54,899 nucleotides of DNA from an uncultured delta proteobacterium (GTDB taxonomy: Bacteria; Myxococcota_A; Polyangia; Polyangiales; Polyangiaceae). A program made the position numbers and the translations under genes. Under the pieces are notes generated by a model that searched no databases, had not been told where the DNA came from, and was given only the letters and a program-made list of their open reading frames with translations. The stretch is from contig CAIQDA010000510.1 of NCBI GenBank assembly GCA_903870415.1, positions 1 to 54,899 of the forward strand. Reading direction: 5' to 3'. Below are positions 1-54,899 of the stretch, piece by piece (within the stretch, counting starts at the first letter, position 1; each line of letters opens with the position of its first letter).

Positions 1-747
1 CACGAGATCGACGCTCGGACGAAGCAAGTCGACGTAACCCTGCACGACGTCACGCGTTCGAAGCGGCATGATGCCGAGCTTGTTCGGCTGGTCGTAGATC
101 GACGAAAGGCTTGACAGGTTGCCCATGCCGATGACCGCGACCTTGACGCCCTGCAAGTCGAAGATGCGATAGGGCTCGGTGACGGTGCCGACGAGCGAGG
201 ACTGCGGAGCGTCGAGCGGCGTGTACTTGTAGTTTGCAGCAAGTACCGGGAACGAAGCCCACTTCTGTACCTGACGCGCGACGTTCAACGGACCCAGATC
301 GAACTCGTGGTTCGCGAGCACCATCGCGTCGACGTTCAGCAGCGATTGCGCTCGGATTTCCGGCTCGCCAAAGAAATAATTGAAGATCGGAGCGCCCTGA
401 AAACAGTCGCCTCCGTCCACGTGAAGAATGCGATCGGCGCGGGCTTTCTCGCGGTCGATGATCGTCGCCATGCGCGCGACGCCGCCAACGTTCGACACGA
501 CACCCGTGGTGCCAAGGCCGAGATCGCCGTCAACCTGGGTGACGAGCAGATCGTACGGCAGCAGCCGCGAATGGATGTCCGCCGTGTGGAGGAACGCGAT
601 GCGAGCCTGGCAGCTGGCACCGCCGCCGCAGACGGCAGAAGGAACCGCCTTCGCCGACTGACCGCAACCGGAGGCCGAAACGGCTCCTACGGCGACCGTG
701 AAGGCGATCACGAGACCTGAGAGGATGCGATACCTGCGCGAGACCAT
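1..747 (-). CDS. 5'-nucleotidase / UDP-sugar hydrolase-type metallophosphoesterase, lipoprotein (3' part missing)
   Basis: The reading frame starts at an ATG at 747 and runs off the left edge, so only about 249 N-terminal residues are present. The protein opens with a hydrophobic signal segment ending in a Cys (VSASGCGQ), which looks like a lipoprotein signal. Three calcineurin-type metallophosphoesterase blocks follow in order: FLHTADIHSR (D-x-H metal ligands), VDGGDCFQGAP (GDxxQG) and LANHEFDLG (the NHEFD block that names the family). In known 5'-nucleotidases these blocks bind two metal ions, and the enzyme removes phosphate from nucleotides outside the cytoplasm for salvage; the C-terminal substrate domain lies outside the window. 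It is 85 bp downstream of ptsI on the same strand and may or may not be co-transcribed. Exact substrate is not decided by what is visible. Confidence 0.88.
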   Translation of the reverse strand, partial: MVSRRYRILSGLVIAFTVAVGAVSASGCGQSAKAVPSAVCGGGASCQARIAFLHTADIHSRLLPYDLLVTQVDGDLGLGTTGVVSNVGGVARMATIIDREKARADRILHVDGGDCFQGAPIFNYFFGEPEIRAQSLLNVDAMVLANHEFDLGPLNVARQVQKWASFPVLAANYKYTPLDAPQSSLVGTVTEPYRIFDLQGVKVAVIGMGNLSSLSSIYDQPNKLGIMPLRTRDVVQGYVDLLRPSVDLV

Positions 748-832
748 GGGCGCGGGACGTTGCCAGACACCGGCATTTTCGGGAAGCGGTCATCGCGAGC
801 GCGCGTCCGATTTCACACTTCCGCAGGAATGA

Positions 833-2686
833 TCACTCGGCGTCGAAGAGTCCGTCGAGATCAACTGCCTCGCCCGCGAGAATGTCGAAGAGCTCCGTCG
901 CGTACGTGCGCGCCAGGAGCGCCTCGACGGCCTCCGCGCTTTCGCAGTGCAATGCCGCCTGCGCGATGCGCTCCATCGTGGCGAGATCGAAACGGCCGAG
1001 CGTCTCTTTGATGTCGCCGATCGATGTACTTTCCATGGAAAGCTCGCGCAAACCGAGACCCACGAGGAGAAGCGCGGCCATCGGGTCGCTCGCCATCGCT
1101 CCGCACAACGAAACGGGAATGCCGCGCCCGTCGGCTGCGGCCTGAACCATGCGAATCATACGCAAAATCGCTGGATGAAACGGAGTTGCTTGCGCCGCGA
1201 GCGTCTCGTTCGTTCGGTCAATGGCGAGCGTGTATTGCACGAGGTCGTTCGTGCCAACGCTGAAGAACGCAGCCTCGCGCGCGAAAATATCCGCGAGCAT
1301 CGCGGCAGCGGGAACCTCGATCATCATGCCGAGCGGGATGACGTCGGCGCACGGAATGCCTCGCGCGCGAATGTCGACGATCGCCTTGTCGAGCAGCGCT
1401 TTGACGTCACGAAGCTCCTGCACGGTCGTCACCATCGGCACCATGATTCGAATGGGGCCGAACGCGCTGGCTCGAACCATGGCGCGCAATTGCGTGAGGA
1501 GAATATCAGGACGCGTGAGCGCGAGGCGGACCGCTCGAAGGCCGAGTGCCGGGTTCATTTCCGGCGGAACCGGGAAACAGGAAACGAACTTGTCGCCGCC
1601 CAGGTCGAAAATGCGGAGCGTGATCGGATGCGGCGCGAGGGTCGCGATGACGGACTTGAACGTTTCGAATTGCTCGTCCTCCGACGGCGGCACGACGCGA
1701 TCCACGAAAAGAAATTCCGTGCGGTAGAGGCCGACCCCTAAGGCGCCGCGCTCCTTCGCGATGATTGCCTCCGAGGGCAACTCGAGGTTCGCCCGCAGCA
1801 CAACCGACGCGGTTCCGCACTTGCTTCGGCATGGCTCGTCACGACGCGCGTTCAAGCGCTTCTCGTGGATGTCATGGCGGCGGGCGCGGTCTTCCGCATC
1901 TTCGATTTCGATAGCCGTGGGGTTGACGACAACCACGCCGCGCAGACCGTCCACGATGACGAGATCGCCGTTCTTCACAGTGTGCAGCACGTGACTTGCG
2001 CCAAGGACCGCAGGGACCGCCAGAGCGCGCGCCATGATTGCCGTATGGCTGGTGCGCGAACCGACCTCGGTGACAATAGCGACCACCGGCTCGCGTGCCA
2101 TCGATGCTGTGTCGGCTGGCGAAAGATCGTGCGCAACAACGACGGTCTTTCGCTGGAGGTTTTGGACGAGGGTCGCCGGCTCCCCCATGAGCTCGCGAAG
2201 GATGCGATCGCAAACAAACGTAATGTCGTGGCGACGCTCTGCGATGTACTCGTCGACCGAGCCCGCAGGACCGAAAAGGTTGGCGATTTCCTCACCCGCG
2301 GAAGCAACGGCCCACTCGGCGCAGCGAAGCTCCTTGCGTATGTAGAATGCAACCTTTTTGGCAAGCATAGGGTCGCCACACATGACGACGTAGGCTTCGA
2401 GAATCGCTCCGTGCTCGCGGCTGTCGGTTCCCGCTGCGCGTTCGGAGAGCTCGATGAGTACCTCCTTCGAGCGCGACACGGCCTCCTCGAAACGCTGATA
2501 CTCGTCGTCCACGCGGGCGTCGGACACCGCACGACGAACGTAGCTCGCGTTTGGATTTCCAATGACGAGCGCGGGCCCAACGACGATGCCCGCAGACGCG
2601 GCAATGCCTTCGATCGTGATGCTCGAAGGGCTCGTGGCGGACGCCACGGGAATAGACTCACGGGGAATGAGCGAGACTCGTTTCAC
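833..2686 (-). CDS. ptsI: Phosphoenolpyruvate-protein phosphotransferase (PTS enzyme I)
   Basis: Enzyme I takes phosphate from phosphoenolpyruvate and passes it to HPr. The active-site histidine is in GSRTSHTAIMAR (about residue 214 from the chosen start). The C-terminal PEP-binding barrel shows ALGVGLYRTEFLF, MIEVPAAA, FFSVGTNDLVQYTLAIDR and SLCGAMASDP, the last carrying the conserved Cys. There is no GAF domain, so it is the sugar-PTS form and not EINtr. The start is taken as the GTG at 2686, which overlaps the ptsH stop as GTGA, the same 4-nt coupling seen between all upstream genes; about 617 residues, slightly longer than the usual 575. An upstream ATG in frame lies inside ptsH and is unlikely. 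No sugar permease gene is present nearby, so this PTS is probably regulatory. Confidence 0.95.
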   Translation of the reverse strand: MKRVSLIPRESIPVASATSPSSITIEGIAASAGIVVGPALVIGNPNASYVRRAVSDARVDDEYQRFEEAVSRSKEVLIELSERAAGTDSREHGAILEAYVVMCGDPMLAKKVAFYIRKELRCAEWAVASAGEEIANLFGPAGSVDEYIAERRHDITFVCDRILRELMGEPATLVQNLQRKTVVVAHDLSPADTASMAREPVVAIVTEVGSRTSHTAIMARALAVPAVLGASHVLHTVKNGDLVIVDGLRGVVVVNPTAIEIEDAEDRARRHDIHEKRLNARRDEPCRSKCGTASVVLRANLELPSEAIIAKERGALGVGLYRTEFLFVDRVVPPSEDEQFETFKSVIATLAPHPITLRIFDLGGDKFVSCFPVPPEMNPALGLRAVRLALTRPDILLTQLRAMVRASAFGPIRIMVPMVTTVQELRDVKALLDKAIVDIRARGIPCADVIPLGMMIEVPAAAMLADIFAREAAFFSVGTNDLVQYTLAIDRTNETLAAQATPFHPAILRMIRMVQAAADGRGIPVSLCGAMASDPMAALLLVGLGLRELSMESTSIGDIKETLGRFDLATMERIAQAALHCESAEAVEALLARTYATELFDILAGEAVDLDGLFDAE

Positions 2687-2961
2687 CGTCCCTCGCCAAA
2701 CTTGTCGTTGAGCAGCGCCTCGATCGCCGTGAGGCATTCGGACGCGCGCTCGCCCGTCGCCGTGACCTCGATGCTCGTGCCTTGCGACCCGCACAAGAGC
2801 AAGAGGCCCATCACGCTCTTTGCGTTTGCGACTTCACCTTCGCGCGAGACGTCGACCTCGCATGGAAACTTGGATGCAAGCTGCGCGAGCTTCGTGGCTG
2901 CGCGCGCATGAAGGCCGAGGGCGTTCTGAATGATGAACTCGCGGGTGATCGAATCGCTCAT
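2683..2961 (-). CDS. ptsH: HPr phosphocarrier protein
   Basis: HPr carries phosphate from enzyme I to EIIA proteins. The 92-residue product has the catalytic histidine at His18 in ALGLHARAA and a serine in NAKSVMGLLLL (Ser49) that fits the HprK phosphorylation site. The start ATG overlaps the rapZ stop as ATGA and its stop overlaps the ptsI GTG, so translation is coupled along the operon. The presence of both the His and the Ser site together with hprK in the same operon means two phosphorylation inputs are likely to meet on this protein. Confidence 0.97.
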   Translation of the reverse strand: MSDSITREFIIQNALGLHARAATKLAQLASKFPCEVDVSREGEVANAKSVMGLLLLCGSQGTSIEVTATGERASECLTAIEALLNDKFGEGR

Positions 2962-3908
2962 GGAACTCTCGAAGAAGATTGGGGAGAACTCGAACGCTCG
3001 ACGTCACGGTGCTTGACGAGGATTGAACTTGAGGTCGTCGCTTGAAGGTCCTTCGCGAGCGCCTCGGCGATGGCGACCGACCGATGCTTTCCCCCAGTGC
3101 ATCCGATACCGATCGTTAGATAGCTTTTACCCTCGCGTTCGTAGCGAGGCAAAACAAACGCGAGCAGCTCGCGCGTTCGCTCCATGAAGCCTTGCGCCTC
3201 CGGGCGAGAGAGCACGAAGTCGGAAACCCGAGGGTCGGTTCCGGAGAGCTCCTTGAGGTCCGGCACGAAGTACGGGTTGTCGATAAAACGAACATCGAGG
3301 ACCACGTCAGCGTCGACGGGCGGACCGTACTTGAACCCGAACGAAACCACGCGCGTGGTCATGCCTGGGGCTCCATGGGCACCGGAAAAACGCTCGACGA
3401 TGTGGCGACGCAGCTCGTGCACCGAAAGGCCCGTCGTGTCGACGACAAACGAGGCCCGGGCACGCAGCGGGGCAAGACGCTCACGCTCCGCCTCAATGCC
3501 CTCAAGCACGCCCCCGGCGCCGTCGCGCTGAAGCTCCTGCGGCAACTCGGCAGAAAGCGGATGTGGACGCCGCGTCTCGCTGAAGCGCCTCAGCAGCGCC
3601 TCGTCGGTCGCATCGAGGAACGTCACGATGAGCTCGCGAGCTCCTCCCTCCTCAATGCGCGCCAACATCTCTCCCATTTGAGGAAGGAACGCACGAACGC
3701 GCACGTCCATTCCGAGCGCGATGCGGTCGATGCCGCCGGCGACGCAGACGGCAACCGCTTGCGCGGCGAGCACCGTGGGAAGGTTATCGACGCAGAAATA
3801 ACCGAGGTCCTCGAGCGCCTTCAACGCGGTGGATTTTCCCGCGCCGGACAGACCCGTGACGACGACGACGACAGGCTTTGGCAGCCGAGGCGGAAGAGAC
3901 GTGCTCAT
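2958..3908 (-). CDS. rapZ: RapZ-family nucleotide-binding protein
   Basis: The product (316 residues from the chosen ATG) begins with a P-loop, VTGLSGAGKST, followed by DLGYFCVDNLP, and has the C-terminal RapZ signature blocks VVSFGFKYGPP, DVRFIDNPYF and GCTGGKHRSVAIAE. In enterobacteria RapZ is an RNase E adaptor that controls GlmS through small RNAs; outside that group the role is less clear, but linkage with PTSNtr genes is common. A longer frame begins at 3992, but its N-terminus overlaps hprK; the ATG at 3908 overlaps the hprK stop (ATGA) and matches family starts. It also overlaps ptsH by ATGA. Confidence 0.94.
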   Translation of the reverse strand: MSTSLPPRLPKPVVVVVTGLSGAGKSTALKALEDLGYFCVDNLPTVLAAQAVAVCVAGGIDRIALGMDVRVRAFLPQMGEMLARIEEGGARELIVTFLDATDEALLRRFSETRRPHPLSAELPQELQRDGAGGVLEGIEAERERLAPLRARASFVVDTTGLSVHELRRHIVERFSGAHGAPGMTTRVVSFGFKYGPPVDADVVLDVRFIDNPYFVPDLKELSGTDPRVSDFVLSRPEAQGFMERTRELLAFVLPRYEREGKSYLTIGIGCTGGKHRSVAIAEALAKDLQATTSSSILVKHRDVERSSSPQSSSRVP

Positions 3909-5026
3909 TCGTTGTCCGTCGGATTTCGCACGACCCACGCGTGACTCTCGGAGGACACGCCAGGCCCGTCGTCGCGCTCGTTCGTATCCCACGCGACGTC
4001 GTGCGTGCTCACGTCGAGGTAGCTCGGAACAGGTGGCGGCACGGCACCGTGAACCGCAGCGACGGCGGGTTGTCGGCTCGTGCGAAGTCGCTCGATGAAA
4101 CTCTGAGACGTGTTGATACCACGACGACGCAAGAGTTCATTTCGCGCGGCGATTTCCAAGATAGCACCGAGGTCGCGCGCCGGGCGCACAGGCACGGTTA
4201 CCTCGCGAACGGGGACCTCGAGAAGCCGATGGTACTGGTCGTCGATACCGAGTCGCTCGTATTCCTCGTCCTCGTTCCATTCGACGAGACGAACGACCAT
4301 GTCGATGCGCTTGCGCTCGCGCGTGGCCGTGATGCCGAAGATCTCTTTCACGTCGAGAATGCCGAGACCGCGGATCTCAAGATGATGCGCGAGGCGCGGA
4401 TCGGGAACGCCGAACACGAGTCCCGGCGGCCGCCAATCGCAGTGCACCACATCGTCGGCGATGAGGCGGTGGCCACGCATAATGAGCTCGAGGGCGCACT
4501 CGCTTTTGCCGATGCCACTCTTGCCGAGAATGAGAAGCCCCACGGTGAACACGTCGACGAGCACCCCATGGAGCGAGGTGCGCGGCGCGAGTCGTTCGTC
4601 GAGCACCGCATGGACCGCGTTGATCGTTCGGCTCGAACGCGCCTCGGACAGAAACAGCGGAACGGAGAGCTTGTCGGCCTCTTCCAGAATCGCCGGATGA
4701 GGGCGGTTGTTGCCCGTGACGATCACGCACGAGAGACCAAGGCCATAGAAGAATCGCATCGCCTCGCGCTTGCGTTCGTCGTCGAGTGTGGCGAGAAATG
4801 AAAGCTCGGTTTCCCCGATAATTTGCACGCGTGTCGGCACAACGCCGTAGCCATGCCCAACGAGCGCGAGTCCCGTTTTTTGCACGCGCGGATGCGAGAT
4901 GAGTCGCTCGCTCGCCGACGCTGTGCCCGCAAGCGGGAAGAGCTTCAGACCCACGAGCGGATCCGCCACGAGGTCCGCCGTGGTCATCCGCGGAACCTGC
5001 GGAGTGCGACTCGCGCGCGGGGTCAA
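3905..5026 (-). CDS. hprK: HPr kinase/phosphorylase
   Basis: Bifunctional enzyme that phosphorylates or dephosphorylates HPr on its serine. Visible motifs are the P-loop LILGKSGIGKSE, the adjoining ADDVV block, and the signature LEIRGLGILDVKEIFG with the acidic phosphorylase site. The N-terminal domain (about 1-150) is the variable HprK substrate-sensing domain. At 373 residues it is longer than the usual ~310 because of a proline/acidic tail of about 55 residues after RRRGINTSQSF. The start is ambiguous: the TTG at 5026 overlaps the ptsN stop as TTGA, in keeping with the other overlaps of the operon; an ATG at 4987 would give 360 residues and keeps the whole conserved region. I favour the coupled TTG slightly. 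Confidence 0.93.
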   Translation of the reverse strand: MTPRASRTPQVPRMTTADLVADPLVGLKLFPLAGTASASERLISHPRVQKTGLALVGHGYGVVPTRVQIIGETELSFLATLDDERKREAMRFFYGLGLSCVIVTGNNRPHPAILEEADKLSVPLFLSEARSSRTINAVHAVLDERLAPRTSLHGVLVDVFTVGLLILGKSGIGKSECALELIMRGHRLIADDVVHCDWRPPGLVFGVPDPRLAHHLEIRGLGILDVKEIFGITATRERKRIDMVVRLVEWNEDEEYERLGIDDQYHRLLEVPVREVTVPVRPARDLGAILEIAARNELLRRRGINTSQSFIERLRTSRQPAVAAVHGAVPPPVPSYLDVSTHDVAWDTNERDDGPGVSSESHAWVVRNPTDNE

Positions 5027-5496
5027 GGCTTCACGGTCCCTTCTTCCGCTGCGATGAGCGCGAGGGCTTCTTCACCCGTCATCGTTTCGAGAAGGCGGCC
5101 ACGAAACGCGGGCGTGCGCAGAAGGCGTGAGATGCGCGCGAGCGTTTTGAGATGCTCACCGGCCGCGCGCTTGGGGCTCAACACCGCGACAATGATGTGC
5201 ACGGGCTTGTCGTCGATGGCCTCGAAGTCGATCGGCGGTCGCGAGAGGATGATCGCGGCAACTTGGTGATCGAGCTCTTCAAGCGAACCGTGGGGAATCG
5301 CGACGCTCTCGCCGAGTCCGGTCGACTGAAGATCTTCACGCTCCGCGAGTACGCGACGCACTTCATCGCGCGGCAGCGGGGTGGTGCTCGCGACCACATC
5401 GGCAAGGATCGAGAGGCACGCTTTCTTAGCCAACGGCACGGACTCCGCGAGCACGATGTGAATGCGACGCGGATGGAGAAGATCGACGAGGCCCAT
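5023..5496 (-). CDS. ptsN: PTS IIA-like nitrogen regulatory protein
   Basis: EIIANtr-type phosphoacceptor of about 157 residues. The phosphorylatable histidine is in GLGESVAIPHGS, and the later block HLKTLARISRLLR is typical of the family. Start at the ATG at 5496 (MGLVDLLHPRR), preceded by GTGGAG at a good ribosome-binding distance; the open frame extends further upstream through a terminator-like hairpin and is not coding there. It heads the ptsN-hprK-rapZ-ptsH-ptsI operon and lies close to rpoN and hpf, as in many proteobacteria, where EIIANtr regulates potassium, nitrogen and carbon functions by protein contacts. Confidence 0.93.
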   Translation of the reverse strand: MGLVDLLHPRRIHIVLAESVPLAKKACLSILADVVASTTPLPRDEVRRVLAEREDLQSTGLGESVAIPHGSLEELDHQVAAIILSRPPIDFEAIDDKPVHIIVAVLSPKRAAGEHLKTLARISRLLRTPAFRGRLLETMTGEEALALIAAEEGTVKP

Positions 5497-5560
5497 GACG
5501 GCTCCACTTTTAGCAAATGCGCACGCGCTTGACCCCGAGCTTTGCGCATCAGCTTGCACG

Positions 5561-5597
5561 AAAAAAAAACGCCGCAGCCCCATCGGACCGCAGCGTT
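5561..5597 (-). terminator. Intrinsic terminator between hpf and ptsN
   Basis: Read on the minus strand there is a 10-bp stem (arms 5588-5597 and 5568-5577, two G-T wobbles, 10-nt loop) followed directly by nine T residues. This is a well-formed rho-independent terminator placed 40 bp after the hpf stop and 64 bp before the ptsN start. It would separate hpf from the PTS genes, or attenuate read-through into them. Confidence 0.8.
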
Positions 5598-5636
5598 CTT
5601 GAAATCGGACGCGCCCGCAGGCGCCCCCGTCACACC

Positions 5637-5984
5637 TCACTCTTCGTCAGCAACCTCGGGAAGCATGCGCGACGACGCACGTTCGGCTCCCTTGACCTTC
5701 GCGCCCGCGGCGTCTTTGAGCTCGCGAATCTGCCGTTCGAGCTTGTCGACGACCCGGTCAATCGAAACGTACATATCCTCGGATGACTCGGTCGCGTGGT
5801 AGCGCTCCGGTCCCGCGTGAAGCTCGGCTTCGACGTGGTGGGTGCGGTGATTCTGCGTACTAAGCGTGAGCTGCGCCTTCATGGGCTGGCGCAAGAATCG
5901 CTGGAGTCGGCCCAGCTTCTCTGACGCGTGGTCTTTGATCGCGTCGCTTCCATCCATCTGCCGAAACGTGAACGAGATGTTCAT
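5637..5984 (-). CDS. hpf: Ribosome hibernation-promoting factor, short form
   Basis: Small HPF/RaiA-type protein (115 residues) that binds the 30S subunit and stabilises idle ribosomes in stationary phase. It starts MNISFTFRQMDGSDAIKDHA and has the family's basic, beta-alpha-beta pattern (LGRLQRFL, KAQLTLS, VEAELHAG, DMYVSIDRVVDKLERQ). It lacks the C-terminal dimerisation domain of the long form. The start at 5984 is preceded by GGAGG with a 6-nt spacer, which decides against an in-frame ATG at 6005. It is downstream of rpoN, its usual neighbour in proteobacteria, and is followed by an intrinsic terminator. Confidence 0.93.
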   Translation of the reverse strand: MNISFTFRQMDGSDAIKDHASEKLGRLQRFLRQPMKAQLTLSTQNHRTHHVEAELHAGPERYHATESSEDMYVSIDRVVDKLERQIRELKDAAGAKVKGAERASSRMLPEVADEE

Positions 5985-6107
5985 GGTCTGCCTCCGCAAG
6001 CACAAGGGCGCTTCTTAACGATTTCATGCGCCCGACTACAGAACGCACCGAGCCTCGACACACTTCCCATCCACGAACGATTTTTTGGTGCTCCGCGCAG
6101 TGCGTGT

Positions 6108-6134
6108 ATTTTACACCCTCGCGCGTCCTGTGAA
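6108..6134 (-). promoter_or_regulatory. Possible sigma-70-type promoter upstream of hpf
   Basis: On the minus strand TTCACA is followed after 15 bp by TAAAAT, about 125 bp upstream of the hpf start. Each hexamer matches five of six consensus positions, but the 15-bp spacing is shorter than the optimal 17. The 259-bp gap between rpoN and hpf holds no other feature I can support, so hpf probably has its own promoter here. Confidence 0.3.
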
Positions 6135-6243
6135 GTTCGTGGTGAGTGAGCGACCTGATTCCGCGACGAACGCCAGGGGAACCGTGATGATCGCGCAACG
6201 TGTCTGCGAACCGCTCCTTTCTCCGTCGTGACGAAACCAGCCG

Positions 6244-8340
6244 TCAGAATAGCTTCTTTCGCTTCGTCGACGAGAGGATTCGAAGCTCCTCACGGTACTT
6301 CGCGACCGTGCGCCGAGCGATGTCGATTCCGGCGTCTTCGCGTAGTTTTTTCACGATGTCCTCGTCGGAATACGGCTTCCGCTTGTCTTCCGCTTCGACC
6401 AAGCGTTTGATTGCAACCTTCACGCTTTCGGAAGCGATGTCCTCGCTCGTCTCGCTCGTCTCGCGGCGAATGGACGAGTTGAAGAAGTACTTCAGCTCGA
6501 AGAGACCAAGCGGCGTGTGAACCCACTTGCTCGTGGTGACGCGGCTGATCGTCGACTCGTGGAGCTCGAGGGGAATCGCAACGTCCTTCAACGTCATCGG
6601 GCGCAAGTTTCCTCCGCCGATGTCGAAGAACTCGGCCTGAAGCTCGACGATCTTTTCGGTCACGCGAACGATCGTTTTCCTGCGTTTTTCCAGAGAGGAA
6701 AGCAAGTAGAGCGCGTTGCGAACCTTCTCGTCGATGAACTTCTGCGACTGCTTGTCGTTGCCGCGCAGCTGCTCGGCGAGGGCCTCGTTCAGGTAGAAGC
6801 GCGGCATGCCGCGGTCGTTGTCTTGCACGACCCACTTGTCGCCGTCGCGAATCACGAACACGTCGGGCGTGATGCCGATCGACTTGTCGTCCGTGTTCGA
6901 GAAGTTGCGCGCCGGCGTCGACTCAAGCTCGCGAATCGCCTTCACGGCCTCGTAGACGTCGTCCACGGGAACGCGCAGATCCTTGGCAATTGCCCCGTAA
7001 TTCTGCTTTTCGAGGTTGCCCATATGGCGCTCGATGATCGCAAGTTCGAGCTCGTCGTAATTGAGCACCGTGGCCTGCACGCGAAGGCACTCCTGGAGGT
7101 TGCGGCTGCACACGCCGAGCGGATCCCACAGCTGCATCTCCGCAAGCACAGACTCCGCGTCGTCGGGGTCAAGCCCCGTTTGTTCCGCAAGCTCTTCGAG
7201 GGTGACTGCGTTGTTCGACTCGCGAAGCGAAGGGCGTGGCCTGTTGTCCGAAAGACTCTCGATGCGCCCAAGCGCCCGCAACTTTTCATGCGGCTCAACG
7301 TCGAGCGCCGACACGCGCGCGAGGTGGGCAATTGCAGACTCCAAGAGCCCATCTTGAAGCAAGTCCACGGCGCGATTTCGAGTCCGCGTCTTCAGCTCGC
7401 GACCCGCCCGCGGCATGTATTCCTGAAACGATCGCAACGCGGTTTCAAGGCGCTCAGAGACGTCTGCGCTCAGACGCCCAATCTCGCGCACGCATCCGAT
7501 CGCGGCTCGATAAAAGGCCCCGTTCGGAGTCTTCGACTCTCGAATCATCGCGAGGACGTCGCGCGCCGGCGGCTTCGTCTCCGACAAACGCATGACCTCG
7601 GCGTGAACCGACAGCGCGTCTCGAAGCGCCTGCTTCGCGAGCGCCGTCAACTCGTCGACTTCCTTGGTTTCTTCCGCGGAAAGATCCGTGCCGGCGAATC
7701 GCTTGAAGGAGTCTCGCGCTTCGTCGAATCGCCCCACGTTCTCAAAGAAGACCCCGAGGTTGTAGACGAGAAGCTTCGCGGTGAGGTCGCCCTCGATGGA
7801 CTCGATAAGCTCGTCGATCGACTTGTCGTACGAAGTTCGGAGATCGAGGAAACCCTTCTCGTCGAGGTTCGCGATCACGAGCTCGGCGAAGTCACGCTCA
7901 CGCTCGGTGAAGTCGCTCGTTTGCAGCTGGAAGCGCAAGTGTTCATCGAGCGTTTCCGCGCGCGTGTACGTCGCTTCGATGGGTGGAGCCTCGCCCTCGC
8001 CAAGGCGCACTTCGCCGACTTTTTGCTGCGAACGGTTCTCAAGAAACGCTTCCCAGTCGATGTCGTTGACGTGCTCGTCTTCTTTGCGCTTCGTCAGATC
8101 GCTCGCATCGATGCGCTCGGACATCGCGGACGCCGAGTCGGACTCGGTGGGAGAACCTGCTTCACGCAGCACGCGCGCGGTCTGACCGTCGTCCTCCGCG
8201 AGCACCGGATTCGACTCGAGCTCGCGTCGGATTTCCTCGACCAATTCCGCGCGTGACAACTGCAGCAAGCGAATCGCCTGCTGAAGCTGCGGCGTCATCA
8301 CGAGGTTCATCGACTGCTTGAGGGACTGACGAATCTCCAT
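6244..8340 (-). CDS. rpoN: RNA polymerase sigma-54 factor with a large insertion
   Basis: Sigma-54 directs transcription from -24/-12 promoters with AAA+ activators. Region I (residues 1-45) has the expected glutamine/leucine-rich start (LKQSMNLVMTPQLQQAIRLL). The core-binding domain begins at about 118 (TLDEHLRFQLQ, IANLDEKGFLDLR) and resumes at about 379 (VTLEELAEQTGLDPDDAE, LWDPLGVCSRNLQECL). The DNA-binding domain has ESTPARNFSNT, the HTH-like LHESTISRVTTSKWV, and a full RpoN box ARRTVAKYREEL near the C-terminus. At 698 residues it is over 200 longer than usual: residues about 169-378 have no counterpart in the standard protein and include VYNLGVFFENVGRFDEARDS, which looks like a TPR helix pair. 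Start chosen at MEIRQSLKQ; a longer frame upstream lacks family similarity. Confidence 0.95.
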   Translation of the reverse strand: MEIRQSLKQSMNLVMTPQLQQAIRLLQLSRAELVEEIRRELESNPVLAEDDGQTARVLREAGSPTESDSASAMSERIDASDLTKRKEDEHVNDIDWEAFLENRSQQKVGEVRLGEGEAPPIEATYTRAETLDEHLRFQLQTSDFTERERDFAELVIANLDEKGFLDLRTSYDKSIDELIESIEGDLTAKLLVYNLGVFFENVGRFDEARDSFKRFAGTDLSAEETKEVDELTALAKQALRDALSVHAEVMRLSETKPPARDVLAMIRESKTPNGAFYRAAIGCVREIGRLSADVSERLETALRSFQEYMPRAGRELKTRTRNRAVDLLQDGLLESAIAHLARVSALDVEPHEKLRALGRIESLSDNRPRPSLRESNNAVTLEELAEQTGLDPDDAESVLAEMQLWDPLGVCSRNLQECLRVQATVLNYDELELAIIERHMGNLEKQNYGAIAKDLRVPVDDVYEAVKAIRELESTPARNFSNTDDKSIGITPDVFVIRDGDKWVVQDNDRGMPRFYLNEALAEQLRGNDKQSQKFIDEKVRNALYLLSSLEKRRKTIVRVTEKIVELQAEFFDIGGGNLRPMTLKDVAIPLELHESTISRVTTSKWVHTPLGLFELKYFFNSSIRRETSETSEDIASESVKVAIKRLVEAEDKRKPYSDEDIVKKLREDAGIDIARRTVAKYREELRILSSTKRKKLF

Positions 8341-8534
8341 CGCGCTCCTGGAAACCTGCGCACGAAAGTGCGACGACGGGAGCGTAACGGAGTTGGCCTG
8401 ACTTTCGCTAGCAATCCGCGCAACGAAGGTTCTTCGCGCGGAGTGACTCACCGGATTGGGGCAAAAAGTACTGGATAGTCGCCAAGCGGCAGCGCTGTCG
8501 ACGCCGCACCACGCATTGGCTACGGTCCCGCGCC

Positions 8535-9596
8535 ATGGCCACCGTCTCCCGCGAAGAAGTGCGCACGCTCCTTGACCTTCCTCTCTTGCCGCTCCTCGAC
8601 AAGGCCCGCGCGGTCCACCTCGCGCACCACGGCGACAACGAGGTGCAGCTGTGCACGCTGCTGAGCGTGAAGACGGGAGGGTGCCCGGAGGACTGCTCGT
8701 ACTGCCCTCAGTCGAGCCACCACGACACGGCGGTCGGCGCCGAACGGATGCTCGACGTGGACCAAGTCATCGCCTCTGCGCGACGTGCAAAAGACCTTGG
8801 ATCGACGCGTTTTTGCATGGGCGCCGCGTGGCGTGAGGTCAAAGACGGACCGGCGTTCGACCGCGTCGTCGACATGGTTCGCGGCGTGAAAGACCTAGGC
8901 CTCGAAGCCTGCGCCACCCTCGGCATGCTCACGGGACCGCAAGCCGAGCGACTCAAGGAAGCGGGCCTTGACGCATACAATCACAATCTCGATACGAGCC
9001 GCGAAGCCTACCGCTCGATCATCAAAACGCGCACCTACGACGATCGCCTCCGAACGCTCCAAAACGTGCGTTCTGCAGGTATCTCGGTATGCTGCGGCGG
9101 AATCATCGGAATGGGAGAGGCGCTCGAGGATCGCGCGGAGTTGTTGCGCACGCTCGCGAGCCTTGAGCCACAACCCGAATCGGTTCCCATCAACGCGCTC
9201 GTCGCCGTGGAGGGCACGCCGCTTGCGGACATGCCGCCGGTCGACCCGTTTGACCTCGTTCGCATGATTGCCGTTGCGCGCATCCTCATGCCGAAGTCGC
9301 GCGTTCGGCTTTCGGCGGGCCGTTCGTCGCTCACGCGTGAAGCGCAGGCCATGTGCCTCTTCGCCGGCGCGAACTCCATCTTCTACGGAGAAAAGCTGCT
9401 CACCACGGCGAACCCCGAAGAGGCGGCCGATCTCGAACTGCTGCGCACGCTGGGTCTTACGACGCTGGCGCCGGTCGCGGACGCCTCGGGCTCACCGCGC
9501 CATTCCGAACACGCATGCGCGAACAAGGGTGCGGGCTGCGGCCACAAGCACGATCATGAGCATGCGCATGCGCACGGTGAAGCGGTCGCCGAATAG
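8535..9596 (+). CDS. bioB: Biotin synthase with His-rich C-terminal tail
   Basis: Radical-SAM enzyme that inserts sulfur into dethiobiotin. The SAM-cluster motif is [13 protein letters not shown] (CxxxCxxC), and further family blocks are [32 protein letters not shown] and [16 protein letters not shown]. The catalytic body ends near residue 320, as in other BioB proteins. A tail of about 30 residues follows with eight histidines and two cysteines ([16 protein letters not shown]), which is not needed for the known reaction and looks metal-binding. The gene is divergent from rpoN across 194 bp and is followed by a strong terminator, so it is a single-gene unit. No other bio genes are adjacent. 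Confidence 0.96.
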
Positions 9597-9625
9597 GTGA
9601 TCGCGACGACGTGATGCGTCTCGAC

Positions 9626-9664
9626 CAAGGGCTTTCCGATTGCGGAGGGCCCTTGTTTCGTTCG
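9626..9664 (+). terminator. Intrinsic terminator downstream of bioB
   Basis: A 30-nt palindrome from CAAGGG to CCCTTG forms a 13-bp stem (with two G-T pairs) around a 4-nt loop, followed by TTTCGTTCG. It lies 30 bp after the bioB stop. Confidence 0.8.
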
Positions 9665-10120
9665 TAGGAGAACGCCTGGACCGGGCGCCGTACGAGCTCA
9701 GAAAACCTGCGTTTTCTCGGACCGAAATGCATTGAGGTGCGCCGGTTCACGAGCCAGTCGACGCGCCACAGCGGAACGGATGAACAGCGGAGCGCGATCC
9801 GAACGCGGCACGTGTTTAGACGTACGGTTTGCAGATCGTTTGCGACGTTCGTCGTATGCACGACGGCTGCGTATGGTCCGCGCCTTACCTTGTCGTTGGC
9901 TGCGACGCCCTCGCCACGAGCGATCCCAAACCGACTGCTCCACCGCCCCTCGAACGTTGGCGCGTACGCAACCAAGCTCATACGTTTACGCAAACCATAC
10001 GTTTTCGTGAGCAGCTTCGCACGAACGTCTTATGTCAACTTACTGAAGCGCGTACTTGGCGTGAGGCTGGGAATTTCCCCGTGGGCCGTTGACGCACGGC
10101 ATCGGGACCGCGAGCTTTTC
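9665..10120 (+). other. Gap between convergent bioB and exbD, no convincing gene
   Basis: These 456 bp hold short overlapping frames on both strands, but none has a family motif, a ribosome-binding site and a sensible protein sequence together. A 7-bp hairpin with a CTGC loop lies at 9700-9717. Two direct copies of ATACGTTTNCG lie at 9980-9990 and 9997-10007, with a related GTACGGTTTGC near 9820-9831. The function of these repeats is unknown. Confidence 0.5.
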
Positions 10121-10585
10121 TTAAGGCGCAGGTCTCGCCGTCGACGGGTCGGCGTCCGTCTTGCCCGCCATGCCGAGCGTGGTGGCCCCCGCCTTGCGTG
10201 CCGCATCGAGCGCTTTCACGAGACTCGGGTAAGGCGCGGCGTCGTCCGAGACGAAGAAGACGATGCGCTCAGACACCTTGCCGATGCGGTCCATGCGCGC
10301 GGTGATTGCGGGAACGAGGTCCTCCGGCCGCGTGGCGACATCGTTCAAGGTGAACGCTCCGTCGGGCCCGATGCGAACGACCGTTTGGTCCGGAACGACG
10401 TCGGGCAATGCCTCGGCTTTTTCCGTGGAAGGAAGCTGAACGCCGATGGTTTTCTCGAGAAGCGGCGTCACGACCATGAAGATGATGAGAAGCACGAGCA
10501 CCACGTCGACGAGCGGCGTGATGTTGATGTCCGCCGGACGACTCCCCTGCCCCGGCCCGCCCAAACGAACGATGCGCACGGTCAT
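10121..10585 (-). CDS. exbD: ExbD/TolR-family biopolymer transport protein (second copy)
   Basis: Inner-membrane protein with one transmembrane helix near the N-terminus. The helix carries the family motif DINITPLVDVVLVLLIIFMV with the Asp that takes part in proton use by ExbB-ExbD complexes; a periplasmic domain of about 110 residues follows. Start at 10585 overlaps the stop of the first exbD as ATGA. The two ExbD proteins are nearly identical in the membrane segment and differ in the periplasmic domain, so they may form a mixed complex. It is the last gene of the tonB operon. Proline-rich end. Confidence 0.92.
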   Translation of the reverse strand: MTVRIVRLGGPGQGSRPADINITPLVDVVLVLLIIFMVVTPLLEKTIGVQLPSTEKAEALPDVVPDQTVVRIGPDGAFTLNDVATRPEDLVPAITARMDRIGKVSERIVFFVSDDAAPYPSLVKALDAARKAGATTLGMAGKTDADPSTARPAP

Positions 10586-10986
10586 GGTTGCTCCTGCACC
10601 GCGAGTCCCACGCCCTTTGATCCGGCCCTCTGCAACGTGTCGAGCACGGGGCGCATGTCGCCCACGGTGAGACGAGCGTCGCCCTTGACCATCACCTTGC
10701 GCCCGCGCTGTTGGGCCTCGACAACCTTCGCGGCAAGCTCGTCGAGAGTCACCGCGTTCGACTCCCAATAGGCCTGTTTTTCCAGGGTGACCGAGACGAC
10801 CGCCGGATCCGCTTTCGCCTCCGGGGTTGCGTCCTTCGACGCCTTCGGCAACTGCACGTCTTTGCCACGCTGAAGCAGCGGCGTGACCACCATGAAGATG
10901 ATCAGCAGCACCAAGACCACGTCGACGAGCGGCGTGATGTTGATGGTGGCGCGTACGCCTCCGCTCGGTCCGATTTGCGCGCCCAT
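10582..10986 (-). CDS. exbD: ExbD/TolR-family biopolymer transport protein (first copy)
   Basis: A 134-residue ExbD with the same TINITPLVDVVLVLLIIFMV membrane motif, including the conserved Asp, and a periplasmic domain with VMVKGDARLTVGDMRPVLD, typical of the family. It follows exbB by 9 bp and overlaps the second exbD by ATGA. With ExbB it would couple the proton gradient to TonB movement. Confidence 0.94.
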   Translation of the reverse strand: MGAQIGPSGGVRATINITPLVDVVLVLLIIFMVVTPLLQRGKDVQLPKASKDATPEAKADPAVVSVTLEKQAYWESNAVTLDELAAKVVEAQQRGRKVMVKGDARLTVGDMRPVLDTLQRAGSKGVGLAVQEQP

Positions 10987-10995
10987 CGCGTTGCC

Positions 10996-11727
10996 TCAGC
11001 GGCCGTGTTGAGCTCGGACCTTGCGGGCCACGAGGTCGAGAAGTTCGTTCGACGATTCGGCAATGTCGACCTGACGCGAATCAACCCAACCTTGCAAATA
11101 GTTGAAAAAAAGCAGGGCCGGAATCGCGACGAGCAAACCGAACGCCGTCGTCACGAGGGCCTCGGCGATGCCGGCGGACACGGAACCCAGTCCACCGGAG
11201 CCGCTCGCGGCCATGTTCTGAAACGCCGTCACGATGCCCATGACCGTGCCGAGCAGGCCGATGAATGGCGTGGACGATGCGACCGAGGCCAAGAGCCCAA
11301 GCCCTGTCTTCAACTCGGCGACCTCGCGCGAACCCTGACGCTCAAGCGCGCGCGCGACCGACTCGATGCGGCCCTCGAGAGGCTGGTCGACCGCTTGCAC
11401 AAAACTCGTCAGGCCCGCATGCAACGTGCGCCCGAGATAACCGGCCTCCGCGCGTTCGAACGGCAGTGCCGATGCCGCATCGAGGTTGCCACTCTTCAGC
11501 GCTTCGCCGAGGGCGCCAACGAACTTCTCAGAGTCGGCCTTGGACTTCTTGAAGTGGAGCATGCGCTCAGACACGACGAAGACCGACAAGAGGCTCATGA
11601 GCAGCATCACGACTACAACGCCCTTCGCGAAGAGGCCCATGTTGCCCCAAAGCCCGCCGAGAGAAAAATCGGGAGCGCCGGCGGCGACGGCTTCGGTGGA
11701 GAGCGAGACGAGGGTCGTGAGGGTCAT
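10996..11727 (-). CDS. exbB: ExbB/TolQ-family proton channel protein
   Basis: MotA/TolQ/ExbB family protein of 243 residues. A first transmembrane segment is near residues 30-52 (KGVVVVMLLMSLLSVFVV), and a second and third are near 140-215 (PFIGLLGTVMGIVTAFQNMA and TTAFGLLVAIPALLFFNYLQ); the GLLGTV and ALxTTxxGL blocks are family hallmarks. It forms the pentameric scaffold around ExbD. It lies 46 bp after tonB and 9 bp before exbD on the same strand. TolQ is the alternative, but linkage to tonB and a TonB-dependent receptor favours ExbB. Confidence 0.93.
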   Translation of the reverse strand: MTLTTLVSLSTEAVAAGAPDFSLGGLWGNMGLFAKGVVVVMLLMSLLSVFVVSERMLHFKKSKADSEKFVGALGEALKSGNLDAASALPFERAEAGYLGRTLHAGLTSFVQAVDQPLEGRIESVARALERQGSREVAELKTGLGLLASVASSTPFIGLLGTVMGIVTAFQNMAASGSGGLGSVSAGIAEALVTTAFGLLVAIPALLFFNYLQGWVDSRQVDIAESSNELLDLVARKVRAQHGR

Positions 11728-11773
11728 CGGAATGCCAGGAGAAAGAGGGACGAAACGCTGAACGTTGACAGAA

Positions 11774-12535
11774 TTAAGGTGCGACGAAGCGAAGGTTGAA
11801 CGTGTAGTCTACAAGAACCGCGTGCCCTTCGAACATCACGGGCGTGTAACGCTGCGTCGCGAGAGCTGCGAGGATTGCCGAATCCATGTGCGCGAGCCCC
11901 TTGATGATGCGGCAACCTTCAAGGTGCCCGTCGAGTTCGATGCGGCACCGAACGATGGCCAGGCCACCCACGTGGGCCTCGGCTGCTTCGCGCGGGTAAA
12001 CGAAGTCAGTCTTGAAGTCGACGCCTGACGTTTGCTTCGGGCGGGTCATTCCCTCGCCAAACGCCACGACCTGCGTGCCGGTTCCGCCGAGTTCGCCGCC
12101 GACCACGCCGCCGAGCGTACCGCCGACGACGCCACCCACCACGCCACCCGCAACTCCGCCTTCGACGCCGCCCACCACGCCCCCGACCTCACCCTTGGGT
12201 GAATCGGACTTGGGTGAATCGGAGGGCTTGGGCGTTTCGTCGACGGGCTTTTTGTCCTTCACGTCGACGAACGTGTCGGGCTTCACGATGGGTTTCACCT
12301 CGTGCTTCACGACTTGAACGCTCGAACCCCCGGCCGGTGGCGGCGGTGGTGGTGGTGGCGGCGGCGCCTGAAAGAAGGTCACCTCCGGCCCGTCGTCCTT
12401 GGACTTCGATGCATGATGCAACGACATGTACACGGCGCCTGCGATGATGGCTCCGTGGACGATCAACGACGACACCGCTCCCGCGCCGAAACGCGAAGGA
12501 GCGATGCCGTTGCTTTGAAGGACCGAGTCGAACAC
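11774..12535 (-). CDS. tonB: TonB-family energy transducer
   Basis: About 253 residues. One N-terminal transmembrane helix (about 22-40), a run of ten prolines (periplasmic linker), a Lys/Pro/Asp segment, then a glycine-valine repeat of GGVVGG units over about 35 residues, and a C-terminal TonB domain (YPREAAEAHVGGLAIVRCRI, TPVMFEGHAVLVDYTFNLRF). It carries energy from ExbBD to the receptor. The frame is open much further upstream but there it runs antisense to the lipoprotein gene; the GTG at 12535 (VFDSVLQSNG) fits the N-terminus seen in related TonB proteins and gives a 16-bp gap with an upstream GGAAG. Confidence 0.9.
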   Translation of the reverse strand: MFDSVLQSNGIAPSRFGAGAVSSLIVHGAIIAGAVYMSLHHASKSKDDGPEVTFFQAPPPPPPPPPPAGGSSVQVVKHEVKPIVKPDTFVDVKDKKPVDETPKPSDSPKSDSPKGEVGGVVGGVEGGVAGGVVGGVVGGTLGGVVGGELGGTGTQVVAFGEGMTRPKQTSGVDFKTDFVYPREAAEAHVGGLAIVRCRIELDGHLEGCRIIKGLAHMDSAILAALATQRYTPVMFEGHAVLVDYTFNLRFVAP

Positions 12536-12551
12536 CGTCGAACGTCTTCCG

Positions 12552-13466
12552 TTATTGACCGAAGGTGCTTGCCGCGAAGTCCGTCGCAAGCATGCAGTAA
12601 TACGCTGCGCCCTTGGAAAACTCCGCGCAGACCGTTTTGAAGTTCGGATTGATACCCGAACCGGTGGCGTGACCGTGGGCCGGATCGGCTTCCGCGTTGC
12701 ACGCCGCGACGTCAGGCTTCTGCTCGAACGTTGGATTGCCGTCCGCGTCGAGCGCAGGCGAACCGTCGGTGTTCGTGAGCGGCTTGGTCTCGTCGTTCGC
12801 GTTGCAAGGAATGGCCGGGTAGAGGCCAACGGCCTTGTACTGGATGGCGCATGCAGCACCGTCTTCGTCAGGCAACGACATCTGCACGTTCGCCGCGAAG
12901 GCGGTTCCCGCGGCGTCAGGCGTGTTGATGAGACGAAGGTTCGACCACGTCCAAGAACCTTCAAACGCCGGAAGCCCTGGATCGGACTCGTCAACGTCTG
13001 CCGTTGCGGGGTCGTCCGGAGTGGCCGCTACGGCAGCAAAGCTCATGTGCGCGGCCTGAAAGGTTGGCGCTGAGCAAATGCCCGAGCCGTTCGGCGTGCT
13101 TGAGGCGAAGTTGCCGAGGCCATACGCGTGATCGGTCGTGGCGAGCGTCGCGCTGTAACCGTCCACGTACGCGGACTTTTGGTCGCCTGCGCTTGTCGGT
13201 TGAAGCGCCACGGAGCCAGGAACGTCGTAGCGAGGAAGCTCACCGGCAGCACCCGCCTTGTTGAAGCTCGTGAGACCGACGATGTCCCCGCTTTGAACGA
13301 TGGCCTGGCACTTGGCCGAAAGGCCCGTCGTGACAAGTGTGTATTGTACAGCGAACTCGCCGTTTGCCGACTGGCACGTGATGCCGACCGGGTCACCGCA
13401 CGCGGCCGCGAAAACGGCGACGAGGGTGAACGAAAGAGAGGAAACAGCCTTGTGGATCGTATTCAT
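12552..13466 (-). CDS. Lipoprotein of unknown function in the TonB receptor operon
   Basis: A 304-residue protein not recognised by family. It has a signal peptide with lipobox VFAAACG, so it should be lipid-anchored. The mature part is rich in Ala, Asp, Gly and Pro, has about eight cysteines spread through it (probable disulfides), and lacks strong repeats. The start ATG at 13466 has GGAG six bases upstream. It sits between the TonB-dependent receptor and tonB. By position it could be a surface or periplasmic partner of the receptor, as lipoproteins are in other TonB systems; that is inference only. Confidence 0.8.
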   Translation of the reverse strand: MNTIHKAVSSLSFTLVAVFAAACGDPVGITCQSANGEFAVQYTLVTTGLSAKCQAIVQSGDIVGLTSFNKAGAAGELPRYDVPGSVALQPTSAGDQKSAYVDGYSATLATTDHAYGLGNFASSTPNGSGICSAPTFQAAHMSFAAVAATPDDPATADVDESDPGLPAFEGSWTWSNLRLINTPDAAGTAFAANVQMSLPDEDGAACAIQYKAVGLYPAIPCNANDETKPLTNTDGSPALDADGNPTFEQKPDVAACNAEADPAHGHATGSGINPNFKTVCAEFSKGAAYYCMLATDFAASTFGQ

Positions 13467-13486
13467 GGGGTTTCTCCGCTTTCCGA

Positions 13487-16400
13487 TCAAAAGGTGCCGC
13501 GGATGCCGAAGCGGAACTGGCGAGGGGACTGGTACGAATTGGGACGACCGTGATTCGCGTTGATGTCGGCCTCGGCGATGGGGGTGCCGTCGGCGTTCTT
13601 CAACTGGCCCGGGTTGTAGGCCGCGGTGGGGGTGGTCTTCACGGGAAGGTCCGCCTTCGAGCCGCCGATGATCGGCTGGACGTCCGCCGTCGTGTAGGTT
13701 TCGTCAACCGACGTCGCCGACTGCAGGTTGATCAGGTTGAAGATGTCCGCGGTGATCGATAGGTCGACCGCCTTCATCGGCTTGAAGCCGTAGGCGAAGT
13801 TCATGTCGAAGCTATTGACCCACGGCGTCTCGCCGGCCGACCCGCGCGGCAGAATCTGGACCTCGCCCGGGCCGTAAAGCGGGTGCGAGCCGAGGTACCC
13901 GTAAGGCGACCCGGAGGACGAGCGGTAAGCGCCGCCCACGTTCACGTGCTGCACGTCGTCGATCTTGTAATCGTAAGAACCGTAAACCTTGATCGAGTGC
14001 GTCGTGTTGCCCGGGAGGAGACCGGTGTTGTTCGCCAACAACGACTTCAGGTCGAACGACGACGTGATGTTCGGGTCGAGCTGGCCGGTCTCGGGACGAA
14101 CGAGTCCGGCGTAGTTCCCTTTGAGCTCGGAGAGCGTGTAGCTTGCCTGGAGAAACCAGTCGCTCGAGAAGGCTTTTTGCAGGTAAGCCGTGAGTGCTCG
14201 GTAGTCGCGCGTGGCCTTCGGGAAGCTTGAGGCAATGCCTTTGCCCGGGTTGCCAATGAAGTAAGTCGACGCTTCGTCGTTCGACATGTCTTCGATGACG
14301 TCGTTGTACCAACGCATGGTGCCCGTAACGCCCGCGCGCGCGTTCTTAAGGGAAATCGCGCTGAGTTCCGTTTCGGCACCTGCGACAATTTCGTCGCTGG
14401 ATTGCGGCACGAGGTTCGGGTCGACCGGGGTGACACCGGCGCCGTTCAGCTGCCACTTCGAGGAGGGGGTGCTGGAAGCGCTGGTGGGGTTCGTGACCCG
14501 ATTGCCAGCGTTGCACGCGGGGTTCGTGAGCGAATCTCCTGACAAATTGCAGGTGCTCGACACTTGGTGGTACGACAGAATACTTGGCTCGCCAGACGCG
14601 GCGCGGTCCGCAATGTCGAGCGACACCTGCTGGTAGAAACGCGAGTAGTTCGCGAAGACCTTCATGCGGCCTTCGTTCGTCGGGTCCCACACGATGCCCG
14701 CGCGCGGCGCCCACTGGTTTGGCAGCGCGATTTTCAGCTCGCTGTTGCCGTTGTAGAGGTACTGCGCGTCGTAGCGAACACCCACGTTGATCGTGAAGAG
14801 GTCCATGACCTTCCACGAGTCTTGAACGAAGCCGCCGATGGTGTGACTCGACGTCTTGATGCGCAGCTTGTCGAGGATGACGGCGGTGTCCGGGTCGGTC
14901 AGGTAGCCGAACTGGCGGTAGTCGCTGTAAAGCGTCCCGCGGGAGCTCTCGCGAAACAGGTCGGTCCCTGAATACGCCTTCGTGTGGTCGTAGCCCGCGA
15001 GTTCGTAATCGACGCCGGCCTTGATGACGTGGTGACCGAGGAGCTCAAGGAAATACGTGCCCATCGTGCGCATTGACACGCGGTCGAGCACCGAGTCTTC
15101 CATGTAGCCCGAGCCGCCGGTGTAATAGTTATTGACCGGGCAGCGCATCTGGCTGCTCTTCGTGGCCGATTGGGGGTCGGAGCACGCGGCGACAAGCTCA
15201 GGGCTTGTCTCAAAGTCGAGAATCGAGTGGTTTCGAGGGTTCGACCGGCGCCAGGCCACTCCGGGCGTCGCCGCCAGACCGCCGCCGCCGATGGTGGAGC
15301 CGTCCGTTGGCAAGCGCGATCCGACTTCGCGGTGGTAACCCACGGTGGTCTCGAGAAGCGCCCGCTTGTTGTCGAAGTCGCTCGTCCACTTCAGCGTGGT
15401 GTCGTACGAGCCCGCCTTGTACTTCATGGCGAGCGAGTCGAAGTTACCGATGATGTTGCCGACTTCGGCCGAGTCGGTCTGTGGATCGATGCCGAAATTG
15501 CCGTTGCCGCCCGAAAAGCGAGGGGTCGCCGCAAACGTGAGCGCGATGCGGTTTTCTTTGTCGGCCTGCCACGTGAGCTTCGCAATGGCTTGAATGTCAC
15601 GGCCGAGCGCCGAGTAGCGCTTTGCCGCGACCTGCTGCGTGGAGAACGGCGCGCCGTCAGAGTCTAGAGATTGCTCTCCGTCGGCCCCGATCGTGAACGG
15701 GTTCACGCTTCGGTCGAGGCTCCACTTGGTCTCCGAAAGCTGGACACCGGCGTAATACCAGAGCGCGTCCTTGATGATCGGACCGCCCACGTCGGCGCCG
15801 AGCGTCGCCATGTGGTCGAGATTCGTCTTCGTCCGGATGACCGATGCGCTGCTTGGCACGCTCTTACGCGGGCCGTTGAGCGCGCCTGGCGAGTATTGCC
15901 CCCACCAGTGGCCGCTGACTTCGTTCGAGCCCGAGTTCGTGACCGCCGAAAGGATGCCGCCGGTGCTTCGACCGTATTCCGGCAAATAGCCGCCGGTAAT
16001 CACGTTGACTTCTTTGACGAACTCGATGCTGAGCGGCGAGCCAAGAATGCCGTACGCCGTGTTGCCGACCGAGAGACCGTCAATCTGGTACGCGTTTTCT
16101 GGCGAGCTCGCGCCGTTGAACGAAACGCCGTACCCGTCGCCCTGCGCACCGGGAGCCATTTCGGCGACCGACTCGATGCTTCGCGTGGCAGCGCCGCGTG
16201 ACGACGGACGAATGAGCGGCACGCGCTCGGCGGTCTTTGCGTCGATGGTGAGCGATATCGAAGACGACGTTGCGTCGACGGTTGGCGCACGACCGGTGAC
16301 GACGATTTCTTCGCTCTGCATACCCTCGGGGCGAAGTCCGCCGTCGATTTGGAGCGTGGCACCCGCGCGCACGAGAATCTCGCTGAGTGCGAACGGCTTG

Positions 16401-16672
16401 AAACCGTCCTTATCAAAGCGAATCGAATACGACCCTGGCGGCAGGTTCGGGATTCGGTAGAAGCCCTTCGCGTCGGTCACCGCGATTTGCTCACCTTGGA
16501 GCGCGGCACTGGTGACCGTGACGACGACGTCCGCTTGGGCCTGCTGCGACGACGCATCGACAACGCGCCCCGTGAACACGCCCGTCGTGACCTGCGCTTT
16601 TGCTTCGACCACCACGCATGTGAGCGCGGCAAGTACGAGCGACGGCGATCCTACTCTGCGAAATGTCCTCAT
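13487..16672 (-). CDS. TonB-dependent outer-membrane receptor with carboxypeptidase-regulatory-like N-domain
   Basis: About 1061 residues. A signal peptide ends near residue 28 (VEAKAQ). Residues about 30-115 form a CarboxypepD_reg-like beta domain (FTGRVVDASS, GFYRIPNLPPGSYSIRFDKD). The plug domain follows (EEIVVTGR, YQIDGLSVGN, VKEVNVITGGYLPEYGRSTG), then a long beta-barrel that ends in Phe (RQFRFGIRGTF), as outer-membrane barrels do. This architecture is that of Oar-like receptors; the ligand cannot be told from sequence. It heads the operon with the lipoprotein, tonB, exbB and two exbD genes, so the receptor has its own energising complex. Start at MRTFRRV, seven codons into a slightly longer frame. 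Confidence 0.93.
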   Translation of the reverse strand: MRTFRRVGSPSLVLAALTCVVVEAKAQVTTGVFTGRVVDASSQQAQADVVVTVTSAALQGEQIAVTDAKGFYRIPNLPPGSYSIRFDKDGFKPFALSEILVRAGATLQIDGGLRPEGMQSEEIVVTGRAPTVDATSSSISLTIDAKTAERVPLIRPSSRGAATRSIESVAEMAPGAQGDGYGVSFNGASSPENAYQIDGLSVGNTAYGILGSPLSIEFVKEVNVITGGYLPEYGRSTGGILSAVTNSGSNEVSGHWWGQYSPGALNGPRKSVPSSASVIRTKTNLDHMATLGADVGGPIIKDALWYYAGVQLSETKWSLDRSVNPFTIGADGEQSLDSDGAPFSTQQVAAKRYSALGRDIQAIAKLTWQADKENRIALTFAATPRFSGGNGNFGIDPQTDSAEVGNIIGNFDSLAMKYKAGSYDTTLKWTSDFDNKRALLETTVGYHREVGSRLPTDGSTIGGGGLAATPGVAWRRSNPRNHSILDFETSPELVAACSDPQSATKSSQMRCPVNNYYTGGSGYMEDSVLDRVSMRTMGTYFLELLGHHVIKAGVDYELAGYDHTKAYSGTDLFRESSRGTLYSDYRQFGYLTDPDTAVILDKLRIKTSSHTIGGFVQDSWKVMDLFTINVGVRYDAQYLYNGNSELKIALPNQWAPRAGIVWDPTNEGRMKVFANYSRFYQQVSLDIADRAASGEPSILSYHQVSSTCNLSGDSLTNPACNAGNRVTNPTSASSTPSSKWQLNGAGVTPVDPNLVPQSSDEIVAGAETELSAISLKNARAGVTGTMRWYNDVIEDMSNDEASTYFIGNPGKGIASSFPKATRDYRALTAYLQKAFSSDWFLQASYTLSELKGNYAGLVRPETGQLDPNITSSFDLKSLLANNTGLLPGNTTHSIKVYGSYDYKIDDVQHVNVGGAYRSSSGSPYGYLGSHPLYGPGEVQILPRGSAGETPWVNSFDMNFAYGFKPMKAVDLSITADIFNLINLQSATSVDETYTTADVQPIIGGSKADLPVKTTPTAAYNPGQLKNADGTPIAEADINANHGRPNSYQSPRQFRFGIRGTF

Positions 16673-16838
16673 GCGTGCTTCTCCCTCGGGCACGGCACGC
16701 GAAGCCTATTCGCTGCGGTTCGCCCGATTCCGTTCCTTAAGGAGGTACCTGAACATGCGGACGGATCGCAACAACCAGGTGACGCGCGGCGCGCCTATTT
16801 CGCTACGAGGGAAGAAAACGCCAGGACTCGATTCTTCG

Positions 16839-17288
16839 TTACGGGTCCGGCGGCCCCTCGGGCCCACGGGGCGGGGCGAACTCGGGCGGCGGTGGCGGCG
16901 GAAAACCCCGGCGATGGCGCTCGGCCAAGTGCTCGGCGAACGCGTCGAATGCGGGACGCTGTTCGGGCCGGAGCGCATCGCGAATGCGCGCTTCCGTCTT
17001 CTTTCGCAACGCATCGAGGGCGGGCTCCGCCGGTTCCATCAACGCGCGGCGTTCGTGTTGCGACTCGCTGAGGATCGACGCGACCTTGTCACGTTGCGTG
17101 GCGTCAAGATCCACACGTCGGTCGATGGCGTGAAGCAGCATGCGCTCCATGCCCTGCCCTTCGCGCCCTTCGAACGCGTGGTCCATGCGCCGGTGCGCAA
17201 ACGTGCGAAAACCGAGGGCTCCGACGGCCATTCCGCCAACGAAAACCGCAAGCACCAAGGCCGCGCCGCGGCCAGAAACGGTTGTCAT
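16839..17288 (-). CDS. Spy/CpxP/CnrX-like periplasmic metal-sensor-type protein
   Basis: A 149-residue protein with an N-terminal membrane anchor (residues about 8-27) and a periplasmic helical hairpin carrying two LTxxQ-like motifs, LDATQRDKV (61-69) and LRPEQRPAF (107-115). Histidines at 32, 37, 53, 78, 120 and 125 could bind metal, but I cannot assign ligands. The tail is proline-rich. It overlaps the preceding small membrane gene by ATGA and follows an ECF sigma gene. In Cupriavidus CnrX, of the same fold and size, senses Ni/Co and controls the anti-sigma CnrY; the layout here suggests a similar role. A Spy-like chaperone is the alternative. Confidence 0.75.
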   Translation of the reverse strand: MTTVSGRGAALVLAVFVGGMAVGALGFRTFAHRRMDHAFEGREGQGMERMLLHAIDRRVDLDATQRDKVASILSESQHERRALMEPAEPALDALRKKTEARIRDALRPEQRPAFDAFAEHLAERHRRGFPPPPPPEFAPPRGPEGPPDP

Positions 17289-17548
17289 AGCGAGGCCTCC
17301 GCCACGTCGAGCGAGAGCGCGGGTTCAACATCGCCGTCGGCCTCGGTGCCGCGGCCCGACTCCGCATGAACGGAAAACCAAAACACGATGGACGCCGCCA
17401 AAACCAGAACGAAGAAAGCGGGCCCCTCGACCTCGCGGGCCGCACGCGCACGAGCAAGCACGCGCGACGTCAACGCCGCATCGGGGACGAGATTCGCCGT
17501 CGCTTCTCGCAGGCAATGGGCCAATTCTTCCGGCGACTTAGGCGTCAT
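17285..17548 (-). CDS. Small single-span membrane protein, candidate anti-sigma factor
   Basis: About 87 residues: a charged, helical N-terminal part of about 42 residues that would be cytoplasmic, one transmembrane helix (about 43-60, FFVLVLAASIVFWF), and a short acidic tail outside. There is no zinc-finger anti-sigma motif. The layout equals that of CnrY, the short anti-sigma partner of CnrH. Start at MTPKSPEEL overlaps the sigma gene by 11 bp; an in-frame ATG at 17605 would lie deeper inside the sigma gene. The family is not recognised from sequence alone; the role is inferred from context. Confidence 0.65.
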   Translation of the reverse strand: MTPKSPEELAHCLREATANLVPDAALTSRVLARARAAREVEGPAFFVLVLAASIVFWFSVHAESGRGTEADGDVEPALSLDVAEASL

Positions 17549-18041
17549 CGCGAAGCCCTCGTTGAAGCGCGGCCCGTGCGCGAAGAAGTCGCTGCTCGAC
17601 GGCACCTTCGCTCACCTCGGTAAGCGTCGCAATTTCCGCCCCTGAATAACCTTCGACCTCTTTGAGAACCCAGGCAATGCGCTGCTCGGGCGTGAGCGCA
17701 TTCACGAAGCGTTCAAGCTCCGCCATCGACGCCGAAGCCTCGACCGTTTCAACGCGCGCGTGGTCCGGAAAGACGTAGCGAAAGAGTCCCGCCCACCGTC
17801 GGCGACGGCTACGTGCCCGCACCACGTCGAACGCTTGGTTCACGACCACACGCACCACCCAGCGCGACGATTCGCTCGGGGCCATCGTCGGAGCGCTTCC
17901 GTCGGAAAAGCCGATCCACGCTTTGACGAGCGCGTCCTGAAGCACGTCCGGTCCGTCGCCCGCCCCCGCGAGCCGCACGGCCAAACGCAGCCAACCGGCT
18001 CCCTCACGGTCAACGAGCGCGCGAAACTCCGACGCGGTCAT
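17538..18041 (-). CDS. ECF-type RNA polymerase sigma factor
   Basis: About 167 residues with sigma region 2 (PDVLQDALVKAWIGF; WVVRVVVNQAFDVVRAR) and region 4 (LTPEQRIAWVLKEVEGYSGA and the helix-turn-helix EIATLTEVSEGAVEQRLLRA), with nothing between or after them, the plain ECF architecture. Start taken at MTASEFRALV; the longer open frame adds an unrelated N-terminus. It forms an operon with a small membrane protein and a Spy/CnrX-like protein, which probably hold and release it in response to an envelope signal. I see no clear autoregulatory -35 in the short upstream gap. Confidence 0.9.
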   Translation of the reverse strand: MTASEFRALVDREGAGWLRLAVRLAGAGDGPDVLQDALVKAWIGFSDGSAPTMAPSESSRWVVRVVVNQAFDVVRARSRRRRWAGLFRYVFPDHARVETVEASASMAELERFVNALTPEQRIAWVLKEVEGYSGAEIATLTEVSEGAVEQRLLRARAALQRGLRDDA

Positions 18042-18235
18042 GGAGCCACGACGTGCAAGAGGAGCGGCTTCGGCGCTGAAGGCAGAGCGGGTGGCGACGG
18101 CAAGCATCTCTCTTGGAAAACGTGAGCGAAGGGGAAGATCCTACGCCCTATCGTCCAAAATATTTCGCTTATCTCTCGCACGATGACGTGAGAACCCTTC
18201 CCTTTTTCGCCCCGGTCGTTAACCTCTGCCTTGTC

Positions 18236-18508
18236 ATGGAGAAGGCGATCGAGAACACCCCGAACATAGGCCCCACGCTCGCGAGTCACCTGCGAGAGGT
18301 CGGCATTGCAACCCTCGACGACTTGGTCGAGGCCGGCGACGCGCTCGCTTACGAGCGACTCGTGGCGAAATTTCCCGACGACGGCAACGCGCAAACGCGC
18401 CTTGAACTCGCGGGCGCCGTGAGGTCGGTGCGGTGGAGCACGTTGCCGATGGCGCTGCGACGCGAACTCTCCGCGGACTCGCTGGCCAAGCGCCGCAAGC
18501 CACTCTGA
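18236..18508 (+). CDS. TfoX C-terminal-domain-like small protein
   Basis: About 90 residues from an internal ATG. IENTPNIGPTLASHLREVGI followed by TLDDLVEAGDALAYERL matches the helix-hairpin-helix pattern of TfoX_C domains (LGP...L..AGI.T..DL...GA..A). The end (TRLELAGAVRSVRW) also fits. The N-terminal TfoX domain is absent. The frame is open back to an ATG at 18113, but those 41 residues show no similarity and overlap the ECF promoter region, so the shorter form is preferred; no strong ribosome-binding site settles it. Role unknown; in gamma-proteobacteria TfoX is a competence regulator, but free-standing C-domains are widespread. Confidence 0.65.
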   Translation: MEKAIENTPNIGPTLASHLREVGIATLDDLVEAGDALAYERLVAKFPDDGNAQTRLELAGAVRSVRWSTLPMALRRELSADSLAKRRKPL

Positions 18509-18588
18509 GGCCATTCTGAGCCTTCGGAGACGGATGAGACGGAGCACCCCTGCGTGCGCATGAGTCCCCGCGTTCCACAGTGCCCGCC

Positions 18589-20133
18589 ATGCGACCGCTG
18601 ATGGGTCGTGCTTTTCCTGTAGCGATTCGCGTCGCAGCTTTTTTGCTCGCGCCCGCTTTCCTTTGCGCGCGCGCCGATGCGCGACCGCTTCGCTGGGCGG
18701 TTGATCCAACGGGCGGAGCGCCTTACGCCTTCGCCGATCCGGACCACCCCGAGTCGATCATTGGCTTCGAGGTCGAGCTCGTCGAACGAATTGCCGAACA
18801 TCTCGGGCAGAGGCTGCACGAACCGGTCGGCGTCGAGGTCGTGCGCGGGGACTATGCTCGCCTCGCGGGCCTCGTGGATCGAGGCGACGCGGACCTCGCA
18901 CTCAACGGCCTCGAAGAAAAAGCGATGGCGCGACTCGGTGCTCGAACGACGCCGCCGTACTACGTCGCCGCCGAGGTCTGGACCCTGCGCGCGGACGGAA
19001 GCCCGGTGCCCGATGCGCGAACGCTGCCTGGCCTTTCGGTCGGCACGATCCCCGGGACCTTCGCCGAGAGCCTTCTGCGAGAAGGCGGTGCCGAGGTTAA
19101 GACGTACGACGGTGGTCAAGGCGAAATCTTCGATGATTTGCTGCTCGGACGAAGTGCCGCAGCCCTCATCGATGAACCAGTGGCGCGGTATTACGGAGCG
19201 GTTCGCCAAGGGCTCCGCCTCGCGCCCTCGACCTTTGCAACGACCCGATATGTTGGCGTGGTGAGGGGCGACGCGTTCGCGGATGCGATTTCCGCAAGCG
19301 TGAGCGACGTGCTCGTCAGCGGTGAAGCCGCCTCTATTTTTTCACGCTGGGGTCTCTTGTCGAAGGACACGCGTGCACTCTGCACGGTTCCTGTGTCGCT
19401 CCCCGAACCATCGGCGCTGGCGCGCTGGGATGAAGCGCATCGCGCTCCAAGCACTGCAATTACCCTTACGACGATGCTTGTTCGTGCAGCGCCAACCCTC
19501 GCGCGCGCGCTCGGCACCACCGTCTTCATTTCGTTGATGTCCATGGTCGGAGCGGTCGCGCTCGGCAGCCTTCTCGCCGTCGCATCGCTCGCCCGTTCGC
19601 GCGTCCTTCGCTTCGCATCGCGCGCGTACGTCGAGGTGTTTCGAGGAACCCCACTCTTCATTCAACTCACGGTCATCTACTTCGGGCTGCCTCAACTCGG
19701 CCTCACGCTCGCGCCCTTCACCGCCGGCGTCCTGGGCCTTTCGCTGAACTATGCCGCGTCGGAATCCGAGAATATTCGCAGCGGTTTTCTCGGTGTTCCG
19801 GCGGGGCTCGTCGAGGCTGCGCGCGTACTCGGACTCTCGCGTCGCGCCACGTTGCGGCACCTCATCGCCCCCCTCGCCCTTCGCGGCGCGCTGCCGCCGA
19901 TGACGAACGACTTCCTTGCACTCCTCAAGGACAGCGCACTCGTCTCCATCGTGACCGTGACCGAACTCACGCGCGCGTACATGACCCTCGCCACCGCCAC
20001 GGGCGCGTTCCTCGAAATGGGCATCGTGATCGCCGCCATTTACCTCCTCGCGGGGCTCCCATTCGTGGTCCTCGCTCGTCGACTCGAGTCGTCCCTCGGC
20101 AAGCGCATGCGCACCCTTGGAGATTCGCGATGA
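18589..20133 (+). CDS. Amino acid ABC transporter, fused substrate-binding protein and permease
   Basis: About 514 residues. A signal peptide (1-28) is followed by a periplasmic binding domain of the GlnH/SBP_bac_3 type (about 30-260; WAVDPTGGAPYAFAD, GFEVELVERIAEHL, GDADLALNG). A HisM/GlnP permease domain follows (about 290-505) with the family signature YVEVFRGTPLFIQLTVIYFG and the EAA-like loop EAARVLGLSRRATLRHLIAP. Binding protein and permease are usually separate; fusions are known. The next gene is the ATPase, overlapping by ATGA. Start set at ATG 18589; a GTG three codons upstream is also possible. Substrate is probably a polar amino acid, not further resolved. Confidence 0.9.
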   Translation: MRPLMGRAFPVAIRVAAFLLAPAFLCARADARPLRWAVDPTGGAPYAFADPDHPESIIGFEVELVERIAEHLGQRLHEPVGVEVVRGDYARLAGLVDRGDADLALNGLEEKAMARLGARTTPPYYVAAEVWTLRADGSPVPDARTLPGLSVGTIPGTFAESLLREGGAEVKTYDGGQGEIFDDLLLGRSAAALIDEPVARYYGAVRQGLRLAPSTFATTRYVGVVRGDAFADAISASVSDVLVSGEAASIFSRWGLLSKDTRALCTVPVSLPEPSALARWDEAHRAPSTAITLTTMLVRAAPTLARALGTTVFISLMSMVGAVALGSLLAVASLARSRVLRFASRAYVEVFRGTPLFIQLTVIYFGLPQLGLTLAPFTAGVLGLSLNYAASESENIRSGFLGVPAGLVEAARVLGLSRRATLRHLIAPLALRGALPPMTNDFLALLKDSALVSIVTVTELTRAYMTLATATGAFLEMGIVIAAIYLLAGLPFVVLARRLESSLGKRMRTLGDSR

Positions 20134-20879
20134 GCCTTGAGGTTCAAGACCTCGCCCATCGGCATGCAGGCGCGGCCCGAGCGTCGTTCCGAGACGTGAC
20201 CTTCGCGGTGCGCGCCGGAGAACTTCTCTTGCTTGCAGGCCTCTCCGGCTCAGGGAAGAGCACGCTTCTGCGCACAATTGCAGGGCTTGAGCAAGCCTCC
20301 TCCGGAACTGTTCGCGTTCGTGGCGAAGCGTTCGTGCCCGGAGATGCGCACGCACTTGGACTCGTGTTTCAGACGCACGAGCTCTTTCCGCATTTGTCGG
20401 TCCTTGCAAACTGCACGCTTGCGTTGACGGCGGGGCGCAACGTCTCGTCGACCGAAGCGAAGAACGTCGCCCTCGCTGCGCTGACCGAGCTTGGAGTCGA
20501 GGACCTCGCGGAGCGATCGCCCGACCGCCTCTCGCACGGCCAACGTCAACGGGTCGCGATCGCCCGCGCCCTTGCGCTCTCTCCGCAAGTGCTTCTCCTC
20601 GACGAACCGTCCGCGAGTCTCGACCCCCTCGCGCGTCAGGACCTCGCGCATGCGATAAGGCGCCTCAAGCGCCGAGGCATCGCGATGCTGCTCGCCTCCC
20701 ACGATTTCGCGCTCCTCGACGTCGCCGATCGGCTGGGGATTCTCGCCGACGGGCATCTCGCGGAGGAGGGTGTGACGAGCGAGGTTCTCGCGGCGCCGAA
20801 GCACGCGATGACGCGGTCCGTGCTCGAAGCAGCGCGGGGCTCGTGGTCCCAGTCGCGGACCCCATCGGGCAACGGCTAG
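20130..20879 (+). CDS. Amino acid ABC transporter ATP-binding protein
   Basis: A 249-residue ATPase with Walker A LAGLSGSGKST, Q-loop LVFQTHELFPHLSV, signature LSHGQRQRVAIARAL, Walker B VLLLDEPSASLD and H-loop ASHDF. It pairs with the fused binding protein-permease through an ATGA overlap. Its TAG stop shares the palindrome CTAG with the stop of the convergent cytochrome gene. Confidence 0.92.
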   Translation: MSLEVQDLAHRHAGAARASFRDVTFAVRAGELLLLAGLSGSGKSTLLRTIAGLEQASSGTVRVRGEAFVPGDAHALGLVFQTHELFPHLSVLANCTLALTAGRNVSSTEAKNVALAALTELGVEDLAERSPDRLSHGQRQRVAIARALALSPQVLLLDEPSASLDPLARQDLAHAIRRLKRRGIAMLLASHDFALLDVADRLGILADGHLAEEGVTSEVLAAPKHAMTRSVLEAARGSWSQSRTPSGNG

Positions 20880-21286
20880 GGCGAAGGCTCAGCGAACGAG
20901 CGAACCTTCGCGACGAGCGCGTCGACGACCGAAGCAGGCAAGTCAAACTTCGGCATGGCGCCACGCCCCTTCGCGATCGATGCGGCGAGCTCGGCATTGG
21001 AGCGGCTTTTTTGCCACGCATCCGCGGAGAAGTTCGGCACCGGTGCGGAGCCGTTGCCTTGACCGTTTGCAGCGTGACAGCCGACGCATCGCTGCGCCCA
21101 AACGAGCTCAACAACCGCTCCTCCGCTTGGCGCTCGTTCGACGGGCCCGTCGTCTTCACCCGGCAACCGCTCGTGGTCCGCGGGACTCCACGGGGTGGCT
21201 TGCGACACCGGCGGCGCCTTGTCGCAGCCCGCGACGGCGACGAAGCAAAGGGCGAAAAAGGCGACGAGCACCGGGCGCGAAAGCAT
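20876..21286 (-). CDS. Monoheme cytochrome c lipoprotein
   Basis: About 136 residues. Signal peptide with lipobox VAVAGCDK, one heme site CVGCH, and a later Met-containing segment (RGAMPKFDLP) that would supply the axial methionine. Class I small cytochrome c domain over the C-terminal 85 residues. Start at MLSRPVLVAF; the longer frame upstream is not signal-like. It is divergent from pdxH and convergent with the ABC transporter. Electron partner unknown; it may feed the oxidases or N-oxide reductases of the cell. Confidence 0.85.
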   Translation of the reverse strand: MLSRPVLVAFFALCFVAVAGCDKAPPVSQATPWSPADHERLPGEDDGPVERAPSGGAVVELVWAQRCVGCHAANGQGNGSAPVPNFSADAWQKSRSNAELAASIAKGRGAMPKFDLPASVVDALVAKVRSFAEPSP

Positions 21287-21454
21287 GGGCCGCCTCGATA
21301 GCCCAGAATCCGATGCGGAGGCCACCAATGCTCCGGCGCGCTTCCCAGGACAACGAGCGTGAGGGCTGAAAACCTGCCACGTCGCGCGATCATCTTGAGG
21401 CGATTCACGACACGCGCGGCGTCGATCTGGCACGCCGCTTGTAGCGATTCGCTC

Positions 21455-22063
21455 ATGAGTACGGACTCCATCGCCGCAACGTCACCGGATGCGGACCCGA
21501 TCGCGCGCTTCCGAGACAGCTTTACGAAGGCCGTTTGGCGCTCGCCCGAGACGGGAAATGCCTGCGTCCTCGCCACGGTGAATGCGGAAGGCTTTCCGGC
21601 TGCGCGCGTGGTGCTGCTGAAGAACTTCGACGAACGCGGTTTTGTCTTCTTCACGAACCTTTTGTCGCGCAAGGCGCAAGACCTGCGTCAAAACCCGCGG
21701 GCGTCGCTCGTCTTTTTTTGGCCAGACTTCGGAGAACAGGTGCGCATTGAGGGCGTCGTCGAGGTCGCGGACGATGTGGAAGCCGATGCGTACTTTGCCA
21801 CCCGGCCCCGGCTTTCGCAGCTCGGGGCTTGGGCCTCGGAACAAAGCCAATCGCTCCCCTCCCGCGAGGCCCTCGTGGACCGGGTCACGACCCTTTCGCG
21901 GGAATTCGACGGCGTGCCGATTCCGCGGCCACCGCACTGGGGCGGGCTTCGTTTGACCCCGCGCCGCATCGAGTTTTGGAATGCCGAGCCGCACCGCCTG
22001 CACGACCGCGACCTCTATGAGCGCATGGAGTCCGGTTGGCTGAAGTCGCTGCTGTACCCGTAG
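21455..22063 (+). CDS. pdxH: Pyridoxamine/pyridoxine 5'-phosphate oxidase
   Basis: FMN enzyme of about 202 residues that makes pyridoxal 5'-phosphate. Family blocks are visible in order: ARVVLLKNFDERGFVFFTN, SRKAQDLRQNP, FFWPDFGEQVRIEG, RPRLSQLGAWASEQS, PHWGGLRLTPRRIEFW and the C-terminal RLHDRDLY. Start at MSTDSIAATSP; an upstream in-frame ATG at 21359 gives an unrelated extension. Confidence 0.95.
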   Translation: MSTDSIAATSPDADPIARFRDSFTKAVWRSPETGNACVLATVNAEGFPAARVVLLKNFDERGFVFFTNLLSRKAQDLRQNPRASLVFFWPDFGEQVRIEGVVEVADDVEADAYFATRPRLSQLGAWASEQSQSLPSREALVDRVTTLSREFDGVPIPRPPHWGGLRLTPRRIEFWNAEPHRLHDRDLYERMESGWLKSLLYP

Positions 22064-22143
22064 CCCGAACACAGGCGCAGCCAACGGCCACCAACGCACT
22101 TCTTGCGCGTCGCACACCGCAAAAAGACGACCCGAGCACGACC

Positions 22144-23100
22144 ATGAAGCACAACACCGTATCGCTGCGCAAAAGCCCCTATGCGCGGACCCTCGCCGCA
22201 CTCGCATTCGCAAGCGCGACCATCGCGCGCGCGGGCGAGCCTATCGCGGACTCCATCGAAGCTGCCCCAGCAGAAGCAGCCCCTGCCCCTTACGCCGCGC
22301 CCTTCCAGTTGCGCGCAGTGATGCCGGCCACGGTGCTTCGCCTCGACAGCGCCGTTTCGTTTCATGACCGCGACCTCTCAAAATACGAGGGTCTCGCGAA
22401 CGTGACCATTTTCACGGCCGGCTTCAAGCTCGCGCCCACGACCGGGATCGCCGTCCGGCTGCCACTCGTGTACAATGCACCTTCCGGCGTCGACGCCCCC
22501 GGAGCCCAGCTCCAAGTCGGGAACGCTCAGCTTTTGCTGACCCACACGCCGTTTCCCAAGGACACCGTTCGTGTCGCGTTCGCGGTCGCCGGGGCCCTTC
22601 CCACAACCGCGGGTAGCGGCCCGAGTCCGTCCGCTGAAGCCAAGGCGACCAACGCGTCGGCTGCCCTGACGCGCCTCAACATGGACAACATGGTCTTTCT
22701 TCCAAACGACGCCGCCGTCGCCCTTGGTACATCGGTGGCATACGTTTCGAGCGGACTCACCGTGCAGGTCGATGCGACGCTTCTGAACACCTTCAAGGTG
22801 CGTGAAGCCGCCGGCGATGCGAACCGAACGAACTTTTTGGTTGGCCTCGGGGTCGCCTACTTCATCACGCCGGAGGTTTCGGTCGGTCTGGAACTCACGG
22901 GCCAGCATTGGCTCAGCACGCCGGCAGCCGTCGCAGCCGACGAATCGCTGCGCCACACGCACGCGGCCCTCGTCGGAGGCCGGTACCACCACAAGTTCGA
23001 CGCGGGCTGGTTCCGCCCAGGCGTCGCCATCGCCCAAGGCCTCGACGGCCCTGTGAGCACGCACAAAGAATTCCGCGTCGACCTTCCCTTCGTTTTCTAA
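22144..23100 (+). CDS. Putative outer-membrane beta-barrel protein
   Basis: A 318-residue protein with a signal peptide (ending near ATIARAGE) and a mature part made of alternating strands separated by short turns, closing with a terminal Phe (RVDLPFVF), as in outer-membrane barrels. I do not recognise a specific family; the pattern resembles small transporter-like or MetA-pathway-of-phenol-degradation-like barrels, but that is a guess. Start at the ATG 22144 because the frame upstream overlaps pdxH. A TPP enzyme gene follows 103 bp later on the same strand. Confidence 0.7.
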   Translation: MKHNTVSLRKSPYARTLAALAFASATIARAGEPIADSIEAAPAEAAPAPYAAPFQLRAVMPATVLRLDSAVSFHDRDLSKYEGLANVTIFTAGFKLAPTTGIAVRLPLVYNAPSGVDAPGAQLQVGNAQLLLTHTPFPKDTVRVAFAVAGALPTTAGSGPSPSAEAKATNASAALTRLNMDNMVFLPNDAAVALGTSVAYVSSGLTVQVDATLLNTFKVREAAGDANRTNFLVGLGVAYFITPEVSVGLELTGQHWLSTPAAVAADESLRHTHAALVGGRYHHKFDAGWFRPGVAIAQGLDGPVSTHKEFRVDLPFVF

Positions 23101-23203
23101 CAGGGAAATAAATAAGGCTTTTCGCCCGAAATCGTCCTTCGGCGTCCTCGCCATACTCGCCATTATCCCGTCTGCGCGCCTTCGAAGCGCGAGGAGTCTC
23201 GTC

Positions 23204-25042
23204 TTGAATTCCAAACCCGAAGACCCTCACGCCGAGGTCGCTCAGGCCCTTGGCAGCGCATTCGCTGCGCGTCTCCGCCCTCTCGGGAGCACCATCGCCG
23301 ACGTCCTCGAAGCCGCCGGCGTGCGTCGCCTCTACGGCGTGGGCGGGGATTACGCTGCCGCGCTGCTGGGAGCCCTCGATCTGCGTTTCGACGTTCGACC
23401 GGGGGCGAACGAGCTTCATGCCGCCTACGCAGCCTGCGCGCAAGCAGAGCTCGGCGGTCTGGGCGTTTGCGTGACGACCTACACCGTTGGAAGCCTTCCC
23501 GCGCTGGCAGCCGCAGCACTTGCACTTACCGAAGGCCTTCCCGTCGTATTCCTTTCGGGGGCGCCCGGTGAGGCGGAGGTCGGCACGCCGTCGTGGCTTC
23601 ACCACATGGTTGCACCGGCCCATGCGTGGGCGGTCGATCCGTCTGCGGCGCTGCGGGCATATCGCGCGATGGGACTTCGTGCCGAGCGCCTCCAAGGCAA
23701 GCGCGGAACAGGACAACCCTCTATCGCAGGCGAACAATTTCGAGACCTTGTGGACCACGCGCTGTCGCATTGCGAGCCGGTCTTCGTCGAGGTTCCGAGG
23801 GACCTCATCGCTCAACTCGTTCAGCCGCTTTCCCCGCGTCGGCCCTCAACTTTCACCGACGTCGACGCCGAGGGCGCGGGAGCCATCGCGGAACATATCG
23901 TTCAGGAACTCCGGAACGCACGACACCCGGTGCTTCTCGTGGGCGAACGCATGCGGCGCAGCAAAGCGCTTCGAGCCCTCACGCGAACCCTCATCGATCG
24001 CTTGCAACTTCCCTACGCCACGAACGCCTTCGCGAAGGGGGTACTCGACGAGCGCGACCCGCTTTGCGTCGGCGTTTACAACGGCATCTTCGGCAACAGG
24101 CGCGCCCGCGCTTACGTGGAAGATCGAGCCGACTATGTGTTTGAACTCTGCACGTCGGTGGTCGCGCAGGACACGGCAACGGCTTTTGGGACAGGAACGT
24201 ATCGTCCCGCGTCAAAGGCAAGGCACACGGTCCTTCGCGGATCGGCGGCGGACGGCTCCGATGTGGAGCGTGTGCTTGAACATATTCTCGCGACGATGAC
24301 ATCAGAGCCCGTCGGATATCGACCGTCGCAGCCGCCCGAACGCGTGCCCGTTTCGCCTGACGAACCTCTCGGATTTCATGTACTAGCGTCCGCTCTCGAC
24401 GAGTGCCAGGACGCGTGCGAAGACGCCTTCGTGTATTTGCCGGAAATCGGCAATTCGTATTTTGCGAGCTTCGGTTTGCACACGCGCGCCTCAAGCCTCG
24501 GACGAAGCTGGCTGACGAATCCGTGGTACGCGGCAATGGGGAATGCGATTCCCTACGCGCGCGAAGTGGCCCTCTCGCTGCGCGACCGCGGAGCAACCGA
24601 TGTACCTATCGTGATGATCGGCGACGGCGGCTTCCACTTTCAGTCGTCGGAACTCGCTCGAATCCAGGCCGACGGCCTCTTTGCTATCGTGCTCCTCGTG
24701 CGCAACAACATTTTCCACTTGGGAAAGATAGGCGACGGGGCCATCTACAAGTCGAGTTCGGAACACTTCGACGCCTCGGCGCTCGCGAAGGCATACGGCG
24801 GAAGTTACCGCCTCGCGAGCCGTGCATCGGACCTTCGAAACGCGTTTAAGGACGCGACCCGCGATCGCCAACGATGGCACCTCATCGAAGTGCCTGTCCC
24901 CACGACCAACGAGACACAGAGTGAGGAAATTCGCCTCCTCAACCTCTACATTCAGGCGCGCGGAGGCAACGCTCAAGCCCAGGCGAACTGGGAGCAGCTC
25001 GTCGAGGGACCGAAGCGCAACGCGAGTTCGCGAACTTCCTGA
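23204..25042 (+). CDS. Thiamine-diphosphate-dependent decarboxylase-like enzyme
   Basis: About 612 residues, pyruvate/indolepyruvate decarboxylase type. The pyrimidine-binding domain has the catalytic Glu in ANELHAAYAA (about residue 70) and TTYTVGSLPALAA; the pyrophosphate-binding domain has GDGG at about 472 and the paired Asn at about 499 (VRNNIF), the standard GDG-x25-30-NN motif. Start is a TTG with GAGGAG eight bases upstream. The second His pair of classical pyruvate decarboxylases is not clearly present (LHHMV occurs near 130), so the substrate is open: an alpha-keto acid is likely. The C-terminal ~50 residues look like a short extension (LYIQARGGNAQAQANW). Confidence 0.85.
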   Translation: MNSKPEDPHAEVAQALGSAFAARLRPLGSTIADVLEAAGVRRLYGVGGDYAAALLGALDLRFDVRPGANELHAAYAACAQAELGGLGVCVTTYTVGSLPALAAAALALTEGLPVVFLSGAPGEAEVGTPSWLHHMVAPAHAWAVDPSAALRAYRAMGLRAERLQGKRGTGQPSIAGEQFRDLVDHALSHCEPVFVEVPRDLIAQLVQPLSPRRPSTFTDVDAEGAGAIAEHIVQELRNARHPVLLVGERMRRSKALRALTRTLIDRLQLPYATNAFAKGVLDERDPLCVGVYNGIFGNRRARAYVEDRADYVFELCTSVVAQDTATAFGTGTYRPASKARHTVLRGSAADGSDVERVLEHILATMTSEPVGYRPSQPPERVPVSPDEPLGFHVLASALDECQDACEDAFVYLPEIGNSYFASFGLHTRASSLGRSWLTNPWYAAMGNAIPYAREVALSLRDRGATDVPIVMIGDGGFHFQSSELARIQADGLFAIVLLVRNNIFHLGKIGDGAIYKSSSEHFDASALAKAYGGSYRLASRASDLRNAFKDATRDRQRWHLIEVPVPTTNETQSEEIRLLNLYIQARGGNAQAQANWEQLVEGPKRNASSRTS

Positions 25043-25053
25043 AACGACAACGA

Positions 25054-25090
25054 AGCGAGGCACTGTCCCCTTCTGAGACTGTTCCTCGCT
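25054..25090. terminator. Imperfect palindrome between convergent genes, possible two-way terminator or REP-like unit
   Basis: AGCGAGG and CCTCGCT (7-bp outer stem) enclose a second partly paired arm (ACTGTC against GACTGT) with a 9-nt loop. It lies in the 85-bp gap between the decarboxylase-like gene and the RIC gene, which end facing each other. There is no T-run, so terminator activity is only plausible. Confidence 0.4.
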
Positions 25091-25127
25091 CCGTCGATCC
25101 ACTTCGCTGGATTCGGGCCGCCTGCGT

Positions 25128-25856
25128 TTACACGTCCGCGTGCGAAGCCGGCGTTGCCGCGTTCGCAAGGCGCGCTTCGACGCGAGGGAAAAGCACGTTG
25201 TTTTCGAGATGAATGTGTGTATGGAGATCGGCCGCGAGCGAGGCCAAGCCCGCGTAAAGAACCCGGAAACTCGTGCACGCTCCCGGTGGGGGCTGGTACC
25301 CGCGCGTGACAATTCGCATATCGTGGAGCAGTTTTCCGACCGTTTCGTGCTCGCTGCGCATCACCGCGAGAGGACCGGCGAAGCAACGCGCCATAGGGTG
25401 ATTTGGGTCCGCCTCAATGGCCGCTATCGACGGGAACAGAACGCGTTCCTCCTTCGCAAGGTGCGGCAGCAAGTCGGCCGCGAGCGCTTCAAATAGCCGC
25501 TGAACGTCGGAAAGTTCGCGATGGCGCTCGCCGTGCACATTCAGAACCTTCGCGACGAGAGGCGTGAGATGGACGAAGGCTTCGCGCGTGTAATCATGGT
25601 GCGTTGCATTGATTTGATCGCAGAGCGCCGCCATGGACATGGCGTCCCAATCACACGCTTTTGGCTCCTCCGCTTCGAGCACGTCTTCGATGGCGGCCAC
25701 GACGTCGTCGACGGAGAATCCCTCGGTCTCGCACGTCGCGGCGAGCGTGCGCCCTCCGCTGCAGCAGTAGTCGATATCGTAGCGCTCGAGGACACGAGCC
25801 GACGCTGGGTATTGGAGAACGATCTTAGCGATGGGAAGAAATGCGTCGATGGCCAT
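25128..25856 (-). CDS. ric: Iron-sulfur cluster repair di-iron protein (RIC, YtfE/ScdA type)
   Basis: About 242 residues. The N-terminal DUF542/ScdA_N domain has YDIDYCCSGGRTL with its paired cysteines; the C-terminal hemerythrin-like di-iron domain shows the expected ligands in THHDYTREAF, HLAKEERVLFP, MRSEHETVGKLL and HTHIHLENNVLFP. RIC proteins restore Fe-S centres damaged by nitric oxide or peroxide. Start at ATG 25856 with AAAGG five bases upstream; the longer open frame is not similar to the family. A TGAC-N4-ATCA palindrome lies 68 bp upstream, and the N-oxide respiration genes are close by, so expression under nitrosative stress is likely. Confidence 0.92.
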   Translation of the reverse strand: MAIDAFLPIAKIVLQYPASARVLERYDIDYCCSGGRTLAATCETEGFSVDDVVAAIEDVLEAEEPKACDWDAMSMAALCDQINATHHDYTREAFVHLTPLVAKVLNVHGERHRELSDVQRLFEALAADLLPHLAKEERVLFPSIAAIEADPNHPMARCFAGPLAVMRSEHETVGKLLHDMRIVTRGYQPPPGACTSFRVLYAGLASLAADLHTHIHLENNVLFPRVEARLANAATPASHADV

Positions 25857-25917
25857 GAGAACCTTTCGAGGTGATGCCCCTCCCCATGCAAACCGATCGC
25901 CAAACTCGAAGGCGCCC

Positions 25918-25931
25918 CTGATAACCGTCAC
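25918..25931 (-). promoter_or_regulatory. Candidate Crp/Fnr-type operator upstream of ric
   Basis: CTGATAACCGTCAC contains TGAT-N4-GTCA (TGAC-N4-ATCA read toward ric). It is one mismatch from a symmetrical FNR-type core and lies 68 bp upstream of the ric start. Confidence 0.45.
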
Positions 25932-26097
25932 CGAGGCACACTTTCTCCTGCCGTCGACAACGTGCATCCTGCATCGATGGGTGGTGCTCAGGAGCGGTTG
26001 ATGCCTTGCGATGCGCAGCCTACGCGTTTTCACGCAAGCTGCGCAGCAGTCCGAGAGGCAACGGGCACAACGTCCGATCAGGTCCTCTCGACCGATG

Positions 26098-27210
26098 TCA
26101 GTAACCGCGCGGCAAATGCAGCACGCGCTCGGCCACGAGCCCGAGAAGGAGGTTGTCGAAACTATGCACGGTGCTTTCGCGCAGTTTTCGCTCAATGTGA
26201 GCTTCAACCGCGAGCGCCATGCCGCCAAACGTCGTGAACGCCGCTTTCACGGCCACTTCTGCGGCCGATCCAGCCAAAAGGCGAGCCATTGCAGAACGTT
26301 CGTTCGCGCGGTCTCTTGTCTCAAATGCGACGAGCGCATCCTCGAGGGCGAGTTCCGCTGCGTGAATCGCGACGGCGGCTTGCGCGAGCGGGTATTGAAC
26401 GCCTTGATTCGCGCCAATCGGACGGCCAAATACTTTTCGTTCGATCGCATACGGTGCCGCACGGCCCAGGCAGAATTTCGCATTTCCAATCGCCTCGGCG
26501 GAAGCGGCAATTCGCCGTAGCGAAAAACCATCCGCCAGCTGCGTCAGGCCCTTACCGACGGGCCCAAGACGGAACGCGTCGGGAATCGACACATCGTCAA
26601 GAAACACCATGGTCGTGTGACGGTTGGCAATCATCGCCAGCGGGCGAAGCTCGAGGCCCTTCGTCCCCTCTCGAGGTACAGCAAAAAGCGTTGGCCCGGC
26701 CCCGTTCGCATCTGCGAGCACCATCAACCAATCGCTCTGCATCGCGAACGAGATGTAAATCTTCGCGCCACGAAGTACCCAGTTGGAGCCATCCGCGACC
26801 GCGGTCGTGGCGAGTTTCGACACCTCTAGGCCCGAGTCGGGCTCCGTCGCCGCGACCGCCATCATCCGCACAGCGCCCGTTGCGACGCGCGGGAGAGCCT
26901 CGCGAAGCGGTACCTCCGGTCCACCCCGAAGCACAATCAGCGGCAGCAACGCCTGCGCCGAGAGGCTTGTCGCGTCCGCCCCCGCTTCGTGCAAACGAAG
27001 AACCAGGCGCGCGATGGCCCTAGGCCCAAGCGCGGTGCCGCCCGATGATTCGGGGAGCAACATGCCAAAAACCCCGAGTTCACCCGCGAGCGCAAAAAAC
27101 GCATCAGGAAAAGCGCGTTTTTCGTCTATCGCGAGCCAATACGATTGATCGAAGCTGCGAATCAGCGCATCGGCAATGCTATCAACCGGATGGTCATGCG
27201 CGGTTCCCAT
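26098..27210 (-). CDS. Acyl-CoA dehydrogenase-like flavoprotein
   Basis: About 370 residues. N-terminal helical domain (ALAGELGVFGMLLPESSGG), beta domain with AATEPDSGLEVSK and a segment of the kind that contacts FAD (NWVLRGAKIYISFA), then the C-terminal helical domain (ERKVFGRPIGANQGVQYPLA). The normal C-terminal glutamate that abstracts the alpha proton is not seen where EGT-type motifs usually lie (the segment reads RESTVHSFDNLLLG), so catalysis may differ. Start at MGTAHDHPVD; upstream open codons are not family-like. It is divergent from a BioC-like methyltransferase. Substrate unknown. Confidence 0.82.
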   Translation of the reverse strand: MGTAHDHPVDSIADALIRSFDQSYWLAIDEKRAFPDAFFALAGELGVFGMLLPESSGGTALGPRAIARLVLRLHEAGADATSLSAQALLPLIVLRGGPEVPLREALPRVATGAVRMMAVAATEPDSGLEVSKLATTAVADGSNWVLRGAKIYISFAMQSDWLMVLADANGAGPTLFAVPREGTKGLELRPLAMIANRHTTMVFLDDVSIPDAFRLGPVGKGLTQLADGFSLRRIAASAEAIGNAKFCLGRAAPYAIERKVFGRPIGANQGVQYPLAQAAVAIHAAELALEDALVAFETRDRANERSAMARLLAGSAAEVAVKAAFTTFGGMALAVEAHIERKLRESTVHSFDNLLLGLVAERVLHLPRGY

Positions 27211-27447
27211 GACATGACGAATGCGCTTTCCGTGCCACGCCTTGGCATCGGCGCTGCATGCGTCACCGACGGGGAGCCTCAATTCCTTCTCTCCGAGCAG
27301 CACTGGCCGAATGACCGCTTCTAACGCCTGGCGTGGCGCCGGCCATGCATCACCCGAACGGCGCATTTTGAGCGCGCCTGTGCAAGTGATGCGGCACAAC
27401 TCCGATCAAAGCTCGCTGTTCGCATCACCAAGGACACCGCCGCGCTC

Positions 27448-28266
27448 ATGAAATCCGGTTCCTGGAATGGACGCTCACCCGCCGAGAGGTTCGGCCGAGC
27501 CGCGCATTACGACGAACGCGCCTCTGTCCAAGCGGCGATGGCCGTCGTGGTTGCGCAGCAATTGGCGATGCGCACGAGCGATAACGGGCTTCGCATATTG
27601 GATTTGGGCGCGGGAACGGGCCTCGTGACGCGAACCGTCGCAGAATTCACACGGGTACAATACGCGCGTGCCGTCGACGCGAGCGCGCCCATGCTGGCGC
27701 ACTGCAGCGAGGCATTCCTCCGGGCGAACATTCCTCATACCACCGTCGTCGCCGACCTCGACAGCGACGATCTCGAGGCCGCACTTGGTGAGGACCTTTT
27801 TGATGTCGTCGCGATTGCATTCGTGGTGCCATGGCTAAAAGCGCCTGAACGCGTGCTGGCACGCGCCTTCAAACGCGTTCATCCAGCCGGAACCATGATG
27901 GTGACCACCTTGGGACCTGAAACGTTTGCCCCGTGGCGAGCCATTGCCCGCGAGCACGGCGCGTCGGGTGAACTTCCCTTCGAGACCCGTTCGCTCGACG
28001 GGTGGGAAACGTTCTTCGCGTCCATCGGTGCATGTTGCGAGGCGCGTTCAATGCGCGTGCCGAGCCCCGGCTCGACGGCCCTCGCCTGCCTCCAAAGCCT
28101 GCGTGCCATCGGTGCGACCGCCGTGCGGCGCGGGACCCCCACGATGCCGCCACGTGCCCTCGCAGCGGCCCTGCGAGACGTCGATGCCCGCGGTAGCGAC
28201 CCCGGAGACGCGTTCGCGTACGACGTACAGCTCCTAAGCGTTACGGCTGCACGGCTCCACAAATGA
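27448..28266 (+). CDS. SAM-dependent methyltransferase, BioC-like
   Basis: A 272-residue class I methyltransferase. Motif I is LDLGAGTGLVTRTV, the acidic residue after strand 2 lies in ARAVDASAPML, and motif II is near DVVAIAFVVPWL. The N-terminal RFGRAAHYDERASVQAAMA and the later LQSLRAIGATA are patterns seen in BioC (malonyl-ACP O-methyltransferase), which starts pimelate synthesis for biotin. bioB is in the window but 18 kb away, so the pathway link is only suggestive; a general methyltransferase is the alternative. Confidence 0.78.
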   Translation: MKSGSWNGRSPAERFGRAAHYDERASVQAAMAVVVAQQLAMRTSDNGLRILDLGAGTGLVTRTVAEFTRVQYARAVDASAPMLAHCSEAFLRANIPHTTVVADLDSDDLEAALGEDLFDVVAIAFVVPWLKAPERVLARAFKRVHPAGTMMVTTLGPETFAPWRAIAREHGASGELPFETRSLDGWETFFASIGACCEARSMRVPSPGSTALACLQSLRAIGATAVRRGTPTMPPRALAAALRDVDARGSDPGDAFAYDVQLLSVTAARLHK

Positions 28267-28421
28267 CCGAGGACGCCTGGCCGCGCGCGTGCGCAGAACG
28301 GCGAACGCGAAAAGAATGCTTCCTAACGCAACCGCTGCACAGACGTTCGGACGCTTGTTTAGCATCGCGCTGCAGACCGTGAAGCGAAACAAGAATAAAT
28401 ACAGGTGCTGCTTGTCCTATC

Positions 28422-28435
28422 CTGATCGCGATCAA
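28422..28435 (+). promoter_or_regulatory. FNR/DNR-type operator upstream of the cytochrome-nar/nxr-like operon
   Basis: CTGATCGCGATCAA matches the FNR consensus TTGAT-N4-ATCAA at nine of ten fixed positions. It is centred 123 bp upstream of the cytochrome start in a 285-bp intergenic region, and a weak -10-like CAATTT lies 21 bp after it, as expected for a class II activated promoter with the site at -41.5. The rest of the gap holds no gene I can support. Confidence 0.7.
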
Positions 28436-28551
28436 CCCCTTTCGGCGAGCGCGACGCAATTTGCTTCCCCCGAGCAAACGAACCGAGCCCCTTGACGTGA
28501 CGAGCTGTTGCGCCGAGTCGCTCTGAATCACTCCGCGAGGATGCTGCTCCT

Positions 28552-28950
28552 ATGAACACTCGGATGCCCCTGTTTCGAATCGCAATGCCGTTGCTGCTGA
28601 CCCTTGCGGCGCTCAGCCCGCTCGCAAACGCGGCGAAGGCGAAACCCGCGAAGTCGATGCTTGGAAACGCGGCGCAGGGTTCGGTGTCATTCAAGCAGTA
28701 TTGCACCGGGTGCCACGGCGATACCGGCGGAGGAGACGGCCCTGCTGCGGTTGCTCTCACGCCGAAGCCTCGGAACCTGCAAGACTTCGGCTACATGTCG
28801 AAAGTGGACGACGCCGCGCTCCTGAAAGTGATCGCTGAGGGTGGCGCAGCCGTCGGGAAGTCACCGCTCATGGCGGCGTGGAAGTCGTCGCTCTCCGAAG
28901 CACAAGTCAAAGACGTCGCGGCCTACGTGCGTTCTTTGAGCAAAAAGTAA
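28552..28950 (+). CDS. Periplasmic monoheme cytochrome c
   Basis: A 132-residue class I cytochrome c with a cleavable signal peptide (LSPLANAA) and one heme site, YCTGCHGDTGGGDG. A Met in KSPLMAAWKSSL probably gives the sixth ligand. It is 97 bp upstream of the molybdoenzyme alpha subunit and downstream of an FNR-type site. In related periplasmic type II DMSO-reductase systems a small soluble cytochrome c exchanges electrons with the gamma subunit; that role is inferred here. Confidence 0.9.
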   Translation: MNTRMPLFRIAMPLLLTLAALSPLANAAKAKPAKSMLGNAAQGSVSFKQYCTGCHGDTGGGDGPAAVALTPKPRNLQDFGYMSKVDDAALLKVIAEGGAAVGKSPLMAAWKSSLSEAQVKDVAAYVRSLSKK

Positions 28951-29047
28951 CGGGCCGCTTTTTCGATTTGGAGCGCACGAAAGCGCTTCGACGCCTCGTT
29001 CCGCATGGGACAGAGGCCGTCCGACTTTTTGCCTTCAGAGGGATTTC

Positions 29048-32530
<3,483 letters not shown>

Positions 32531-32559
32531 ATCGCCGCGACCGAAGCAAGGAGCCCATC

Positions 32560-33687
32560 ATGGCAAAAGTTAAGAACTGGCAAATCGGGCGCGATATGGA
32601 ATACCCGATCGCGCACACGCCGCCCAAGAAGCAAGTTACATATATTTTCGATATTAATAAGTGCATCGAGTGCCAAACGTGCACCGTTGCTTGCAAGACC
32701 GGTTGGACGAGCGGCAAGGGACAAGAGCACGTCTTCTACAACAACGTCGAGACGAAGCCCTACGGCGGGTATCCACAGCAATGGGACGTCAAACTCCTTG
32801 CTTCCCGCGACCTCGTGAAATGGAAGCGTGGGACTCTCACCACGCCGACCATTTTCGAAGATCACGCGCCACTCGATCCGCCGACCGGACACAGGCCGAC
32901 CGAGGACGATTACGCGAGCCCGAATCTTGGGGAAGACGACATCTTTGGACGTGTCGACCGGGGAGCCCACGTCGACGGCCAGCACCCCATGTGGATGTTC
33001 TACCTGGCGCGAATTTGCAACCATTGCGAGCATCCGGCGTGCCTCGCGGCGTGCCCTCGTAAGGCCATTTACAAGCGCGAAGAGGACGGCATCGTTCTCA
33101 TCGATCAGGAGCGATGCCGCGGGTACCAAGAGTGCATCAAGGCGTGCCCTTACAAGAAGACCTTTTTCAACATGGTCAGCCGCACGAGCGAAAAGTGCAT
33201 CGGCTGTTACCCTCGCGTGGAAAATGGTGAGGTCGCGCTCTGTGTCGAGTCCTGCATCGGCAAAATTCGCATGCACGGATTCTCGGTTCCGAATGCGGAG
33301 CCCGATCCCAAGAACCCCATTGATCTCATCGTCAAAATTCGGAAGCTCGCGCTTCCTTTGTATCCGCAATTCGGGACGAGTCCAAACGTCTTCTACATCC
33401 CGCCAATCCACGTGCCTGAGGAATTCCTCGAGCAAATGTTTGGGCCGAATGTCCACGCCGCCAAGGAACTCTATCGCCGCGTTTCGAAGGACCGTGAATT
33501 GCTCGGGGCGTTGCTCCTTTTCGGCGCGTCAACCCGCATCATCACCCGCTTTGAGGTCCAGGGCGACGAGGCTGTCGGTTGGGATGCGACCGGCGCAGAA
33601 GTTGCCCGCGTTCCGATGGTCGAGCGTGCGTTCGAGCGAGAGCGCTTCGACGAGAAGCACGGAACTTTTCGCCACAACCTAATGTAG
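32560..33687 (+). CDS. Iron-sulfur beta subunit of the type II molybdoenzyme (NarH/NxrB-like)
   Basis: A 375-residue electron-transfer subunit with four cluster sites: Cys35, 38, 41, 45 (CIECQTCTVAC); Cys153, 156, 161, 165; Cys186, 192, 196 with Tyr189 in place of a cysteine (CRGYQECIKAC), which predicts one [3Fe-4S] cluster; and Cys213, 216, 228, 232. WTSGKGQEHVFYNNVETKPY is close to the NxrB/EbdB style. There is no signal peptide; it would be carried out with the Tat-borne alpha subunit. It starts 29 bp after the alpha stop and ends 8 bp before gamma. Confidence 0.93.
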   Translation: MAKVKNWQIGRDMEYPIAHTPPKKQVTYIFDINKCIECQTCTVACKTGWTSGKGQEHVFYNNVETKPYGGYPQQWDVKLLASRDLVKWKRGTLTTPTIFEDHAPLDPPTGHRPTEDDYASPNLGEDDIFGRVDRGAHVDGQHPMWMFYLARICNHCEHPACLAACPRKAIYKREEDGIVLIDQERCRGYQECIKACPYKKTFFNMVSRTSEKCIGCYPRVENGEVALCVESCIGKIRMHGFSVPNAEPDPKNPIDLIVKIRKLALPLYPQFGTSPNVFYIPPIHVPEEFLEQMFGPNVHAAKELYRRVSKDRELLGALLLFGASTRIITRFEVQGDEAVGWDATGAEVARVPMVERAFERERFDEKHGTFRHNLM

Positions 33688-33695
33688 GTGTCGTC

Positions 33696-34748
33696 ATGCG
33701 TTTCCTAGCATTGTTTGCTTTTGTTTCGGTTCTCGGGTGTGGCGCACCGCCTGGCGGAAAAGCGCCCGCTGCGATCGGTACCCTTCCGCCCGCATCCTCG
33801 CCCGCTGCTCGTTCCGCGTCAGGCTCGGTTTCGGCGTCGGCGTCGGCAAACGACGTCGCTGTTCCCTCCGGCACGTTCGCGATTCACATTCCACCGTCCG
33901 CGAAGTGGCCCCTCGAACTCGCTGCACCCGCGCTTGCGTTTGGGGCCGAACAGACGACCCTCGTTGCCGAGAGAGGCACGGCGGCCATTGCACACATTGA
34001 ACCGCTCGCGTCGCGCTGGTCGACGGCTCCGTTCGTCAACGTTCACCTTCTTCCACAGCAAATCACTGCGCCTCGGCTCTTGGCGAGTTCCATTCCCAAC
34101 GTGCGCGTCCAGGCGCTTCACGACGGCGAGTCCATCGCGTTTCGTTTGGTTTGGAACGACGACACCCCGAATGGAAACGTGGCGAGCGGCATGTTCACCG
34201 ACGCCGCCGCGGTCCAGCTCCCCATTGATGCGGCCGCGAGTCCGATGATGGGTCACCCGGGCGGGCGCGTTCAAATACTTCATTGGAAGGCGCTTTGGCA
34301 AAAGGACCAGGACGTCGGCTTTCAGGACGTTCACACGCTCTATCCGAACATTTGGTCCGACCTTTACTGGTTCTCCCCGAGCGCTCACCCGCACCCGGTT
34401 CAGGACATCGCAGCGGATCCCTACGGCCGAGCGTGGCTCATCGCCCTGAGTGCTGGCAATTCCGTTGCTCTCGTCAATCGTTCGACGCCGGCACAGGAGC
34501 TTATCGCCGAAGGCTTCGGCACGCTGACTGCGCAGCCCGAGAGCGCGACCACGGCGCGCGGCGTTTGGTTCGATAACACTTGGGTTCTCGTGATCGAGCG
34601 GCCTCTCAAAACAGCGGATCCCCTGGACGCGCCCCTCTCCTCAGGCGGAAAGACCCAAGCTGCGTTTGCGATTTGGAACGGCGGCGACGGCAACGTAGGC
34701 GCACGCAAACATTGGTCCGCGTGGGTCGACCTCGAGGTTGCCAAATGA
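33696..34748 (+). CDS. Heme-binding gamma subunit, ethylbenzene-dehydrogenase type, lipoprotein
   Basis: About 350 residues. Lipoprotein signal FVSVLGCGAPP, a low-complexity Ala/Ser linker (about 25-60), then a beta-rich domain with WSTAPFVNVHLLPQQ, IAFRLVWNDDTPNG and DAAAVQLPIDA, the pattern of EbdC/SerC/DdhC-type subunits that bind one heme b through Met and Lys. It would pass electrons between the beta subunit and a periplasmic cytochrome c, replacing the membrane NarI. Start at MRFLALFAF; the frame opens earlier inside the beta gene. Its stop overlaps the chaperone start as ATGA. Heme ligands are not assigned. Confidence 0.82.
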   Translation: MRFLALFAFVSVLGCGAPPGGKAPAAIGTLPPASSPAARSASGSVSASASANDVAVPSGTFAIHIPPSAKWPLELAAPALAFGAEQTTLVAERGTAAIAHIEPLASRWSTAPFVNVHLLPQQITAPRLLASSIPNVRVQALHDGESIAFRLVWNDDTPNGNVASGMFTDAAAVQLPIDAAASPMMGHPGGRVQILHWKALWQKDQDVGFQDVHTLYPNIWSDLYWFSPSAHPHPVQDIAADPYGRAWLIALSAGNSVALVNRSTPAQELIAEGFGTLTAQPESATTARGVWFDNTWVLVIERPLKTADPLDAPLSSGGKTQAAFAIWNGGDGNVGARKHWSAWVDLEVAK

Positions 34749-35491
34749 ACGCGCCTACTTCGCTGCGTGACCTTGCTCGCGCGGACCTCTTCTTCGGGCT
34801 CGCAAACGCGTTTGCGCCGAACGCTCTGACCGCCAAGGAGTCGCTCCATCGCTTCCTCGACCTGAGAGAACCCTTGGCGCTCGCGGGCCTCTCTGCGGGT
34901 CCGTGGGGCGAATTGCTGGGCTCGCTTCTCGAGCGCCTTGAGACGGAAGACATGGACGCGCTGCGAGCATCGCATGACCTTCTTTTCGGTGCGAACGCCG
35001 TTTGCCCTCCGTGGGAATGCAGTTATGTTCCAAGGGACAGGGGCGCGATTCTTGGTGACGTCGCGGCGTTTCATCGCGCGTTTGGCGTCGGTCTCGATGC
35101 CACATGGCACGAGCGCATTGACCATATTAGCGCGGAATTCGAGCTACTCGCGATTCTTCATGTCATGAGCGCTCGAGCGCTTGAGGCCGGAGCGGCTGAG
35201 GATATCGAGATCACCCAAGCGGCGATCCAAAGCCTGTCGAGGGACCATCTCGACGAATGGCTTCCGTCTTTCTGCGCGAGGCTCGTAGAATCGGATGTGA
35301 GTGAATGGCACGCCATGCTTGGCGCCCTCACACTGGAATATTGGCTGGCCCTCCACGGCGATCACGAACTTGTCGCGCGCGGGCGACGCTTGCCCCTCCT
35401 CGACGACGGTGACGACCTCGCGTGCGCGGCGCTTGTCACGGACGGGGCACAGACGGCGCTCCAGGCCTCCACGGGGGCGACGGAGCCATGA
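34745..35491 (+). CDS. TorD/NarJ-family molybdoenzyme chaperone (delta)
   Basis: An all-helical protein of about 248 residues; ARADLFFGLANAF, ASHDLLFGANAVCPPWECSY (typical loop of TorD-like chaperones) and HISAEFELLAILHVM match the family. It would hold the alpha subunit until the cofactor is inserted and export is allowed. It overlaps gamma and moaA by ATGA on both sides, tying enzyme assembly to cofactor synthesis. Confidence 0.85.
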   Translation: MNAPTSLRDLARADLFFGLANAFAPNALTAKESLHRFLDLREPLALAGLSAGPWGELLGSLLERLETEDMDALRASHDLLFGANAVCPPWECSYVPRDRGAILGDVAAFHRAFGVGLDATWHERIDHISAEFELLAILHVMSARALEAGAAEDIEITQAAIQSLSRDHLDEWLPSFCARLVESDVSEWHAMLGALTLEYWLALHGDHELVARGRRLPLLDDGDDLACAALVTDGAQTALQASTGATEP

Positions 35492-36474
35492 ACACGTGGG
35501 CTGCGCCTCTCCAAGACCCTCTCGGCCGCGAGCTCCGCTACGTGCGCCTCAGCGTCACGGAGCGGTGCAACCTGCGTTGTTCATACTGTTTGCCCGATGG
35601 TTGCCCGAGCGATGCGGACGCGGGAGGAACGCTCTCGGTCCGCTCGATTGGCAACCTCGCGGAGGCGTTCTCCTCCCTCGGGTTCGTGAAGATTAGGATC
35701 ACGGGCGGCGAGCCCACCCTTCGCCGCGACCTCGAAGCGATTATCGAAACCGCGGCATCCCGCTTCTCGCGTGTCGGTTTGTCGACGAATGGCCTTACAC
35801 TCGTACGAGACGCAAAACGCTGGAAAGAGGCTGGCCTTACGCATGTCAACGTGAGCCTCGACAGTCGCGACTCGGAAACTCTGCGCGCCATCACGGGTTC
35901 TCCGCACCAGCGCCGCATTGAGCAAGGCATCGAGGCGGCCGTCGAGGCGGGTCTGTCGGCGAAAGTCAACGTGGTCCTGCTCGGCGAATCGAACGCCGCG
36001 GAAGTGCCCGATTTGATTCGTTGGGCTTCCGGGCGCCCGATGACGCTTCGGTTCATCGAGCTGATGAACGTCGGCCTTTCGGCTCGCTACATTTCGCGGA
36101 ACCATCGCGCGGTCGGCGGCATCGAGCAGGTTCTGCTGGGCGAAGGCTGGGTTCCCGTCGATCGTGAAGGTACGGCAGGCCCGGCGCGCGAATACAGGCA
36201 CCGCGATCACATGGGACGCATCGGCTTCATCGAACCGTCGTCGACGAACTTCTGTAGCTCCTGCAATCGCATTCGCGTGACGGCCCGAGGGCTCATGAAA
36301 ATGTGTCTCTTCGGCGACGAAGACGTCCCGCTTTTCGCGAACCCGGAACTTGCCGAACCGGTGGACGTTTTGACCGCAAAGATTCGAAACGCCGTGTTGG
36401 GCAAGCCGGCGGCGCATCGGCTCGCCAGCGGAAACCCAGGCAATAATCGTAGCCTCGCAAGCTGCGGCGGATGA
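35488..36474 (+). CDS. moaA: GTP 3',8-cyclase
   Basis: Radical-SAM enzyme for the first step of molybdopterin synthesis, about 328 residues. N-terminal cluster TERCNLRCSYC, GGEPTLRRD, and C-terminal cluster FCSSCNRIRVTARG followed by KMCLFG. The C-terminal double glycine (SCGG) needed for activity is present. ATGA overlap with the chaperone gene. Confidence 0.95.
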   Translation: MNTWAAPLQDPLGRELRYVRLSVTERCNLRCSYCLPDGCPSDADAGGTLSVRSIGNLAEAFSSLGFVKIRITGGEPTLRRDLEAIIETAASRFSRVGLSTNGLTLVRDAKRWKEAGLTHVNVSLDSRDSETLRAITGSPHQRRIEQGIEAAVEAGLSAKVNVVLLGESNAAEVPDLIRWASGRPMTLRFIELMNVGLSARYISRNHRAVGGIEQVLLGEGWVPVDREGTAGPAREYRHRDHMGRIGFIEPSSTNFCSSCNRIRVTARGLMKMCLFGDEDVPLFANPELAEPVDVLTAKIRNAVLGKPAAHRLASGNPGNNRSLASCGG

Positions 36475-36490
36475 TCGAAAGCCAAAACCT

Positions 36491-37519
36491 ATGAACCACG
36501 ATTCCAACTTTCGAATGTTCGAGACCGCCGGGCGACCGGAAACCACGCGCGTTGCGGTCGCCGAGGGAACGTTCGCGTGCGAAGCCGAGGTTAGCGTCGC
36601 GCTCGCGGAGCGGCGCTTGCCGAAAGGAGACGCGCTTGCGCTCGCCGAAATTGCAGGTGTTCTCGCGGCGAAGCAGGTTCCTTTGATTATCCCGCTTTGC
36701 CACAACATCGTGCTCGATAGCGTGCGCGTTCATTGCACCGTCGAGCACGCTCCACCGCGCGTCCTCGTCCGCGCCGAAGTAACCACCACCGCTCGCACGG
36801 GCGTCGAAATCGAGGCGATTGCAGCGGTTCAGGCGGCCCTCTTGTGTCTCTACGATCTGACAAAGTCCATGAGCCCGGGATCGTCGATGACAAACGTGCG
36901 TCTCGTCGAGAAGCGCGGCGGACGAAACGGTCACTGGACTGCGGAGCGAGGCTTCTCGCGAAAGTCGGGAAAAGCCCTTTCGGTCGGACTCATTACCGTG
37001 AGCGACCGATCGAGCGCGGGCCTTCGCGAAGACAAGTCCGGTCCCGCCATGCGGGCGTTTTGCGAAAAGACGGGCTGGAACGTCGTTGGCGCCGCGGTCG
37101 TACCCGACGAACGCGAACAGATTCAATCGGCTGTTCAGGCCTTCGTCCGCGAGGGCGTGTCCGTCGTCATGCTTTCGGGAGGAACCGGCGTCGGGCACCG
37201 TGACGTGACACCTGAGGCGTTGCTACCGCTTTTCTCTTGCGAACTGCCTGGTTTCGGCGAACTCGCTCGCTCAGCCGGGACGCGCGAGACGGGCAGCTCG
37301 TGGATAAGCCGAGGGACCGCGGGATTCGTGGACGATACCCTTGTCGTGATGACCCCGGGCAGCCCTCGCGGCGCGGCGAGCACCCTTGAGACTCTCCGCG
37401 ACCTTATCGTCCACGCCATCGCGATGCGCGCGAACGAACCGCACCCGCACGAACACAACGACACGCATGGGCCGCGCTCCTCCACGCATCGCCACGCCAC
37501 CGTTCGCGAGGACACGTGA
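36491..37519 (+). CDS. moaCB: Fused MoaC (cPMP synthase) and MoaB/Mog (molybdopterin adenylyltransferase-like)
   Basis: A 342-residue fusion. Residues about 1-150 are MoaC: LPKGDALALAEIAGVLAAKQ, LIIPLCHNIVLDSV, ARTGVEIEAIAAV, YDLTKSM and VRLVEKRGG, with the catalytic lysines in place. Residues about 160-320 are MoaB/Mog: GLITVSDRSSAG, MLSGGTGVGHRDVTPEAL and MTPGSPRGA. The last 25 residues are His-rich (HPHEHNDTHG). One protein would thus make cPMP and act again later on molybdopterin. MoaC-MoaB fusions are known in some bacteria. It follows moaA by 16 bp and overlaps moeA as GTGA. Confidence 0.93.
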   Translation: MNHDSNFRMFETAGRPETTRVAVAEGTFACEAEVSVALAERRLPKGDALALAEIAGVLAAKQVPLIIPLCHNIVLDSVRVHCTVEHAPPRVLVRAEVTTTARTGVEIEAIAAVQAALLCLYDLTKSMSPGSSMTNVRLVEKRGGRNGHWTAERGFSRKSGKALSVGLITVSDRSSAGLREDKSGPAMRAFCEKTGWNVVGAAVVPDEREQIQSAVQAFVREGVSVVMLSGGTGVGHRDVTPEALLPLFSCELPGFGELARSAGTRETGSSWISRGTAGFVDDTLVVMTPGSPRGAASTLETLRDLIVHAIAMRANEPHPHEHNDTHGPRSSTHRHATVREDT

Positions 37520-38769
37520 ATCTCACACCTTTTCGAGATGCGGCGAAGCTCGCGATTCAGCTCGCACGGGAACGGACGCCACGTGTCGAAGAGTGTCTCC
37601 TAAGCTCCGCGCAAGGACGCGTCCTCGCCGAGGACGTCGTGGCATCGGAAATGCTTCCGGGGTTTCGGAGCGCTGCGCTCGACGGTTTTGCGCTTTCCTC
37701 GACGGGCGCCGGCCTCCTCTCGCCATCGGGTACCCAACTGCTTGTCATGGGGCGCATTTTGGCGGGGCAAACGGACTTCCGCGATTGTTCGAATCGGGAG
37801 CCCCATGCGCATCGCATCATGACCGGCGCCCCCGTGCCACGCTGCAGCTGCGCGGTTGTCGGCAAGGAAGATGTGTCGGAAGATGGCGGGAGCATCGTCC
37901 TTCAGCGCGACGTTCCCTCGGGTTTTGCGGTTCGCCCGATCGGCAGTGACGTTCAGCATGGTACACGCCTGGCCCGATGCGGCGATCGCATCATCGCGGG
38001 ACACTTTTTGGCGTTTGCCTCGCTGGGCGTTTCCTCGGTCAAGGTCGCGGCTCGTCCCCGTGTCGCCTTTGCTGCAACCGGCGCCGAATTGCATCCGGCC
38101 GACACCCGCACGCTCCCTTTCGGTTCGATCAGGGATTCGTCAACGCCGTTCCTGCTCGCAGCGCTTCGCGCGCGCGGCATTGTACCGATTGATACGAAAA
38201 CCCTGCCTGACGAGCGTCCGGCGATCGACCAATGGCTAGAGGACTGCAAAGATGTCGACGTGGTCCTCACGACAGGTGGCGTGTCCGTTGGCGACGCCGA
38301 CCACCTGCGCGCGTCGCTCGAAAGCACGGGCGCGACCATTCACCTGCACGGTGTCGCGATGCGACCAGGAAAACCGCTGCTCATTGCAACATTGCCGCCC
38401 GCAAAAGGCGGCGCGGTCGTCTTCGCGCTTCCGGGAAACCCGTACGCCTCTGCCGCCGCTGCCGCCTTTTTTGTGAACCCATGCCTCGACGCGCTTCAAG
38501 GAGCTCGGTCACAAAGCCTCTGCGCGGCGACCCTTCGCGGTCACGTTCGCACGCCGGCGAATCTCACCTGCCTTTGGCGCGCGAGAGCAAGCGTTTCAGG
38601 CGACGGCCGCCTCGAGGCGACCGTGCATCCGGCGCGAGAATCCTATCGCGTGAGCGCGTTTCTCGAGACGAACGCGTGGGCGATGCTCGAGGGTTGTGAG
38701 GCGGGCATTTCGGACGGAACGAACATAAGTGTGTTGCTCGACGATTCGATCGACGGACCAAACCGCTAG
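37516..38769 (+). CDS. moeA: Molybdopterin molybdenumtransferase
   Basis: A 417-residue MoeA, which inserts molybdate into adenylated molybdopterin. Visible blocks are MLPGFRSAALDGFAL, RIMTGAPVP, FAATGAEL, TTGGVSVGDADHL, MRPGKPLLIATL and FALPGNPYASAA. The start is a GTG overlapping the moaCB stop. Several cysteines (CSNR, RCSCAVV) are more than usual but not in catalytic positions. Confidence 0.94.
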   Translation: MNLTPFRDAAKLAIQLARERTPRVEECLLSSAQGRVLAEDVVASEMLPGFRSAALDGFALSSTGAGLLSPSGTQLLVMGRILAGQTDFRDCSNREPHAHRIMTGAPVPRCSCAVVGKEDVSEDGGSIVLQRDVPSGFAVRPIGSDVQHGTRLARCGDRIIAGHFLAFASLGVSSVKVAARPRVAFAATGAELHPADTRTLPFGSIRDSSTPFLLAALRARGIVPIDTKTLPDERPAIDQWLEDCKDVDVVLTTGGVSVGDADHLRASLESTGATIHLHGVAMRPGKPLLIATLPPAKGGAVVFALPGNPYASAAAAAFFVNPCLDALQGARSQSLCAATLRGHVRTPANLTCLWRARASVSGDGRLEATVHPARESYRVSAFLETNAWAMLEGCEAGISDGTNISVLLDDSIDGPNR

Positions 38770-38783
38770 AAAGTGAAAACCCG

Positions 38784-39050
38784 ATGACCCGCAGTGTAGA
38801 AGTTTTTGGGACTCTTCGCTCGTTCATTTTCGATGGGGAATGCCGATTGCAGCTCGCCGACAGCGCGCTTCCTGAAGAAGTGCGCGAAGCCCTCGTTGCC
38901 TTCGCCCGTGCGCGGGAACATGTGACAAGTGGCCTTCGCGCGATCCTCGATCGCTCGGTCATCGCCGCCGACGACCGCATTCTCCGCGAAGACGAGCCTA
39001 TCGGCAATGGCGCAATCCTCGCCATCCTGCCGCCCGTGTGCGGAGGCTGA
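38784..39050 (+). CDS. moaD: Molybdopterin synthase sulfur carrier subunit
   Basis: An 88-residue ubiquitin-fold protein ending in PPVCGG; the terminal Gly-Gly is the thiocarboxylation site. ILREDEPIGNGAILAILPPV is typical of the family. It starts 14 bp after moeA and ends one base before moaE. Confidence 0.92.
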   Translation: MTRSVEVFGTLRSFIFDGECRLQLADSALPEEVREALVAFARAREHVTSGLRAILDRSVIAADDRILREDEPIGNGAILAILPPVCGG

Positions 39051-39051
39051 C

Positions 39052-39513
39052 GTGATCACGCTGCACGTGGGACAGGCCCCGCTCGATCTCCCGGTCCTCG
39101 AATCGTTCGGCCTTGAGAAATATGGCGACGACGGCGTAGGCGCGCTGGTGATCTTCGCAGGCGTCGTGAGGCGTGCGTCGCAAAGCCCGGCCCTCACCGC
39201 GATGACGTACGATGGCCATCCGCGACTCATCGCTCGCGGTTTCGAACGCCTCGAACACGCGTTGCGAGAACAGCAACCTGCCGCATGGAACGCGTCCGTT
39301 CAGTTTCGTCTGGGTCGTGTCCCTGTCGGCGCGGCGAGCCTCATCATTGCGACGATCTCCGCGCACCGCCCCGCGGCCTACGAGATGAACCGGGCCATTC
39401 TTGAGGGAATCAAGCTCTATTCCCCGATTTGGAAGTGCGAGCACTTCGAAGACGGCCAGAACACCTGGCTCGATGGTCGGTCGCTCCGCGAGCCACCGCG
39501 GGAAACGCCGTGA
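39052..39513 (+). CDS. moaE: Molybdopterin synthase catalytic subunit
   Basis: About 153 residues; it uses two MoaD thiocarboxylates to turn cPMP into molybdopterin. Family blocks are ALVIFAGVVRRAS, MTYDGHP, FRLGRVPVGAASLIIA, SAHRPAAYE and SPIWKCEHFEDGQNTWLDG, with the catalytic lysine in PIWK. The GTG start at 39052 is chosen because it directly follows moaD; the open frame upstream is antisense-like to nothing and lies inside moaD. Confidence 0.92.
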   Translation: MITLHVGQAPLDLPVLESFGLEKYGDDGVGALVIFAGVVRRASQSPALTAMTYDGHPRLIARGFERLEHALREQQPAAWNASVQFRLGRVPVGAASLIIATISAHRPAAYEMNRAILEGIKLYSPIWKCEHFEDGQNTWLDGRSLREPPRETP

Positions 39514-39827
39514 AGGTACACATCGGGCCCGAGGGTGTTTGCGTCCGCGTGCATCGAGGAGAGGCGTTCCAGATGCTCACCGGAACAAGCGCCACGCTCG
39601 CTATCCCTTTTCCTTGCAGCAAAACGACGCTTCTCACCGTCGAGAGCCGCGACATTGACAAGCCCGCTGTCGAAGTGACGCCGAACAGCCTTCTCATTAT
39701 TGTTCCCTCCGACACGCTCCGAGCGGCCCTCGCGTCGGCTCCGTCGCGGCTTCCGTTTGCGGTTATTCCACCCGTTCTCGGGGTCTTCGAAGCGCCCATC
39801 GACCTCGAAATCGACGTTCGCCGCTGA
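39510..39827 (+). CDS. Small protein of unknown function at the end of the moa operon
   Basis: About 105 residues from a GTG that overlaps the moaE stop (GTGA). It has no signal peptide or membrane helix; the sequence suggests alternating beta strands (VKVHIGPEGVCVRVHRGEAF, SLLIIVPSDTL, LEIDVRR). I do not recognise a family. Its coupling to moaE and its abutting stop with the convergent molybdate transporter gene suggest a role in cofactor synthesis, sulfur transfer or regulation, but this is only position-based. Confidence 0.72.
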   Translation: MKVHIGPEGVCVRVHRGEAFQMLTGTSATLAIPFPCSKTTLLTVESRDIDKPAVEVTPNSLLIIVPSDTLRAALASAPSRLPFAVIPPVLGVFEAPIDLEIDVRR

Positions 39828-40979
39828 TCACGGAGCGCGCCCGTTCCAACGCACCGCGACGCCCGAACCGCCTTTGAACCTTGCCGCGAGCCACGCGAAC
39901 GCCGCAAACGCAAGCACTCCGGCTAAAAGATTTCCTGTAAATGCGCTCATCGCCGCACCGGCCACCATGGAAAGCCGAAGCGCCGGGTCCTCGAGACTCG
40001 GTCGAGCGAGCGCCGCGTGATGGACTGCCGTCAGCGTAAGGAGCATCGCAAGGCCAAAACGGGGCAGCGCGGCGAATACCTGGGGCCCGAGAGCAAAGCC
40101 CGCGACAATCAGTAAAAGGCCGAAAAGCGCCGTCGCAAGCGGTTCGCGAGCACCGGCACGGACATGCGCCGTGAGTCCCCCGCTGCCGTGGCAAAACGGC
40201 AATCCGCCAAGGAGCGCCGCAACCACATTTCCAGCACCCATGCTCAGGAGCAGTCGTCGCGGGGTTACCCGATGCGCGGCGTCGCCAAAATAGGCGTGCG
40301 CCGCGGCATGGGTTCCGAGGACCGAATTTCCCAGCGTCAACGGGATTTGCGTCAGCACCATGGTCGCAATGAGGCCCCAGCGCGGGGCGGCACCATCGCT
40401 CAAATGATGCGAAATCGGAGCCGAGGTCGCGTCCCGTGACACGAGCCCCGTCATGACGGTCGCGACGGTCAGGGCTGCGATGACGGGAAACCCCGCTCGC
40501 TTTTCGAGAACAATTGCGCCTACAACCGCAAGCACAAGAACCGAGGCTGTCGCGATGGTCGAGCCCCCGTCCGCAATCGCCATGCGCGACGCTTGTCCGA
40601 GCAGAAGCACGGCGAGCCCGAGCTGCAAAGCGTGCACAATTGCGAACGGACAGCGCGCCAGGAATTTCTCCACGCCGCCGAACGCAAGCGTGAGAAAGCC
40701 CGCTCCGAGTATGAGCCCCGCGAGCCTCATTTCCGACGCCGAAGCCCTCGCACTGAGCGCGAGAACCGCGAGGGACTTCAGTGGCTGAACGGGCATCGGA
40801 ATGCGGAACATCATTGACGAAGTTACGTAAGCGACGCCGGTTCCAACGAGCGCGACACGGCCCTCGACGCAGCCCGATCGCTCGAGCGCCAATAGCAGCG
40901 GCATCAGCACCGCAATGTCTGCCGCGCCGGCAAATCGAAGGGCCAATCGATGCATCGCGCGCAGAAACATGGCTCCCAC
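39828..40979 (-). CDS. MOT1-type molybdate transporter
   Basis: A 383-residue membrane protein with about ten hydrophobic helices. Two signatures of the MOT1 branch of SulP-like transporters are present: MPVQPLKSLAVLAL (near residue 62) and LPFCHGSGGLTAHVRAGAR (near 265). These proteins import molybdate with high affinity. It is convergent with the moa operon and divergent from mobA, which fits molybdate supply for cofactor synthesis. The start may also be the ATG three codons later (40970). Confidence 0.88.
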   Translation of the reverse strand: MGAMFLRAMHRLALRFAGAADIAVLMPLLLALERSGCVEGRVALVGTGVAYVTSSMMFRIPMPVQPLKSLAVLALSARASASEMRLAGLILGAGFLTLAFGGVEKFLARCPFAIVHALQLGLAVLLLGQASRMAIADGGSTIATASVLVLAVVGAIVLEKRAGFPVIAALTVATVMTGLVSRDATSAPISHHLSDGAAPRWGLIATMVLTQIPLTLGNSVLGTHAAAHAYFGDAAHRVTPRRLLLSMGAGNVVAALLGGLPFCHGSGGLTAHVRAGAREPLATALFGLLLIVAGFALGPQVFAALPRFGLAMLLTLTAVHHAALARPSLEDPALRLSMVAGAAMSAFTGNLLAGVLAFAAFAWLAARFKGGSGVAVRWNGRAP

Positions 40980-41065
40980 TCTGCAAATTTACGGCCTTGA
41001 ACGGCTGCGCGATGATCCCGTCACCGCCTCATCGGGGCTGGCACCATGCGTGCTTGGGATCAAGA

Positions 41066-41668
41066 ATGACCTCCACGCCGTTCAACATGAATCCGGGTCA
41101 CCACGCCATGGGCATCGCGCTGGCCGGTGGTCTCTCGTCTCGTATGGGGACAAAAAAGGCTTACCTCCGCGACCCGAGCCGCGGCTATCGCACGCTGCTC
41201 GAAATCACGGTCGACCTCTTGGCGCAGGTCCCATGCACGGCGGTCTTCGTGAGCGGCGTTGAGCCTGGCTTTTCATCGTTTGCCGATCGATGGCCCATGC
41301 TCGGCCCCCTTGGAGGAATCGACGCAGCGCTGCACGAGGTTTGCGAAGATCAGAGCTCCGCCCTCCTCGTGCCAGTCGATATGCCTTTGCTTCGCGCGGA
41401 CGATCTCCAGGAACTTCTCACCTCCCTCAGCGCGACCGTTCCGGCCGTGCACGCGCGCGGATGGCCGCTTCCGCTGGCGCTCCGTGTGAATCCGCCCGTG
41501 CGCCAAGCCATGGCCGCATGCCTACAACAGCCGTGTGCCGATGGGCGCTCCGTGAGGGCCTTCGTCGCGGCCATCGGCGGCGTTTCGATTAACCCCAAAA
41601 ACCCCGATCGCTTCGTGAGCATGGACACGCCCGAGGCGTGGGCGGGGTATCAAGACACGGCGCGCTAA
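41066..41668 (+). CDS. mobA: Molybdenum cofactor guanylyltransferase
   Basis: About 200 residues. The nucleotide-binding signature GIALAGGLSSRMGTKKA is at the start, followed by PMLGPLGGIDAAL and LLVPVDMPLLRADDL. MobA attaches GMP to Moco to make the MGD form that type II DMSO-reductase-family enzymes need. The frame is open to 40781, over the divergent transporter, so the ATG at 41066 is preferred; ATGs at 41087 and 41108 are also possible. Confidence 0.9.
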   Translation: MTSTPFNMNPGHHAMGIALAGGLSSRMGTKKAYLRDPSRGYRTLLEITVDLLAQVPCTAVFVSGVEPGFSSFADRWPMLGPLGGIDAALHEVCEDQSSALLVPVDMPLLRADDLQELLTSLSATVPAVHARGWPLPLALRVNPPVRQAMAACLQQPCADGRSVRAFVAAIGGVSINPKNPDRFVSMDTPEAWAGYQDTAR

Positions 41669-41822
41669 CTGCCCCCGTCGCGCACGCGGCACATGGTGGC
41701 AACGGCGCCTTTCCTGCACAAGCGTGCATAGCTTGCACCGCCCTGCGACACCGAACGCTCGAAACTTCTACGATGGTGACCGTTCGTATCGTTTGTTAGC
41801 GTCGAAGGAAATGCATGGGATC

Positions 41823-41836
41823 ATGATATTAGTCAT
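41823..41836 (+). promoter_or_regulatory. Candidate operator upstream of the Crp/Fnr gene
   Basis: ATGATATTAGTCAT, a palindrome of the form TGAT-N4-GTCA, lies 136 bp upstream of the regulator start in a 297-bp gap that holds no convincing gene. It is the same form as the sites near ric and nosZ and could give autoregulation. Confidence 0.5.
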
Positions 41837-41965
41837 GGTCGCTGCCATGCTCTCCCGAATCTTGCACGCACGCCAGCGGTTTGGTGAATCGACGGTCAGC
41901 GGCGAGGGTGCCGTCAACGCTCGCGCCGACGCTTCCTTCAGCCGCATTCACCTGGATTCGCCCCG

Positions 41966-42751
41966 ATGGCAAAGCCCCCGAACGCCGCACGTTTCACGCC
42001 TAAAGAGCAAGTGTTGACGTCGTCGCAGCTTTTTAGCGGCGTCTCCGCCTCCCTCGTTCGCTCATTTGCGCCGGCGTGCGAACGACTCATTCTTGGGCGA
42101 GGAGACATTCTCTGGATGCCCGCGGACCACATTGGTCACTTTCACCTGGTGGCGTTCGGCGCGGTCAAACTGCAGCGTTTGCGCCCGGACAGTCCTGTCA
42201 TTCTAGGATTTTTCCTTCCCGGCGAAAGCGTCGCCGATGCCCTCGTCATTTCGCGCGGCGCGATGCCCGCCTGTGCGGTCGCGCAAAGCACCGTCGCCGA
42301 GGTCTTGCTCGTCCCCGCCGAACTTGTCCTCGCCGCGGCTAAACGTGATGCCGCCCTCGCCGAGGCCCTTCACGCCGCGGTGGCGCGACAGGTGCTTTGG
42401 CTTCACACGAAGATTGAGGTCGTCACGATCGGATCGGTCGCCGAACGCCTCTCCACGTTTGTCTTGCGGCTTGTCGAACGACGGGGCGGCACGGACTCGA
42501 ACCGCGTCGAGGTACCCGTGTCTCCAACGCGCGTCGAGCTTGCATCCGTGATCGAAGCGCGGCCGGAAACCGTCACGCGGGCGCTCGGGAAACTCGCAAA
42601 AGATGGCGTATTCACCGTGACAAAGTCGGCCATTTTCGTCCATGATCTCGCAGCATTGAAGCGCATCGTGCCGCACGAGACCACCGAATGCCCCGCCAGC
42701 GGCGTCTATGTCGAGGGCGTCGACTCGTCACCGTCTTCACACGAATACTGA
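41966..42751 (+). CDS. Crp/Fnr-family transcription regulator without an FNR iron-sulfur cysteine set
   Basis: A 261-residue regulator. The effector domain (about 20-140) is a cyclic-nucleotide-binding-like beta barrel (GDILWMPADHIGHFHLVAFG, GFFLPGES). A long dimer helix follows, then a winged HTH (ELASVIEARPETVTRALGKL). The recognition helix keeps E-x-x-T/S-R as in FNR, which reads TTGAT-like half-sites. Only a few scattered cysteines exist and none form the FNR N-terminal set, so oxygen sensing by a [4Fe-4S] cluster is unlikely; DNR/NnrR-type regulators, which sense NO through heme, are a better model. It probably controls the nearby N-oxide genes. Confidence 0.88.
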   Translation: MAKPPNAARFTPKEQVLTSSQLFSGVSASLVRSFAPACERLILGRGDILWMPADHIGHFHLVAFGAVKLQRLRPDSPVILGFFLPGESVADALVISRGAMPACAVAQSTVAEVLLVPAELVLAAAKRDAALAEALHAAVARQVLWLHTKIEVVTIGSVAERLSTFVLRLVERRGGTDSNRVEVPVSPTRVELASVIEARPETVTRALGKLAKDGVFTVTKSAIFVHDLAALKRIVPHETTECPASGVYVEGVDSSPSSHEY

Positions 42752-42781
42752 ACCGCCGACGAGCCTTATGTCATGACCCTG

Positions 42782-43891
42782 CTACCCGGCGCGCCGCGCC
42801 AAGGCCGCAAGCGTGAGGACCAGGGCCACCGCGTTCAACTGATGCAGCACCGCAAGCGGAAGCGACACATTTGTCAAAACGACCGCCGCGCCGAGCGTGA
42901 TTTGAAGCGCGAGATGGGCAAACGTCCGAAGCGCCCACGCCCTTGAACGAGGAGCCGTTCGCGCGATGGTGCCGACGACCACAAGCAACGCTGCGGAAAC
43001 CCCGTAAGCGGCCATGCGGTGCGCCCAGTGAACCGCGGAACCTTCCTGAAGGCACATGAGGCCCTCGCACGCGGCGACTTCCGGCGGGAGCCAGCGTCCA
43101 CCGAAACTTGGAAACGTTGGGTAAAGCACGCCGGCGCGAAGGCCCGCCACCGCCGCACCAAGGAGCATGACAACGAACGCCGCGGCACCGATCGCCTGCA
43201 CTTGGCGGGTAAAGGCGGCTCGGTGACCACGGAGCGGGTCGAGTTCCGCGGTGAGCGCGAGCAGGAGCAACGTCGCCGTCCCTAGATGAAACGCCAAGAG
43301 CCACGGGTGTACCATCGGACGGTCGCGCAGGCCGCTCGCGACCATGACCCAGCCAACGGTGCCTTGGAACACAACCCCCGTCGCCACGAGCCCCATGCGC
43401 CGAGCGCGCGAAACGCCAAGCTTCGAACGGAAGCTGCTTGAAAATAGCGGAGCGGCGAGTGCGAGAAAAACCAAGCGTCCGAGGACCCGGTGCACGTACT
43501 CGGGCCAAAAGAGCGTCCTGAACTCATCAAGGGTGGGTGCAAGCTGCACGTACTGCGGGGTGCGTTTGTACGCGTCGTAGAGCGCCTCCCATTGCGCGTG
43601 GGTCATCGGTGGAAGGACGCCGAAGACCGGCTGCCACACGACGATGGAAAGTCCCGCGTCGAGCAGGCGTACCCACGCCCCGACGCCGACGAGCGTTCCC
43701 ATAAGCACGGCAACGGCGATGAGCCATCCGCGCGCGTGGCCCGTGAGTCTGACGTCGGGTCGCGGCGTCGAAGGAGCTACCACCCGCGTGTCTCCGCGAG
43801 CCTCGACGCTGCCCAATGAAGGTTGCCCGTTCGCATCGCCTGACGAATGCGCCTTCCGTGCCACCTTTGGCATCGTCGCTGCATGGGTCAT
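42782..43891 (-). CDS. ctaA: Heme A synthase (COX15/CtaA)
   Basis: A 369-residue membrane protein with eight predicted helices. VRLLDAGLSIVVWQPVFGVL, the heme-ligand block WPEYVHRVLGR, HPWLLAFHLG, VHWAHRMAAYG and LHQLNA give the conserved histidines of the family, which oxidises heme O to heme A for aa3-type oxidases. The first ~50 residues are a polar extension; an ATG a few codons in (MPKVARK) could be the real start. It is divergent from a CopD-like membrane protein gene. Confidence 0.92.
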   Translation of the reverse strand: MTHAATMPKVARKAHSSGDANGQPSLGSVEARGDTRVVAPSTPRPDVRLTGHARGWLIAVAVLMGTLVGVGAWVRLLDAGLSIVVWQPVFGVLPPMTHAQWEALYDAYKRTPQYVQLAPTLDEFRTLFWPEYVHRVLGRLVFLALAAPLFSSSFRSKLGVSRARRMGLVATGVVFQGTVGWVMVASGLRDRPMVHPWLLAFHLGTATLLLLALTAELDPLRGHRAAFTRQVQAIGAAAFVVMLLGAAVAGLRAGVLYPTFPSFGGRWLPPEVAACEGLMCLQEGSAVHWAHRMAAYGVSAALLVVVGTIARTAPRSRAWALRTFAHLALQITLGAAVVLTNVSLPLAVLHQLNAVALVLTLAALARRAG

Positions 43892-44064
43892 CGTATGAAT
43901 CGCTCCGCGCCGTCATCGCCTTGCATCGCCGACGCGAAGACCGCGGGTATAAGCCTTCGCATCGCCTGCGCCGCGCCCTCACCGAGGCGCACCGCCTGCG
44001 CTTCGCAGCAATTGCTGCGGTTTTTTGCGCCACGCCTTCGCGATACGTTCCCGCGATGTGACCG

Positions 44065-44574
44065 ATGAGGGTGCTCTATCTTCTTGCAGTCTACACGCAT
44101 ATCCTGGCGGCGATTGTCTGGGTCGGAACGAACATCGTCCTCGCGATCGCCGTCGTTCCGCACCTTCGTGATCCGGAACTGCGTGGGCCGGTCCTCGCCC
44201 TTCTTCGCGGCGCAGGGCCTCGGCTCTCGCGCGTCGGTTGGTCCGCGCTCGTCGCACTTCTCGTGACCGGTACGTTCAACCTCTACGTGCGCGGGTACCT
44301 GACGACCGACGCGATGATGAGCGCAGCCTCGAACCCCATCGGCATCGCCGTCCTGCTGAAACTCCTGGGAATGTCCTGCGTGATTGCGCTCAACGTGGCC
44401 CATGACTTGCGTTGGGGGCCGGCCGCCGCGGACGCGATCGAACGGGACCCGCGAGGACTTCAACCGGAGACCGTTCGGCTCCGCTCCCTCGCACGTTACG
44501 CGGGTCGCTTCGGGACCCTCCTCAGTTTGCTGCTCGTCGCCGCGGGCGTTGTCATCGTGCGCGGCTGGTTCTGA
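44065..44574 (+). CDS. CopD-like integral membrane protein
   Basis: A 169-residue protein with four predicted helices; YTHILAAIVWVGTNIVLAIA at the N-terminus, with a histidine in helix 1, and ALVTGTFNLYVRGYL-like segments fit the CopD/DUF family found in copper and heme contexts. It lies 42 bp upstream of a radical-SAM gene on the same strand. A role in copper or heme handling for the terminal reductases is possible but not shown. Confidence 0.7.
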   Translation: MRVLYLLAVYTHILAAIVWVGTNIVLAIAVVPHLRDPELRGPVLALLRGAGPRLSRVGWSALVALLVTGTFNLYVRGYLTTDAMMSAASNPIGIAVLLKLLGMSCVIALNVAHDLRWGPAAADAIERDPRGLQPETVRLRSLARYAGRFGTLLSLLLVAAGVVIVRGWF

Positions 44575-44616
44575 ACGCGCCTGTCCTCACACGCACTTTG
44601 CTTGGAGAAAAGACTC

Positions 44617-45741
44617 ATGTTCGACATCGACTATGCGAAGGCTCCGCTTCTCGTCATTTGGGAGGTCACGCGCGGGTGCGCCCTCGCATGCCAGCACTGC
44701 CGCGCGGCCACGTGGGATTTCACCGATCCCGAGGAACTTTCCACGGACGAAGGCAAGCGCCTCCTCGACCGCATCGCCGCCATGGGAACGCCCATCGTCG
44801 TGTTCACGGGCGGAGACCCGCTGCGTCGCGACGACCTCGAAGAACTCATTCGCCACGCGCGCACCTTGGGTCTCAAGACCGGAACCATCCCCGCGACAAG
44901 CCCTCGCCTCACCCGAGAGCGCGTGCGAAGCCTCAAAGCCGCCGGACTCGAACAGCTCGCACTGAGCATCGACGCCCCGAACGCGGAGGAGCACGATGGC
45001 TTCCGTCGCGTTGCCGGATGCTTCGAGAAGGCTCTCGAGGCGGCAACGTGGGCGCGCGAAGAAGGCATCGCGCTTCAGATCAACACGGTATTTGCTGGAT
45101 GGAACGCGCACCACGGCGACGCGATGACGAACCTCGTCGCAGGCCTCGGCCCCGTCTTCTGGGAGGTGTTCTTCCTCGTGCCCGTCGGTCGTGGCTCCAC
45201 CATGGCGTCGTGTTCTCCGACGGAGATGGATGCACTCTTCACGCTTCTGCACCAAGCCTCGCAGCGCGTGCCCTTCATCATCAAGGTGACGGAGGCTCCG
45301 CAATACCGCGTCTACCTCGCGAAGCATCGGCAGGCGCCGCCCGCGCATCCGGCACGAGACACGGCCCCACTCCCGAGCGCCCATCACCACGTGGGCGGCC
45401 AGCTCACCGCGACGCGCACGGGCATTAACTCAGGAAAAGGCTTCGCTTTTGTCGATCACCACGGGGTCGTCATGCCGAGCGGCTTCCTTCCGGTGGCGTG
45501 CGGCTCCGTTCGGGAACAAGACATCGCAACCGTGTACCGCGAGTCGCCAACGTTCCTCGCGCTCCGGGACCCGGACAAGCTCGAGGGCGGCTGCGGCCAA
45601 TGCAGCTGGCGTGATCTCTGCGGCGGCTCTCGTGCGCGCGCCTACGCCGTCACGGGCAACATGCTCGCCGCCGAACCGATCTGCGACCTCGCTCGCAGGC
45701 TCGAAGACCAGCAACGGCAGCAGCAGCTTTCACAAGCTTAA
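44617..45741 (+). CDS. Radical-SAM/SPASM protein, AhbD/NirJ-like
   Basis: About 374 residues. The SAM-cluster site is TRGCALACQHC and GGDPLRRDDL follows. The C-terminal SPASM-like region has CGSV, CGQCSWRDLCGG and PICDL cysteines for auxiliary clusters. This fits a group related to AhbD and NirJ, enzymes that act on heme precursors, though substrate is not proven. The start is ATG 44617 with GGAG nine bases upstream; an upstream TTG is less likely. The C-terminus is glutamine-rich. Confidence 0.85.
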   Translation: MFDIDYAKAPLLVIWEVTRGCALACQHCRAATWDFTDPEELSTDEGKRLLDRIAAMGTPIVVFTGGDPLRRDDLEELIRHARTLGLKTGTIPATSPRLTRERVRSLKAAGLEQLALSIDAPNAEEHDGFRRVAGCFEKALEAATWAREEGIALQINTVFAGWNAHHGDAMTNLVAGLGPVFWEVFFLVPVGRGSTMASCSPTEMDALFTLLHQASQRVPFIIKVTEAPQYRVYLAKHRQAPPAHPARDTAPLPSAHHHVGGQLTATRTGINSGKGFAFVDHHGVVMPSGFLPVACGSVREQDIATVYRESPTFLALRDPDKLEGGCGQCSWRDLCGGSRARAYAVTGNMLAAEPICDLARRLEDQQRQQQLSQA

Positions 45742-45854
45742 ACGCTGCTTTTTCGAAACGCTCTCAACCCGTGACGTCGACCGTCGCCATCGCGGTGCAG
45801 CGCTTCGACCCGTGAAGGTCGAGCACTGCTCCGCGCGATGACGGATTCGATTCG

Positions 45855-46430
45855 CTACTTCGCCGCGGCGGGCACGAGCACTTCGTCGATAACGTGGACG
45901 ATGCCGTTCATCGCCTTCACGGACGCCAAGATGTGGGCGTTCTCGACCATGACCTTGCCATCCTTCACGTGAAGCGTGAGCTTCTGACCATCGGACATCG
46001 GCACGAGCTGGCCGTCCTTCATGTCCTTGAGCTGAATGATGGGAACACAGGCGTGATGCTTGAGAACGGCCGTCAACGCGTCCTTCTTCTCGGGCTTCAG
46101 CAGGTCTTCAACGGTGCCCTTTGGCAGCTTCGCGAACGCGGCGTTCGTGGGCGCGAAGACCGTGTACACGCCGCCCGGACTCGCGAGCGATGGTGCCAAA
46201 CCGGCGGAGACGATCGCGGCGACGAGGGTCGTGTGATCGGGGCTCCCCACCGCGACATCGACCACGGTCTTCTCGCTGTCTTTCTTTGGAGCAGCAGGCG
46301 GCTCGGGAGGCGGCGCCGCCACCGCAGGAGCGGCAGTCGTGGCGGGCGGCGGAGTCGCCTCAACGGTCTGCTTATCGCAACCGAGCATGCCAGCGAAGGC
46401 CAGCGAAAGTAGGGAGATCGTGCGTTTCAT
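45855..46430 (-). CDS. Fasciclin-domain lipoprotein
   Basis: A 191-residue protein: lipobox FAGMLGCDK, a Pro/Ala linker (about 25-50), and one fasciclin (FAS1) domain with GVYTVFAPTNAAFAKLP (H1 box) and NGIVHVIDEVLVP (H2 box). FAS1 domains mediate adhesion or protein contacts. It is 93 bp after nosY on the same strand and could be the last gene of the nos operon. Confidence 0.9.
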   Translation of the reverse strand: MKRTISLLSLAFAGMLGCDKQTVEATPPPATTAAPAVAAPPPEPPAAPKKDSEKTVVDVAVGSPDHTTLVAAIVSAGLAPSLASPGGVYTVFAPTNAAFAKLPKGTVEDLLKPEKKDALTAVLKHHACVPIIQLKDMKDGQLVPMSDGQKLTLHVKDGKVMVENAHILASVKAMNGIVHVIDEVLVPAAAK

Positions 46431-46523
46431 ATGCGGAGGTTCCTTGAGGTTGCCAGTGAGATGAAGAGGGTGAGCGAGGCTATCTGTGGAGCTAACGTCG
46501 TGCGCAAGGCCATGCGCCGGCGG

Positions 46524-47357
46524 CTAACCCACGAGGTCCGAACGAAGGAATCGCGCGCGGGCAATGCCGAAGCCCACGAGACCAAGGACGAGGGGCCACG
46601 AGACCCCGAGAAGAAAGGCCTTCGTCGCGCCGAGGTCGTTCGCAATCCAAAACCCGACGGGGCCGAGCAGCGAAAGATCTGGATCGATTCCCGACAGGAT
46701 TCCGATGCGAGCGGCCTCCATTGGGTTCGATGCTGCGAGAGAAAATACAGCCATTGGAGGAAGTCGCCACCGGAGCAGAACGCCGAGAAGCGCCAAGTCG
46801 TGAAACGCCGCGCCCATGATCCAAACGACGAGCGCGTAGATGACACCCTTGTCCGGCGTCGACGCGAACGCCGCGAGCGCGAGCCCGATTCCCGTGTATC
46901 CTGCAACCAACGCGCTTGCGATGGCGAGCGTGCGCGCAGCCTCCATCACGAGCGCCGTCGACTCTCCTTGGCGGAGGCCAACGACCACAATGGCGGCGAG
47001 GAGCACGGCGAGCGGCGCAAGAAGCACGAGCAGTCGCGAGAGCGCGAGAGCCAGAAGCCAAGCATTTCGCTTCACAGGCTGCACGAGCAGCACGTCGAAG
47101 ACCCCTGTCACACGCGCGCGCGGAATCGTCGTCGCCGTCGCCACAAGCGCCACGAGAGGCAGCACGAGCACAACGGCCGTCGAGAGATTCAAGACCACGC
47201 GCGAGAGCCCCGTGAACCCAAGCATCGACGACTCGCGCAGACCGATGGTGAGGAACGCTCCAAACACGACCACATAGATGGCGGCGACGAAGACAAGCCA
47301 CTTCGAGCGCAACGCGTCCGCGAGCTCGAGTCGAAAAAATGTGAGTACCCCGCTCAT
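46524..47357 (-). CDS. nosY: ABC-2 type permease of the nos copper-assembly system
   Basis: About 277 residues with six predicted helices. TFFRLELADALRSKWLVF at the start and ALVATATTIPRARVTGVFDV, VVWIMGAAFHDLAL and LLGPVGFW are as in NosY, which with NosF forms the ABC part of the NosDFY complex for CuZ-site maturation of NosZ. Start at 47357 overlaps the nosL stop (ATGA); the open frame upstream is not coding. Confidence 0.9.
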   Translation of the reverse strand: MSGVLTFFRLELADALRSKWLVFVAAIYVVVFGAFLTIGLRESSMLGFTGLSRVVLNLSTAVVLVLPLVALVATATTIPRARVTGVFDVLLVQPVKRNAWLLALALSRLLVLLAPLAVLLAAIVVVGLRQGESTALVMEAARTLAIASALVAGYTGIGLALAAFASTPDKGVIYALVVWIMGAAFHDLALLGVLLRWRLPPMAVFSLAASNPMEAARIGILSGIDPDLSLLGPVGFWIANDLGATKAFLLGVSWPLVLGLVGFGIARARFLRSDLVG

Positions 47358-47776
47358 CGAACGTTCTCCAAAGCGCTTGACGAAAGCCTCGCGAGAACGC
47401 GAGTTCGAACGTCGTCGATGGTGAGCTCGGCACCGCCGCGGACCGCCACGAAACCGAAGTCCATCGGCGTCGCTTCGCCGGAGTTGAAGCGTGCAGCTTG
47501 CAAGGGAATCCATCCGTTCGCGTCGTCGTGGGCCCATGCGTGGGCAAAGCGTTTCGGATGGTCGCGCTCCCAGGCCACGAGGCAGCCGACGTCGTCGAAG
47601 AAGAGCCGCTCGCCGCCATCGAGGGTGCCTTCTGCCGCGTAGCGACGCGTCGAGACAAGCATCGCGCAGTGCGCGCACGGTTGCTTTCCCCAGTGCGGAT
47701 CCTCGGGTTCCGAGATCGCACGCGTGCAGGCGGCAAGCGCAAGAATCAGGAGCGCACGAACCGCGAGGCGCTTCAT
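47354..47776 (-). CDS. nosL: NosL copper-binding lipoprotein
   Basis: A 140-residue lipoprotein (lipobox LALAACT). The NosL copper motif CAHCAMLVS (Cys-x-x-Cys with the nearby Met) is present, followed by FFDDVGCLVAW and DANGWIPLQAARF typical of the family. NosL hands Cu(I) to NosDFY/NosZ. ATGA overlaps with nosF and nosY. Confidence 0.93.
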   Translation of the reverse strand: MKRLAVRALLILALAACTRAISEPEDPHWGKQPCAHCAMLVSTRRYAAEGTLDGGERLFFDDVGCLVAWERDHPKRFAHAWAHDDANGWIPLQAARFNSGEATPMDFGFVAVRGGAELTIDDVRTRVLARLSSSALENVR

Positions 47777-48426
47777 GGGGCACCTGTGCCGGCGACACGC
47801 TCGTCACGTACGATGCGACCTTCGCGAAGCTCGACGACCCGGGTCACGAGACGCTCCACCTCTTCAGCGCGATGCGAACACAGGACGAACGTCGAAGACG
47901 CTCCGCGCGCCGACACCGCACGAAAGAACGCCTCGCGTGAGGGCGCATCGAGACTCGCGGTCGGCTCGTCCGCCACGAGGATGGGAGCCTCCGCGGCGAG
48001 GGCCAATGCAGCGAGAAACTTCTGCCGCATGCCTCCGCTCAGGTCACGAAAGCGCGACGACGCCACCTCGCGGTAAGGCAGTCCAAGGGACTCGGCGTGG
48101 GCCTGGATCGCATCGACCGAAACGTTGCGCAACGAAGCGATCGTCTCGGCAACGACTTGCACCGGCGCGTCGAGGGCCGGCGACACCTGCGGGATATACG
48201 CGAGAAGGCTGAGAGCCTTCTCCGGTTCGCGCGCGACCTCGTGCCCGCCGATGGTGATTCGCCCCGTCACGCGCGTCAAACCGACGAGCGCACGTAGAAG
48301 TGTGGTTTTTCCCGATCCATTCGTTCCGACGAGCGCCACACGCTCCCCCGCCTCGATGCGAAGCGACACGCGGTCGAGGGCCTTCACTGGACCGAACTCT
48401 TTGCAGACCTCATGCACATGGATCAT
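47773..48426 (-). CDS. nosF: NosF ABC ATPase
   Basis: A 217-residue ATPase with Walker A LVGTNGSGKTT, signature DLSGGMRQK, Walker B ILVADEPTASLD and H-loop CSHR. It sits between nosD and nosL with ATGA overlaps on both sides. Energises NosDFY. Confidence 0.92.
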   Translation of the reverse strand: MIHVHEVCKEFGPVKALDRVSLRIEAGERVALVGTNGSGKTTLLRALVGLTRVTGRITIGGHEVAREPEKALSLLAYIPQVSPALDAPVQVVAETIASLRNVSVDAIQAHAESLGLPYREVASSRFRDLSGGMRQKFLAALALAAEAPILVADEPTASLDAPSREAFFRAVSARGASSTFVLCSHRAEEVERLVTRVVELREGRIVRDERVAGTGAP

Positions 48427-49796
48427 GGTGACGTCTCGCTGCGATGTGGTCGCATCGCGGGGTGCAGGTCGACGAAGAGCTTCTTCGTCGCGAGCACGGG
48501 AATGGCCATGGCCACAGCGTCGACGATGCCGAGGGCAACGGTTCCCTCGAGCAATTGCGCCGCCGGGTGGGACTCGACAAGATCGCTTCCGAGCCGCTTT
48601 TTCTCGAACGCGACGTCTCCGACGCCGTCGCCGTTCAGGTCGTAGCCCGCGTATTCCGAAAGGTAGTTTCCGTCGAACGTGATGCGCATCGCGTCGCCGC
48701 CGCCTTCCACGTCAACGAGCCGACCGTTGCCTTGGAAGTCGTTCGCGCGAAGGAACACGCCGTCTTGGCCGCTGTGAAGGCGCACCGCGACGTCGTCGAT
48801 TCCGAAGACGTTTCCTTCGATGACAACGGGCGTGACCTCCGAACGTGGGGAGCGATCGAGATAGACTCCGGTGCTGTTTCCCACGAGGAAATTTCCTTTT
48901 ACCGTGGCTCCGTCGCACTCCTTGAATCCGAGCCCAACCCCCGCTGCGCCACGCGCCCCCGCAAGGACGTTTCCGTCGATGATGAGTCGCGAGCTGTACA
49001 TCGCGAAGATACCGACGACGTTGTCGATCAAGTGCTCGTTCGTCACGACGCCGTCGTGCGCGTACATGAAGTGCGTTCCGTAGCGGCTGCGACGAATGGT
49101 GTTTCCGTCGAGATGCACGCGTCGCGAATACCAAACGACCACGTCACGAGAGTCTTCAACGAGGTTGTTCTCGACGCGCGAGTCCTGCGATTCCCAGAGT
49201 TTAATGCCGTCTCCGCGCAGCTCCGGATCGTCGTCCCGTCCGCGCACGTGGTTCGCCCGCACCACGCATCCGTGGCAACGCTGAAGCGATATGCCGAAGA
49301 GCGAATCGAACACGGCGACGTTGGCGATGACGACGCCTGAACCTTCGGCCCGAATGGCTCCGTCTTCCGTCGTATGGCGACGCCCGGAACCGCGCACGCT
49401 CAAGTTCTCAACAACAATGCCCGCGCCCTCGAGGATGAGGACCGTTCCGTGCCGCTCGCCGTCGAGGACCGAGTCCGGAGTTCCACGCAAGTGCAGCGCA
49501 CGTTTGATCTGAAGATTCCCTAGATAACTGTGACCCTCAAGCTCGATAGCCTTCGGCCCTTGCGGGTCCGCAACCCACGCGGAAAGTTCCGCGAAGTCCT
49601 TTGGGTGAGGCCACCCCTCGGACGCCAACGCATGGGGCCCGACCACGAGCTCACCCGCCGGTGGACTCAACGGCGTAGCCGCGCAACCACCAATCGAGGC
49701 CGCAAGCCCCCAACCGACCATCCACACGATGCTCGCGCGCAGCGACGCAAAGCCGCGACGACGAGCATCGGTGACGGGCCGAGATTCCTCACGCAT
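48423..49796 (-). CDS. nosD: NosD periplasmic copper-assembly protein
   Basis: About 457 residues. The signal region ends in a lipobox-like SIGGCAA. The rest is a right-handed parallel beta-helix (CASH-type repeats) with many short N-x-V/I-x-x-N units such as GIVVENLSVRGSG, DSRVENNLVEDSR and RLIIDGNVLAG, ending in the NosD-style RPHRSETSP tail. NosD forms a periplasmic platform on NosFY for copper-sulfide site assembly. The open frame upstream is artifactual; start at 49796 overlaps the preceding gene by 8 bp. Confidence 0.9.
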   Translation of the reverse strand: MREESRPVTDARRRGFASLRASIVWMVGWGLAASIGGCAATPLSPPAGELVVGPHALASEGWPHPKDFAELSAWVADPQGPKAIELEGHSYLGNLQIKRALHLRGTPDSVLDGERHGTVLILEGAGIVVENLSVRGSGRRHTTEDGAIRAEGSGVVIANVAVFDSLFGISLQRCHGCVVRANHVRGRDDDPELRGDGIKLWESQDSRVENNLVEDSRDVVVWYSRRVHLDGNTIRRSRYGTHFMYAHDGVVTNEHLIDNVVGIFAMYSSRLIIDGNVLAGARGAAGVGLGFKECDGATVKGNFLVGNSTGVYLDRSPRSEVTPVVIEGNVFGIDDVAVRLHSGQDGVFLRANDFQGNGRLVDVEGGGDAMRITFDGNYLSEYAGYDLNGDGVGDVAFEKKRLGSDLVESHPAAQLLEGTVALGIVDAVAMAIPVLATKKLFVDLHPAMRPHRSETSP

Positions 49797-50514
49797 TGGA
49801 CGGAGGCTTTTCCTGATCATTCTCAGGGTTTGGCGGCACGATGAAGCCCGTTGGGCATACGTTGCCGCACGTCCCAGCATGCGTGCAGGATTCACAGACA
49901 CGACGACGCAACACGGCTGCAATCGCGAGAAGCACGAGGCCGCCAACGGCCGCCATGAAGCCCGTGTCCGGACGCGCGTACGTGCTGAACTGACCGATGT
50001 GACCCCAGCCGAACATCTCCGGCGTGAAGACGGGAATGTGAAGTGGCGCGTGACGATCAAGGTGATGGCCAAAGCGCTGGAGCCAGAAGAGACTGTCCGC
50101 GAGAAAGCCGACGGGAAACAGAATGCCTGGAATCACGACGGCCCAGGAAAGCCTGCGTCCGGGGACGATGGCGGCCAGCAGCGCAAGAGCGCCCACGAGG
50201 CCAACACCCCACACGGCAAAGCGCCGTTCGAGCGCGGCGGCGTGCGTAAGCGACTCCATGCCGATGTAGTGGTTCAGCATGTCGATCTCACGCACATCGG
50301 CCCCGAGCTTGTTCAGGTGGATGGTGAGCTGAAGGCCCTGCGGGTACTGCGGCGCGAAGAGCCACAAGTGCCACCACGGTTGCGTGTAAGCGAACGCGTA
50401 GAGCGCGACCGCGGCAACGGCGAGCACCAAAACGGCGCGACGCTCGGCGACGTGGGCGCCCTGCCCGTGAGCACCTTGAACGATCGGCAAGCGCCGATGC
50501 GAATTCTTGGACAT
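49789..50514 (-). CDS. NosB-like integral membrane protein
   Basis: A 241-residue protein with about five helices. REIDMLNHYIGMESLTHA in the first periplasmic loop is a pattern I associate with nos-cluster membrane proteins; clade II nos operons carry such a gene (nosB) next to nosZ. Unusual is its C-terminal tail after the last helix: CESCTHAGTCGNVCPTG, five cysteines in 16 residues, which could bind copper, zinc or a cluster. It lies between the cytochrome and nosD. Assignment to NosB is tentative; exact function unknown. Confidence 0.65.
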   Translation of the reverse strand: MSKNSHRRLPIVQGAHGQGAHVAERRAVLVLAVAAVALYAFAYTQPWWHLWLFAPQYPQGLQLTIHLNKLGADVREIDMLNHYIGMESLTHAAALERRFAVWGVGLVGALALLAAIVPGRRLSWAVVIPGILFPVGFLADSLFWLQRFGHHLDRHAPLHIPVFTPEMFGWGHIGQFSTYARPDTGFMAAVGGLVLLAIAAVLRRRVCESCTHAGTCGNVCPTGFIVPPNPENDQEKPPSNA

Positions 50515-50595
50515 TGGTTATTTCCTGGAAGAACGGTGCAGAAACGAAAGCGCGCGCGCGCCAAAGACACTGACGCGCGCGGGCGATGGAAACGG

Positions 50596-51045
50596 CTACT
50601 GCTCGTGCGACTTCAGAAAGGCGAAGAGCGCAGGAAGCTCAGCTGCTGCATCGACGTTCTGAACGGGCATCGCGGTCATGTGCACTTTCAAAAGGCCGCG
50701 CGCGGTCTCGTCCTTTTGGATCATTTGATCGGGGTGCAAGATCATGCGCGCGATCCACTTGGGCTTGCGACGCGCGGTGACGCCTTGCAGGTCGGGGCCC
50801 ACGAGCTTGCCTCCGCCGACCTTGTGGCAGGCGCTGCAACCCTTCGATGCGAAGAGTTTCTGGCCCGCTTCAATGTCGGTCGATGCGGCGATCTCCGGGA
50901 TCACAATGTCTGCGGGACCGTCCGCCGGGTCGAGCGCTGCGGGAGCTTGCGTACCTTCGCTCTTCTTGCCGCAACCAACGAGAGCCAGCGTGACCGCGAG
51001 GACGAACGGAACGATACGTGTAGAGTGCATCATGTTCGCGTCCAT
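50596..51045 (-). CDS. nosC: Cytochrome c lipoprotein of the nos operon
   Basis: About 149 residues, lipobox TLALVGCG, a linker, then a class I cytochrome c domain with GCSACHKVGGGKLVGPDL. The later TAMPVQNVD segment supplies the probable Met ligand. Start at the ATG overlapping the nosZ stop (TGATG); ATGs at 51033 and 51030 are alternatives that give a shorter signal peptide. It fits the nosC1/C2 cytochromes of clade II nos operons, which deliver electrons toward NosZ. Confidence 0.85.
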   Translation of the reverse strand: MDANMMHSTRIVPFVLAVTLALVGCGKKSEGTQAPAALDPADGPADIVIPEIAASTDIEAGQKLFASKGCSACHKVGGGKLVGPDLQGVTARRKPKWIARMILHPDQMIQKDETARGLLKVHMTAMPVQNVDAAAELPALFAFLKSHEQ

Positions 51046-53027
51046 CACTTCTTAGGCTTGACGAGCATGTAGCCCGCCATCTCGAGGTGCAGCGCCGAAC
51101 AGAACTCGGTGCAGTACATCGGATAGACGCCCGGATGGTCGGCCTTGAACGTCACGTTTTCGTGCTTGCCCGGCTCGAGGCTCAGGTCGATGTTGTGCAT
51201 ATTCACGGTGAAACCGTGGGTTTGATCTTCGGCCTGCTCGAGGCTCGTGATGTGCACGTTCACCGTGTCGCCCTCGTTGACCTCGATGCGGTCCGGGGTG
51301 AAGTGGCTTCGAATCGCCGTCATGTAGACGTCGACCACGGTGCCCTTGCGCTCAATGCGCTCTTGGCCCGACTCGACCGCGAAGGGATCCTTCTGGCCCG
51401 TGTAGGGGTTCGTTCCTGGCGCGTACACCTTGATAGGGTGAAGCTTGTCGGCCTTGATCATCTGCGAGTAGTGCGGCTCGCCCATGCCGATCGGCATGTC
51501 GTAGATGACCTTCATCTTCTCGCCGGTGATGTCGACGAGCTGGAAATTCTGCGGGTAGAGCGGTCCGACCTGCTGAAAGCGATCGATCGACATCTTGTTC
51601 ATCGCAACGACGTACTTGCCGTCGGGGCTCACCGTGTCGCCCTCTGCGGCGAGGATGTGGCCGATGTTGTAATGCACAGGCAGTTTTTCGATGAGCTTGA
51701 GGTTCCGCCAGTCCCACTTGGCGACGGCGCTATCGAGGAACACCGACGTGTACGCATTGCCGCTCGCATCGAAGACCGTGTGCAATGGGCCGAGTCCGAG
51801 TTCGACTTGGCCGCGGATCGTGTCCTTGAAGCTGAGGATTGGAACGCCGTACGCGTCTTTTCCTTCGTATTTCTTCTGATCAATGAGGCTCTTGATCTTC
51901 TCGAAGCTGTAGACCGTGGCGTGCGTGTCGAGCTTGCCGCCAACGACGATGTCCTTGCCGTCGGGGGTTACATCGCAACCGTGCGGGCTCTTCGGCTCAC
52001 CGACGAGCGTGAGGACGCCCTCGGCGGCGGAGACCGCGAGTGGAATCACGCGGATGCCCTTGATGGTCGTCGTCTTGCCGGCCTTCACGAGCTCTTCAGC
52101 GTGCTTCCAGTTGATGATGTGCATGTAGTCCATGTCGTTTTGCGACGCGCCGGACTCGATTGGTGGCTGATTTTCCAGCGTTCCGCCGATAGCCATCTCG
52201 GTGTTGAACGAGTTGATGAAGGCCCAACCGTCCGAACCGATCTTGCCCGCGTCCGCGAGGTCTTGCGTGTACGGAGGCAGCTCGATGCCGAAGCTCGCCG
52301 CCTCGTCGATGCGGCCCTTCGTCTTGTCGAACTTCCAGAACATCGCGAGCCCGCGGTACTTCTCTTTGTACTCCGTGATCGGCTGGTAGTCGCGACCGAG
52401 AGGCGCGGGGTACTGGCTCGTCTCGATGACGTAGTTCGTGTTTGGGTCCACGAAGGCCCCACCGTGATCGCTTGCGACCAGCGGATTCGCAACGATTTGC
52501 TTCGTCACAAAGTCTTCGAGGTCGACCACGGCCACGCGCGCGTTCGCCTTGTCGTTCACGAAGATGTACTTGCCGTCGTAGTCGCCGTTCGTCTCCGAGA
52601 GGTTCGGGTGGTGAACGTCGGCCCACGTGATCGCGTGACCGTCTTGCGAGCCGCCTGCGAGAATTCGCGCGCCGTCCGTGCTGCCCGTCGCCCAACCCTG
52701 CCAAGGCTCCGGCGTGAAGACACCGATGACCTTCAGGATGCGCATCGAGGGAACCCCGATGACGATGATCTGCCCGGACTGACCGCCCGATGCGAAGATC
52801 ACGTATTCGTCCTTTTTCCCGCTTGGAACGAAGGTCTTGAGCGCAGCTTCGACGTCAGCTTCCGTGAGCCCGCGCGCGGTCATCAGGTCCTTCACGGACG
52901 CCGTGGCGGCACCACTGCTTGGGGTCACCGCGGTGGGCGGTTTCGGTGTTTCACAACCAAGCCCAGCGACCATGATGGCGGTCAGTGCGAAGGTCGCAGA
53001 CAAGATGGAACGGCGGCGAATGGACAT
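51045..53027 (-). CDS. nosZ: Nitrous oxide reductase, clade II-like
   Basis: About 660 residues. It has an N-terminal signal (MSIRRRSILSA..., hydrophobic core, GLGCE), then a seven-bladed propeller with the CuZ histidine motifs VHHPNLSETNGDYDG, SDHGGAFVD, SPHGCDVTPDG, GPLHTVFDA and HYNIGHILAAEGD, and a C-terminal cupredoxin with the CuA site CTEFCSALHLEM. All copper-ligand blocks look intact, so it should reduce N2O to N2. The start is fixed by AGGAG upstream; the open frame is 84 codons longer but unlikely. Downstream genes are cytochrome, nosB-like, nosD, F, L, Y; nosR and nosX are absent, as in clade II loci. Confidence 0.95.
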   Translation of the reverse strand: MSIRRRSILSATFALTAIMVAGLGCETPKPPTAVTPSSGAATASVKDLMTARGLTEADVEAALKTFVPSGKKDEYVIFASGGQSGQIIVIGVPSMRILKVIGVFTPEPWQGWATGSTDGARILAGGSQDGHAITWADVHHPNLSETNGDYDGKYIFVNDKANARVAVVDLEDFVTKQIVANPLVASDHGGAFVDPNTNYVIETSQYPAPLGRDYQPITEYKEKYRGLAMFWKFDKTKGRIDEAASFGIELPPYTQDLADAGKIGSDGWAFINSFNTEMAIGGTLENQPPIESGASQNDMDYMHIINWKHAEELVKAGKTTTIKGIRVIPLAVSAAEGVLTLVGEPKSPHGCDVTPDGKDIVVGGKLDTHATVYSFEKIKSLIDQKKYEGKDAYGVPILSFKDTIRGQVELGLGPLHTVFDASGNAYTSVFLDSAVAKWDWRNLKLIEKLPVHYNIGHILAAEGDTVSPDGKYVVAMNKMSIDRFQQVGPLYPQNFQLVDITGEKMKVIYDMPIGMGEPHYSQMIKADKLHPIKVYAPGTNPYTGQKDPFAVESGQERIERKGTVVDVYMTAIRSHFTPDRIEVNEGDTVNVHITSLEQAEDQTHGFTVNMHNIDLSLEPGKHENVTFKADHPGVYPMYCTEFCSALHLEMAGYMLVKPKK

Positions 53028-53333
53028 GCAGACTCCTTGCGCGACGCCGCGTGCCAACCGTTGGCATGCGCGCGAACGTCGATACGCGTTCCGCATGAGT
53101 TGCAAAGACCAACCGAGCCGGACACCCACCATGATCCACGTCATGGATGCGACGATTTGCCGCGCCCACGCAGCGCATCGTGCAGGCAACTGCTGGATAA
53201 AAGCGCGCTTGCCACGCCTCGCCTGTGCATGATCTGCCCCCTGCCGCAGGAGCTGCGCCTTCATGCGCTCCCGAAACACCGTCGCTTCTGCTTGAATCTA
53301 CACGTGTCCCCGAACGTCAGTCTTCGAGCCTCC
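53028..53333. other. Divergent promoter region between nosZ and the terminal lipoprotein gene
   Basis: These 306 bp separate two genes that read away from each other. The frame of the rightward gene is open across it and into the antisense of nosZ, but no start there has a signal peptide. Besides the palindrome at 53131-53144 I see no further motif that I can support. Confidence 0.5.
53131..53144 (-). promoter_or_regulatory. Candidate Crp/Fnr-type operator upstream of nosZ
   Basis: ATGATCCACGTCAT, that is TGAC-N4-ATCA read toward nosZ, lies 110 bp upstream of the nosZ start. It has the same form and orientation as the ric site. Confidence 0.5.
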
Positions 53334-54821
53334 ATGCGCGCACGCCTCTGCCTTCAAACCGGTTTCGTTGTTCTCGCCATCGCCGCTACGGGCTGTCACG
53401 CCGCGCGGAGCCAGGCGCGCAGTGCCGTCGAGGCTGGGGACCTGCGTCGCGCCCTCGACCTCTATGACGAAGCGATCGAGTCCGACCCGAACGACTCGGA
53501 AGCGCTTCGCGAACGCCGCGACGCGCGAGGCGCGCTGACGAAGGAAATCCTCAGCGCCGCTGAACGACAACTCCTCACGGATGCGGGCGATCAGGCGGAG
53601 AACCAGATGCTTGAGCTCTGCACGCGTCGCGACACCTGGGGTGAAGCCCTTGGCGGAACCGATGCGCTGCGGTTTTCATCGCTGCGCGACAGCGTTCAGA
53701 GCCTCGTGCTTGGCCGAATCGACGCGCTGGCGCAGGCTGGGCGATTCCTCGACGCCTCGCGCGTCCGGTCGGCTCCTCGTTACCGATGCGGCGACCTCGC
53801 CCCGTTTCGGCAAGCCATCGAGTCTCAAACGGCGGCGTACACGAGCGCGCGATGCCGGTCCCTCGAGGCCGCGGCGCAAGCAAGTGGTCCGTACAGCCAA
53901 AGCGTCGTCGAACGCGCGTGCATCGCCATGGGCACGTCGCCCGCGGCGCACGTGGTGCTCCCGCATCAGGTGGCGCGGGTCGAAGTCAGTGGAACCGTCG
54001 CAGGGGCAAGCGATGCGCTTTTGGCGCGCATGCGCGGGGAAGTTGCCTCGGCTGGAACGAGGTCTCCGCTCTTCGACCCGGTCTCAAAAACAGCGCTTGA
54101 GGTGACGGTCGCCGGATCGGTGCAGCAACGGGTGCAGCGAACACCGACCACGCTCTCGCACGACTGGGTCGAACAAGTCCCTTACCAAGACGTGGAGTCG
54201 TACCAAGAGAGCTACCAGGAACCTTATACCGATACCGAGTATTACAACGAACAGATTCCGTATACGAAGACCGAGTACGTCAACGGACGGATGCAATCGC
54301 ACACCGAATACCGTACGGAGCGAAAGCAACGCACGGTCACGAAGTACCGCCTGGCGTGGCGCACGAAAACGCGGCCAGTGACACGGTACCGGAGCGAGCC
54401 GCGAGTCTTCACGCACGCCGCAGTCCACATTGAGTCGACGTATCAAGCGGCGTTCACGGTGGAACTTCACACCCCACTTCTCGTGACAGTCTCCGTTCCC
54501 GTCGTTCACACGGATTCCGAAGACGCTTACGAGCATTCCGCTTCGTTCGGTCCCGCCGGAGTCTCGCCTTCGGCAGGGAACGTGCGCTCGCTCGACGACC
54601 GATTCAGCGACGACATCGCGTTCACCGTCCGCACGTTCTTCGCCAAGTGGCGGCAAAACTTTTTCGCTTCCGCGTGCCAGGGCGGCGCGTTTTCTTCAGC
54701 GGAATCCGGCGCAAAATGCATGTGGCTCGGCGGTTCGGACGTGCCCGATGGGGCGTTCCTCGCGCTCGGTCCGCTCTTCGGTGCCGACGTGCCCGCGCTG
54801 CCCGATCTGAAGGCACCCTAG
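53334..54821 (+). CDS. Lipoprotein with a TPR-like unit and a Tyr/Thr/Arg-rich repeat zone
   Basis: About 495 residues, family not recognised. Signal peptide with lipobox AIAATGCHA. Residues about 25-60 form one TPR-like helix pair (AGDLRRALDLYDEAIESDPN). A region with regularly spaced cysteines follows (about 100-205). Residues about 282-358 are a low-complexity zone rich in Tyr, Thr, Glu and Arg with repeated patterns (YQDVESYQESYQEPY; PYTKTEY; TKYRLAWRTKTRPVTRYR), acidic at first and basic later. The end is a beta-rich domain (TYQAAFTVELHTPLLVTVSV). The ATG at 53334 is chosen because the signal peptide begins there; the frame stays open far upstream, antisense to nosZ. Location in the envelope is likely; role unknown. 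Confidence 0.75.
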   Translation: MRARLCLQTGFVVLAIAATGCHAARSQARSAVEAGDLRRALDLYDEAIESDPNDSEALRERRDARGALTKEILSAAERQLLTDAGDQAENQMLELCTRRDTWGEALGGTDALRFSSLRDSVQSLVLGRIDALAQAGRFLDASRVRSAPRYRCGDLAPFRQAIESQTAAYTSARCRSLEAAAQASGPYSQSVVERACIAMGTSPAAHVVLPHQVARVEVSGTVAGASDALLARMRGEVASAGTRSPLFDPVSKTALEVTVAGSVQQRVQRTPTTLSHDWVEQVPYQDVESYQESYQEPYTDTEYYNEQIPYTKTEYVNGRMQSHTEYRTERKQRTVTKYRLAWRTKTRPVTRYRSEPRVFTHAAVHIESTYQAAFTVELHTPLLVTVSVPVVHTDSEDAYEHSASFGPAGVSPSAGNVRSLDDRFSDDIAFTVRTFFAKWRQNFFASACQGGAFSSAESGAKCMWLGGSDVPDGAFLALGPLFGADVPALPDLKAP

Positions 54822-54840
54822 TGTCCCGTTTGACTAATTC

Positions 54841-54894
54841 CCTATCCATCTAATCTCCGCTGTGCTCCATAGGGACGATGGCGAAGGCGGAGAT
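54841..54894. repeat. Inverted repeat after the last gene
   Basis: ATCTCCGC at 54853-54860 is repeated inverted as GCGGAGAT at 54887-54894, with a further CCTAT/ATAGG pair (54841-54845 and 54869-54873). It may be a terminator-like structure or part of an element cut by the window edge; there is no T-run. Confidence 0.35.
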
Positions 54895-54899
54895 GTTGG

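Follow-up and report, generated by a model that had tools for sequence, protein, structure and literature searches.

The window (the whole stretch of DNA analysed, 54,899 nucleotides) encodes a sigma-54 factor with a folded helical domain inserted into its core-binding domain, which is a new architecture of a known protein family. The inserted domain comprises 210 residues (169-378 of 698; 7207..7836, reverse strand), as delimited by alignment with relatives and by AlphaFold2 prediction. An insertion of this length at this place had been proposed in a sequence-only reading, and its coordinates proved exact by alignment. Homologous RpoN inserts were found in seven genomes from three genera, g1 (that of the window), g12 and g18, all of one family (Polyangiaceae according to record titles). 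The insert is interpreted here, with a probability of roughly 0.5, as a TPR-type protein-docking domain placed at the RNA-exit side of the sigma-54 holoenzyme and binding a partner protein. Full-text searches of the open-access literature turned up no description of a sigma-54 whose core-binding domain has an insertion.

The rpoN gene and its conserved regions

The window contains one canonical rpoN (6244-8340, reverse strand). The open reading frame 6244..8451 of the same strand was identified as sigma-54 by TIGR02395 (390 bits, cut-off 277). The start of rpoN is probably the ATG at 8340 (CDS 6244..8340, 698 aa) rather than the upstream GTG at 8451 (735 aa), because homologs begin with MEI(R/K)Q. 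The functional regions around the insert, already described as intact in the sequence-only reading, were recovered by Pfam: region I, or activator-interacting domain (AID; 8200..8331, PF00309, 62 bits for a cut-off of 23.8), the core-binding domain (CBD; PF04963, 147 bits in two stretches flanking the insert) and the DNA-binding domain (DBD; HTH and RpoN domain, 6253..6741, PF04552, 188-191.8 bits), all on the reverse strand. Alignment and the split PF04963 match place the first piece of the core-binding domain (AETLDEHL...GFLDLR) at 7837..7959 and the second (VTLEELAEQTG...PARNF) at 6901..7206, and the intact RpoN box ARRTVAKYRE was read in the sequence at 6289..6318 (reverse strand in each case).

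Seventeen AAA+ activators (PF00158, E <= 1e-40) were counted in the window's genome; the number per genome is 11-17 in the window's genus and 24-34 in the two other carrier genera. With AID, HTH and RpoN box intact and 11-34 such activators per genome, the ordinary enhancer-dependent pathway thus appears to be retained.

Downstream of rpoN, and on the same strand, the translations resemble those of hpf (5637-6005), ptsN (5023-5640), hprK (3905-5026), rapZ (2958-3992) and the PTS enzyme I gene (833-2794). Genes of the ptsN, hprK and rapZ types are usual neighbours of rpoN; hprK-, rapZ- and ptsI-like genes also lie 3' of rpoN in L106, and hprK- and rapZ-like genes in L108. Comparison of the rpoN neighbourhoods for a shared new gene or partner gave none beyond this usual cluster.

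Position and predicted fold of the insert

In the alignment with relatives, the 210 extra residues sit exactly between LDLR and VTLEELAE. At this site, most of the family has a 12-residue loop, which is similar in sequence in all the insert-free family members that were aligned. In other families of the order, the loop counts 5 residues in three members and 49 in one, and E. coli sigma-54 is continuous (query 167/381 versus chain 159/161). From its N-terminal to its C-terminal end (all on the reverse strand), the insert consists of a first TPR-type module (LTAKLLVYNLGVFFENVGRFDEARDSFKRFAGTDLSAEETKEVDELTA, 7639..7788; Pfam, profile search and repeat comparison), a helical spacer (7417..7629; structure prediction, with the absence of a repeat match as control), a second TPR-type module (RELKTRTRNRAVDLLQDGLLESAIAHLARVSALDVEPHEKLRALGRIES, 7243..7404; repeat comparison) and a linker of low pLDDT that leads back into the core-binding domain (7207..7242).

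When the whole protein was modelled with AlphaFold2 (26-sequence alignment), the insert was its highest-confidence part, entirely helical and with a pLDDT of 92-97 over most residues; modelled alone, it gave a pLDDT of 91.6, a pTM of 0.85 and ten main helices. The sequence-only reading had allowed that prediction might return only disordered filler; a confident helical domain was obtained instead.

Against the Pfam TPR models, the insert alone scored 18.9 bits (E = 0.0015), below the curated cut-off of 27.9, and it is for this reason named TPR-type and not filed as a member of a TPR family. A profile built from nine inserts matched consensus TPR proteins (CTPR, E down to 1e-25) and MamA (3e-6) in hmmsearch, over the first ~56 positions of the insert, which bears out the TPR-like segment noticed earlier. 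An insert profile also found small TPR proteins in the same bacterial family (E from 1e-9 to 1e-14). Comparison of the insert with itself showed that residues 17-66 and 145-198 are homologous (probability 96%, E = 2e-9; spacer control, E = 0.6); the domain is therefore made of two TPR-type modules with a helical spacer between them, and the second module, near the C-terminal end, had escaped the sequence-only reading. Foldseek searches with the insert alone returned no match at E <= 0.001. The best VIA-align matches were TPR proteins, with 14-3-3 proteins also in the list, at Z of 8-10 over 66-85 residues, a range common for helical proteins generally, so that these matches are taken as consistent with TPR kinship and nothing further.

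The insert is mildly acidic (pI 5.0-6.0), and its surface would therefore be closer to a protein-binding than to a nucleic-acid-binding one, although the argument is weak. Its conserved polar positions are mostly structural in appearance.

Proposed role of the insert

Sigma-54 is usually described as regulated via AAA+ activators, and TPR domains are in general protein-docking modules. In the proposed mechanism, a domain of ~200 residues with a module-spacer-module arrangement would have been grafted into a surface loop in the first half of the core-binding domain, sigma-54 would keep its normal enhancer-dependent role, and a partner protein docked on the insert would recruit, retain or modulate the sigma-54 holoenzyme. 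The core-binding domain of sigma-54 is located at the RNA exit, where it touches the alpha-CTD, the beta flap and the beta' zinc finger (PMC10786286; PMC7057263), and the insert would for this reason be displayed near the RNA-exit side of the holoenzyme.

The sequence-only reading had spoken of an inserted interaction module that would provide sigma-54 with a new partner or with a means of holding or activating it. Pfam, AlphaFold2, the profiles and the internal repeat uphold a domain that is inserted, folded and partly TPR, within intact sigma-54 regions; binding of a partner, or holding or activation through it, is plausible for a TPR domain. A conserved, folded extra domain in the part of sigma-54 that grips the polymerase would point to a second regulatory input of this factor.

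Possible contact with the polymerase core

A different function, possible though unlikely, would be that the insert itself contacts the RNA polymerase core (alpha-CTD, beta flap or its coiled-coil) and acts as an extra clamp, with a stronger holoenzyme or a slower release of sigma and no outside partner. The insert does lie within the domain that already makes such contacts at the RNA exit, and the truncated paralog described below retains it together with part of this domain. Matching changes in RpoB, by comparison, did not hold in a wider test: four RpoB positions separated insert-bearing from insert-free genomes, but controls with phylogenetic structure reached counts just as high (0-6), and the most striking of the four, M987, was also present in 9 insert-free genomes among 84 sequences (duplicates removed). 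At position 992 (numbering of the window's genome, G000; L132), close to the beta flap, the five carriers with an RpoB have E, K or A, and nearly all insert-free relatives have I or V; this position is the sole lead left by the comparison, and a weak one.

Two further RpoB-like open reading frames were observed. The first, of ~1234 residues, is a second and divergent one (G019:C408:1513-4695, L142; best piece 287 bits to TIGR02013), and a shorter one is found in G029:C32.

Selection and rate of change

The insert is under purifying selection: its dN/dS is 0.17-0.24 within genera g1 and g18, where computable, with a high dS. Its length is 206-228 residues in all ten sequences, for a between-genus identity that goes down to ~24%. 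In most pairs, the dN of the insert is about two or more times that of the flanking pieces of the core-binding domain, and a loosely constrained add-on would therefore also fit. A general acceleration of RpoN in carriers was considered and rejected, the RpoN/RpoB distance ratio being high in g12 alone (~4) and within range in g1 (2.4) and g18 (1.8).

Taken further, these rates could indicate a tolerated passenger, that is, a stable helical domain in a loop of variable length that is kept as harmless. Such a reading draws on the natural variation of this loop in the order (5 to 49 residues), on the faster change of the insert compared with the rest of the protein and on the flexible appearance of its C-terminal link, but we hold it to be improbable in view of a dN/dS well below 1, a confident fold, a length maintained in three genera and in the paralog at ~24% identity, and the fact that no decayed or shortened inserts were seen.

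A truncated sigma-54 paralog that keeps the insert

A second, degenerate sigma-54-like gene is present in the window's genome on another contig (G000:C468, 8201-9577; L039). Its counterparts (L037:1777-3231 and L038:1599-3005; 52-53% identity) bring its occurrence to 3/3 genomes of the window's genus, and no other was found among 108 genomes of the family. The paralog lacks region I and stops after the HTH, in which most of the recognition residues ESTISR are changed; the Pfam scan detected partial CBD and DBD only. Of 36 conserved positions in the RpoN domain, the paralog of the window's genome, which also has no helix of region I, keeps none, and the three paralogs keep 0-2. All of them keep the insert, in the same place, together with 7-9 of the 16 conserved core-binding positions before it and 8-11 of the 17 after it. 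The insert thus appears to be tied to the core-binding half of the protein and not to the activator or to the -24 DNA contact, and the paralog can be regarded as a natural dissection of sigma-54.

In all three genomes, TssF- and DotU-like genes (a T6SS-like cluster) are located near the paralog, and TssG- and IcmF-like genes are also present on the longer contig of G002. Other neighbours were noted: an alanine-rich repeat protein (L039:9574-10734; L094:21-2105) has a few bases in common with the start of the paralog, and its counterpart in G001 contains many copies of a ~35-40-residue repeat; an FGE-sulfatase-type gene (PF03781 in the window's genome) lies 3' of the paralog.

Combining these elements, one may tentatively propose, as an improbable extension of the docking reading, that sigma-54 acquired a docking domain on the RNA-exit side of the polymerase and that the T6SS-tied duplicate of one genus, capable of core binding but not of promoter recognition, competes with sigma-54 or titrates it through the same domain, as an anti-sigma factor or decoy. 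Another arrangement, in which the insert would be the docking site of a negative regulator (anti-sigma-like protein or truncated paralog) that holds sigma-54 off the core or the promoters until its release, is quite doubtful: the docking function of TPR domains generally and the occurrence of a paralog with the same insert in the window's genus speak for it, but the two other carrier genera have no such paralog, which therefore cannot be the general reason for the insert, and no anti-sigma candidate was identified.

Distribution and history of the insert

In a survey of the class (289 genomes) with a full-length insert-bearing RpoN as query, an unbroken match across the insert was obtained in the seven carriers only, among the matches listed; the other RpoN matches listed start close to the end of the insert or past it. 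A survey of the phylum (377 genomes) gave full-length insert matches in genomes of g1 and g12 only, those of g18 being outside this sample. In the large genomes of the family that consist of a single contig, RpoN contains no insert. The concern, raised in the sequence-only reading, that well-studied myxobacterial RpoN proteins might have the same insert was thus not borne out, either in these large genomes or in the class and phylum surveys, which revealed no other carriers among the matches listed.

The five named carriers are all MAGs, labelled by their submitters as uncultured delta proteobacterium (Lake Erken), Polyangium aurulentum, Polyangiaceae bacterium, Myxococcales bacterium and Sorangium cellulosum. 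Although genomes of this kind invite the suspicion of an artefact, be it a misassembly, a frameshift, an intein or another spliced-out element, this is very hard to credit, because separately assembled MAGs share the insert, which is in frame in seven genomes (five of them traced to different named records), has no internal stops and has profile matches to TPR proteins but none to inteins.

In the RpoB tree, g1 and g12 are sister genera (support 84/76, modest) and g18 stands apart; grouping of the carriers in a single clade was rejected on this tree (p = 0.008), whereas it was not rejected on the RpoN tree computed without the insert (AU p = 0.066). Because the RpoB tree splits the three carrier genera into more than one clade, gene transfer or losses would be involved. 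Repeated exact losses seem less likely than transfer, since the aligned insert-free family members share a similar 12-residue loop, and transfer of rpoN or of part of it seems the likelier history from these comparisons.

Comparison with known systems

MamA and the consensus TPR proteins share with the insert the TPR signature over module 1, but the two modules of the insert are split by ~80 residues and probably do not form a continuous TPR superhelix. The small TPR proteins of the family (e.g. L033, L034, L036) have one TPR stretch that matches the first ~72 residues of the insert; in contrast to it, they are stand-alone proteins with a likely transmembrane segment, and the similarity that can be found directly is limited to module 1. 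Sigma-54 forms without region I are known as laboratory bypass forms (PMC4551910), and the truncated paralog resembles them in the loss of this region. It differs from them in that the RpoN box and most of ESTISR are also lost, and recognition of -24/-12 promoters is therefore not expected of it.
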